Shown here: positions 1-64,000 of the stretch, piece after piece
Layout of the letters: every line of letters begins with the position of its first letter
Numbering within the stretch: position 1 is the stretch's first letter
NCBI RefSeq assembly: GCF_028389875.1
Contig: NC_084671.1
Span: forward strand, 28,267,083-28,331,082
Direction: 5' to 3'
DNA length: 64,000 nucleotides
DNA from: Rhea pennata
Taxonomy: Eukaryota; Chordata; Aves; Rheiformes; Rheidae
Notes under the pieces: model-generated
Seen by the model: the letters and a program-made list of their open reading frames with translations, nothing else
Told to the model about the DNA's origin: nothing
The model's database searches: none
Translations under genes and position numbers: made by a program

Positions 1-3000
1 TCCAAACACCATTTAATATGTTGACTATATCCCCATGAAAAATAGAAGTGGTCTAGAGCGACCAGTAAGGACACAGAGACCAACAGAGTCATCACTCAGG
101 AGGTGTAAAATAAATCCTATGCACCCAGTGCCCTACCTGGAACAGACTAGAGAACCCAACCCAGGCACTCCTGCTTTGCATCTACCTGTTTAATATAGTG
201 TCACAGTATATCTTTAAACAGATAGGTAGATGGAGACTATATGAAACTCCCTGGTAACGCTTCCCAATGGCATGTTATCCTCACTGCTGGAACACATCCT
301 CTTTGTCGTATTTTCCTAGCAGTGGATCTCATTATCAGCAAGATTTAAATGCGAGTCCAAATCCTCAGCTGATGTAAAGCATCATCATGTCATGCCTGTG
401 AAGTCAACAGAGCTTCCACAATTTATGCCAGCTGAGCATCTGGCCCTCATAGGACTACTAACATCCTGACACTGAATTTCCACTACTTTTACCTAACTTA
501 ATTTCCAGCAAATAAGACATTCATCAGATTTCAGAGCATGATACTCCAGTGGTACAGAAATTTGTCTGAAAATATCTAAGTTTGATGTTCATATATTCTG
601 AAATTTAGCTACCTCGAATTTGAAACAAAGTGCTAAAAACGGGGACAGCTAGTAACTGTACTTAAAAATTTTCTATTTAAATAACCAAGGTCATCATGAA
701 GTAAGATATGGCTCTACTACAGCCATCACCATCTCAACAGCAACTTGCCAGTCTACAAGTTCCAATATGAAAGTGAAGTTGCTTTTCAAGCCAAAGGAGG
801 GAAGGTATTCAAGTGGAGGAGGAATTTGGGAGAAATTCCAGGACACCGGCTCCTTGGAGGGCTCGAAATGCTAGGAATAACTCTGCTGACTTCAGTGCAA
901 TTAGGACAGCAAATGAGACAAATGAACTGCAATATCAGGTGTTGTAAATAATTACGAAAACATGACTAGCAAATTCACTTACAAAGTCTCTTCATAGTTT
1001 TTCCTTTAAGCCTGCCTGTTTTATTGTACCTTGACTGAGCTTGGTACCCTGAAAGACTTTGTAACAGTAAATTGCTTTTTCTCAGCAACTTTTCAAAGAA
1101 AGGCAGTACTTTTCCAGAAAAACTTTTGCAAAAATCTGCTTTTCCAAAATCTGGATGTGTTTTTTTCCAGTAGTACAGTAGTTGGAATAAGCAGCCCTTT
1201 TCATTCATGAACACATCCCTGAAATATCTCAGATAGAAACTGAGGACCGGGACTTTAAACAACACCATTTCAATTGTATTTCCAGTATTATTTTTATTGA
1301 GAAATTAAATTTACCAAAGAAAGGCAATGGCTAAATAAATGAAAAAAAAAAAAAAGGCAGCAGCAAAAACCACTGTTTCTTTGAATGGCTTTGGGGAGTC
1401 TATTATGTAATTTTAAAAAATAAGCCAGCAAACAACCAGATCTTCATCTGATATAAACCAGAGTAACTCTGCTGAAGTCATAGTAGCTACAACCCTACCT
1501 GCATGCATTGACAATTTTCCTAACTCTACTACGCCATTGATCAGGAAAATTTGGGACATCTGCACCTACTTACTCTGACACCAGTATAAATCTCCATATT
1601 GATAGATAGAGGCATAGGCAGGATTAGCCAGGTAAACAGCATCAAACGGACATGGAAAGTAGATGAATTAATGCTCTAAAGAATTAAAGGTGCTCATACA
1701 ACTTTAACTCATCTCCCCCTTTTGTATGCCCCATGACCCTGACTTGGATTCAATTTTTTTTTCCAGAGGATCCTTACCCTCATCCAGCACACATGATAGG
1801 CAGTGGCCCTACAATTAGCAGCCCTTCAATATTCCTCTGAATTTCAGCTGCATAATAGGTGGCCCCAGGCCTCTTTGCCTGCACAGTGTTCAAACCCTGC
1901 ATTGACTGCAAAAATGATTATTTCCAGTGAGGTGCTTTTGTTTTTACAGAACTAAACAAAAACACTGAGACAAAGTGTTCTGGCTGGAAACAATTTTTGA
2001 CATTACAACCAAAATGTCTCAGCAAATTTGACATGACTTCACGGGCTTTGGGAAACAGAAGACTCAGCTGTAAGATTTCTCCCAGCTCTAGCCAGAACCC
2101 TTTGAGCCAGTGTAAAAACGATGCTTCTGATGATCTCGTTGCCCAGAGCAGATCGCGCTCTCAGGAAGCTTGCCTCAGCCCACTCCTGGCCTCACAGCAG
2201 GGGAGACATGGGCACACACATGCCCTAGTGCCCTCCCAGCCCCGTTTCGAAGCAAAGGAATAGAGCTTACAGCGTGGGCTAGCAGACTCTCCAGTCTGGA
2301 TGAGCGGAACGTGAAGCTGTAAGGCCTGCCAAGGACGCACCCGTCCCGCTGTACAGACAGTCACCCTTTCCCCATCGCCAGCTCCTCCTCAGGCTCCATG
2401 GAGGACCTGTTCTATACTCCCCCTCTGTGCCCATCTGTTTGTCACTACAAAAGGCTCCATGCAATCAGCACCCATGTGGTTCGCTCTCTGATGCCCGAGT
2501 CAGATGGAGAAACGCTTGAACCATGGGAAATCCAGGCTGCTTTCTTACTATTCTGGGCCAAGCCACACACCAAGCTGCTAGCCCATACTGGCAAAGGGAA
2601 AACCTTACTTCCTTCCTAAAACCCCAAGCTGCACAAGCTCTACAGAGCCATCCGACTTGACCAAAACCTGGAAGGGAATTCTGAAGCAGAGAAAAGGCAT
2701 TAAGACATTAAAAGCCATTAAGACAAAAGTCAGGAGGTCCCTACAAAAACAGAAAATATAGTACGAAAGTGCCAGGTCTTCTTGACAATGCAGTTGTCAG
2801 AATATTTTCCCTTAAATAAGTAACCCCCCCTCCCATTTTTTTCCCCCTGCATCACACTCTTGGCTGGACTATATTTTCATACTTCCACGTAACATACACA
2901 CACACATTCACACACAGAAAGATCAGCCTGAGCCAACGGCCTGCAACTGAAAATTTCAGCCTGAACAGTTACATGCTGGCAAGGACACAGCACTGAAAAA

Positions 3001-3744
3001 CAAATTTTTTAACGGGAAATGTCTGGCAACCTTAATTACAGGCACTACTGCCAGCCTCACCAGTAATTATAGCTTAGTTTCAGAATCATCCATGTGCTAA
3101 CAAATACACTTAATGGCAAGAGCATTTGCCAGTGATTCACCAGGAAAGACTTCCAACCAGCTAGAAGACAGAGCAGTGAGATGCAGAGATGACCTTATAT
3201 TGTCTGTCTATAGGTAGAGATCTTAGTCCTTCTATACGAGGTGAGCCACTCCACTAAATGTCTTGGAGAAGCCTCAGGCTGTTCTAGTTTTCTTCTGTCT
3301 GCTTCCAAACGTTGGAAGTTAACTCAGCTGAGTTCAATGACTTTGGTTCAGACTGAGGCTCTGTTAGCCACAGCGACCTGGAGCCTGAAGACTCCAGTGT
3401 GCACAGCTGTGGTCACAGCTTTACTCCAGTGGGCACTGAATTCTGTCTTTAGTGAATTTATTTATTTATTTAGAGGGAACAAAAGATGATAATATACAAT
3501 TCCACCTCTGGTACAATACTCTCTCTTTTCCATCCTCAGTCTAAAGACAATATCTTACCAGAACATGGTGATTTTTTCAGGCAACTAAGTCTTTTAAATG
3601 ATTCAGCGTAACTTGCCCTCCACTCCATTAAGTCCTTTGTATGGACTTTGAAATCCAGCAGCTGTCACTGGAGTCCCTTCTCTCTGCAGACTGAGCTGAT
3701 CTCTTCCCCAACCTGATAAGAAGCATCCTGCAGAAGTACAACTG
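1..3744. other. Non-coding, no gene recognised
   Basis: I see no exon with recognisable homology and no long reading frame. The stretch is AT-rich single-copy DNA with small simple tracts: an A-run near 1342, C- and T-runs near 2823-2850, and a short CA-rich tract near 2896-2920. It probably belongs to the intergenic side of the CRYGS block facing DGKG, inferred from mammalian gene order. Confidence 0.5.
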
Positions 3745-4115
3745 CAGAATAATCGTAGCTTGAAGGGACCTCTGCAGGTCTCCTTCCCTGAGCAGGGCTA
3801 CATTCAAAGCTAGATTGGATTGCTTACAGTCTTATCCAATCAATGGTGAATTTTTCCAAAGATGAAAATTGTCCTAGCTCTCGGGACCCCATCCCAGTAT
3901 CTGGCCTCCCTCAGCATGAGGAAGGCTCCTTGTATCAAGCATTCCCTCTGCCATAGCTTGTGTCCATTGCTTCTTGTCCTTTCCCTGGACACCTCTGAGA
4001 AAAGTCTGGCTTCATCCTCTCTATAATCTCCTTCGAGTGGTTGGAAACAGTGTTAAATTCCCCTCCTTCACCCTCCCTTCTCGAGGCTGAATAAAATCAG
4101 CACCCTCAACTTTTG
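3745..4115 (-). mobile_element. CR1 non-LTR retroposon fragment (3' part)
   Basis: The plus strand reads as the reverse complement of the 3' end of a CR1 LINE. It opens with a remnant of the octamer tail and 'gaagggacct' at about 3750-3773. Phrases typical of avian CR1 follow: 'cttgtgtccattgcttcttg' at about 3957-3976, then the stretch about hourly 'ggctt catcctct' at 4007-4020, and 'cttctcgaggctga' near 4077. Several small indels show it is old. The assignment is from memory of the family; subfamily unknown. Confidence 0.7.
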
Positions 4116-7100
4116 GCAAAGCCTCTTTATTGTCAGAATATTTTTTTTAGTCCCAAAATTTTAACTGGCTCTGAAACTATCAACTCACCACCACTATGGA
4201 GGAGAGAAATGACAATATAAAACCAAATGTGTCAGGTAGATGAATGTTTTCTGTAAAAATCCACTATGGCAGCATCTGCCCAGTGGATAATATTCTCCCA
4301 GTTCCTAATATTCGGAAACTGTTTTTTGCCTTGAAACATGAGGATTCATACTCTTTCCAAAAAAAAATGTTGCTTTTAATCCTGGGTCCTGCAATTTCAA
4401 TGGCTCTTGTTATTTATATTCATGGCCAGTCCCTGCCCGACAGATACTCACTATCCTGTCGGCCCCAGCAGGCAGCAAAGGTGGGATTTCGGACAAGAAG
4501 CCATAGGTTATACGTTTCCAAATGATCGTTCCAGTTGTGGGAAGTCAGGGAACCAAACACAGCTCACGAGCATCGGGTCACACATGACCAAGGTTGAGAA
4601 CGAGTTACCCACTGGCAGCTGCTCCGCTGTGCCAGCGTACGCTCCACATGCACATCCCTGCCCTCCAAGCTCCGGCCTGGTGTCGGCACTAGAGTGTGTT
4701 ATTAGAGGTCTGAAATCAAGTTAGTGCCTTTTTATTAGGTAACTGGCCCTTCTCTTGCTTATAATACCTCATTTGGCTGGAGAGTGAGAGCATCCTGCTA
4801 CTTCACTGCAGCAGGCAGGAAAATCGCCTTCTGCAACTACCCACCAAGTGAGGTACAGATCCTGAAAGTCAAATCAGTGCTCTTTAAAATACCTCATCTG
4901 TGAGCTGAAACATTTCCAGGTACAAGTGTTTCACAGCTAAACCTTGTTTCTTAATTTCAGCTAATATTCTAATGCTATTTAAAGCCAAAATGTCCTTTTT
5001 CTCGCCTTTCTTCAAGATATTAACATTCTTTTGTCCTTAATTCTACTTTAACAGCAGCTTTGTTTTAGAATTGTCATGGGTTTTAGTACTGTCTTTAGCA
5101 CTTTAACTAGTCTCCAACATTTGGCAAAGTTCTTGAATTCCTATCAAATCCGAGGTTGTGCTGGCAGCCTGGCCTGGGAGTCTTGCTGTAGCTGCAGAAA
5201 GCAGAGGATGAGCCTCACCACCCTATACCCTTCACATTCACCACACCTGGAAATGGGCATCCTGTCGTTCAAACTGGGGAAGTCGACGGCAGGCAGATGC
5301 GACACCGGTCACAGGGCTCTGTTTGGTCACTGCAGAAGCTGGTGCGCTCGCGGCCCAACCCGGGTAGCAGGGCTGCAGAAACCACTTATTCGGTGCACTC
5401 GGCACCACAGTGCCGTTGGGAATTTCTTTGTGATCGTCCACTTCAGCAGCTGACACAGAGGGACCAGCACGGGGATAAAGGAGATGTGAGCAGGGCTTGC
5501 TTACCCTTTGGTCATCTCCAATATAAAAGACTGAAAGGAAGCATCCTCTTTCAGAAGCATTGAAGTGACTGGACTAGCATGCAGGAGGCCAAAGGAGGTG
5601 CAAAATACTCCCGGAGACATGCACTGGGATACCCAGGAGAGCTCAGTGTAAACGATGCAGCGCTCCAGAGGCGGGAATTGACTTCCTGGGAAGGGTGAGA
5701 CCATTTTTCTCTGCCTTTGGACCCGTGCTGCAGAAGCCACCTCTGCAAGGACTCAGATGTTCTCCTCGATATGTATCTGATGCCACTATCACAACATGTA
5801 ACACTTGCACTGAACTTACCTTAGGCACTGTGACTGACTCACCCACCAGTTCTTAATCTGTAACAGCAGCTGAGGCCTCGAAGGCTCCAGCCCACCCCCC
5901 GCCATCCTCTTACCTGGTGATGTATTAGAAGTCTCTTGCGTCAGGACAAAACCTCGGAAGCATCCCCAGGGAGAAGACGGTAATCTGGGCTTCTTGCCAT
6001 CCTATTCCCAGTTTGCATGATGCTGTGATATGTAAATCAAACAAAAAAATGACCCTGCTTTCCAGGCACACTTTAAATTTAGTATCTCAGAAGCGTTTCA
6101 TTTAGGCTTAATAAAAGTTATGATACGTTGATTAAATACCAGCTGAGAGCTAAAAGAGCGCTTCCTGAGCTTTATAGGGCCGCAGGCAATAAATTGTGTT
6201 GCCACCTAATTATTCTGTCTGACTGGGGTCTTCAAAACAGAACACAATGCATATTTGTCATGTTGCCAGGGTAGGAGGACCCTGAGTATTTTAAACTTTA
6301 CCGTTGCTCTGTGCTTGCAAGGGAGGCAGAGGGGACTGGGCCCAGTTCCACTTCTGCCTATGCCGGAAAGCACAGCTCTACCCCTTCTGGGTCTTCCAGG
6401 GCCTCAGCGTACAGACTGCAGAGCCACGACACCCTGGGTCTTGCTGCCCTGAGAGGTTTAGAAAGTCCATGAACTTCCCACCCTTAGCCAAAAAACCTCA
6501 GTAGGTCAAACCTGTGCCCCATGGGTGATGGAGCCCAATAAGGTCTGCACCATCCCAAGCTCGAGAGGCCGCCAGGTTCCTGAAAGGGGACAATAAACCT
6601 TGCATCACGATAAGGCCAGGGGATCTAGAAGTATATCATTTCTCCTCTCTATATAGATCATTATATACAGCACTTACCACAGGTTCACCCTTCTCCCTCA
6701 GCCCAAAGTGAAAGCAGGTTGGCTTGGGAATTTAAGAGCTTGGAAGACCTGAGCAGCCAAGGGTGGCCATTTACTCCCAGTTCAGCACAGGGACCAGCGG
6801 CTCTTGCATGGGTGGATTACACCGGTGCGTGGCAGGTATTGCTCTGCGGAGGCCAGAGTGACCGCTCCCGGAGCCCTAATTTAGGGATGGAGAAGGGTAA
6901 ATGTCCTCACACACTGACATTACGTCTTTGATTCAGCCAGGGCTCCCCTGGAAAAGGGCAAGCTGTACAACAGGAAGAGCCACCTTGTCACTATTCTCAT
7001 AATCAATCATGGTTGCTAAAACAGCTTTCTGCGCTTACACTAATAACTCCTGCTGTCTGGTTACACCTCTGTTTCGGTGTCTGGGTAAGCATTCATGGGG

Positions 7101-7905
7101 TACACCTGAGTTGTTAGGGTCTTATTCTGCATACGTACAGTCCCTAAAACAATGCAGAATCACTCTATTACGGTATTCTCATCATCAAAAAAGCAAATTT
7201 CTCCTTGTGTTGCAAGATGATGGGACTAGAGCTCTTTAAAAAGGGATACAAAGGGTCAATTCATCCCAAATTAAACCATCTTTTCTTTATTTTAATGTGG
7301 ATGTAATCAATTCATTGTTCCAAGCAAGAAATCTGCCATGCACTGGCAAATGCTGTGCATGGAAAATACATCTCCAAGCACCTAGATCTAGCCTCTTTGC
7401 TGGCTGGTGCTGAGCACCCCATCAGGCAAGAAGGAAATTTCAGCATCCTGCTCAGGTAGCTTTCAGAATCAGGCCATGAATAGTGACAGACAGTAACAAT
7501 ACATGTCCTTCCTGTCTTGTTTTTCATGGCTGGGGGCAGGTAAAGGGAAGAAGGGAACTGGTTTTTGTTTTTAACACCTTTTAATAGCTTCCATATTCCA
7601 CATGTCATTTCCAGACTTAAGTAGTTGGGAGTCTTTATCCACTGCCTGTGAATTTAGTCAATCCTCAAAATGCCAAATTAAAACAATAGCACAAAATAGC
7701 ATCCTATAATCACACGAAATACCATCCTGAATTGTCAGGTACAGTCTAACAAGGAGGTCCCTCAGGTTAAAAGTGTATGGTGATCCAGAGCTGGGTGTCA
7801 AGCTCTTCCACAATAGAACTCAAAATAATTGTACTGTTGTTTGACAGGTAGTAAAATTCATGGTGGACTATTAAATCAATGGCAATATAATGTGGAACAC
7901 TGCAG

Positions 7906-7908
<3 letters not shown>

Positions 7909-7938
<30 letters not shown>
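7909..7938 (+). repeat. Poly-A tract (30 nt)
   Basis: Uninterrupted run of 30 A. It could be the tail of a decayed retroposed copy, but I see no AATAAA just upstream and no clear target-site duplication. It may equally be a simple homopolymer. Confidence 0.9.
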
Positions 7939-7939
<1 letters not shown>

Positions 7940-8192
7940 CCGGAGAGTTCACAAAGAGAGGCCACTGGCAAGATTCCCTCTGGAGTTCCTAATAGGTTAG
8001 ATTTGTGGCAAGAAAGGCTGATAACACGCACGAAAGACAAGAACGAAAAAGAGAAATAGGAAAAGGGAAATAAAGGTAAAGGAGGAGAAAAGGGAGGGGA
8101 AAATGAGAATAGAAGAATCGGAGAGAAAGCTCCAACAAGTTGTTATTGTATATAGACACCGAGGTCTCATCACTTTTTGTGCATTACTTCAC

Positions 8193-8244
8193 TGTTTTTT
8201 CTTATTTCTTCTTCTTTTTCTTTTTTCTTTTTTTTTTTTTTTTT
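8193..8244. repeat. Pyrimidine tract ending in T17
   Basis: Low-complexity T/C tract that faces the A-run about 300 bp upstream, so the two could pair as inverted homopolymers. Confidence 0.8.
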
Positions 8245-9235
8245 GTCATGGCCAAGAGTTCCTCACACAAGCTGGTGGATACAGTTTGCTCTGGCAGTCA
8301 GGAAGAGACCTACTGATTACATTCAGAAACTGAAATCTGCTTTCATCATCTTAAGCAGGATTCATCCCAAATGCAGGAAACCCCTTGAAACACTTGTCTC
8401 AAAGCCAGCACGTCTGACCGAGCCAAAATAAATATAAAACTGTGGCATTGGAAGGGAAGACTATAACTTCCCATGACTCGAAGCATTATCTTCTCCAGGC
8501 TGGAAACTAAGTTTTAAATCCAGATAAGGAAGCTAGGGTGCTTGGTGTTCGGACTCTCAGGGCTAGTCAAGGATTAAATCCCACCTGTGTCACACACGTT
8601 TTAAGACAGAACGAGGGCCTCTTTCACCCAGTGCCTTCATGAGATGATGCTTACCGGTTTCGAAGAAGCAGCTCTAAGGGCCAAAGGTGTTTTCGAAAAG
8701 GAATGCGAGTTCGTTTCTAAATACAACACACTAAAACGAGTGTGAGCTGAGGCTGGAGAAAGCTGCGCTGGCCACGATGGTCACAGAGGTTCACCTCCCA
8801 GGAACTGCAGCAGAAGAAAAATCATCCTTTTAATGCACCCAGAGCCTGTTCCAGAGCAGAGTTTTAGCTAGAGCAAACCTAGAGAAAGCCATTTAGTTGT
8901 GAATTAAAAGGCACACAGTCGTGACGGATTCACTGCTCTTCGTGAGAGTCTGTTTCAGTAGTTAATTGCTCTCACTGTCAGAATCTTATTTTCCTTTGGA
9001 ATTTATCACACTTAAGTCCAATCAAGTGCTCATCTTACGAACGCTCTGTCACAAGAGTTTGGTTAGAAGCGCTGGGTCTATTGGAGGAAAGGTCCCTTTA
9101 GCAGCAGACACCTGTGTTGAGATACCACCACGGGTCGCGTCACCTCTAAAGCTTCCCTTTGGGAGCCTGAATACGCCGAGTGCTGAGCCTCTGCGTGTAA
9201 GCGGTGTTTGCTGAACCCCTAGCTTTTCGATGCAC

Positions 9236-9365
9236 TTGTGACTCTCCCCTTAGTGCAAAGACCAAAACTGAATGCAGTCTTTCAGCAGTGATCTTGCCAG
9301 CTCGGTTTGTGGAGGCAGCATCTCTTCTTTACTCCAAATCAGTATGCCAGGCGTCACATAACCCT
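9236..9365 (-). mobile_element. Probable ancient CR1 fragment
   Basis: The plus strand resembles the antisense of the CR1 segment that reads '...accaaaactgaatgcagt' followed by 'tttcagcagtgatcttgcca' and 'ggaggcagcatctcttcttt'. The wording and order match the familiar CR1 3' region, but divergence is high. Identified by eye only. Confidence 0.45.
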
Positions 9366-9651
9366 TCATGCCTCGGCATGACAAAAGGAAGGACACATTC
9401 AGCTGCCTGAATATAACACCACCAAAATCTCTTCAAATTCCCTGCTTCCCAGGATATAATCTCCCAGCCCGTCAGCGCTCCCTACATCTTTTGTTTCTAA
9501 ATATTTGACCTTGCATACGGCGGCACTGACATGTGCGTTGTTTGATTTGCATCCAGCTTGAAAGCGATTCAGACAGCACTCTGCCAGCGGCCTGTCTGCA
9601 TCATTACTTGTCATACCATCAATGTATTTAATTTTTCTCCATGCTACAAAG

Positions 9652-9659
9652 TAATATAT

Positions 9660-9697
<38 letters not shown>

Positions 9698-9698
9698 T
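9652..9698. repeat. (TA)n/(CATA)n microsatellite
   Basis: Alternating TA with an internal CATA section, 47 bp. Confidence 0.9.
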
Positions 9699-11794
9699 CC
9701 AAAGACAATGATCCAAATGTGCTACGCTGATATGGTTCCTAGCCATTGGTTACAGCACGTTACTAGTTACCATTTCAGAATTATCAGTGCATTTCTATCA
9801 GTTCATATGGCCCAGATTAATTTTACGAAACCGTTTTTCTCCGATCAGAAATTTCTCCAGTATTAACTGAGTAGGTCCCAGAATTCCCATTCAAAGATTT
9901 TTTTTTTTTTTCTTCCTTAGGTGAAAGTTATGATTTCACCGAGCAATTCAGGGTTTTTTCCCCCCACAAAAATGTTTTCTCTTTGTTATAAATTCCTAGC
10001 ATTATTTAACAAAAACCTTGAGGCAAATTTTTATTAGACCAACTGAGTTGGCTGTACAAATAAGAAAGCCTGCTTTCTCCTCTCGACCTACCATCACTGA
10101 CTATAAGCAATATAAGAACACTGTAAGTGCATTAGGTTTCTATTGTTAGCAAAGATTTTACGTTCTTCGCTTTGCAGGGAGCTTCAAATATAACTTATAT
10201 CCTTTTAGATCCATTTGAGTTCTGCTGAGAACCTGTTTCACTGAAGTTTTCAACATTTCAAAATTTAATTCTGCCTCAGAACAAGCTCCACATGTCCAAA
10301 ATCCCAATAAATGACAATTTCTTAACATTTTCCCCCACACATTAAAAATAATTGATGTTTCTTTTTGTCCTTGAATCTATTGGCCGTAGAGCCTAAAATT
10401 ATTTGCTGTTTTCAAGCAATTTAATTGAAAAGCATTAATATTTACAGTTACATAATTTTTCTGTCACCAGATAGCTCAGTGATTTTCCTCCTCAGTTTAG
10501 TGCATAACTCCAGAGCAGCCTGTTTAATCACACCTGCTTATCGAAGACTCTTCATTGCAAGGGTCATCAGGCAATTTAGTCCCAGAGTGGCACAAATTAG
10601 GCTGGATCCCACGCTCTCCTTGGAAATCCCATAGATCAGAAAGAAAGAATCTATCTTCCAAGGTTATACATAGAGTAATAAAGGAATAAATCTCATGACG
10701 TGTGATGCCATGCCTCTGTTCTCATTTCATAATCTGTGAAATAAAATACCAGAATTTAGGATTGAGACTTCCTTAATGAAGAGTTAATAACCTGATGTGA
10801 CATCTGGCATCACGCTTAGGCTCGTGATGCCCATAGCAAGCTCGATAAGGCAGCGCCTGCTAATATAAACCGTCCTTGGGCTAAGTTAGATTTGGGGGGC
10901 TACCTGGTTTAAAAGGGCTGTCCCAACCTGAATAAGCTTTTACATTTGTTTTAAGATTTAGGTGGGCTTATCTTTTCTCAAAGGCATTCATCAGCTTTCA
11001 CAAGGCACTGGTTGGTCTGGTATTAGCTGGGCAGAGGTTAGGTCAAGACCGGTGCCGTTTGTCAGAGGATCGGTACCCGTATTTTGCTAAAAGAACTTTT
11101 CTCCCACAATTGTTTGGCATCAGGACATCACAAAGCAGATAACATAGATGGATAGAAAAATGGTTTCAAATGTTTTTAGGGTTTATAAGTGCAGATAGAA
11201 TGAAAATTCACCTTATATTCCTCAATATGTGTGGAATAACCCTCCTGATAAAGCAGGAGGCATGCATGGATCAATGCATTAAGAATAGCTAGATATGAAT
11301 CTAATACAGTAGGAACTGAGTAAGTCATGCTGTGTGAGGAGTCATTTTGGAATTGCATATTAGGAGCCCTCCAAACCACTCCTGACCTAAAGCAGAAACA
11401 TAACAACTCAAGGAATTTGGAAGACACTTCAGAACATGCAGGATTATAAAGTATGCCTATTTTTGCCTGCCATCTTTTTTTACATTTCCAAGCATGCTTA
11501 ATTATATAGCGTTTAAAAGTCAGCCAAGTCTTGAAGTTACATTGTATAGCAAAAATCAGGACTTGAGCGAATGAATGCGCATACTGTCCTTTGGACTCCA
11601 TTGCAAAGAATTGCTTTGGTTTTAACACTGCTGGTGTCAGCTGAGATCCTGTCATTTGCTACTGTGTCCTTTAGCCACCTATAAAGTAGTTTGTGCAATA
11701 AACCCGGGTATTTCGGTGGTAATTAAAACTGAAAAGCAATTAGCCTTTTGTTTATTTTACTTGGGAATCCGACTAAAACCTAAATGGGAGTACC

Positions 11795-11867
11795 AAAAAA
11801 GAAAAAAAAAAAAAAAAAAAAGAAGAAGAAAAGAAAAAAGAAAAGAAAAAAGAAAGAAAAAGAAAAA
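11795..11867 (+). repeat. 73-bp uninterrupted A/G purine tract
   Basis: Every base from 11795 to 11867 is A or G on the plus strand: an A-run followed by GAA and GAAAA motifs. Such tracts can adopt triplex (H-DNA) structure and are variable in length. Confidence 0.9.
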
Positions 11868-14800
11868 TCTCCAGCTTCAGCCTAGGCCCAGATGTCTGAA
11901 TGATGTCCTAATTAAGCCATACTACAGCACCACAACATAAGCCGCCCACATATACATGTATATGTGTGTGTGTGCGTGTGTGCACTTTATTATGTGGTGT
12001 ACAGTCCTGACAGCCTCAGCAGCTCATTTGCAAGATCTGAGCAAGTGGTGGTGAAGGACAGAAGAACTGGTCTGGGGAAAAAAAAAGGAGGGGGAAGTGG
12101 GCAAGAAAAAAGCCCAACCTAAAGCATAAAACTTTGCTGCAAGTGAGATGGGAACAAGCGTCTCCATCCATGAGGATCCCAAAGGTCTGGCATCTACATA
12201 AACGCAAGGTCCTTACAAGATCACTGCACAGGGGTGTTTAGGGCTGTGGGAACTCCCCTAGGCCATATTCAGATTTTCTTCTTCTACACAATCTAAATTC
12301 AAGCCAGCAAGGAATCAGGCCTGATTCCCTACCATCCAGTGCAGTGAGTCTGGCTTTCCACCTTCCCCCTGGAAAGAGGTTAGGTCTCCACTTAAAAGCA
12401 TCTAACTTAGGCTTTGCACCTATTTTCTCCAGTGGCTGGTCTGGGCACTGGATCGTTTGAATCACTCAGCGCCCTCTCTAGATTAGATGCCTCTGAGTGC
12501 ATCTCCTTGACTCCATCTCTGCTGCCTTTGGTGGCTGTGACAGCACTTGAGCTGTCACAGATTCAAGTAGCTAAAGCCAACTCTTTCCGCAGTGTGTGTA
12601 GAGGAAGAGTGATGGCCACTCTCCTCTGGGGCTGAACATCCTTTCCAGGGCAGCCAGGTGGACATCAAAGCATTGGGACTCCAGTTCCAGCCCCTACGCT
12701 ACTGGAGCGGAACAGGAACTGTCTCAATAACAAAAAGCAAGAGGTTGGGTGGAGTGTTACACATCCTTCCCAACTACTTACAGACCAAACCTGACTCTGC
12801 CGAAGCACCGAGGCAGGCAGGCATGTTTGCTGATGTTTGTCCCTTCTGACCCACACCAAGAAATTCTGAAAACCATTTCGCAAACTTCTCAGTGGCAATC
12901 CATCAGCAGAGTCTCCAACTACTGCAGTATTTCTCAGTCCACTCCAACAGAGAATGGTTTCACCTTTCTGGATTCTTTCAAAGTTGTCACAGACCAGGTT
13001 CTTGGCAGGAGCTGGAGATAGCTCACATTAGTTTCTCAGCCTGGGTGCAGTGCCCAAACAGGACTGAGACAGGAGAAGACCTGCTTTCCAAGATCAGAAC
13101 TGCAGCTGTGGAGAAGTACAGGTCTGGGAGCAAAAGAAAGGGAACGGATTTCTCTTTGCCAGACAGCAGGTTCAGAAAACTCTAGAAACGCTATATTGAA
13201 CTTCAGACACCAACCAAATAATACCCGAATGGCATTAGCAGCCTGACTGTACTATAGGAGCCAGTAAAATCACATGCAATACTCAGAAATATTCTTATGC
13301 ATAAAAATAACACCTGCACCGAACACCTTCTCGCAGTCTCTTCCTTGTGCATTATTAATACCAACCCCTAGATTTGCATTGCTGCATAGTCTGCGTGTGT
13401 TTATCCACAAATTTACCTGCAACGCCTCTAGGAACATTGAAGGATCACTGTTTGCTGTCAGTTATCATGTTGCAAATCTGAGCCAGGAGCATGGAATGAG
13501 GAGTAGTGCCTGATTCTAACAGATTAAAAAAAAAAAAGAGAGAGAGGATTCTTAACCCCAACATAAATGCTTTTGTTTTTAAGCCAATCTATATTTAAAC
13601 AGCATTGTATTGCATTTATTAAATCATGCTTTGCAGTAAAGGGAACACATTCAGTATTATACCAATATTTCAGGACTCCTGCAGATGTTGGATAAGGGAC
13701 CTCGGTTTATATAAAAGTAAAGGGCTCCCGTTTAGCCTGCAAGCTGTTTGTGGATGCGGATAATGGCACCAGTGACAAACCAGATCTTACATAGGAGAGG
13801 TGGAGAGAGCTTCTCCGCATCTCTTGTCCCTGTTATAAGTATTTCAGAGTGACAGGTGAACTGTTAGAGGTGGTTAGCAGGAGAGAGTAGAACACAGCTG
13901 ATTACTTACAGATTTTTTCCTGATGCATGTTGATGTCCTAACTAGTCAGTAACCAGCTTTGTAAGGCAGCATGAAACCCCGCTAGGGCTTTGCGTGGTTA
14001 TGTATTACTTACAAGCAAGATCTGCTCGAAAATACGACAGTATAGACCCATGCCCAGTCCCAGGTGGGCAATACCCGTACAGAGCGTTCCCGTCAAACGC
14101 TCTGCTCGCACGATGCTTTGCAATATGGACACTGCTAACAAAACCACCTTGTTTCATCAGCTCGGAACCACTGACTTGCATTTCCACCCGCCATGCCTCT
14201 CTCTCCTGCTCCAGGTCTCCCTTATCTATCCTATCTGATATTTTGGCACCTTCCTTATTTGTCTCCTCTAAAAGGAAAACAGATTGGAGACTCCATCAAA
14301 ATGGGATTTTTTTTTTCCTGGCCTCTACAGTTGTTTTTATGGGCTGCCTCTGAACTTTGTATTTCCCATCATCTTCTGCTTGTGGCAAGCATCCAAACTG
14401 ACAAATCCATTTCAGAGTGAGAGCGCTAATGCAGCTTTTCTAATGGTGATTTAACCTCCTGATGCTATCCAAGAAGTCCTCAGCAGAGCAAGTAAGCGTG
14501 GTTTCCTGATTTTTCTAGATGTGTTCCCACCACAGCTCCAACTTCCAGCCATTTCCCCCCCCCTGAGGATCTTGGAGGAATCTGCTAGATTCTCATAACC
14601 TGTGTTAAAACAAATCAACTCTTTGTCCCATTTGTTGTTACATTTCTTAAAGTGACTGCTTTCATTCCTTTGTTTCACCGTCTTCTTCTACAGTAGCCCA
14701 CAAGCACAGAGGCTGAGGAAGCCCTCTCAGCTTTGAGCAAGACATTGGAGTAAAGAACCCCAAAAGCCCATTCTAGCCTGAATTATTTCATGACTTTGTT

Positions 14801-15274
14801 TCTCAAACGTTGCATTGTATCATCACATGAGGAAAAAAAAAAGAAAAGAAAGTCCCTCAGCAAGTTCAGGTACTCTGCTTTTACTCTGTTTCTTCTAGAT
14901 CACTATCAATCCCGTCTTCGTAATGCTGAGAGTATTTCAAGGCACCGGGGATGCAACTGGCTATAATGAGAACACACTTGGTGAAGCTTCCCCACTGCAA
15001 AGCTGGCTCTGAACCAATACAGCAGCTAAGCCCTACCCAGGGGTTTATGCAGAGCTTTTGTGTTGCATATAGCTTGTATTGAACCTCCAGAAGGATGTCT
15101 TCGGAGAGGAAATGCGCTGCAAGATTCACGCTTCAAAGTACTCACAGTCTGGCTTCAGAGATCTCCAGGCCCTTCCTGCAGCCTCTCCATCCAGGTCCTT
15201 ACCTTTCATGCCCTATAATATGTCAACACACAAATTAACATCAGCTTCCCCTCTCCGCTGAGGAGTTAATCAAG

Positions 15275-15990
15275 ATCGTCAAAATATAGCATGCATGCAA
15301 TCACAAAAAAAAGCCATTAACGGCCAAACTCCGCAAAGATCCCAGACTCTCTTACTGCGGTTTTGTCCTTTTCTATTTCCTCCATCTTCCTCCAGCTCCA
15401 GATTCATTTTGCTCTTCTCTTTGATGGAACAACTAGCTCAAGCAGTGAAAGGGATTAAATAAACCCAAATAAAAAAAATAAAGAAAATAAGAATAAATCC
15501 ATAACAAACCCCTCTCAAATATTCACCCTCCAAAAGGATAAAATGATTTCAATTTTGCTCTGTCTCGTTCCCTTTCCTCCCCTCCTCCCTCCCTAGGTGT
15601 ATATACATATCTGTATATTTAGAGAGAGGGGTTTTTTTAGTATTATTATTTAGTTAATATGAATTACAGGCCTCAAGCTGCCTCCCCTCTAAACCCAAAA
15701 TGAAGCAGCTCTCTTTTCTCTCTTTTTTTTCCCTCTTCTTTCCCCCTCACCAACACGATTTACATTCTCAATGTAATGTATTAAAAAGTTGACAGGGCCG
15801 AAAGGATTCACATGATGTCGGCTAAGAAACCCAATTTCCATGATGAATTGCCCGGAGCCCCTGAATCACAAACCATTTTTTCCGCTGCTCAGAAGTTGAT
15901 TTTTTTTTTTTTAAATCTTCTTAAAGCTTCTCTCCTAATCTTCGGCTAGAAGAGATGGGTGAAAGGATTTTTTTTTCTAAACTAAGGAAA
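15275..15990. promoter_or_regulatory. Candidate conserved non-coding element
   Basis: The block has few CpGs, no reading frame and many developmental factor-type words: 'gcatgcatgcaatcac' near 15290, 'ttatttagttaatatgaatt' near 15646, 'ggattcacatgatg' near 15803, and 'ccatgatgaattg' near 15838. Its texture differs from the degenerate sequence around it. This is an inference from composition; conservation was not tested. Confidence 0.3.
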
Positions 15991-16089
15991 GTATTAGCAT
16001 CTTGGTTGTTGTGCATCAAATTTGAAAATGCAAGGTTAGTAATATTTCAAATCGGCTACGGTCCAAGCCACTTGATAAGTATGCTTGCT

Positions 16090-16123
16090 GTCTCTCTCTC
16101 TCTCTCTCTCTCTTCCTCTCTCT
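16090..16123. repeat. (TC)n microsatellite
   Basis: CT dinucleotide repeat with one interruption, 34 bp. Confidence 0.9.
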
Positions 16124-16162
16124 AAGTTTCTCTTGGCAGGAGTGCAGTACTACTGCAGCGAT

Positions 16163-16194
16163 CGTGCGTGTGCGCACACACACGTGTGTGCACG
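16163..16194. repeat. 32-bp alternating purine-pyrimidine tract (Z-DNA prone)
   Basis: Perfect alternation of C/T with A/G across 32 bp. It includes two overlapping perfect palindromes: TGTGCGCACA (16169-16178) and CACACACGTGTGTG (16177-16190), the latter centred on a CACGTG E-box. Confidence 0.8.
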
Positions 16195-18850
16195 CTGTGT
16201 GCACAGGTAGGGCAGTGGGAAGGGAGTTTCAGACACCCTCAAAATTCACTTTCCCTCCCTTCTTTCAGTGGTGGATGATTTCCAGTACAGGAGACCCGTC
16301 ACCTCCCATTCGGTGTTTATCTGATTTGGGATCAGGCAAGTGAAGCAACGGCCGAATCCTCACGCAAGTGCCCACCACGTTTCCCTTTCGGAAAAGGCCG
16401 TCGAGCTCTTCCCAGGATGCGGGGATAGGAGCCTTGTGCTAAAACAGTGCATCCTGGGGGCAAACTGGCACGTACAAAGGAGACGTCCAGCCATTCCCAC
16501 CACTAGGATCTTCAGTGAGACTTCCCTCCCCGCTCTCCTCCTTCCGCAGCACGTGAAAAACAAGATGATCAGTGGAGCTGCCTCTGTGCATTAAAGGAAG
16601 GACAGCTTCTTCCCCCACCGCTGCTGTTTCTAAACCATGGCACTCCCATCTCTGTCATTTGTAGAGCAACCCTACCGCTTAATCACAAAGGAGAGAGATG
16701 TTGGCAGCCAGTGGATGCAGACGTGCTATAACCAGCTGCCCGAGTGCTTGAGGCTTTCAGGAAATGGCTCACGCTGCAAGTGCCAGATGCAAACCGCAGG
16801 AGGATGAAGCAGCGCAAGCACTGAGGACTCCCAGCAGCAACTTCTGCATAAAGAGTAGGGTCAGAGGCAAGGTAAGCGTCGCAAGGCTGCTTCCAGGTAG
16901 CACGTTGCATTTTATTGCATTTTTCCCCTTCATGCTCCAAGAGAAAAGGTGTTTGCAACTCTGAAACGCTCAGATAATACTAGCGGTACACGCAGTTGGG
17001 CCACAGCGTCATACCCAGGGTCAACCATCCCTCTTTATCATTTAAGTCAAACACGAAAGCACTTGAGAAAAGTAGTCCAGCCGTGGCCTCTTAGTGAATA
17101 AGGGAGGGAATCTGCAAATACCTGCGGAGAGTCGGTCTCCACTTTCTGGGGGCTGGAAAGCAGTCACCAGATCAGACACAGCAACCATATTTCCCGGTAG
17201 CACCGTCAGCACCAGGACCCAATCCAGAATGCCAATCCAGTACGCCCCAGGGATTGTCACTGAACACTAACAGAGCCAGCAGCTTAAAGGTATGCTGTGC
17301 AAAGAAACAAATCCTTCTGTCCATCCTGAATCTGTCTCCTTACCAGTGTCATTTGATACCCACCAGGTCTCGTAGTGGGAGGGTCCCCAGATTTCCTTGC
17401 ATCTGGGAATATAAAGTTCTTGCAAAGCTGCTTTTGCAGTGATGTGACTCACCTTTGCAATCCTCACTTGCCTTCCACGCTTGCCTTCTTTGGTGCTCTC
17501 CGTCTCTTTTGCTATTTCTCCAGATGCCTAAAGGCAGGGAGTCAATTGTATCCATCATTTTGCATACAAATACTTCCTACTGAGAAAAACTCTGCTCTGT
17601 TGCCAGAAAAGAAGCTGCCTCAAATGCCAGGTTTTTCTTGCTGGAAGTGGTTCTATTATAGGTTATTGCCAGAGAGTTGTTTGAAGCAGTGAGTCTATCT
17701 TGACCTTGGCAGAGCTACTCTTTGTGCCTCCGCTGTCTCTGTGTCATCTGTCTCAGCACAGATTCCAGTAGCCTACTTGATTTTTATTCACAAAATCTCT
17801 CCCTGGTCATCTACCAGACATGATCAGCTTTGGAAGCAAAAGCAGAGGAAAGAGTTTAGGGGGCCATTATCAGCGCTCAGAGACCTGAGACCATCATCCG
17901 TTCACCAACAGCTGTTGGAAACAGGTTTGAATCTAGGAGAGATGGGGGAGACCATGGCGCACTAAATACCTCCCAGACCTGCCTGCAATAGAGCGGGAGA
18001 GATTAGAGTCAATGACCCTGGAGTCCTCTGCCTACTGAGCTTGTGACCTACTGGTCAAATGGCTGAAAAACAAATAACCAGCCATCCCTAGTTATAATCC
18101 ATCCTAACCATGTGGCCTCAGGCCCTCAGGTTTCTCGCCTGCTGTTTTCCTACCTGCCTGGTTGATTTACGCTCCAAGATATCCCTCTCACTTCAAATAC
18201 AAGCCCTCTTAATTAGAAAAACTATCTCTTTTTTCCCCCCAAATTCAGCTTCTACCTTGTGCCATCTCAGCACCCATTTCCACTCTTACTTCCAAAAAGC
18301 CCACTTTTTAGAGGTTATTGCCTTAATCAGCAGTTTTATCAACATGCTCCAGAAATTGTAGCACATTAAGTACAGTTTTCTTCGCTGGAGGCATGTTTGT
18401 TAGTCCCACCTCATGCACAGCTGTAGTATCTGGGTCTGACCATTGTCCCAATCTCTTTCCTTGGTGCTAACATTACTTTCTTTGATGGAGGTGATCCTAA
18501 GAATTATTGGCCAGTACAGCAGCTGACGTTAATGAACAACTGCACAGGTGTCAGGCAGGTTTTAAACTCAGCCCCTTTTAGATTTAGGAAAAACATGGGA
18601 CATCAGCAACAGAGCTTAGTAGCTGAGCTCTGTTTCTGCAATCACATCACCAGCCTTTGCTTCCCTGGATTTAGCACCAGGAACCAGTATTCGAAGCAGC
18701 AGCAGGAGAGGGCTGACCTAGTAAGAACTGATAGGAGCTAATCCAGTCTACTCAGTCTGATGAAGGCCTCCTCCTGTGTCCTGCGCTCTCAATCTTTATA
18801 CGGTTCTGCCTTACCCTGGAGGTGCTGAGCAAGACCCCACATCCCATTAC

Positions 18851-18877
18851 CTCCCCTCCTCCTCCTCCTCCTCCTCT
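18851..18877. repeat. (CTC)n trinucleotide tract
   Basis: Run of CCT/CTC triplets. Confidence 0.85.
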
Positions 18878-19406
18878 GCTGCTCTCAGTCCTAGAGATGC
18901 TCAAAATAGTATGCAGCCTCTCTGCCCTGTGAGTGCCTACTAGTCTTAATACCAGCCCTGTTTTTAACCCATCTGCAAGGTGTTTATCATTGATTTACAC
19001 CCCCTACCTAATGTCTCCAGCCTGGACAGCTGTGTGCCCAGTCCTGGTCTGCTGCCAGCTGCTATCTCAGCCCCACATCCCAACTCTGTTGTCAGTCTTT
19101 GACTCTGACCCACAGACTCTGCTGCTCTGACCCAAGCTCACCCCACACCTCCACCATCAGACTTCAGTCCTGACCTGGAGCTCCCTGATGCTTTTCACCA
19201 GCTCCCTGTATGCCAACTCTGCTGCTGCTGCTGCTTTTTCCGTTGTCTCTGCAGGCTCCTGCAACACACCTGTGGGCTCACTGCCCCGAGCACTCATTCA
19301 GCAACCTTATCTCCATCATGCTGGGCCCAGGCAGGACAATGCGGCACACCTGGAGGAGCTGGTTACAGCCCGGGCCAAGATGATGTAGGGATGCTGAGAG
19401 ATAGGG

Positions 19407-19428
19407 GTGTGTGTGTGTGTGTGTGTGT
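19407..19428. repeat. (GT)n microsatellite
   Basis: Eleven uninterrupted GT dinucleotides. Confidence 0.9.
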
Positions 19429-21780
19429 AGGGGGAGGTCTACCTTAAGAGAAGGTGAGAAACACTACCTGTGGCTGCTGAAATCTTGCCAGAATTCAGAG
19501 TGAAAAGGCACTTGGGTGCATGAGACAAGCCCTGTGCAACTTCAGAAGTTTTTTGATGCATTCCAAGGGCTTGATCTAACTATAACAGGCAGGAAAAGCC
19601 CAGAGGATTGGTTTAAAAGTAGTCACCATAACCCAAGTAATAACAATTCCACAAGTCATCAGGTCAGTTATTTGCACCTTTAGAAGGTACATACTCTTCC
19701 CAGGACTCATCCTCTGTAGCTGAAACAATTGCTGACTATTTTTTATATGATATGATTGCCCTGGAATCATCGTGTCTGTGAAAACTGTTAAAAATCAGCA
19801 CATTGTTCCCTTCTTACCTCACCAGACAACAACAGGGAGCACTAACAACCTGCACGGGGCATGGACTGTTAGTCACAGGACTGACCAAAGGCCTCACCAG
19901 ACCTTTGGTAACTGTCAGGTTGCTAGAAAAATACCTTATTCTACACTATGTCCTCTACAGACTGGGCAAGTTCAAAGCAGGAGGCCACTGAGATGCCACC
20001 AGAAACATCAGCTTTTGGATGATGTACACATAGAAACCAGCAAGACCATGAAAGCATGACTCCATTTCCTTTAGTGCTGGATAATCCATGTTGGATGTTC
20101 AACTTGGAATTTGCTTCACACTCTAGATTTAAATCTAGTGGCTTTCAGAGTGAGTCCTATCTAGACTTTGTTGCTCACCCAAAAACTTGAAAATGGGGAA
20201 CAGTAAACATAGGGAACTGCTCAGGGTTGAAGAGAGTCTGAGGTCTACACATTACCATGTTCCTCAGTAGTGAGCTGCATTCATCTGGGATGCTGCAATT
20301 AGGTTGTATTTAGTACTGTATATCAGCAAGCAGAAATAGCAGAGCTCTCTTTGAGGCACAATGAGCCAGGAGCCATGGATGATCCCAGCATAGGCAGTGC
20401 CCTCACTAACAAGGCACAGCCCTGCAGCACCCAAACACAGCAGGCAATGCAGGGTGCTGGTAATGGGGCCCAGACAAGGCAAAGAAATGAACAGGTCCAG
20501 GATCCATCCAGGGGATCCAGTCCGGAGCAACAAAAGAGGGGGCCAGAGGCAGAGCTGGAGACAAGCTACTACATACAAAGGGAGACCTATCTAGGAGACA
20601 AGCTACGCACAATGTAGGTTCAAGGTCCACCAGGAGACAAGTCAGAGACAAGACTGGAGACAAGCATACTTACAACACCTTTCAAACCAGGACTGAAGAC
20701 CAGGCCTGAGCTTAAATGGAGCTCTTGGGCCCATGGTGTGTTGGTCGGGGTCCCAGGTGAAGCTGCTCAGGGCAATTACAGCCTGTTAGTGCCCCCAGGG
20801 CCTGACATTATACAGGGATGCCTATAATAACTTGATTGAGGGTCTTTTTTTTAACAGCTTCTAAATCTAAAGAAATATACAGAGAATACCAAAAAGCATA
20901 TATTTAACATAAAAAACACCCAGGTAATGATTCATCAAGAAGATCACCCGGCTTTTTCAAACTAGAACACAGACCCCTTTTCCATCCTAGGATCTTCCCC
21001 ATAGGATTTTGCCTTTGTGTCTGTAAAGGCAAGAAAGATAAGGGAGATACTTCCTGCAGGCTTGTTGCCTATATCCTACCCAAGGAAATTAGCAAGATGG
21101 AAGTGGGGAAAAAAAAAATGTGGACCTTAGAAATCATATAGCTGTTAAAAACGAGATCCTTCAGGGCTTCCAGAGCTACATCTGTCTTCTCCACAGGGAG
21201 GACTGATGAGTTCAATCACCCCTTTGGGGCAGGCTGGTCATTCAACCCATTACAGGCCTTTGAAAAGGGCAAGAGAAATCGCTTCCCTCTATCAACTCAG
21301 GTACCTTCCTGGCAGAGTTTCTAGACAGATCCATCTCTTGCAGAGCCCTGTGTGTGGCTAGGAAAGTGCTGACAAACACCCTTCCTGATGAAGGCTTCTT
21401 CCAAACCCTCTTTCCGTGGGATCTTCCCAAGCACCCTCCCTCCTTCCCACCTTTCTGGTAGACTTCAAACTACACCAGCGCTTGTTGTCCCATTGACACT
21501 GCAAAAAACATACCTCCAACGTTGGCTCCTTTCTTGCCTCTCTGTCCCATGGAAGGGCCCTCTGCTCCATGCGCTAGAGAAGCTGATTTCTGTGCCTTAC
21601 TCAGTCAGCAGAGCCAAGGAAGAAGGGAATGAGCTGGTGGATGAGGCCCAGCTAGCCATTCATGGTATCTCATGTCTACAGTGTGCCGGCTGGGCAGAGT
21701 TCATGGTGGGCGCACAGGGATTGCAGGCAGCTGCCAGTGACTGCAAAGACAGCAGCAGCCTCCAGTGGCCAGCTGGTAAA

Positions 21781-21965
21781 AAAACAACAGTGTGGCCTCC
21801 TATCCAGTGTCCTAGAGCAAACGTCAGCATGGCCTTGTGTCTGATGTCCCACAGCAAACGCCAGCACGGCCTCGTTTCTGGTATCTTACAGCAAACTCCA
21901 GTGTGACCTAGCATCTGGCTTCCCACAGCAAACAACGGCGTGGCTGTGCATCCAGTGTCCTTGCA
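21781..21965 (+). repeat. Minisatellite, 37-bp unit, five copies
   Basis: Five head-to-tail units start at 21781, 21818, 21855, 21892 and 21929. Each is exactly 37 bp and follows the pattern 'caaac..cagcatggcct' then about 'tgtctggtgtcccacag'. A partial sixth copy may follow. The units differ from each other at many sites. A 37-bp period is not a multiple of three, so the overlapping open frame is not a conserved protein repeat. Confidence 0.85.
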
Positions 21966-24900
21966 TGACACAACAGCATGTAGAAACTGTGTCACCAAGC
22001 CCTACATCAGATCTGAGTCCACTGGGATTTGCAGTTGGCCCAAAGCCAGAGGGGTACAAATGATATATTTTTTTTTACTGAAAAAGCAGGGTTTTTGTCA
22101 GCAATAGTGTGCTTGCCTTTGCGTGAGCAGAAACCAGCCATTTCCCTCTCTGTCTCAGCAAAGCTTAGGTTCAGATGCACAGGGGACGTCCTTGTTTCCT
22201 GCACGTGACCCGTGACAATTTAACCTGGTAGCAAGGTACCAAGGCATGAGCAAGGGCTGGGTGGGTGCCTGTGCACTGCTCTCACACTGCCTGAGCAGTA
22301 CTGTGGCCCAGCCTAGAAATCCCTGCCTTTTTCAGATTTTCTGGCTCAGCACCTCACACGGATGATTTGGAGGTTCTCACTCCAAGAATAATGGATAATT
22401 TCAGCATCTCAGCTAACAGCTTCAGTTTGCCTGCCTTCCATCCTTCCTTAGGGCACCAGCACTTGCCCGTCCTCAGCCTTACCAGCTCTCCCCTCTTCAG
22501 CTCACCAGAAGTGATCCTAATTTCACTGCCCTTCACCTTGGTGCAAACACACAACAGCATTGTCCTTGGGTCCCTCTCCCAGGCCAACTGTGGCCATATG
22601 GCTGTGGGACCTGGGGTCTCCTCACCTTCACACAGGACCTCCCACAGCAGGCAGGAACAGAGACTGCCACCGTTGCTGGCTTACCCTGTCCTTCCCTCTC
22701 CCCCAAATGGTTGGCCCTTTGGTCTGTGGCATCACCATCCAACCGAAAACCTTCCTCAGCATTGTGCAGTCCTCATGGCAACACCTTACCTACCCTGGGT
22801 CCCCAGGTCCTCACACCTTCCTCAGCATTTTGGGCACCTGCACTGGGTGTCCTCCATGAACTGCTCCACGGACAACATCCCACGGAAGAGATGCCCACCC
22901 AGATAACTGGAGAAGCTGCAAAAATTGGAGTGGATGAGCTGGTTTTCTTGTCTCATTTTTCTTAGTCCTTTGAAATAATCACAAACATAGCAATTATTGC
23001 GAAGATAAAATAGCAAGGATTATGAAATCCTCACAGGCAAAGCTCCCCATCAATTAACTAAATCAATTCTTGCTTTAGAATATAATCCACAGCAGGAGAC
23101 AATTTAAAAAAAAAAAAAAAAGAGAGAGAGAGAGAGAAATAAATATGTTTGTGGAAGAGAGGGGTGGGGAGGAGAGATGAGAGATTTTATCAGAGAGCAG
23201 AATAATTTGGGGTGATTGCATGTGAAGCAGAAGTACCACAAAATATCTCAGCAAGGAACCTACTAAAACATACTGCTATACCTGGTGCTTTGGTAGAGGG
23301 GTTTTTCCAGAACCTCTTCACTCTGCAGCTGGAAACTGGTTCCCAATGCTCAGCTTAAATTTCTCCCTAGTCAGTTCAGCCCCATTTCTTCTAGCATCAA
23401 TACCCTCTTTCAACTTTAATAGCTCCAAACCACTCCAGTGCCTCTGTTTTGGGAATGAAATAAGCAGCCAGATTCTCAGCCATCCCAAGTCTCCCGCAGC
23501 ACCTGCAGATGAGGTTGAGTGCTTGCTTGATTGATTAATTACTATTTCAATTAAAGTTATGCCTAGTGACTTCAGGCAGGATTCAAAGCTTAATGTCACA
23601 TGTAGCTATAAGGAAGCCAGTCCTCTGCTCTGAGTCACTCCTGTTCATACTGTCCCAAGCTCTTCTGCTCATACAGAGCTCAGGGCTTGAATTTCAAAGT
23701 GCTTACCATGAAACACATGGCACCATACGCTTATATGCAACAGTTGTTGGGTTAAGTCCTTACTTTGTACTGGTTTTGCCTACCTTCTGCCTTCCAGCCC
23801 ACCCCATTAGATCTCATCTTTGCTGCATCTTGCTCTGTGATCCAAATGGCACCCAAGAACGATGAGTGCAGCCAAGAAAGGAACTTTGCTCTTTCCTCCT
23901 CCTCCTCCTGGTGTCTGCCAGTAACTCAAGGAGAGTGCAGGGGCTCCTGGGTGAGATTTCAGAGCAGTCATGCCAGCCAGGTACAGGATGGCAGGACTTG
24001 CAAGTGAGGAAGAGGAGAGCAGATGTCCCTCACACTGTAAGCACAGGTGGAGATGGCCTCAGAATAGCACTCATACTATTAACCCACAAAGCTATTTAGG
24101 CAGCTGACTGGGACCAATGACTAACCACCTGACTGGATCCTGTTGTCCTCAGGACTCAAGGCTCTGGTGCCCACCTGGCCTTCCTGATGCAGGCAATCCT
24201 ATCGCCTGGATGCCTTCTCCTGCCTGCCTGCCCCAGCACTCCTCAGACAGCAGCACCTCCTGCCCTGCCCTGCTCTGGCCAGGGCCCACTAGCAGCAAAC
24301 CCTAGCACAAGCCTTCTTCCTTTTCCCAGCCAGCCGTAATGCAATAAAAACCCATTTCACATGAGAAAGCCAACAAAAGGGAGTGACCGTACTTCCTTCC
24401 TAGACCATCTTTCAGGTACTGCTCGCAGCAAGTCGGTACTCGCCAGCCCAGCAGAGTAAAAGCAGGAGAGGAAAGTCTGTGTGCGTCTACATAAATGCAA
24501 GTATGAAAGCAGCTGCGTGACCTGCAGGTTGCCAGCACCTCCCATTCAGCCAAGATCAGCCCAGAAAGGGTCAGCGATTTCAACACGGGTTCAGAGACCC
24601 CGGTATGGAGGGGAGCCTCCTCCCAGGGCTGTGGTGGGGGTCTAACGACAGGAGCTCCCACGGACGGGGCAAATGCCAACATGAGGTCGATGATGGGATG
24701 TGTGTTCTTGTGGGGCACCCTTCCACCAACATGCATGAGAATGACGCGGGGATGGTGGGCAACGATAAGCTCCATACAGACCCCCGCATCCTCCTCTTTG
24801 CTGGAGATGTGTCCACCGAAAGCTGTACCTCCACACGACACTCAAACCCTCACGTTGCCTCTCTAAAATGGAAGCAAACCGCAGTTCACATGCTTTAGCC

Positions 24901-25699
24901 TGGCTGGGTGTGAGGTTGGTGCCTTCACTAAGGATAAATATCCCACGTTCAACCAGGCCAGTCCCTGGCAGATTAGGGTTTATCACTTATACGAGGCTCT
25001 TATCTCTCTTCATTCTCCACTTCTCTGTCCTTGCTGGGCGACTCACCGCGCCAAGCAAGGGTGCTCCCTCCCCGCGTGCAGGTGCAGCACCAAGCGCAAA
25101 GAAAGACCACGGTCCTGGAAGTGTTGAGATGGCCCTGGGCTAGTTAGGCAGGCAGAGCTGCACTTCAAACCTCTTCTTCTCCCGTGCCTTGTCTCCCTTT
25201 TTGAAATTCAGAGCTCTTCCACTGCGGTGCAGAGAAACCGTACGGGGCGATCAGAAAGGTTAAGAAAAAGTTGAAAACATTCTTAAATGACAGCTCAGGC
25301 TTGAAATGTGAGTCTGCTGTTTGTTTTTCTTTGTGGCTGCACTTGAATATCCCTGCTAATTTTTTTGAATATTGCTGTAGCGTAAAGAAGAATTGCTGAT
25401 GACACATTTTCCTAACATGCATTACACAAAAGGAGATTATATTTTAGCCTCTTTTAGAGACTATAAAATCAGATTCATCCTAATGAAACAGCAAATAAAA
25501 AGGGTTTTCCCTTTTCTTTTTCAATCTCTTGGCATTTTTCCTCCTGTGGTTTTATTCTTCTCCTCCCCCCCTCCTCTTTCTTACGTTATCTGTGTTTCCT
25601 GCTCATTTCAACTTGATGACATGTTGCTGGGACAACTAAGTCTCGTAACCTTCTTAACTTTGCCATTGTTCCTGCCGGGAGTGTATTTAGGAGGAGTGT
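21966..25699. other. Non-coding, no gene recognised
   Basis: Open frames of up to 179 codons occur on both strands (22367-22906 plus, 24302-24841 minus), but none shows a recognisable domain and they overlap one another. A poly-A plus (GA)n tract lies at 23106-23138. A short direct duplication of 'accttcctcagcatt' occurs at about 22750 and 22816. Confidence 0.4.
23106..23138. repeat. Poly-A followed by (GA)n
   Basis: About 15 A then nine GA dinucleotides. Confidence 0.9.
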
Positions 25700-26440
25700 T
25701 TTAATTTCTTTTTGAATGCACAGCTCCTGCCCCATAGAAAGATATTAGAAACGGAGGGGGAGAAATCTTTTCTTCTATAAAAGTATGCTATTCAAATCGT
25801 CTCTCTTTTTTTTTTTTTTTATTTCCTTTAAACCCGTCATTTGTATGCTGTAGGTCGCTACTTTAAAACCCGGCTCGCAGTTGCTGAAAGGATTCGCCCG
25901 TATAATGATGTCATCCATATTCAGCTGAAATCTCGGCGCTGCTGGAGCCGAGCGCTTCCCTCCCACAAACCCAGCCGCAGGCTCCCAGCCGGTCCGCGCT
26001 CACCTAGTTTCCCCTAAACCTTCCCCAACCTGAAGCCGTCCCGGCTGCCTTGCTGCCCCGGCAGAGCCGAGCCCCGCAAACAGGGTTTCGTGGGCATCGT
26101 GCGAGAAGACCCCGTGCTCCTAAAGCCCTGGTTGAGTGCCAGCCAGATGCGCCCGCGTCCGTCCCGGTTTGCCTGTATTAAAAATCTAATTGTACACGTG
26201 TTGTTCGTGCAATCTCCCGGTCTCTTCAATGTCGGCTTGATGTCTCCCTGCCACACTTATTGTACCTGGATCAATGCTCTTTTAACAGCTAATTGATCTT
26301 TTATTAACATATAATAACTTACTTATTAAATCTAAATTAAAGACTTAATTGAGACACTTAATCTAGAGTGGCTCAGTATATCACCCTCATAAGCATAATG
26401 TATAATTTAATTAATTGACAGAGCTGATAATAGCATGTCA
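25700..26440. promoter_or_regulatory. Candidate regulatory element with TAATTGA cluster
   Basis: The segment has well-kept homeodomain-type sites. Three copies of TAATTGA lie at 26290-26296, 26346-26352 and 26412-26418, spaced 56 and 66 bp, and a TTTAATTAATTG word overlaps the third. At about 25897-25915 'cgtataatgatgtcatcc' contains a CRE-like TGATGTCA. There is no reading frame. Enhancer function is an inference from motif density. Confidence 0.4.
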
Positions 26441-26739
26441 TCTGTCACCATTTCTACTGACCTGGGAGCTGGTTGCAGCCCGAGGATTTTGCCACAGATG
26501 CAAACACGGGGCTCTCCCCGGTATTCGGCTTATTCTGCTCCAATACTCCAGGCAGAGGCATCTGATTCCTCCTGCTACCGAAATGCACGTGGGGCAAGGG
26601 GCCGACCTCGCAGGGTTTTATTTCCCCAGTGGTCACTATTCCTTCTGTTCCGGCTAAAATTTGGGCCCGTGTACCATTTTTTCCCAGAACCGGGCACATA
26701 AGCTGCCCCCTCCTTGCTGCCACCGTCTCAGAGCAATGA

Positions 26740-27590
26740 AGAATTTCATTTTAAAAACTGAAAGATTTAATTTAAATATATAAAATGGCAAAGGGAGAGC
26801 TTTTTAAATAAAAAAAATAAAAAATAAAGGTAAAGGGATGATGGTTGGAATAAAATGTTCCAGAAGAAAGCTGTTCCCTTGGGGTTTCTTTTCTTTAAGC
26901 TTTGCATATTACAATTTGAAATTTTTGTAAAGAGATCCCCATTTTATATTCACACTGGTAGCCTGAATTTAAATATCTCTCTCACCTGAGATTAATACAG
27001 GCTTCACCCTGAATTACTTCCCAGCTCTGAAGTACAGCTCTGGAGAGCTCAACTCTCTACAAATTCACTTCTCTTTTAGAGGCATAAAAGCTTATGAAAT
27101 ATATGAAATATTAAAATAGCGTGTGTGTTGGGGTAGAGAGCGAGGGAAGGCAACCCAGGGTCAGTGAAGGGGGCCTCCTTTGATATGAAAACATACTTTT
27201 CTTTAAAAAAAAACCACAGATCTGTTAGCACAGGACAAGAGACCTTTTAAACTCCAAAGGCAAAGATTTCAGCCTGGCAAATGCCAGTCTTTTTTTCCTA
27301 ATTGTCAAGTGCTACAAATGGAGCAGAATGCAATCTGTGTTGGGTGTGAATCTTTTTTTCCGGAGGTAATAGAAAATATCAAGTTTCTCCAGAGCAAAAC
27401 AACATATTCCCAGCAAATGAGGTTATAAACAAAGTTGAAAAACCAGCTCCTTATTACGCTAACTCGCTATTAACCAAATCCACCGGATGGGGGGAAAGTA
27501 CCTTGTTTCACATGCTGCGGGCCCATTAGCTAATTGCCATAGAAATCCAGCATTTCATATAATTATTTAACCCTCGTGAAGCCATCAGGC
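26740..27590. promoter_or_regulatory. Candidate conserved non-coding element
   Basis: AT-rich block with words such as 'gatttaatttaaatata' (26764), 'ctaattgtcaagtgct' (27298; TCAAGTG is an NKX2-type site), 'attagctaattgcca' (27525) and 'cataattatttaac' (27557). A small CpG-rich patch at about 27610-27730 follows directly. No coding potential was seen. Confidence 0.35.
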
Positions 27591-30339
27591 TTTTGGAAGA
27601 AGTCCCCTGGGGTGGGAGAGGCGCCGTGGCGGCCGCGGCCTTTGCCGGGGCAGAGGCTGGAGGGCGTCTCAGCCCGCTCCGCCGAGGCCGGCCCGTCCTT
27701 GTAGGCGTTCGTGAATCCGCCGGCTGCTTTTTCCAGCACTCGTATGTTGACTGGAGCTATTTGGTGCCATGAAAACGGGCCCCTTCTCACCCTGTGCTTG
27801 CTTCCACTCTCTGCAGCTGCGAAGAAATCGACCCCACTGGGAAATTTAAGTTGTTGACTTCAACGGGTGATGCTCGAAGACCTGCTGGTCCCTGATAGCT
27901 CCCTTGCACTGTCCCCTGCTGCTTCCATATCTCCTCCTCCTCCCATTGCCCTCTCTCCTCTTTTCTCCTGGGTACTTTCCTCCATCCTTGCTCCATCTCT
28001 CACCTTGCTCCTGACAGGCAGTGTCACCAGCACCATCCCACGCCAGACCCCGTGGCCATGACACACCACCACCCTCTCCCAGCTCCTCTCCTCCTCCTGC
28101 CCACATGGGTGCTCACGTGCATGGCTCCTGCCCACTGTCACCAGCTGGCACAGTCCAAAACTGCATTGATTGCCACCAGCACCTGCTCAGGGAGGAGAGG
28201 AAGTGTGCAGCGACACTGGAGCAAGGTATTACGAGATGGGAAGCTCTGGAGAGCCAGGCTGGAGAGGGAAGCGTTACCAGCTAAACAGATTTGCCCAAGT
28301 AAGTAATCGGGAGCAGACACATGCTGCAAAATCGCTTTTGCTTGCGAGCTGCAAGTGGAAGATGCTGAGATGGAAATTGTTGGAGTCCAATAAGGAAGGC
28401 AGAGATGGCTCAGCAGAGGCAATGGAGCAAAGGTCCTTCGTGCTGCAGGCCCCACCCTGGTTCTTCACCTGCTCGTACTGTGCAGGCTTCCTCCAAGCAT
28501 CGCTGGTCCATGGCCCACACTTTAACTCATTTCTGCCAGCCCCTCTAGTTCCACACCTTCATTCCTGCTCAGATTTTCCTCCCTACATCCTTGTTTTAGA
28601 AAGAAAGTGCATTCAGGTCCTACAGAAGTTTTGAACCAACCACTTCTAGGTGCTACTTCATTACCATAGCTCGGCTTGGAAACACCCTGCAGAGGGCTCT
28701 TCCCACCTTGGAGTTTCAGCATGGGGCTCTGCTGTGGGCACCACCTGCATGCAGTGGGCTCAGGGATGCCCCAAAGTGCTGCATATGCTTCAGGGCTGTG
28801 GTCGTGACTGTCACAGCAACGTGGAAGACTCATAAACTGCTAGCATAGAAAATCTCTTCAAAGATATTGCTCCAGTAAGAATATTTTTCAAAGGCTCCTC
28901 AGCGTAAAAATCCACTCACCTTTTCCTTGCAGTCACCTGCAGTCTCCAGGGCTGTAGGGCCCCCAGTACTGTGAAAGCCCCCAGAGAAACTCCAGTCCAA
29001 AGGCACTACCAGGCCACACCCAAAGGGATGTGGTGTTGCAAACATCTGAAAGAGGCAGTGCCAGCACAGAGGAACCTCAATCTCACAAGGTCCTGCAAAT
29101 TTTCAGCCCAATCTGAGAAGCACAAGTGCGGTCCTGCTCCCGGGTGTCCCAGTGACAAGCGTCACTGCTGACCCTGGAGCATAGCAGTGGCGCTCGGTCT
29201 GCAATTCGCCACGTGAGCCCCTGGCCTTGCAAAGCTGCTGGAATTAACTGGATAGTCACATCTTGTACTGTTCACTTAATGATCAGTGCAAGATTTGGTC
29301 ACAGTGCTTTCTCTTTGGAACCACATTTTTTTATGCATACTATGCATGCATGTGTGTGCGTGTGTGTGTGTGTGTATATGCACGCATACATATGCGTGTG
29401 TATATTGTTTTGGTTCAAAAGGCACTCACTGCTGCAACAGGAGTTCTGTGCAGCTGCTCCATTCTGCCAGCTGCAATAAATTTCTTTGCTAGCACTGCTC
29501 GTCTGAATCGAATATAGTTTATTTCATTTTAAGAAGTCTTTTTTTTTTTTTTTCATTTCAGGAAAATGAATGTTAGAGCCAGATAAGAAACTATAGTCTG
29601 CTTTCAAGAAGGTTACAAGAAAACTGCATCTTGCATTACTAATCCTTTATCTTTCATGTTAACAAAAAGATTACTGACATATTTTTGAATGAAAGAAAAT
29701 AAAATAGCAAATGCATCTAAAGAGCTGTGTAACTTTCATGCAACACACAAATCGGTTGTTAAACGTGGAAAAAAAGAAGGAGGGGAATGAAGGGAAAATT
29801 CATAATACATTTCCCTTTGTAAAGTGAGCAAACCAACTTTCTATAAGAGTAACTACTGGAGGACTAGAAGATGCTCTTTTCATAAAGCAAGAACATTATT
29901 TTTAACTGGACGGGATTCTGGTGGCAGAGGAGAAAGTCTCCCTTGCCCAGGTCCTTGCCTGGGATGTCTGGGCAGCTCTTCTGTCTTCCCACACACCCAG
30001 GAACTTCTTTTCCCACCTCCTTCCACCAGCTTTGGGACATCTTCACGTTGGTGCCTCACAGCACGGCTGTGGCCAGGTGGCAGATTAGGGAGAAGGTGCC
30101 ATAGCTCCCAAAGCGAAAGTTGTCCTGAGGACACGGACCACGCCGCACCACCTCGGGAGTTGCCCTCCACAGTCCATCTGCGCCCAAAGCTGTCCAGGAC
30201 GAGTCTTTTGGGGCTTCCTCTCCAAACGTCCCTGAAAAATCACAGCCCTGCTCCTCAGTTCTGCTTTTCCACGACAGAACAGCCCACTGCCTTGGCACAC
30301 GGTGGTTCATTAGGAAACCCGTAATTGAATTCCCTGACC
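27591..30339. other. Non-coding, no gene recognised
   Basis: The stretch begins with a short CpG-rich patch (27610-27730), then becomes ordinary mixed-composition DNA. It contains a TG-rich microsatellite at 29342-29405 and a T-run near 29538-29553. Open frames at 28170-28634 and 29824-30324 have no recognisable family. Confidence 0.4.
29342..29405. repeat. TG/TA-rich microsatellite
   Basis: Interrupted TG repeat with CATACATATG and GTGTATA extensions. Confidence 0.85.
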
Positions 30340-30650
30340 ATTCAGTTCTAAAACCCCTTTGATCAAGAATTAGTTAATTACGTTGGGCCCAGGATATTCC
30401 TTGTCACGAATTTTGCCCGTGTCCCCCAGATACGTGATGGCGGGCGCCGCTCGCGTCGTGTCCTTTGAAATGCTTTCAGGAGCCTTTGAAGCTCTCCCCC
30501 CTTAATGACGCATTGTTCGTTAATAAGTCGCCTGCAACATTTCCCCATTAGGAAAGAGCTGTCTGCGACTCACTTTGGCTTGAATGAGTAATAATAATCC
30601 AAATGTAATTGATAATGTTAGCGAATAAATGGGAAATGTGTTCTACCTGG
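30340..30650. promoter_or_regulatory. Candidate conserved non-coding element
   Basis: Contains 'agttaattacg' (30372), 'ccttaatgacgcattg' (30502), 'cgttaataagtcg' (30518), 'gaatgagtaataataat' (30582) and 'aatgtaattgataatg' (30602): dense homeodomain-type words mixed with intact CpGs, with no reading frame. Inference from composition only. Confidence 0.35.
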
Positions 30651-32420
30651 GGAATACGCCGGAGAAGGCCTGAGAGGGAGCAAGCGCCTTCCCGCCTTTC
30701 TCCCGATGCCCCACACGCCCTCCTTGCCCACCCTCCCGCCGCCGCCCTCAGGCCTGACCGCCGCTCTCACCTGGCGCAGAAAGCCGTTTGACTTTGAGAC
30801 ACGTTGATTTGAAACCCCCCGTTGGCAGATAAGAAGCGGAGAGATCACAGGTAGCGGCTCGAGGCGGAAGCGGGCAGTCGTTGCTGTTTCCCAGAGAGAG
30901 AAAGCAGGAGAAACGCACCTGGCTTATGGGGAAGGTGAGAGGAGATAAGAAGCATCTGGAAGCGTTGGCAGGAGAGAAGGCAGATGGGGAGATAACGCTG
31001 AGATGGTGGAGATTGCGCGTTGCTTGTGTCAGCAGAGACGGTTTTACCGAGGAGACGACGCCGATCGGTGGGCTCTGCAGAGCACCGGGCTGCAGCTGCA
31101 GCGAAGGCAATGTGCAAGACTGCTGCAGGCGACACGGGGGCTGGAGGTGGGCCTTTCCCCACATCTTGCCCACGGTCCAAAGGAGACCTCATTCACGCAG
31201 CTCGACATCTCTGCTGCCTCCTTCAAGCAGCTGTCCCCTTGTTACGTGCCCTTGGGGCTGAGCACCCACGTGCACCCTCTCCAGCCAGCACTGTCTCCAG
31301 GAAAAGGCCCATCCCAGCCTCTCTGTAAACCCTCCTTTCCCCAAAAACATTTCACCCAGGACATGAGTGGAAGTGACAGGGTGTGTGCAACCGCAGCAGC
31401 ACCATGGTATGGGCCTCCGCCAAACGACCTCCTCATCTCCATGACCTCGGTGTCCAGCCGCCCTAGACACCCCACACTCTGGCAGGGTGCTGAGTGTCTT
31501 CACCTCAGTGCTCACAAACTCCCTGCCACACTGGTTTCGCCCTTCCTTTTGCATTAGTTGTATTTTTCCCCCAAAAAAATACCATATCTCAGCTCTGCAC
31601 CTAGGTGGGAATATTGTCAGCAAAAGGCTTCCCCCCACTGTCAGTGCAGACATCTCTGCTACGGCCAGGAGGACATCTGTGGCTCGTGGCTCTTGGAACG
31701 GGAATCTTCCCTTGCTGAAACATTTCTGTGTGATTTCAAGGAGGATGGGACAAAAAGGCATTGAAAACCGTATGCAGGAAACCTGCGTAGGGGTCATGTG
31801 AGATGTGAGTATTTACCAAACCAGCTAGGAGCACGTGGAGAGCAGTAACACAACAGGCCAGGGGCTGCCAGTGCTTTGCAGGGGCAAAGGAGGAGCCCCT
31901 GCAGCACCGCTCCAAGGGCGTTTTTCCTTTCCAAAACAACAAGCTGTGGCTTTTCCCTTCGCCCAGGCCAGGCTCTGCCTGTCCAGTGGCATGGTACCCA
32001 TACCAGCATACCCCTTTGGGCAACACAGAGGCCACAGCTGAAGGTCTGCAGGCACCATGTGCAAATAGAAGAACTTGTTTTCTGAGAAACCAGAGGCTCA
32101 GAAGAGCCACGAACTGAGCTCAGGTCAACTATGGTGAATTGGCCAGCCAAAATATCATCAGCACTGGAGACTATCCAAGTGTTTCTTTCTAGAACTATTC
32201 AATGGAAGTCTTCTGCTGTGCCTGTCATGGCAGCACTTTTCACCTAAAAACTGATCTAAATTCAAAGCAGAAAATTTAAACGTAGGGGTTAAATAACTCC
32301 ACTTCTTTCTCTTGCCTCCAGACCCAAAGCAATTAGTTTTGGACCCATGAAACAGTCATTTTGGTTTAACTCCTCCCAAAATATCCTTGAGTTACTCTAT
32401 TTTGCCCTTCCCTCCTACTG
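30651..32420. other. GC-rich non-coding stretch, no gene recognised
   Basis: Open frames of 184 (31003-31557 plus) and 202 codons (31189-31797 minus) run antisense to one another and show no known domain. GC-rich sequence with few stops explains them. Confidence 0.4.
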
Positions 32421-32741
32421 GCACATTGCTTTGCTTGCACATTGCTCCCCGTGCACATCACTCCGCTCGCACATCGCTCCACTTACACAGCAATTTGCTT
32501 GCACATCACTGCTTGCATGTTGCTCTGCTCGCGTATTGCGCTACTTGCACCTCACCCCATTTGTACATCAGTTTACTTCTGCTCATCCCTCCTCTTCCAC
32601 ATTACTCCGCTTGCACATCTCTCTGCTCACATATTGCTTCATTGGCACATTACTTCACTTGCACACCACTCCTCCTGCACATTGCTCTTCTCATCCATCA
32701 CTCCTGCTTGAAAATTGCTCCTCTTGCACATCACTTGCAAA
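32421..32741 (+). repeat. Minisatellite, 16-bp unit, about 20 copies
   Basis: About 20 tandem units of consensus 'gcacattgctccactt' run through the interval. Nearly all are exactly 16 bp; one is 14 bp (32501-32514), one is 17 bp (32693-32709) and a 2-bp insertion occurs at 32579-32580. Because 16 is not a multiple of three, three units make 16 codons, so all three frames stay open and carry similar repeats. The overlapping 151- and 199-codon frames are therefore artefacts. Confidence 0.9.
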
Positions 32742-35469
32742 GTCTTGTCTGTTCCATTTGCTTCTATTGCCCTCTGCTGGGGACTTCCAAAGGGAAGGCT
32801 GATCCCCTGGCCAGTGCTTTTCCCTCACCATCTCCCTTTGCCACTTCCAGCGAGCCCCAGGATGGACCCAGCCTCCCGGCAGCAGGGAAGTATTTCCCTG
32901 GCCACCGCTACAGGTCCCAGAGAGGCAGCGTTGCACCCATGGCGCCACATGCACACACACATGGAAATCTCCAATACAGAATATAGCCAGAACATCTGAT
33001 GGGGAAAGGGAGAGCCACCTCTATGAACATACCGGAGTGGACATCCAGGACGTACTCGTGAGTACACAGACACATGTGAGACATGAGGCAGTTTGGCTCT
33101 GTTGCTATTCTACGTGAATGATTACACACAGCTTGACAGCTGTGTGCTCCCAGAGCAGGGACGTACTTGATCCACAAGCTCAAACCAGGACAGAGAGAGC
33201 CAGGCTTTGGCTTTCAGCAAGGAGGCAGTGGAAATGTAGGAACTGAGGTGGCTCCAAGGATCCAGCAAGGTGGAAATGGGAGCTGTGATTTCTCAGGTGG
33301 CAGATCTCTGCAGTCCATCCTTTTCCTGCCCACAACATCCACAGTCACTGGAAGAGGAGCTTTAGTACATCTTTGCCTTGTCTCATTTTATGGACCTGTT
33401 GTGAATGGATATGTCTAACCTCCTCTTGAACCTGCTGATGGTGTCTGCTGCCACCAGACATGGCACCCTTGGTGCACCTGGAGCAGAGCATGCAACGTTG
33501 ATAGACTTCTTTGACAAGATCATGGATTTTCCAGACAACTGAGTGCAGGAGACCCAACCATGGCTGCAGGTGGAGGAGACTCAAAGCTGAAGAGCACCAG
33601 CAACACAGAGAGAAGAGCCACATAAACCTGAGGACAGGTGTCCCAGGGAAAGGATGAGGCTCCTAAACAGAAAGCTCAGGCCACGCATGCAGCAAGCGGC
33701 AGGGGGGATTTCTGCTGCAAGCTAGGAGCATCACTGCTCAAAATCTCAGAAGAGGAGGAAGCATGGGAGCGTGGACTGATCTTACCATGACTGCAAGTCA
33801 CCCTGAAAAAAGACAAATGCACCGCTTGGCTGCACTGAAGCCAATTTTATTTTCCAATATTTTCAATCAATAGAGGGAAAGCAGCTGTGTGCGAGGCTGA
33901 GGTGGGAGCTCTGGCAGAGCTCTCTACACAGCTTATGCCCGAGGAGGAGGAGCAGAAACAAGAGCCAGGTTGGCAAGGGATAGCAAAGACCCAGGGGCAC
34001 TGTTGGAGAGCAGGGACTGAAGGAAGCAGGGTCCAGCTGAGTGGGAACGTGGGCACTCAGGACTCCCTGTCTTCTGGGGCTGGTGGATCCTCCGCTGCGT
34101 GGCCAGGTGAGGGTGACCTGCAGGGCCCCCCAGGCCTCTCTCCACCCGTCGCAGACCAAAACCCCCGCTGTGGCCGCCGTGCTGGCACACTTGCTCCGTT
34201 AAGGCCCAGGAGCAATTTGAGACATTTGGGCAAACGCAAGCGCAGATGTCCCACTGGGGCTGTGCAGCAATCACATCGAGCCCAGGCAGAAACCCGAAGG
34301 TGTGGTGCTCTGTCGCAGAGATAACTGTGCCCCACACTGGGCTGCCACCAGCCATATCAGAAAAGGAACAAATTGACAGCATTCAGAGGAATAGTCTTCA
34401 TTTCCAACCGTATCATTTCTGTCCTCTGGCATAATGCACCCCCCCACACACACCATCTAGTTAACAGTTTTTACATTTTATCATAGAATCGTAGAATTAT
34501 TGGCGAGAAGAGGGAGGGAGGAGGGAAGAAAAGTGGCTGGAGACCAGTTTCCCTTGAGAATGAGGGAGTTCAGTGGCAGAGACGTGCTGCAGGGTCAGAA
34601 ATACACTCTTGCTCCAGTGCAGGTCTGCACCCAGAGCTGAGGGCTGCCTCAGCCAGGAAGGGACGGGGTGGTCTCAATGACCATGGATCCACTTCTGGTG
34701 AGGTGGCAGCCCTTGCCCCTCTGCAGTCATCCCAGCCAACGAAGTGCCTCTCTGGTTCAGCTGGAGAAGAAGACCCGGGGACAAGACCCCACCAAGCTCA
34801 AGGGGAGGTCGGAGAGCAAAAAGAAAGGGAGGTCACCAGCATCACGTCCAGCACCATCATCCCTCAGCCCACATGCAGGGTATCCCAGGGGCTCAGTGCT
34901 GGGAACAGTCTGGGGATGGCCAGCCTCGAGGGTGATGGTCCTGAGCAGTGTCACCTCCTGCATGACAGCTGCCTGCCATTTCTTCCCATCCGGACCCACT
35001 TTACCAAGCAGTGGGAGAAGAAGTTTGGAGAAAAAGCACACAGAAAGCAAGTGGGGAACGAACAGCAGCTGATCTTTAGAGAGGGTTAAATCGGCTGAGG
35101 AGGTGGAAATGAGCCTGGCTCTAAGATTTCAGCCCTCAAAGGGTGGCTAGGCCCAGCCAGCAGCTCACACCCCGGAAAGCCATCGGTGCCAGTCAGCTGG
35201 CCCAGACAACAGCAGTGTCTCGGCTTTTCCGGAGACTGTTTTGCCCCACTTGCAGGGAGGCGCACAGCCCAGAGCAGGCAGGGACGGGAACACTTCGCCC
35301 AGCCCCAGCGACACAACCACTGCGGAGGGAAAACTCCACTTCTCCGTCTTTCCCCCCAACCTGTGGCCAGGGCTGGCCAGCAGACCGAGGAGGAGAGACG
35401 GATGCCAACGTCGCGATTTCTGCTTCGAGACCTCCTCATCCGCCCGACGGATTACGGATGATGGAGGAG
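32742..35469. other. Non-coding, no gene recognised
   Basis: Mixed-composition DNA with many short overlapping open frames and no recognisable domain. It includes the probable retroposon fragment at 33330-33560 and a small piece resembling the octamer tail of a CR1 ('tcatagaatcgtagaatt', near 34481-34498). Confidence 0.4.
33330..33560 (-). mobile_element. Probable LINE (CR1-type) fragment
   Basis: The words 'ggatatgtctaacctcctct' and 'tgaacctgctgatggtgtct' at about 33408-33446 match the antisense of a segment common in sauropsid CR1 elements. The match then decays into 'gttgatagacttctttgac'. Identified from memory by eye. Confidence 0.4.
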
Positions 35470-36290
35470 AGGGGCGCCTTATACCAATTAATTCCCAACC
35501 TGTAATTAACATCTGGGGGCAGCTCCGTAGGATCCCCAGCTGCTAACGAAGCATGGCACCGCTTTAATTCCTGCGATGCCCCGCCATCTTCTTATTAAAT
35601 CCGGGAATGGGTTCCATCACATTTTCCCTTAAAGGGAAAAAGGAGAGAGAAATGGAGCAGGATTCGTCTCAATGCAATAAGATAGATTAGAGTTTGTGGA
35701 TAAAGAAAGTAGGGGTGGAGGGGGAGGGTGCGAAATGTGAAATTCCATATGCGCGGGTGCGTGCGCGCGGGTTGTCCGTATATTCTCTCTCGCAATGACC
35801 TCCTTCTGCCCCATCCATCAGCCTTGGGTTGGCTTATTCTAACTAGCAGATTCTTTTCTTGTGTATAACAGGCCCATCAGACACAATCTGCATGCCAATT
35901 ACAGGAGCAGACCCCCTGATACTGGGAAATGGAAATTAGCTGTCAAGCACCGGCAGCAGCAGCCTGCGTTGGATTGCCTGCTCCCACTCGGCTGGCTCGC
36001 TCCGTGGCTCATATGCATATGCACTCTGTTCCGCGTGCAGCCGCGGCAAGGGAGCCCCCGATGGAAAAAGTAATCTAAAATAATAATAATAATAATAATA
36101 AAATAGCATATTTTATTGTTATTCGCATCGGTTGCCGACATTTGGGGCACAACGCAAAATTCGCCAGAGGGCAAGAGCCATTCGGAGAAGGGAAAAGGAA
36201 GGAAAAAAAAAAGAAAAGGGAGAGAGTTGTGATAATTGCATTTTAGCGGTGGGTAGATCAAGCGATGTAGTGGAAGGACATGCAAAGGAA
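35470..36290. promoter_or_regulatory. Candidate conserved element with POU-dimer site
   Basis: Two well-kept blocks (about 35470-35660 and 35820-36080) hold 'ccaattaattccc' (35484), 'tgtaattaacatc' (35501), 'gctttaattcctg' (35561) and 'cttattaaatccg' (35590). At 36013-36024 ATGCATATGCAC matches the MORE palindrome for POU dimers (ATGCATATGCAT) at 11 of 12 bases. An (AAT)n tract lies at 36079-36101 and a purine tract at about 36184-36229. No coding potential was seen. Confidence 0.4.
36079..36101. repeat. (AAT)n microsatellite
   Basis: ATA/AAT trinucleotide repeat, about 23 bp. Confidence 0.9.
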
Positions 36291-36649
36291 ACGTTACTGT
36301 AAGGGCAAACCAGACAGGCCAGCGGGCGCTTCCTACCTGCGGCGAGCCTCTGACTTTCTCCCATCCTTCATGGACGTGCTAAGCCTCAGTAGAGGCACAA
36401 GGTGGGCAAAGGCGCCCAGGCCTGGCAGGGTGGTGGCCGCTGTGTCACCCCTACCTATAAAAAGTCATTCCTTCAAAAAAAGGCAGCTGGCAATGAGCTT
36501 CCTTCCAAAAAGACAAAAAAAAAAAACCAACGGCCAGGCCATGCTCAAGTCAGCTCTTGGCCTAAAAACTGGAGATGGTGGTGGGGTAACGAGAAAGGAC
36601 GCGTGCGAAAACGTCCCCACATTCCCACTGCCTGGGCTTTACTCAGCTG

Positions 36650-37450
36650 AGTTCTTCTGAGCCACATCTCTAAGTTTGGGAACTTGCTTTACCCTTCTTA
36701 ATCCACTCCGCGCAACCGCACTGAGCCCCCCGACACCCCACGCCGTCGCTGAATTTAACCACAGAGGAAAGGACCAAGGCGGGGAGGGAGGCAGAGGGAG
36801 GCTGGGGAGCACACGGCAGGACGGGGAGACGCGCCGTCCTCCGCGGGGAAGGAGCAGAAAGGGCAGGGAGGTGAGGCCAGGGTGGTGGGTTGAACCACAG
36901 GCTTCTGGCAGCCTTTGAGGAGGAAGAGGAGGAGGAAGGCTCCCTCCAGCCCCCAACTCGCCCGTGGTCCCATCTCACCCGCGGCCTCCCTGTGCCCGTC
37001 CGTTGCCTGACCGGAGAGCCCGTGGGGCTGGAGCTACCCCTGCCCCGCATCCCGCCGGCAGCTCCAGCGGCGGCGGCGGGTCGTAGCGCTGCGGTTTGAC
37101 AAGCATCACTTAACCTGCCTCCCCACTCCGTAATAACCTCATACATCAACCGGGAGGAGAGCGCAGAGCGTGGCTGGAAGGGCTCCGTTTCTACATCCAA
37201 TATCATTATCCCGAGTCCCCTGGCCCCTTTTGCTTGATATGCAAACAGGCCACGGGTCCCCGGGAGGAGAGGGCCCTGCACGGCGGACATTAGTTCTGGC
37301 TGCGCGTGGGCGCGCGGCCGAGGCGCGGGCCCAGCCTGACATCTAGCGGCACTGGGCAAAACGGGGCGCTCCAGCTGGCGGCGGACTGGTCCGACTGGGA
37401 GCCTCTGGGAGCCTGACGGCCGCCGCGGGAGCGGGGTGCCGTGACCGCAG
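36650..37450. promoter_or_regulatory. CpG island, possible promoter
   Basis: GC-rich with many CpGs, including 'ggcggcggcgg' near 37070 and 'gtgggcgcgcggccgaggcg' near 37306. It is the only clear CpG island before the TBCCD1-DNAJB11 one. An embedded AT-richer piece at about 37190-37245 has 'gatatgcaaac', an octamer-like word. It could be the promoter of an unannotated transcript or of a distal DGKG 5' exon on the minus strand; I could not identify an exon. An open frame of 229 codons here is explained by GC content. Confidence 0.5.
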
Positions 37451-37740
37451 ACGCCTCAACCCTGGCCGCACCGGGAGCCCAGCACAGCCAGGCACACGCA
37501 TACCTTGGGGTGCTCTCTGCAGATGTCCCCAATTTCCTAGCAAGCCCCCAGCTGGACTGTCACTCCCCTTCACCTGCAGCCATGGCTGGATCTCCTCAGC
37601 ACCCCCAGAAGCTATCACTCTCGTCTACTCTTCCTACGCCTCCGCTTTCATTCTTTTCTTTTCACTTTCCACTCTTCCCCCTTTTCCCTGCAACTCTCAG
37701 CAGCCCACGGACCTCTTCCACCCCTCCCCTTGCTGCTCTT

Positions 37741-37935
37741 TGAGATATTTTGCTAGCAAGCTCCTGTCTCAGGGCAATCCAAAAAGCCTTGTGATAGTGC
37801 TTGGCCTGAGTCCTCCACCCAAGACCTTCCCAGAGGCCTGCCCTGGTAGTTGGGGTGCTCAAAGAAAACCCAGACCCCTCCTCCAGCACCCAACAGGCAT
37901 GGATTTCATGGATGCTTCTATCCATATCCATCTTC
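37741..37935 (-). pseudogene. Gamma-crystallin last-exon relic (CRYGS-like)
   Basis: On the minus strand, 37925 down to 37836 aligns with the core of CRYGS coding exon 3 (38794-38704), at roughly 85-90 percent identity by eye over about 80 bp. One frame gives IHEIHACWVLE. After a net 2-bp insertion near 37877-37884, another frame gives GVWVFFEHPNYQGRP, compared with [11 protein letters not shown] and [15 protein letters not shown] in CRYGS. The rest of the exon towards the C-terminus is not recognisable, and no first or second exon was found nearby. It lies about 0.7 kb downstream of the CRYGS stop codon in the same orientation. It is broken by the frameshift and is probably a decayed tandem duplicate. 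Confidence 0.8.
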
Positions 37936-38548
37936 TTTCCTTTTGGCTACCCAGATGGATGCCCCCCTCGCCCTGTCTGGGACTCCTGTCTCCAACCTTT
38001 GCTTTCCCCTCCGGTCCCTGCACACCACAGTCCCCATTGCTCTGTGTATCATGAGAGGGACGCATGCTCCTTCAGAAAGACACAACTGCTGTCTGCTGAG
38101 GTCTTCACCGCATGTGGCTTGGGTACAAAAATCAGTCTGCATCAGCAACGCAGAAATTCAGGACCCCCAAGGGTCATGATGGCCCCAGCAACCCCTGGCC
38201 AGCGCTGAAAACTAGAGTCCTACAGACGCGCAGTCCCCTTGCTCCGCTGGCCGGGCTGGTGGTGGGAGCTCAAGCTCCAGCTTTGGGTCAGCCTCTCCCC
38301 AGGGGCCAGCAGCAGGCTGGAGCCGAGGGGAAGGAGCCAACCTGGCAGAGAGGCAACAACAGCAGCAGAGAGGATGGAGGCAGTCAGGGCTGGTAGAGGG
38401 TATTTCGCAGGGAGGCAGCTCTGCTCCGTGCCAGTTATGCTGGGGCAAGGAGAGGAAGGATAAGGCCTCGCTCTGACCTGCACTCAGATCCCCGTGCAGG
38501 AGTTGGCTGGGAATAAGCAGGACAGGTTGAACCGAGTGATTCAATTGC

Positions 38549-38554
38549 TTTATT
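38549..38554 (-). other. CRYGS polyadenylation signal
   Basis: TTTATT on the plus strand is AATAAA on the coding strand. It begins 57 nt past the CRYGS stop codon, giving the short 3'UTR usual for crystallin mRNAs. Confidence 0.75.
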
Positions 38555-38611
38555 GACTGCCTCCGGTGGCGGAGCGGGGGCCAGCTCGTCCCAGCACCGC
38601 TCCTCTCCCCT

Positions 38612-41600
38612 TCACTCAGCAATGTTGCGGAAAGACTGGACGGCAGCGGTCACGGCGCCCCAGTCAACAGGCTTGCGGTACTCGCCTTTGGGCAGCAGGT
38701 ACTGCCTGCCCCGGTAGTTAGGATGCTCGTAGAAAACCCAGACGCCCTCCAGCACCCTGCAGGCATGGATTTCACGGATGTGCCACTCCTCCATGACAGA
38801 AGGGCAGTCTTCAGTGGCTTCAAACATCTGCCCGCCGAAATCCCCTTTCTCAAATACCTGAATGTGGCCCTGGTTTCCACTTGGCTAGAAACAGAGAAGA
38901 GATTCGCAGAGCATTTGACGGAGGCATCAACACGTCCCTGGCTCTGACCATCTCTAGCAGTGAAAGGGCCAGACTGGAGCAGAGCTGGGGCCCAGTTGGT
39001 CTTAGATAAGACGTAACCCCCCACCGGGTGTATGCTGAAGCACCCCAGGACAGCGCCGGGCAGCTCACATCAACCCGCCGAGACACACAGCAGAGAGGCA
39101 GCCAGGGCGATTCTTGCCCAAGCGCTGCTTCACATGCGGAGAGGGAATAAAAGCATCAAGCCCAAGCACAGCACTTTAAGCTCAAACCTCCCCCTAACAC
39201 ACATTATGCAGCCGAGCCCGCAAACGCTGGGCTCTCCATCCCAGGCAGATGGCCTGCCCCGCTCTTGGCTGTAACCTGCTCAGCAGGAGCATCGGAAGGG
39301 GAGAGGCACCTCCTCCGCTCCCTCCTCCTCCGGGCGATGAGGAGTTTAATGAGTTAGTGACCCCAGCTGGGTTGTATTACAGCCAAACACAGCACAGGTA
39401 TTTTCCACTGTGATTTCAAGCACCGAGTCGCCCGAAGGCACTGCAGCAGTTTTAATCTGCAGCTGCCTGGACATCATCTTCCCCCACCTCCGCCGTCTGC
39501 TCGAGCCGGCTCATGACGCCAGCCGCGGCCAAACTCTGCAGGGTCTTTCAGATCCATGTGCTGCTGCTGCAGCTGCTCGGGGCACTTTGACCCGTGCCAG
39601 CACCAGGAGGACACTCAGCCTAAGGCCTCCGTGTTTCGTGGGGCTGGAGGAAGCTGTGCTGCCGTTGCACCTCCCACATGCTGCCACTGCATCCCTTCCG
39701 GCAGATCAGTGCTCTGAACTGGCTGCAAACTCTCCTTGCTCCATGCCAATAGATTTACACCTAGCTCAGACCTAGAACAGGCTCAGAGCAGCATTAGACC
39801 CCCAGACATAAAGGCAGAATAAGGATCACAGCAAAACCACTTCCCAGCTTTTTCACCTGTCAGATCCACTCCCTGTAATAGCAAACCATGGCTGTGCTAC
39901 ACAGCTCAGCAGCACACAGATCTCTGCCAAAAAGAACCCACAGGAAAATAAAAAAGAACACAGCAGCATCAATGCTCAGCATCACAGCCTTCCCTTCATT
40001 GATCCCATCTGCTGCTGGTGGAAGAACAGGTCCTACAGAAGGCTGCAGAAGTGCTTCTCCATTCTGGGTTAAGAGGGGGAGCAGCAGAATTCCTTTGTTG
40101 CAATGGGAAAGCAGGCACTAACTTGTGCTCTCCTAATTCTGGGAGGCCCCAGTCTGCTCCAAACATACTCAAGGAGGGCTTCAGCCCTCCCTCCCACCCC
40201 TGGTCACTCCAGGCCTGCTCCTGGGGCCGTTCTCCTTGTGTTGATGCTGCCTCAGATGCACTTGGTGCTACTCAGATTTGGTCCGTTGGGTCAAAACAGA
40301 GTCGTGGCTTGCTAGAGGGAAACAAGGCATTTCTTATTCCTGGGACTAATATCTAAACTAGCCATACTTACTATCTGGATGGTTTTGCATGAGCCAAGAC
40401 GGTCATTAAGGCCCATCCAGTGGTGGTAGTCAGGATATTCCCCATGTGTCAGAACATACATGTTCCCAGAAAAGTAAGGCCTCTCGTAAGCTACCCAGGT
40501 GCCCCCTTCCACACGGATGGAGTTGCAGCGGTTCAGGTAGGTGTGAAAATCAGGGCAGTCACTGTCACATTCATAGCAACGACCTAGGAAATTCTTGTCT
40601 TCGTAGAAGGTGACCTGCAACACAAGCACAAGAGGGAAAGCAGGGAGGTTCCTTATCCCACTGTACAGAGAAATGAGCGGGCATCCCACAGAGACAGCCA
40701 CGAGCCCCATCACCATTGCTACCAGCAGAGTGTTACTCCAAAGCACACGCTCGCAGCCAGTCCATAACTCTACTGCCTCAAACATGAAGAGGAACAGAAA
40801 AAAGCCTAACTTAATTTAATCCCCAAATTTATCTTTTCTAGGGATAGGGCAATCTTCCCGAGCACTCAGAAGGACATTTACAGTTCTGCCCAAAGCGCCA
40901 GGCTTATTCGCTGATACCTCAGTTCCTTCCAGCCCGCCCAAGAGACTGCAGGACTAGTCCTTGCAGTGAGAGCAGCTGCAGTGGATTCAGATAAATGCTG
41001 CAGGACAGGGCCTGCTAGCACCAACACAAGGTTTATACTTGTTTTACACAGGCAGAGTTAGGTTATTCTCCCATTATCTAAACTGAAGTTTAAAAGCCAA
41101 ATCATAATTAGAGGTATGACAAAATTTCAAATATTAAGGGGCAAGGCCATGTAGCCTTCAAATCCAGCAGATATTAAGTACACGAAGACCACAGGACATT
41201 TTGCATGCCATATTGAAGAACATATGCATTTGCCAGTCCAAGGCCTCATTTATCAATGGAAAGATTTCTATCCCTGAAGTCCTCCAAATTTCGTTTTCAG
41301 AATCCATATTCTAGCCCCATCATGGCAGAAATACTTGAAAACAGAACCCTCAAGAGACATCAAGAAGTCCTGAAGTCCCACATAGGAGTGAAATCAACTG
41401 CATCCAATTAACCCTGGCTGAAGATTCATCAATGCGGCCCCTACACTACACACTGCCACCCCAACTCCTCTCTGTTCCCAGGCAGCTCTTCCAGCACTTT
41501 GTTGTCCTAACCCAGAATTCCCTTGGTAAAGCCTCTTCTTTGAAGCAAGCACATAAAGTCTATTTTATTTCTTTTCTATATTCTCTAGATCAATAGCTGC

Positions 41601-44600
41601 TAAATCACAGCTAAAGGAACCATAAATGATTAACATAAATGGTTAACAGACTGTATTAAACTGTTTCATTTATACTGGCTGATCAAGCATTTGCAGCTAG
41701 AAGTCTCTTTTTATGGGTCATGGTTTCTAGCCCTGCAACTGTTGTTCTTGTCTACCACTCTCTTTCTAGTTAGTCTGTGCCTTTCTTTCTCAAAAGGCAA
41801 TGCCGAAAACTGAACAACACACTCCACCTAAACTGTGGAAGTGCCAAGAAAAGCAAAAGCTGCATTACACGTATCTTACGGATGGCACAGTTCTTTGTAC
41901 ATCCAAGGATGACATCCGCAGTTGGCTTGTTCTGCTTCAGGACTTTGTCGTTGTTGTTGCAAGTTTGTGATACAGCTGACATAAATTGCTGATCCATCAT
42001 CACACTTCTTTCTGAAAGGGTTGTTTTAAAGCCAGGCACCTGATTTAAAAGTACTTCATTAAGGCCATCTTTTTCTTGCCTGTTTCAAAAGTGACCTTGA
42101 GAGCTCGCGAGCAAATATATTCCTGTTGCCTGAAGTATCACCAGCCCAGCCAGGTCTGGAGAGGTGATGTGCATGTTCTTCATTCCATCCTTGAAAGTCC
42201 TTCACAACAGTATTGCGAAGTGCCATGCCCAGGCCAGTTGTTTGTACAACTCAATTTTTAGATCCTTCCAAGCAATAATTATTCATCAAGAGCTATTCTT
42301 TGGAATAAGGGTTTGACTATATCCCTTGCTTGTCGATCATACTGCGAAGTCAGACAATGGCAAAAGCATTACTAACATGATGTTCTGTCACGCTTGCTGT
42401 TTCTTTTCCTCCACACAATTCTTGTGACTCTTTCCTAGAGGAAATTACATGGATTGACATGAAGCAGTCTCAACAGATCCCTCTCAGCTGCAAGCAATCA
42501 CCAGCCTATCTTCTAGTTTAAGAGGAGGTTGTTTGATTACTTATTCCGACATCTTCAAGACCTTTACATTGACTTAGCTGGCATGCAAGTCCCCAGCTCC
42601 TTATTTGAAACACAGACAGTATTTGACCAGTTCCCCAGTATTCTAGTACAGCATCTGACCCATATACTCACCCAGTTTTTTTTAGTAGCATGACTGGGAT
42701 TGCCTCAGTTAACTCCCCCAGCTGCTCCAGAGAGACTCCTTCTGGTCCTAGTGATTTAAACATCTAACCTGTGGGACTCCGTAATCGATTCTTCCTACGC
42801 AGCAGTCTGACTTCTTACCTTCTGTCTCCAAAGGAGACTTAGCAATAACTAAGGCAAAACAGCCATGCCAGGATTCTCAGTATCACCTGCTCATAACTTT
42901 ACGACCCATTAAAAAAGAACAACCAAATCACTCCCTAGTTTTTTCACAGCTTGTGTATTAAGATATTTGACCACCTTTTGCTTCTAGCTAACTGTACTTC
43001 ACTTGTGTGCTTTGACTTCTTGCATTGGTCTAACACTGCTGCTGTTAAAAATGCTGTTATCACAGTCTCAGCCTAGCAGCTAGACTCAAATCTAGGACAA
43101 TCTGCTCACTATTTTTCCATCCATGCAGTTTTTCCAGAGCTAGCTGGGCAAGGTGTCCCCAGCAGCCCAAGCAGATACCTAGGAAGCTGGACTAATCACT
43201 CCAGAGGATTTATGTCCTTGGTTTTGTGCTCCTTACTTTCAAGAGGCTGATCTCTCATTATGAAGGAGCGTGAACACACAAAACAGCTTGTCCTCATGCC
43301 TCTCCCTCCTGAGCAAGCTATTCTCATGTTCAGTGCAATGCAGAGTTGGTAAGTCACTACCATCCTTCCTGCAAATAAATAGAGGAGGTAAAAGGTGCAC
43401 ACTAAAATCTCCAGCTCCTGTTCCCCCATCCTCTGCCCACTGGGGTACAGTTATCCACACCAGTCAGTTTTTGCCAGCCATGACACTGTTGTTGGTACAG
43501 ATCCTGGTTCTTGATCTTTTTTCTAGTGCTATCGCCTAAAAAAAATCTTCCAAGTCCAGAGGCAACATTTAGAGCCCTACTCACTATGCACCAGCAGTTA
43601 TTTGCTGTTAGTAACCCTCTTCTTGATACCAGTGGTCAACGAAGTCACAGCATCCCAGTAACACCCTTTGCAGAGCTGTATGCAACCATGCTCCTCATCA
43701 TGGGTTCAGTCATTATCCTTCACTGGGACAGCTCATGAGCTGTGACCCTCCTCAGCCTCATCCCCAGAGCTCTGCAGCCCTTGGCGATCTGCAGTTCCGC
43801 TTGAATATCTGGTACAACTGAGTAGCTGACAATGAACTCTGCCCAACTTCTCTAAGACCACAGGTCTGGTCTCCCCATAGACAGTACACCACCAGGCACA
43901 GGGATGCCTCCTTCCATCTCACAGGAGCATGATTAGTAGTGCAGACTGTTCTCTACCACCTGGTCCTGGCCCCACATGAGTTGCCTTGACTTTGGTGGCT
44001 GGTATCTGACAACTATCTCCTCCTGCGATGCCCTATATCACAGCAAGCATGCTTCATCGGTTAAGTTGGCCTTTTATTTTGTAACTGAATAGAAAGGTTC
44101 ATTTGATGTTCCTTCCCACCCAGTCTAACACAACCGAACTTTGGTCTGACAAAGCCATCTGCTGTTTCTTGGGGGATACTTTCACTATAAAGCCAAATAC
44201 ACAAAGAAATCTGAGAACACGTTAAAGATATGGCCAAAGAACAGTGACCAACTAAAATCGTTCTTTGCTCTTTGTTCTTAGAGCATTTATAGGAAGACTT
44301 AAGATGGCTCCTGCCAACCCATTCTCCACCATAGCTCCTTGTACACACACCCTTAATCCATTTCAGGTAGAAGAGATGTTCAGACTCGGCGCTTCTCAGC
44401 TTTCCTCCAATAATTCAGGCATAAACAGAGCAGACTGATGTTTTTCACCTGCAGGATAATGACATGTGAATTACAGATTTCAATTCCAGATTCGTCAGTT
44501 CGTTTCAGCCAAATCTTGCTCAGATACAAATCGCCTTCCTTCAGTAAAGCCATCAAGCTGCTTTGCTCACAGCACTATCCTGCTAACCGCTCACTGCCCA

Positions 44601-45860
44601 AACTCTGCTTTGGGGCTTACCTGGTAGATAGCAGATCTGCCAAAGCAGAACTTTCTCATAAGACTGCAAAATTGTTATTGCCTTGGCCACTTCACAACAG
44701 TCATCATCTTTCTTCCCAGCATCACTGCTGTTACCAAGAAACTTGTAAGTGGTAACTGCACTGTGTGGTAGTGCCCTCCGCTTTCTAAGAAAACAGCATG
44801 GAGGGCAGTGACTTCTCTTTTAGGGCAGATCACTTGCTTAGGTTGTGAGAAATACCACGTCTAATTTTGTCTTTTTCTTCTCTCCCCAAAATGTGCCAAG
44901 CAGCAGCATGGCACAGAGGACCAATGTGATCTGCATTCTCACTGACCTAAGGAATCTTGAAGATATTTCTCCATCGCAGCTCAGCATCAACAAGCAGGGT
45001 GTAGCCTGCTAAGACATGGGATAGTTTTCAGCAGGAAAGAAGCAATACACAAAGTACCTTCAAACAGACAGAAATGAGCGCGGACCAGTTATATTCCCCA
45101 GCACCTTCTTTATGCAATGGCACAGCTCCCCACTTACAGTCTAACATCTACTGGATCAGAATGCAGCCCTACACCATGTTCAGTTTCTAAAGACTGCTCA
45201 GAAATAGCCACGTCACCCTGAGCCAAGATCATCTCTCACAATTCCCCCAAATCACAAGGTCATTTCTCATCCCTCTGGGAACGGCATCGTCCTTGGTGTT
45301 ACAGTAGTAATTCAGAGATCTGCCTGTCACCGAAGCCACAGCGCACCTTTCACTCCATAGTGGAACAGGCTGGGAGCAGCTGCCGTTGTCGTTGGGACTC
45401 GGCTCCTCCCAGGAGGGCCTTTCACGAGACTGTATCCTGCAAAGGCAGCTTGTCACGTTCGCTGCTGGCACAGCAGCTTCTGCTTTCAGTTTACAGGGCA
45501 TCAAGTACTGCAGCATTTTAAAATATCCCCTGTCCTGTCATTGGGTTCAACTCTATCCTCTTGCAATACTACACCTAAAGGAAACAGCCAAGATCTAGGA
45601 AAGGACTAGGGAGGGCTCAGGTTCAGCAAAACAACACTCCATATTGATTTCAGACATCTCCTACCGCTAACAGATTGATGAAGGGGGAAGTATTCATCAG
45701 AACCAAAGGTCTCCATAACTTTCTCCTGACAAATTCTGTATTCCTAACCTACATCTCCTGCATTTGTAAGCAGGAGCAAACACAGTATTTGTGCTCCTTC
45801 GTTAAAAGACTATCATGTACAGGCTGCAAATAAACTTACCTTGGGTCCAGCTCTGGACAT
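38612..45860 (-). CDS. CRYGS: Gamma-S crystallin, complete, three coding exons
   Basis: Structural eye-lens protein of the beta/gamma-crystallin family: a soluble monomer with four Greek-key motifs in two domains that keeps the lens transparent. Coding exons are 45840-45860 (MSRAGPK), 40372-40614 (two Greek keys, starting VTFYEDKNF) and 38612-38884 (two Greek keys, starting [13 protein letters not shown] and ending RNIAE). All junctions are phase 0 with GT-AG sites, and the joined frame is 178 codons plus stop, the usual length of vertebrate CRYGS. The first exon encoding seven residues and one domain per following exon is the standard gamma-crystallin layout. The seven-residue N-terminal arm and the IREIHAC and [15 protein letters not shown] stretches identify gamma-S rather than a beta-crystallin. 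Intron 1 (5.2 kb) carries probable CR1 relics. No defects were seen. Confidence 0.97.
41480..43200 (-). mobile_element. Probable ancient CR1 LINE in CRYGS intron 1
   Basis: Scattered segments read as antisense CR1 in the order expected for one element: 'gccgaaaactgaacaacaca' near 41802, 'acacgtatcttacggatggc' near 41868, and 'ccttctggtcctagtgattt' near 42739. The segments are heavily diverged and the limits are approximate. Confidence 0.45.
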
Positions 45861-45937
45861 TTTCCGTTCGAGCCAAACTCCCCACTGCTGGAGGAATGTC
45901 AGAAGCTGTTACAAACAGCCAGGATCCGAGGCACCCT

Positions 45938-45944
45938 TTTTATA
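45938..45944 (-). promoter_or_regulatory. CRYGS TATA box
   Basis: TTTTATA on the plus strand is TATAAAA on the coding strand, about 78 nt upstream of the CRYGS ATG. It places transcription start near 45910 and gives a 5'UTR of about 50 nt, with no upstream ATG. Confidence 0.8.
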
Positions 45945-46092
45945 ATGGGCTCATTTTAAACCAGACAGCCGCTTTGTCATGAGAATAGGATCCAAAAATT
46001 GAGTCAGTGATTCTGAGGCTATAGCTGGTTTCTAGAAAAGCAAACAGGATTATGGAATAAAGGAAGGCTCCGCTGTCCTCTTTGTTACCATT

Positions 46093-46105
46093 TGCTGAGT
46101 CAGAA
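46093..46105 (-). promoter_or_regulatory. Maf recognition element (T-MARE), CRYGS promoter
   Basis: TGCTGAGTCAGAA matches the palindromic T-MARE TGCTGAGTCAGCA at 12 of 13 bases. It lies 233 bp upstream of the CRYGS ATG and about 150 bp upstream of the TATA box. Large Maf proteins (L-Maf, c-Maf) are established activators of crystallin genes through such sites. A second TGAGTCA core, preceded by an A/T-rich flank as in Maf half-sites, lies at 46000-46006. Confidence 0.65.
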
Positions 46106-46109
46106 CACC

Positions 46110-48240
46110 AAAACTCTGCCAAACACACTCAAAACACCCAGCCCACTGCCAAGTCCTGGGGGATAAGGGGGGGGTGGCATTTTGGCTGCTTTCTTCCTTG
46201 TAAGCACGTTAAACAAGAAGGCATCTTAGTCAGCTCTAAAAAGGCCCATTCAAGAGACTCAGTATAAATTGAGAATATTCCCATGCAATGAAGGATGCAG
46301 CTAGGAAATAGTGAACACATGCTCAGAGCAGATCTCAAGGCTTACAAAGAACAACTTCTGCTTAAAGGCTCTACTTCAAAAGCTCACAACAGAAACATCT
46401 GTGCAACAAAGAGGCTGTGCATTTTCTTAGCACATCCTCAGCTGAGCTATACTGCTCCTAAAGGTGGCTGACATACGGGAAAAAAAAGCATTTCTGGTGT
46501 TCGCCACACACACTCGCAAGGTGAGTGATTTCAGACATGAAATAATAACGAATGTGCCCAAATTTTGTGCCAGTGTCACAAATTCAACTCAAAACTCTTA
46601 CACCAATGTCTCTAGCTTAACAGAGAGATTCTTCTTTTACCACATTCTGGCCCACTGGGCAAGGAGGGGGAGAAATACTGGCTTTTGTACATCCACGCCC
46701 CCACAAAGCCAGCACATCATGAAAAAACACTTCTGCAGCTATTCACTGCACCAACCCAAAGGCTTAGTGAAACAAAGGCAAATGAATCTGGCACAGCAAT
46801 GCCTGAATCGCACAGGCCTTATTTAAATCTGTCAGGACAGGCAATCTCGCAACAGCTCTACGTACACTGCTGCAATCCTACTGCCTGCAGCTTCCTACGG
46901 CGTTTAGATATGACCAGAGACAGGAAGCAACTCCACAGCCTCTCATTTCCTTCCCTTTCTAGGCGTCTTGAACACCTAGTGCTGTTGCTCAAAGCTCTTA
47001 CTGCTAGAGGGCTGTGAGACCACTAACATTTATTGAAATGCTGTCTTACTAGGATCACAGAGCCCAGCCAGGATCTAATTTCTATTGAAAGACAACCCAG
47101 AAAGTTCAGTAGGACATTTCCAAGCTCTGCTGTGGTCCCTTTGCTTATCACTCCTTTCAAAGTTGGTCAAACATATCCAAGTCAGTCTCTTGCCTAAGGC
47201 AGTAGGTCAGCCCAGGAAGAATTTGCCATCTCCTCGAAACGTCTGAGACTCTTTCCAAGCCAAAAGGATGTACTATCAGATGAAACCGGTACAACTGTTA
47301 TATTCATTAAAAAGTACTAAAACTGAAAGCTACGCATTTCATTAACAAAAAATAGGTGGTTTTGACAGCACTGAAAGCTACAAGTAAAAGCCCAGATCTA
47401 CGCAAAAAAGTACCATCATCCAATCATCACAAAAAGTATGCAAACATTATCAAGCAGCATCTGCACCCAGAGCAGGCCAACTACTGCACCATGCCATACA
47501 CAAGCACTCGTGCCAGCACATGGATAAAATGTAAATACTTAAACACAAAATTCACCTAGTCTTGCCTAACACCTTAGGATTAAATCACACAATTTTATAC
47601 AGTATTAAAAACCCAGGTGAAACTACAACTCACATTGGTCCCAGAGAATGAACAGTACAGTGGAATGAAGTATATATTTTATATATATACATGCACATAT
47701 TTATGTATCTGTGTGCGTGTATATATATATATATATATATATAAAATGTATTGTGTATGAAGTATGTGTGTGTGATATTATACATATAATATTTGTGAAA
47801 TATATAATTTTATACAACTTGCATGCTGGAGTACTGAATCCCACTATTTTCCTCCGACTCTCAATTTGGATAGCTCTTCACAAGTTACATGCAGCTGCTG
47901 TGTTCAGTCATCCATGCAATGCCATTCCTTTTTTTGCCTTCCTAATTTAGGTGCTCTGCAATGAGCATGTCTCTCCAAGACAGGTATACTAGCACAAAAT
48001 GAGAAAGGGATTCGCATTCTTTACAATGAATATTAATTATTTAAAGACAGGAAACACTGTTCCTATCAAAGCACTATGCTAGGGCACCTTTCAAAACCTT
48101 CAGCTCCACTATTGTTAAAAAATCAGCACTTTTCTCTCAGCTGACACGTTCACACTTCACTAAAGCAATAAAGATGCTGGGACCCTTTAACATCCAGAGT
48201 AAAGGTAAAACCCTTTCCCTAGAACAAGCACCAGACTTAT
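46110..48240. other. Intergenic, CRYGS promoter side to TBCCD1 3' end
   Basis: No exon was seen. It contains a (TA)n microsatellite at 47719-47743 within a wider AT-rich, TG/TA-rich stretch (47669-47820). Confidence 0.6.
47719..47743. repeat. (TA)n microsatellite
   Basis: Uninterrupted alternating TA, flanked by GTGTGCGTGT. Confidence 0.9.
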
Positions 48241-48253
48241 CTGAGAACTCTGT

Positions 48254-48259
48254 TTTATT
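48254..48259 (-). other. TBCCD1 polyadenylation signal
   Basis: TTTATT on the plus strand is AATAAA on the coding strand, followed by a GT-rich stretch (GTCTGGTGCTTGTTC) about 30 nt further on. It is the first convincing signal after the TBCCD1 stop. Confidence 0.6.
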
Positions 48260-48774
48260 GACATTTGTCAAAACAAAGCAAACTTATAAGAAAGTTAACG
48301 CTGCAAAATCTAAGTGCCATCTTCATATTTAAAAAAAATAATCTATTGAATTTCATTCATATTAAAAAAAAGTTTGTTTTTCACATTTATAAAAACCGTG
48401 CAGCTGTCTTGTACCATTGAGCTTCAAGCGACAGCCAGGACCCTACATCCAGCTTTACACCACGCAGAAGTCCTTTGCTGGATATGTGCACACCAAGGAC
48501 ACTGACCACAACTGCCTCCCAATTACAGGATCTGCAATAAGGGACAGGCATGCTTGTTCATCATCCTCTAGTAACATGGACTTTCTCAGTTATCAATAGA
48601 ATAGTTACAGCACATTCCAGGGAAAGTAGAAATGATTAAAAATCCTAAACCAGACAAACAGTCCAATCCATGCCGAGACTGGGCATCAAATCCACATCAC
48701 GCGTATTCAGCTAGGATGGCCACGAAGTGTTAACGGGAACTGTTTTCAGGATCTCACCATCTGTTCCCAGAACT

Positions 48775-49353
48775 CTGTAACAAAGCAGAGGAGTAAGTTT
48801 TACTCCCATCGACAAACTGAATAACTAGCTAAGACTGTAATTCAAAGACCGTAATTGAAAGACTACAGACAAAGAGCTTTCTAACAGTTTGGAACATGCA
48901 ATGGCAGAACAGTACAATAAGGGCTTAGTCCCAGTTCCTAAACTATTTCTTCTTGGGAAGAGAAAGACTACATTTTAAGAATTCTGTGAAGCCTCATTCA
49001 ATTCTCTTCTTAAGCAAGAAGAGGCAGGTAAGTACAGACATTAATACCCAAGATCTTCAAAAGCACAGCTGATCAATAAGATTTGATGTCAGATTACATA
49101 CAATATGGTCACAGTCACGTATGTCCCCAACAAATCAAAGCATACTTGCAGAGAACAAAGCTGGAGTACACAGAGAACAGATTTAGTTTAAGAGAAGATT
49201 TTGACTCCAAAATACAAACTAAAACCAAATGCAAGGCTCTTGGGAAGATGACCACTAAACAGCTTCAGACTTCCTCTTCCAGACAGCCTGGGCACAGAAA
49301 TAAAGGACCATTCTAGATATAAAAGCAGTAAGAGAAAGAGGCCCCCTACTCAC
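48775..49353 (-). other. Probable 3'UTR intron of TBCCD1
   Basis: On the coding strand a strong donor, GGAAGG|GTGAGTAG, begins 34 nt after the TBCCD1 stop codon (last exon base 49354). A matching acceptor TTTGTTACAG lies at 48775, so the terminal UTR exon would run from 48774 to about 48235. A stop less than 50 nt from the last junction should escape nonsense-mediated decay. Splicing here is an inference from the sites. Confidence 0.5.
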
Positions 49354-49387
49354 CCTTCCTTTCTGTTTGTAGTATGGCAACTTGATG

Positions 49388-52300
49388 CTATCCTGCTGCC
49401 TGCTTGGAGCCTATTGCAGGAGGGACGAGGCTATCCAGCTGCTGACGATTCCCTGTTTGCACCAGCCATTCGTAGAACTTGTTTTCCACCAGCACCTGGA
49501 ACCGTTTCCTCTGATGCCTGAAATCCACAAGAATATCAACAAGAAGCGTGCAAAGGTCACATTTATCAAAGGAGTATTACACTTTTAAACCTCTTTCCTT
49601 GACTACAAAACAAGCCTGCGTGTATACAGCCGGGCTTTGTTCATGAACTGCCTGTACCAGGAAGAGAAAGTTTTTACCAAGTGAACACGACTCCAGAGCC
49701 CACTGCAGGTAGAAGTCATGCGTATTTCCCCACTCCACTAGCACAGGAGTCCTGCTCCATAGAACTTCCTTTGCTTTGCTCACAGAGCACAAGCTGCAAC
49801 TCTCAACAAAGGTTTAAAAAAAAAAAAAAAAAAAAAAGACAACTAGTAACTAGTGTTCAAGCACTGAAGACAGAATTCTGTTCTAACAACACAAGTAAGA
49901 GAGAGGACAAAGATTAGGAAATGAATAAGCATGTAAGCAACACTCCTCAAATTCTCATTACTGATAATTAATATTTCCTTAGTAAGATCACCAATAACTG
50001 GTTAGACCATTTATCTGAGTCTTTCTGACATCGGGCAGACGACCAAACACGAGCAAAGCAAGCTCACGGCAGAGTTTCTCTACAATAGCATCCCAGTCAT
50101 CACCGGGTTCAGCTCCAGAGTTTCTCAAGCCAAAGGTGGCATAAGTATTTAATAGCTCCTGATGAACTTAGAGTTTATGCCATTGCTTTCTGAACTCATG
50201 AAAAAATAAAAGTTTTCACTACCCTGTGGAGATTTTATACGTTGAAGTATCTGTCAGCTTTGTATACATTCCTTATTCGATTCGATACTCCCATTCTGTA
50301 TTGGAAAAAGCAACACACCATCCCTCTTCATTTTTGTGCCACCCAGATTCAGGGGAGCCCAACATACCTCCGCACTTTTTTCACATTAAAGACTCCAAAT
50401 CTATTTAAGCAGTGTTTACATGGGAGCTATTCTATGCTTTGATAATCCTTGTCGCTTTCTTGAAATCTGCTTCTAAAATATCCCCGCTGTGCTGGAGAAA
50501 GAGGGGTAGAGCCACACAAAACACTCAAGACAGTGCACCAATTTGTGCAGGAGCATTATAGCAGCAACACAAATACTGTTTTTTAATCCTTCGCCTAATC
50601 ATTCCTAAAATCCAGTTTGCTTTTCTGATCACTGAAATGCTGATGTGTTCATAGAATTATCTGTTACAAGTATAAGATTTCTCCTCCACATGGTAATAGC
50701 TAGTTCAGAGGCCACACTTCGCAATAAAATTGTTTCCCTAAATCCCTACATGCATCACTCTGCATTTATCTACCTTGAACTTCATCTGTCATTTTATTGC
50801 CTGATCTCAGTACCAGGAGGCCTCCTTAATTCCTCCCAATCAGCTTTCATTTTTAATACCTAAGTAACTTAGCAGTGCTGGTGAACTTCATCATTCCTTT
50901 TCATCCACTTTTCAGATCCTTTACAAATACAAAAAACAGCACAGGTCCCAGCACAGATCCCCTTGTCCAGTGGTGATGTTAGAAACTGTAAGAGATTTGG
51001 ATCTTCCAAAAGCCTTTCAGAAATCCAAAAAGATTATATGTACTACAGGATTGGCCTTCTATAGTTATCTGCTGATTTCAGTGAGGCATGATTTCCCCTC
51101 ACAAAAGGCAGGTCACCTTTTCCAGAGTATATCACGCATTCATGTGCTCTGTAATTATATTTTGTATTGTCCTTTGACCATTAGCACAGTAAAGACACCA
51201 GATGTGCAAGCCTGTATCCATCCCCAGATTCCTCTGTAAAGGCTGGAAACTAAGAAATCCAGTGCCAGCCCTCAAGTACCAATACAATTTAAAGAAGACA
51301 TTACAAACTACAGTAAAATGGTTATTTTACTCTCACGTTCTCCTGGAATGTTTTGGTAAATAACATTTACTCTTGGTTTATCATATCAATTTGTTCTTGT
51401 GTTATTGCTTCTGTTTACGACATTCACTGATGCATCCCCAGAAAGTAGGGGCCTAAGATGGGAACTACCCTAAGTTCTTCTCTAGTGAATGTGAACACAG
51501 AGAATCACTTGTTTCTTCTCCAACAGTTTTATCTTCTCCAAGTGCTTATTATATACCTTGATACTACACTGACCCTGAAAGACTTTGTCTGATGGGTTTA
51601 GAAAAAGAATAAACAGGATTTTATGCTTTTGCAAGTTATTCCTCAAGCTCCCTTACTGGTCCTGCCTTACAGTGTTTTTTACATTTAGCCTGGCAGGGTT
51701 TATGTTCTTTTTCCTTGCTTTCCTCATTCAGATAACCTCAACTTCTTGAAAGATGTCTTCTTATTTCTAACAATCTCTTTCACCTCACTAGTCAAGCATG
51801 GCAGTTTTTTTTTCTTTCTCTGAGTCTTCCCACAGCACTTGCTCTCTTTAAACAGGTGGTATTATGTTTGCTCTAAGCTTCCTAGCTTTCTATCTAGTAG
51901 CCTGCAGGAGATGCTAAAATTTTTTTTGTCAGCTTCCCAGTTTCTTTTCAGTGAGTTTTATGGAATTTCTCTCCTTTTATGAAATAAACCACTCCAGCAC
52001 CAAGCTCTTGGCTCCCATCACTGCTGGAGAAGATGTTAAATCTAAGCACATCATCATCATTACCAAACATTAAGTTTTCAACATGGTAAACATCTTGGTA
52101 AAGCTCTGAGGTGAGAAGCAGCAGTTCTGGGGTGGAGGACAGTGGCTGAAGAAGCAAGAAGCACCTTAAATGAGGTTGATGGACACACTCTAGTACAAGG
52201 GCTGAATTTACAACTTTCCTCTCTGCTGGCCTTCAGGACCCAAGAACTGTGAGGCTTTACACCTCTACCACCATTACTGGATCACTACTGCTCAGCCATC

Positions 52301-55300
52301 CTCCATCTTTATAAAAATCCTGCCAAGAACTCTTTCTTTCTTATGATTGAGCACTTTTTCAAACAGTGAGCTACACTCTTAGCAAAGAGGCACCTGGGAG
52401 TTGTGATAGGAATATGGGAAGTTGAGGGAGCTACTCCAAAACAAAGGAAGACTAAATGGACTAGAACTTCTCAGCTTGACACGATGGGAGTGTTAGCAAT
52501 TTGACCCAACAGCAGTTTCTGATCATTTGTGTGTCCCACAAGAGAAACTCTTCTGAGACCACTCCTTATCAGCACCCAGTTGCACATCCATTACGAGTAA
52601 ATAACTGAGCACAGAACAGGAAAAATATACACAAAGCTCAGGTTGTACTTAAGGAACACAAGCTGCTTTCATCTCTCTGGGTCTTTAGAACTGAGTATTT
52701 AGGTTTCTATCCCTATTCTGTACTCGTGAAGCAGGCCAGGTACTTCAGAGTGCTGCATCAAAATGGGTAACAAAAGATAAAAGCAGCTAAATCTGAAATG
52801 GTCAGTAGCTGGACATTTGTAGGTGAACATTTTCAGAACTCTGCATAGGTGCTGAGAAAGCAAACAGACGCCTATCAGACAGGAGATGAGCTAGGACAGG
52901 CCTACACTAGCTACACTGAAAACTGGACAGAAAATCCAATGCAATCTGATGAAGAGGACTTTAAAAGCTACAGACCATAAGGTGATCTGCTGTAACAGTC
53001 CACATGCACATTCTAAGCTCAACTGAACAACACGTGGAGTAGTAATTTAAAGCTTCTATCTGAAGATAAAGGCTGGGCTAAGAAAGATCACTGGGCAGCT
53101 GCTGGACAATAATTTGTTCAGAGTACAGGCCCAGATCTTATCCCCATCAGCATGCAACACAGCAAGCAGACCGCAGATGGCAAAGAGACAGTACCCAACA
53201 TGAGATAAGTTGCAAGCTCTTACCACCAGAACAGATGCCTCACCTCTGGCCCCAGCAGTATATGCACTTGTTTTTTCTTGTGTTTTGCAATTCGGAAAAT
53301 ATGTTCATGACAAAACCTTTCCTTCAGAGTTACAGTTCTGAATGTTATTACTCTTGCTAGTATAATACCAAAGATCAAGATATTGGGATTACTAATTCCC
53401 AGTATTCTAGAAACGTCACATAAGACATAGCTCACACAAACTAGCCCGTTTCTAAAGCATTTTTGTGGAATTGCATCAAATGAAGCTTCTGTTTGCCCAG
53501 CTGAGCTGAGCTTCAACACAACTCACACGTTCTACTCCTGCCAGGATGCAGCACTCACTTGGTCAGGCCTGCCTCCTTCACAGTTTTCTGCCAGATCTGT
53601 ACCTTCTGCTCTCGCTGACTCAGTGCCTTCTGATACGCGTGGGGCAGTCCTCCCGGCGTTTCCGTTGTGTCTCCTTCCATCTCAAAAGGAATTACAAAGG
53701 TGTAGAACTCCGAAGGTGGCAGGAGGCGGAAGACACTTTTGTCACTGCTCTCTTTGCACACCAGCATGGGACTATCCCAATAGTTTGGCAGAGTGGCCAG
53801 GCCCACTTGAGCCATGTGGTCTTCAAGCATCGGATAATGGGTGTGGAAGGGAGCAAAGCTGACTGCTTGGTTACCAGAGAGGACAAGAGGCTGGGTAGGT
53901 GTGAGAATGTAGTAAGTACCGCTGGTGGTGGAAGAGAGAGACAAACGATGGCAAATAGCAATGACCTTGACATTGTCGCAGCTGTGGACGTGGACAGATG
54001 TCTGCACAGGGCCAAGGACAAAAGTGCTATTCCGGCACTTCTCAATGGTCACAGATCTGAAAAGAGCAAGAGAAGACACAGTGAATGAGAAAGACTAAAA
54101 CTTGGACTCTTCTAACTGGTTAGCACGCCTCATCGCAGCTTAGCAGTTAAACAGACCTGCTAAATGACATTTGACTGTGCCTCAGGAGAACAAAAACTCA
54201 CCGGAGAGGAGAGAGGAGATAAATGAAAGACTCATTGCAGCGATGAATTCGTACATGAGCCCCCACCAAGGTATCTGAGCTCTTGGCCAATGTCTGTTTG
54301 TACACCTGGCTCATTACCACCATGGGGAACACCTCAGGGACGACACGAGTATTGCAGGCAATCTTTGCTCTTCTGGTTGTTCCTTCAACTGCAAAATCAG
54401 TTAATCAAGAAACTTAGAAAGAATATGATGGTTCACTGTCCGCACCATTTTGCGACCACACAAGAAAAGAATCAGCCTAAAACTTCAAAGACAGTGCTGT
54501 CCAACTGTGTCACTTCTTCATGCACCAGTCACACCACCACTAACACCTCCTGGGCAGGAAGGCAGTCAGGAACTCTAGAAGTCATGGCACATTCAAAGAA
54601 TCAAAAACTTTTCAAAATTATTCATAGGAAGCCAGAGCCTCCCATGAACTACCAGATGGACAGACCTTGTCCAGACAGCTCAATTTCTGGAGTCTGTTCC
54701 TGAACACAAGGATCTTCTTGCCAGAAAAAGCCTTAGCGCAAGTTTTTAGCACTACCTTGAAAGTACAGACCACACATTTTAAGACATACTAAACCAATGA
54801 AATGCTCCTTCTACAGCACAATCCTTGAGCAGCTTCACTGTCCCATCTAAAACACTGCCACTCTTACTAGTATACAGTCAGAGCAGACAAAACATTAATC
54901 TTTTTTCCTGGCTCTACTGCAATGTCTCTGCAGACATAGGACTATGAGTCCATTCAAAGAGATCTAGATCAGTTCTCAACTATGCCTTGAACATCCAAGC
55001 ATCCACAAATAATTCACATATTCTATTCTCTCATCCAGTTGTACTAGAAAAATGAGACTAGTAATACTGATCTCCCTCGGAAAGGCAACTAAAAATAAAG
55101 TCAAAGATTTTCACTCATAAAAGCAGTCAAAGAACCAGAAAGACACAAACAGACATCATACAGGACCTTCCAGTCCCTCCCAGACTCGCCTCTAAGCTGT
55201 CACTTTCCCCACCTCTACTGTCAGCAGGAGGAAAAGGAGGCAAATCTGCGCTCCACTGCCAGATCCCTGCTCAAGGCAAGGAGCTGAGGCTGAGAAGTTA

Positions 55301-58066
55301 TTTCTGGAAGTAAAGCCAAGGCCTGTAGGTACCTTGCTGTGCCCAGGCAAGCTTTTTCCCAGACTTGAGGCATGCAGTCATTCCAAAGGGGTTTGTTGTC
55401 AGGCAAGACCGTATCCAACTCTCCAGCTTGGTGAAAGAGAAAGCTTTGGAGATCTTTGAGTAGCCATTTTTCCCATGAAAGGGCTGCCAGAGGGCAAGCT
55501 CGTGCAGAGGATGGACAGTCCTAGATTTGTTCACAGTCCCTTCAATAAGAAAGCTGAGGGCACGAACAGCTTCGTAGGAGACCAAACTATCGTGAGCAGA
55601 ATGGGAAGAGGCAGTGAGCTGGTGTGGCTCCAGCAGCAGTTCCAGCATATCTGAGAGGTGGCTCTGCACGAAGGCTTGGTGGTCCTGATCATTCCAGTTC
55701 TTAGTAAGTAGAAAAATAAACAAGAATGAGGTGAGTTCTCAGAAAGCTGACAAGCTTCATAAACATTATACAAGACATCCTTGCTTTTACACTAGAATCA
55801 CAGGAGTTCTAAAAGAAGTGAAACCTGGTGTTCTCTCCTTCTGCCCACTGCTTCTGCTGATCTGCTCTTCCAAAACATACGAGGAAACTGGACCCCTAAA
55901 CTGGAGGGGGGGAGGCGGGTCTCCCAACTGAGCAACGCCCCAAACCAGAAAACTGGTTTATTCCAATTCCGGGTACCAAACATTTTACTCTAATGAACCA
56001 AAATAGGAAACGGATTTCCCTACAATCCTTCCCACACAATTTCAGCCACACAGTGCTGGCAAGTGAAGGTAGGAAACAAATCAATAACTGACAGTCAAGG
56101 TCTTGCAACTGCTCTGTTGGAAGCTCACTGTACCTGTTAACAGACCCTCAGATATGATTAACTACCTTCTTCAGAGGAGCTGCAGGGAAAAAAAAAGGGT
56201 CATTTCTTCAGAGGTGAGTGAACCAATAAATAACCTCTGAAAGAATCATTAGTTCAAATTCTAAAAGGTTTCACACCAAAAAAAGAGTGGGAGACTCAAA
56301 TTATGGCAGACATCAATAAAAGCAACTTTTGCTGGCCTGAAAACTGCAGAACAAGTAACACACAGCTATGACTACACATTCTCCTCACTCACTAATAAAG
56401 GCTTCAGTTTAAAAGACAGCAACAAGCGGTGTTGGACAGTGTCGTGTCCATAGGCTGACAAGGGAGCAGCTTATACTGGGTAAACCTCACCAGCTCATTT
56501 CAAAAGAGCTGATTTCGTGCAGTGCTCATATCAGTTATCACTGAAACTAGAAGCATCTCTTCGTAGCTCATAAGAAAAAGTAAAGCCAGTAGAGACAGTT
56601 TCCAACCCCAGCACGATCAAAACATTTGGGAGGCTACAATGACAGCCAAGATGCAGCTACTTTCTGTTCATGTAACAGCTAAACTTTAACAGCAGTTAAA
56701 AGAAAGCACTAACTTTTAAATGTTGTTGGGTGCCACACAGCTCACAGCTTTATATCAGTTATTTTCATCTTTTTCTTTCTTTTTTTTTTTTCCTAAGTCC
56801 TTCAGTTCAAAGTTACCCAGTTTCTCCTTTTAATCATATCAGTTTGTCCCAAACTACAGGTCACTGGGTCATACGGTTCCCAATGCCACAGTCAGAACAG
56901 AAATCTGCTGAGGTTTGCACCTGGCCTTTATAATGGTGTCGACAATTTGTAATTAACTCTCAAATACAGAGCAGATCATGAGCTGCAGCTCATAAACACA
57001 GCTTATTTAGAAATAATTGATACAAAGATCAATCTTCACATGATTGACTTACAGCTGACTAAACAGATCACCTCCCTGAAACACAATTTATTAACCTTCC
57101 TAAACAGCACCTTAGAACCCTAATATTTTGACACAGATCATGGGAAAGCAGCCTCCAATATCAGAAAAGCTTCCTGTTCGGCTACACCTCTCTAACAGAG
57201 AAAGCTCCCCCCCCCCCAAAAAAAAAATAAATAAAAGTTGCTGCTTAGAAGGAGAATTTGGAAGACCCAGAGAAAATTTGCAGTTATATCACAGGAAATT
57301 TCTGTGGGCAAGTTTCACCGTCTCGCCAGTTAAAGCTACAGGGAACGCACCAATTTCATCTCATTTACAGTTTAGCAAAGCAGCTCAAATTTAACTCTAA
57401 CTTAGGTTTTATAGAAATACTCTCCCGGCAAAAAAACGGATGCTCTTCAGCCCACCTGCACGGGAGGTGGCTGCAGCGTTAGGCCCCCAAATACCTTATT
57501 TTGACTGGCAGACTTCCCGGTCAGGTTGGGAGACTTGGTCCTGGGGCTAGGCCACTCTTCGCCGATCAGGGACGTTCTCAGAGACACTTTGTTCAGCTGC
57601 TGGATGTACAGGAACAGCAGGAACTGCAGGGTGTCTACCGACAGCTGCCCAAGGAGGGAAAAAAACAACACGTTACGAGGCGCTGCTCCTCACCCGCGAC
57701 CGCCCGGCCCGCGGAGGGCGCCCCTGCCTTGCTGCGCTCCCGCTCCAGCTCGTCGGCGCTGCCGCAGGCCGCCTCCGCCTCGGCGCGCTCGAGGCGGCGC
57801 GGCGGGTCGCGCCGGGCCAGGCTGTCGAAGAGCTCGAAGTAGAGCCAGGCCAGGCCGCGGCCCAGCTGCAGCTTCCCGCAGGCGATGTGGCGCCAGCGCG
57901 GCCAGGCCAGGCGCGGGAAGCAGCCCTCGGCGGCCCGCGCCCGCGCGTACGCCGCCATCTTGCGCAGGTAGTGGAGGCCCAGCCTGGCGGGCGGCGGCGC
58001 CCGCAGGGCCCCCAGCAGGAACGGCTCCGTCTTCACCCACAGCGACACCCCGCCCGCCGCCTCCAT
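49388..58066 (-). CDS. TBCCD1: TBCC domain-containing protein 1, complete, six coding exons
   Basis: Centrosome-associated protein needed for centrosome and Golgi positioning in mammalian cells. Coding exons are 57728-58066, 57495-57644, 55333-55699, 54202-54388, 53559-54056 and 49388-49517; phases are consistent and the total is 556 codons plus stop (human 557). The start MEAAGGVSLWVKTEPF lines up with the human start; no in-frame ATG lies between it and the promoter. The N-terminal half holds LHYLRKMAAYARARA and WRHIACGKLQLG. The C-CAP/TBCC domain spans about residues 288-435, starting near AKIACNT and including SVTIEKCRNSTFVLGPV. The conserved C-terminus ends GSKQAAG. Oddities: intron 1 is 83 bp with a GC donor, and intron 2 ends in the weak acceptor TAAG. 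It is divergent from DNAJB11 across a shared CpG-island promoter. Confidence 0.96.
49816..49837 (+). repeat. Poly-A tract
   Basis: 22 consecutive A in TBCCD1 intron 5. Confidence 0.9.
50500..52160 (-). mobile_element. Ancient CR1-type LINE, about 1.6 kb, in TBCCD1 intron 5
   Basis: Many antisense CR1 phrases occur in order. They include 'gcattatagcagcaacacaa' (50552), 'ctgcatttatctaccttgaa' (50760), 'cttcatctgtcattttattg' (50780), 'agcacaggtcccagcacaga' (50938), 'gtgaggcatgatttcccctc' (51081), 'gtcaagcatggcagtttttt' (51792) and 'gatgttaaatctaagcac' (52031). The reading runs from the 3' region into the reverse-transcriptase half. Frames are broken throughout, so it is long dead. Family assignment is from memory. 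Confidence 0.7.
57208..57227. repeat. C-run followed by A-run
   Basis: About 11 C then 10 A in TBCCD1 intron 2. Confidence 0.9.
57645..57727 (-). other. 83-bp GC-AG intron of TBCCD1
   Basis: The exon boundary reads AGCAAG|GCAGGG at the donor and CCTTGGGCAG|CTGTCG at the acceptor. Joining these gives ELERERSK-LSVDTLQF, the same spacing as the human protein. The intron length is not a multiple of three, so it must be removed to keep the frame. The only nearby GT donor (CGG|GTGAGG at about 57690) would break the frame. Confidence 0.8.
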
Positions 58067-58203
58067 GGCGGCCGCCGCGCCCACCAACGAGACGGGACCC
58101 TCCGTCACCGCCCGGAGGACTCCGGGCGGCGCTTCAACCCCGCCCCTTCCCCCGAGGAGCCGCTTGCGATTGGCGAGCCCTGTGGGTATGGAGGAGGGAC
58201 GAA

Positions 58204-58222
58204 CGTCGCGACTTCTGATTGG
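58204..58222 (+). promoter_or_regulatory. ERSE-like element
   Basis: CGTCG, nine bases, then ATTGG. This is the reverse orientation of the ER stress response element CCAAT-N9-CCACG, with one mismatch in the CCACG half and exact spacing. ERSEs bind NF-Y with ATF6 or XBP1; DNAJB11 is an established unfolded-protein-response target. Confidence 0.5.
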
Positions 58223-58308
58223 TTGCCGTCCGCCGCCGGCCTCACCCTGGGCTCGGCGGCTTCCGCTGCGCCGTCGCTCTCCCCTCCAGAGCCGTGATAG
58301 GGCAGGAG

Positions 58309-58317
58309 CGACGTGAC
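58309..58317 (+). promoter_or_regulatory. UPRE/CRE-like ACGT core
   Basis: CGACGTGAC resembles the XBP1/ATF6 site TGACGTG, with one base different. It lies about 300 bp upstream of the DNAJB11 ATG. Confidence 0.35.
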
Positions 58318-58614
58318 GCTGCGAGCCGCGATTGGACCGAGGGACTCGGCGCTGATCTCGTGGCGGGCGATTGGCCGCCGGCGCCGAGCTGGTGGTGAAG
58401 TGTGCGCGCCGGATAGGCTGGCGGCGCGCGGGGTTGGGGCGCTGTGCCGCGCTCCTATTGGCTAGCGGCCGCCGCCGGGTTCTGCTTCATGCCTATGGTG
58501 ACCGGGGCGGGCGGCTCCGGTGCTGCGAGCCCCGGCCGGAGAGCGCCGCCTCCCCCCGCTCCCAGCGGCTGCGCGCGGCGCGGGCGGGCCCGCCCGGAGC
58601 CAGGCCGCGCTGCC

Positions 58615-64000
<5,386 letters not shown>

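Follow-up and report, generated by a model that had tools for sequence, protein, structure and literature searches.

Partial crystallin pseudogenes are known from human. One is CRYBB2P1, a partial crystallin gene copy located in the region of its parent, at a distance of about 250 kb from CRYBB2 (PMC3554465). The same source describes CRYGEP and CRYGFP as nonfunctional members of the gamma-crystallin family, largely intact three-exon genes within the gamma A-F cluster, and notes a trend toward gamma-crystallin loss in birds (PMC3554465). The chicken lens expresses gamma-S and gamma-N at a low level (PMC9012887). A different class of event, the short-range templated insertion, is characterized by a short segment, a nearby donor, and abrupt ends. 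Great apes are described as showing widespread short-range template switching (PMC7954356). Template switching is also implicated in insertions at human meiotic breaks, and at human meiotic hotspots 94% of the non-tandem-repeat duplications shorter than 2 kb show microhomology (PMC7615360).

The relic analyzed here, a decayed fragment next to the gamma-S crystallin gene CRYGS, has something in common with each of these systems. Like CRYBB2P1, it is part of a crystallin gene copied in the region of its parent, but it consists of 79 bp of one exon, lies under 1 kb away, and has no detected intron or flank. Like CRYGEP and CRYGFP, it is a nonfunctional member of the gamma-crystallin family, whereas those are largely complete genes and this is a gamma-S fragment. 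It shares with templated insertions the short segment, the nearby donor, and the abrupt ends, although no clear microhomology remains at its junctions. The titles and abstract openings among the literature matches listed describe no relic of this kind. We regard the relic as a real but ordinary decayed copy of part of CRYGS exon 3, and we give a probability of roughly 0.68 to the reading that it arose as a short, DNA-mediated, same-orientation duplication of ~79 bp, by templated insertion or template switch, and has been inert since birth and decaying neutrally.

The window is the whole 64,000-nucleotide stretch of DNA that was analyzed. The features on which the argument draws are:

37836..37914, minus strand: CRYGS exon 3 relic, frameshifted (25 codons plus 2 bases, and a 2-bp insertion)
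37936..37949, minus strand: marginal candidate for a second scrap, resembling the 5' end of CRYGS exon 3 at 12/14 bases
38549..38554, minus strand: AATAAA-type polyadenylation signal, taken as that of CRYGS
38612..38884, minus strand: intact coding exon 3 of CRYGS (90 codons and a stop), encoding the C-terminal beta-gamma crystallin domain (Pfam Crystall, 106.7 bits)
38704..38780, minus strand: parental segment inside CRYGS exon 3, in the same orientation as the relic; 25-residue peptide
40372..40614, minus strand: intact coding exon 2 of CRYGS (81 codons), encoding the N-terminal beta-gamma crystallin domain (Pfam Crystall, 106.6 bits)
53555-54079, minus strand: TBCC-domain gene (Pfam TBCC domain)
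58868-59209, plus strand: DnaJ-like reading frame in an ORF, recognized by eye

A pattern search for CRYGS exon 1 gave one doubtful candidate, at 44659. We take the TBCC-domain gene to be TBCCD1 and the DnaJ-like frame to be DNAJB11; the gene order of the window then agrees with CRYGS-TBCCD1-DNAJB11, which is presumably also the human order. Two further ORFs (55298-55723 and 57635-58108) match no Pfam family, and Rfam gave no match at gathering thresholds. Pattern scans of viral contigs (three matches, none confirmed) and of bacterial and archaeal genomes (2/44 confirmed, both from Peptoniphilus and 30% identical) returned no vertebrate locus. The relic lies downstream of CRYGS, 634 bp beyond its AATAAA. 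In the same downstream region, TAATTA- and ATGCAAA-like words occur at 35440-36300 and 37080-37260 and resemble, by eye, conserved noncoding DNA.

A 64-kb self-comparison found the window low in self-repetition. Its repeats include a degenerate 16-bp minisatellite (GCACATCGCTCCGCTT-like) at 32421-32735, in two blocks of 5.4 and 9.1 copies, and a 37-bp tandem repeat of about 2-3 copies at 21793-21933. The sequence ATTCTACGATTCTATG, which we assume resembles a CR1 retrotransposon tail, occurs at 34482-34497 on the minus strand with two overlapping motif matches, as many as were seen in 7/100 shuffles. The motif and the low self-repetition would suit a bird without proving one. With the low-complexity filter on, the relic and exon 3 form the sole pair at E <= 1e-6 in this comparison, and they are the top pair among 13 at E <= 10.

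The first-pass annotation had reported about 80 bp close to CRYGS coding exon 3, at 85-90 percent by eye, inside a gamma-crystallin interval drawn at 37741-37935. The blastn alignment bears out the similarity: 37836-37914 and 38704-38780 are identical at 68 of 79 columns (86%, E 5e-21), with nine mismatches and one 2-bp insertion on the relic side, the same insertion that had been held to break the frame. The interval itself was drawn too wide, its 195 bp containing a clear match over 79 bp only. That the match is a piece of a gamma-crystallin exon is secure, given the alignment to the crystallin exon and a Smith-Waterman score of 102 that none of 500 dinucleotide shuffles approached (maximum 26). 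The relic covers a little over a quarter of exon 3 (77 of 273 bases). It pairs a significant match to a parent with intact coding exons 2 and 3 with a frame shifted by two bases, past which its peptide ceases to resemble crystallin. Pfam Crystall scores it at 24.7 bits, under the 25-bit cut-off, and as a 25-codon fragment with a frameshift it has neither the two beta-gamma domains nor the open frame of a gamma-crystallin gene.

The relic is closest to gamma-S. When its peptide, with an X placed at the frameshift, was used as a phmmer query, the first 13 sequences were all gamma-S, with scores between 48.7 bits (5vh1_A) and 36.6; next came the top gamma other than S, gamma-B, at 36.4 bits, and two more gamma-S entries, both short domain chains, scored lower at 30.3 and 28.2 bits. 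We take 5vh1 to be chicken gamma-S and 2m3t_A to be human gamma-S; a literature search on 5vh1 found nothing. The window CRYGS exon 3 protein is identical to 5vh1_A at 74/84 positions and to 2m3t_A at 63/83. Across the 25 codons, the relic agrees with both the window CRYGS and 5vh1_A in three residues that differ in the human chain (A, V, and H against S, I, and L), and with the window CRYGS in three that differ in 5vh1_A (I, I, and V against F, V, and I). The four residues that differ from CRYGS (H, W, F, and Q) are found in the relic alone; at three of these sites the window CRYGS, 5vh1_A, and the human chain share one residue, whereas at the W site R stands in the first two and K in the human chain. 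This pattern would fit a sauropsid CRYGS as the source, copied after mammals had split off, in a comparison without an outgroup that leaves the derived states unpolarized.

Such closeness bears on two of the origins offered by the first-pass annotation, which suggested that a second gamma copy in tandem with CRYGS would be the fossil of a larger cluster or a lineage-specific duplication, and that the sharp border of similarity would also fit gene conversion. The fossil and the conversion can be combined: an exon of an ancient gamma-crystallin gene may have been re-homogenized to CRYGS by conversion, which would account for similarity restricted to one sharply bordered tract, and conversion between CRYBB2 and a pseudogene copy has been proposed (PMC3554465). 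Conversion requires a homologous acceptor, however, and no recognizable crystallin flank offers one: neither side is clearly crystallin-like in DNA or protein, the match at 37936-37949 being marginal. Identity is also flat along the tract, at 22/26, 23/27, and 23/26. The preference for gamma-S over gamma-B (48.7 versus 36.4 bits) argues against an ancient fossil, though a converted tract would show the same preference. A second gamma copy in tandem or a fossil of a cluster is not supported either, with 79 bp of one exon, gamma-S as the best match, modest divergence, and no intron or 3' sequence detected alongside. We consider the re-homogenized fossil highly improbable. The remaining proposal, a lineage-specific duplication, fares best of those made.

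The borders of the relic bear on how much was copied. The annotated impression of abrupt edges with unrelated flanks stands: neither 37700-37835 on the left nor 37915-38050 on the right has a clear exon 3 match in DNA or protein. In a test of 136 bp per side under six DNA scoring schemes, compared with 1869 other window stretches, at least 403 stretches scored as high as the left flank, or higher, against the rest of exon 3, and at least 205 did so for the right flank. At the protein level, 1498 of 1880 stretches were equal or better than the left flank against crystallin, and 1204 of 1880 than the right. Dinucleotide shuffles agree: for the left flank 209/500 (strict) and 36/500 (lenient) were as good, for the right flank 150/500 and 311/500, and flank alignments anchored on the core were equaled by 384/500 and 156/500 shuffles. 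Shorter left-flank stretches of 36, 50, and 80 bp were likewise ordinary, with 2512/2761, 2672/2761, and 2520/2760 stretches scoring as high or higher. A codon-like likeness seen by eye at ~37750-37805, resembling the C-terminal part of the exon, was dropped because its best values were 36/500 shuffles and 403/1869 stretches. Since divergence is only about 14%, a copied flank should, by our reasoning, still be obvious.

The right side holds one marginal exception. The 37936-37949 match sits 72 bp closer than the parental spacing (by hand count), a multiple of three. Among window stretches of 36 bp, 69/2761 score as high or higher, against 101/2761 at 50 bp and 193/2760 at 80 bp; for shuffles at these lengths the counts are 27/500, 31/500, and 76/500. 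Among 136-bp stretches, 233/1869 score as high or higher. If real, this marginal match would mean that a larger share of exon 3 was copied.

It would then lend weight to a larger event, in which the relic is the leftover of a tandem duplication of exon 3 or the whole of CRYGS by unequal crossing over, mostly deleted since. The adjacent, downstream, same-orientation position suits such an origin, and partial crystallin pseudogenes such as human CRYBB2P1 set a precedent (PMC3554465). An unprocessed pseudogene of this kind carries parental introns or flanks, whereas the relic tract lies wholly within exon 3 and its flanks bear no clear likeness to CRYGS DNA. The self-comparison detected no trace of intron 2 or of the CRYGS 3' flank, exon 2 has no other window match better than E 1.9, and the rest of exon 3 is not clearly detected beside the relic. 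Both borders are abrupt. Such an origin would call for a minimum of two subsequent deletions. We regard the larger duplication as possible but unlikely.

Templated insertion or template switching fits better than unequal crossing over because crossing over should copy flanks. On this reading, a single DNA-based copying event during break repair or replication would have placed about 79 bp of exon 3, with its orientation kept, in the flank downstream of the gene at a distance of 868 bp. The observed copy has what is expected of a templated insertion: it is short (79 bp), has sharp ends, and lies on the same strand as a nearby donor, at an offset of 868 bp. The 2-bp insertion, within a GGAGG stretch, looks slippage-like and would belong to the neutral decay that followed, along with the point changes and the loss of all four CpGs. 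The copy was probably nonfunctional from birth because it brought along neither a start codon nor a splice site nor a complete domain. We infer the mechanism, the single event, and the neutrality from birth. A point against a short templated insertion is that no junction microhomology is evident in the present-day sequence: compared with the parental flanks, the last 10 bases on the left match at 0/10 and the first 10 on the right at 4/10, figures that also mark how abruptly the homology ends. It is also possible that a longer duplication trimmed by deletions would leave the same present-day picture.

Retroposition of a CRYGS mRNA fragment would be another way to move a piece of exon, and because the copied piece lies inside one exon, the loss of an intron cannot be judged. 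The templated insertion again fits better because the copy is short, sharply bounded, and confined to one exon, with no flank repeat over 4 bp. A processed pseudogene would be recognized by poly(A) and a target-site duplication; here the longest exact flank repeat is 4 bases, and no poly(A) or poly(T) run is seen by eye beside the relic. The same orientation, the distance of under 1 kb from the parent, and the truncation of both ends also weigh against retroposition, to which we give hardly any credence.

About 240 bp to the left of the relic lies an inverted 33-bp near-duplicate (88%), pairing 37564-37596 with 33547-33579 at E 5e-4 in the window self-comparison; none of 300 shuffles of 37400-38300 reaches its score. 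Possibly it is another templated scrap, or else the two places share a minor repeat. Together with the relic it might, purely as a suggestion, form a break-repair patchwork of two scraps with sources on either side.

A copy so close to its parent might have been put to use, as an alternative last exon of CRYGS or as a functional element such as an enhancer. By eye, an acceptor-like TAG|CCA site in exon 2 phase occurs at 37947, and the frame from it is open across the relic. Over 18 bases its pyrimidine content is 39%, whereas the real exon 3 acceptor reaches 78%. Four pyrimidine-richer acceptors occur farther upstream, at 38317-38507, and the frame from one of them, the 38440 acceptor in exon 2 phase, stops before the relic when read by eye. 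The longest open frame across the relic, 94 codons, is ordinary for the composition (shuffle mean 107; 280/500 shuffles as long), and the case for an alternative exon from the open frame was rejected. The peptide after the frameshift is not crystallin-like, the relic lies well past the CRYGS AATAAA, and all parental CpGs are gone. Retention for such a role seems very improbable.

The decay of the relic is most visible at CpGs. The parental segment has four and the relic none, with four of the nine mismatches falling in those CpGs (P 0.0095, in a test chosen post hoc, after alignment). Observed/expected CpG is 0.10 and 0.25 in the relic flanks and 0.57 in exon 3. The loss is as expected of methylated, unselected DNA. 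By coding effect, four changes are nonsynonymous and five synonymous; dN/dS was set aside as evidence on former function because the changes are too few. When decay is modeled as starting at birth, d is 0.092 (0.044-0.166), and three models with a constraint or functional phase give 0.126, 0.144, and 0.200 (the last with a range of 0.096-0.360). The log-likelihood is lowest for decay from birth (3.74), the others having 4.45, 4.58, and 3.87. Nine substitutions are too few, and the models fit alike or slightly better with constraint, so these counts cannot establish that the copy was never functional.

Given neutrality from birth and a bird clock based on a chicken-zebra finch dS of 0.418 for a split of 90 My (PMC2911116), the relic is roughly 40 My old (19-71). 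Under the other three models, the predicted age could be up to about twice 40 My. At other assumed clock rates, the age becomes 46 My (22-83) or 26 My (13-48). Turtle or crocodilian clocks are slower and would give a greater age. We infer a lineage-specific age, roughly 20-70 My for a bird.

By itself the relic carries little weight. It cleanly illustrates how a short exon copy made locally decays next to its parent, and it leaves a scar that can be roughly dated. There is a slim chance that the scrap has been kept in a bird clade as a lens regulatory element or a rare CRYGS terminal exon, or that it marks a lost lineage-specific CRYGS duplication. The case advises care before such scraps are taken as signs of a lost avian gamma-crystallin cluster, and a modestly diverged 79-bp piece derived from gamma-S tells little of the older gamma-crystallin loss in birds. 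If the relic marks a clade, it may prove a rare genomic marker.
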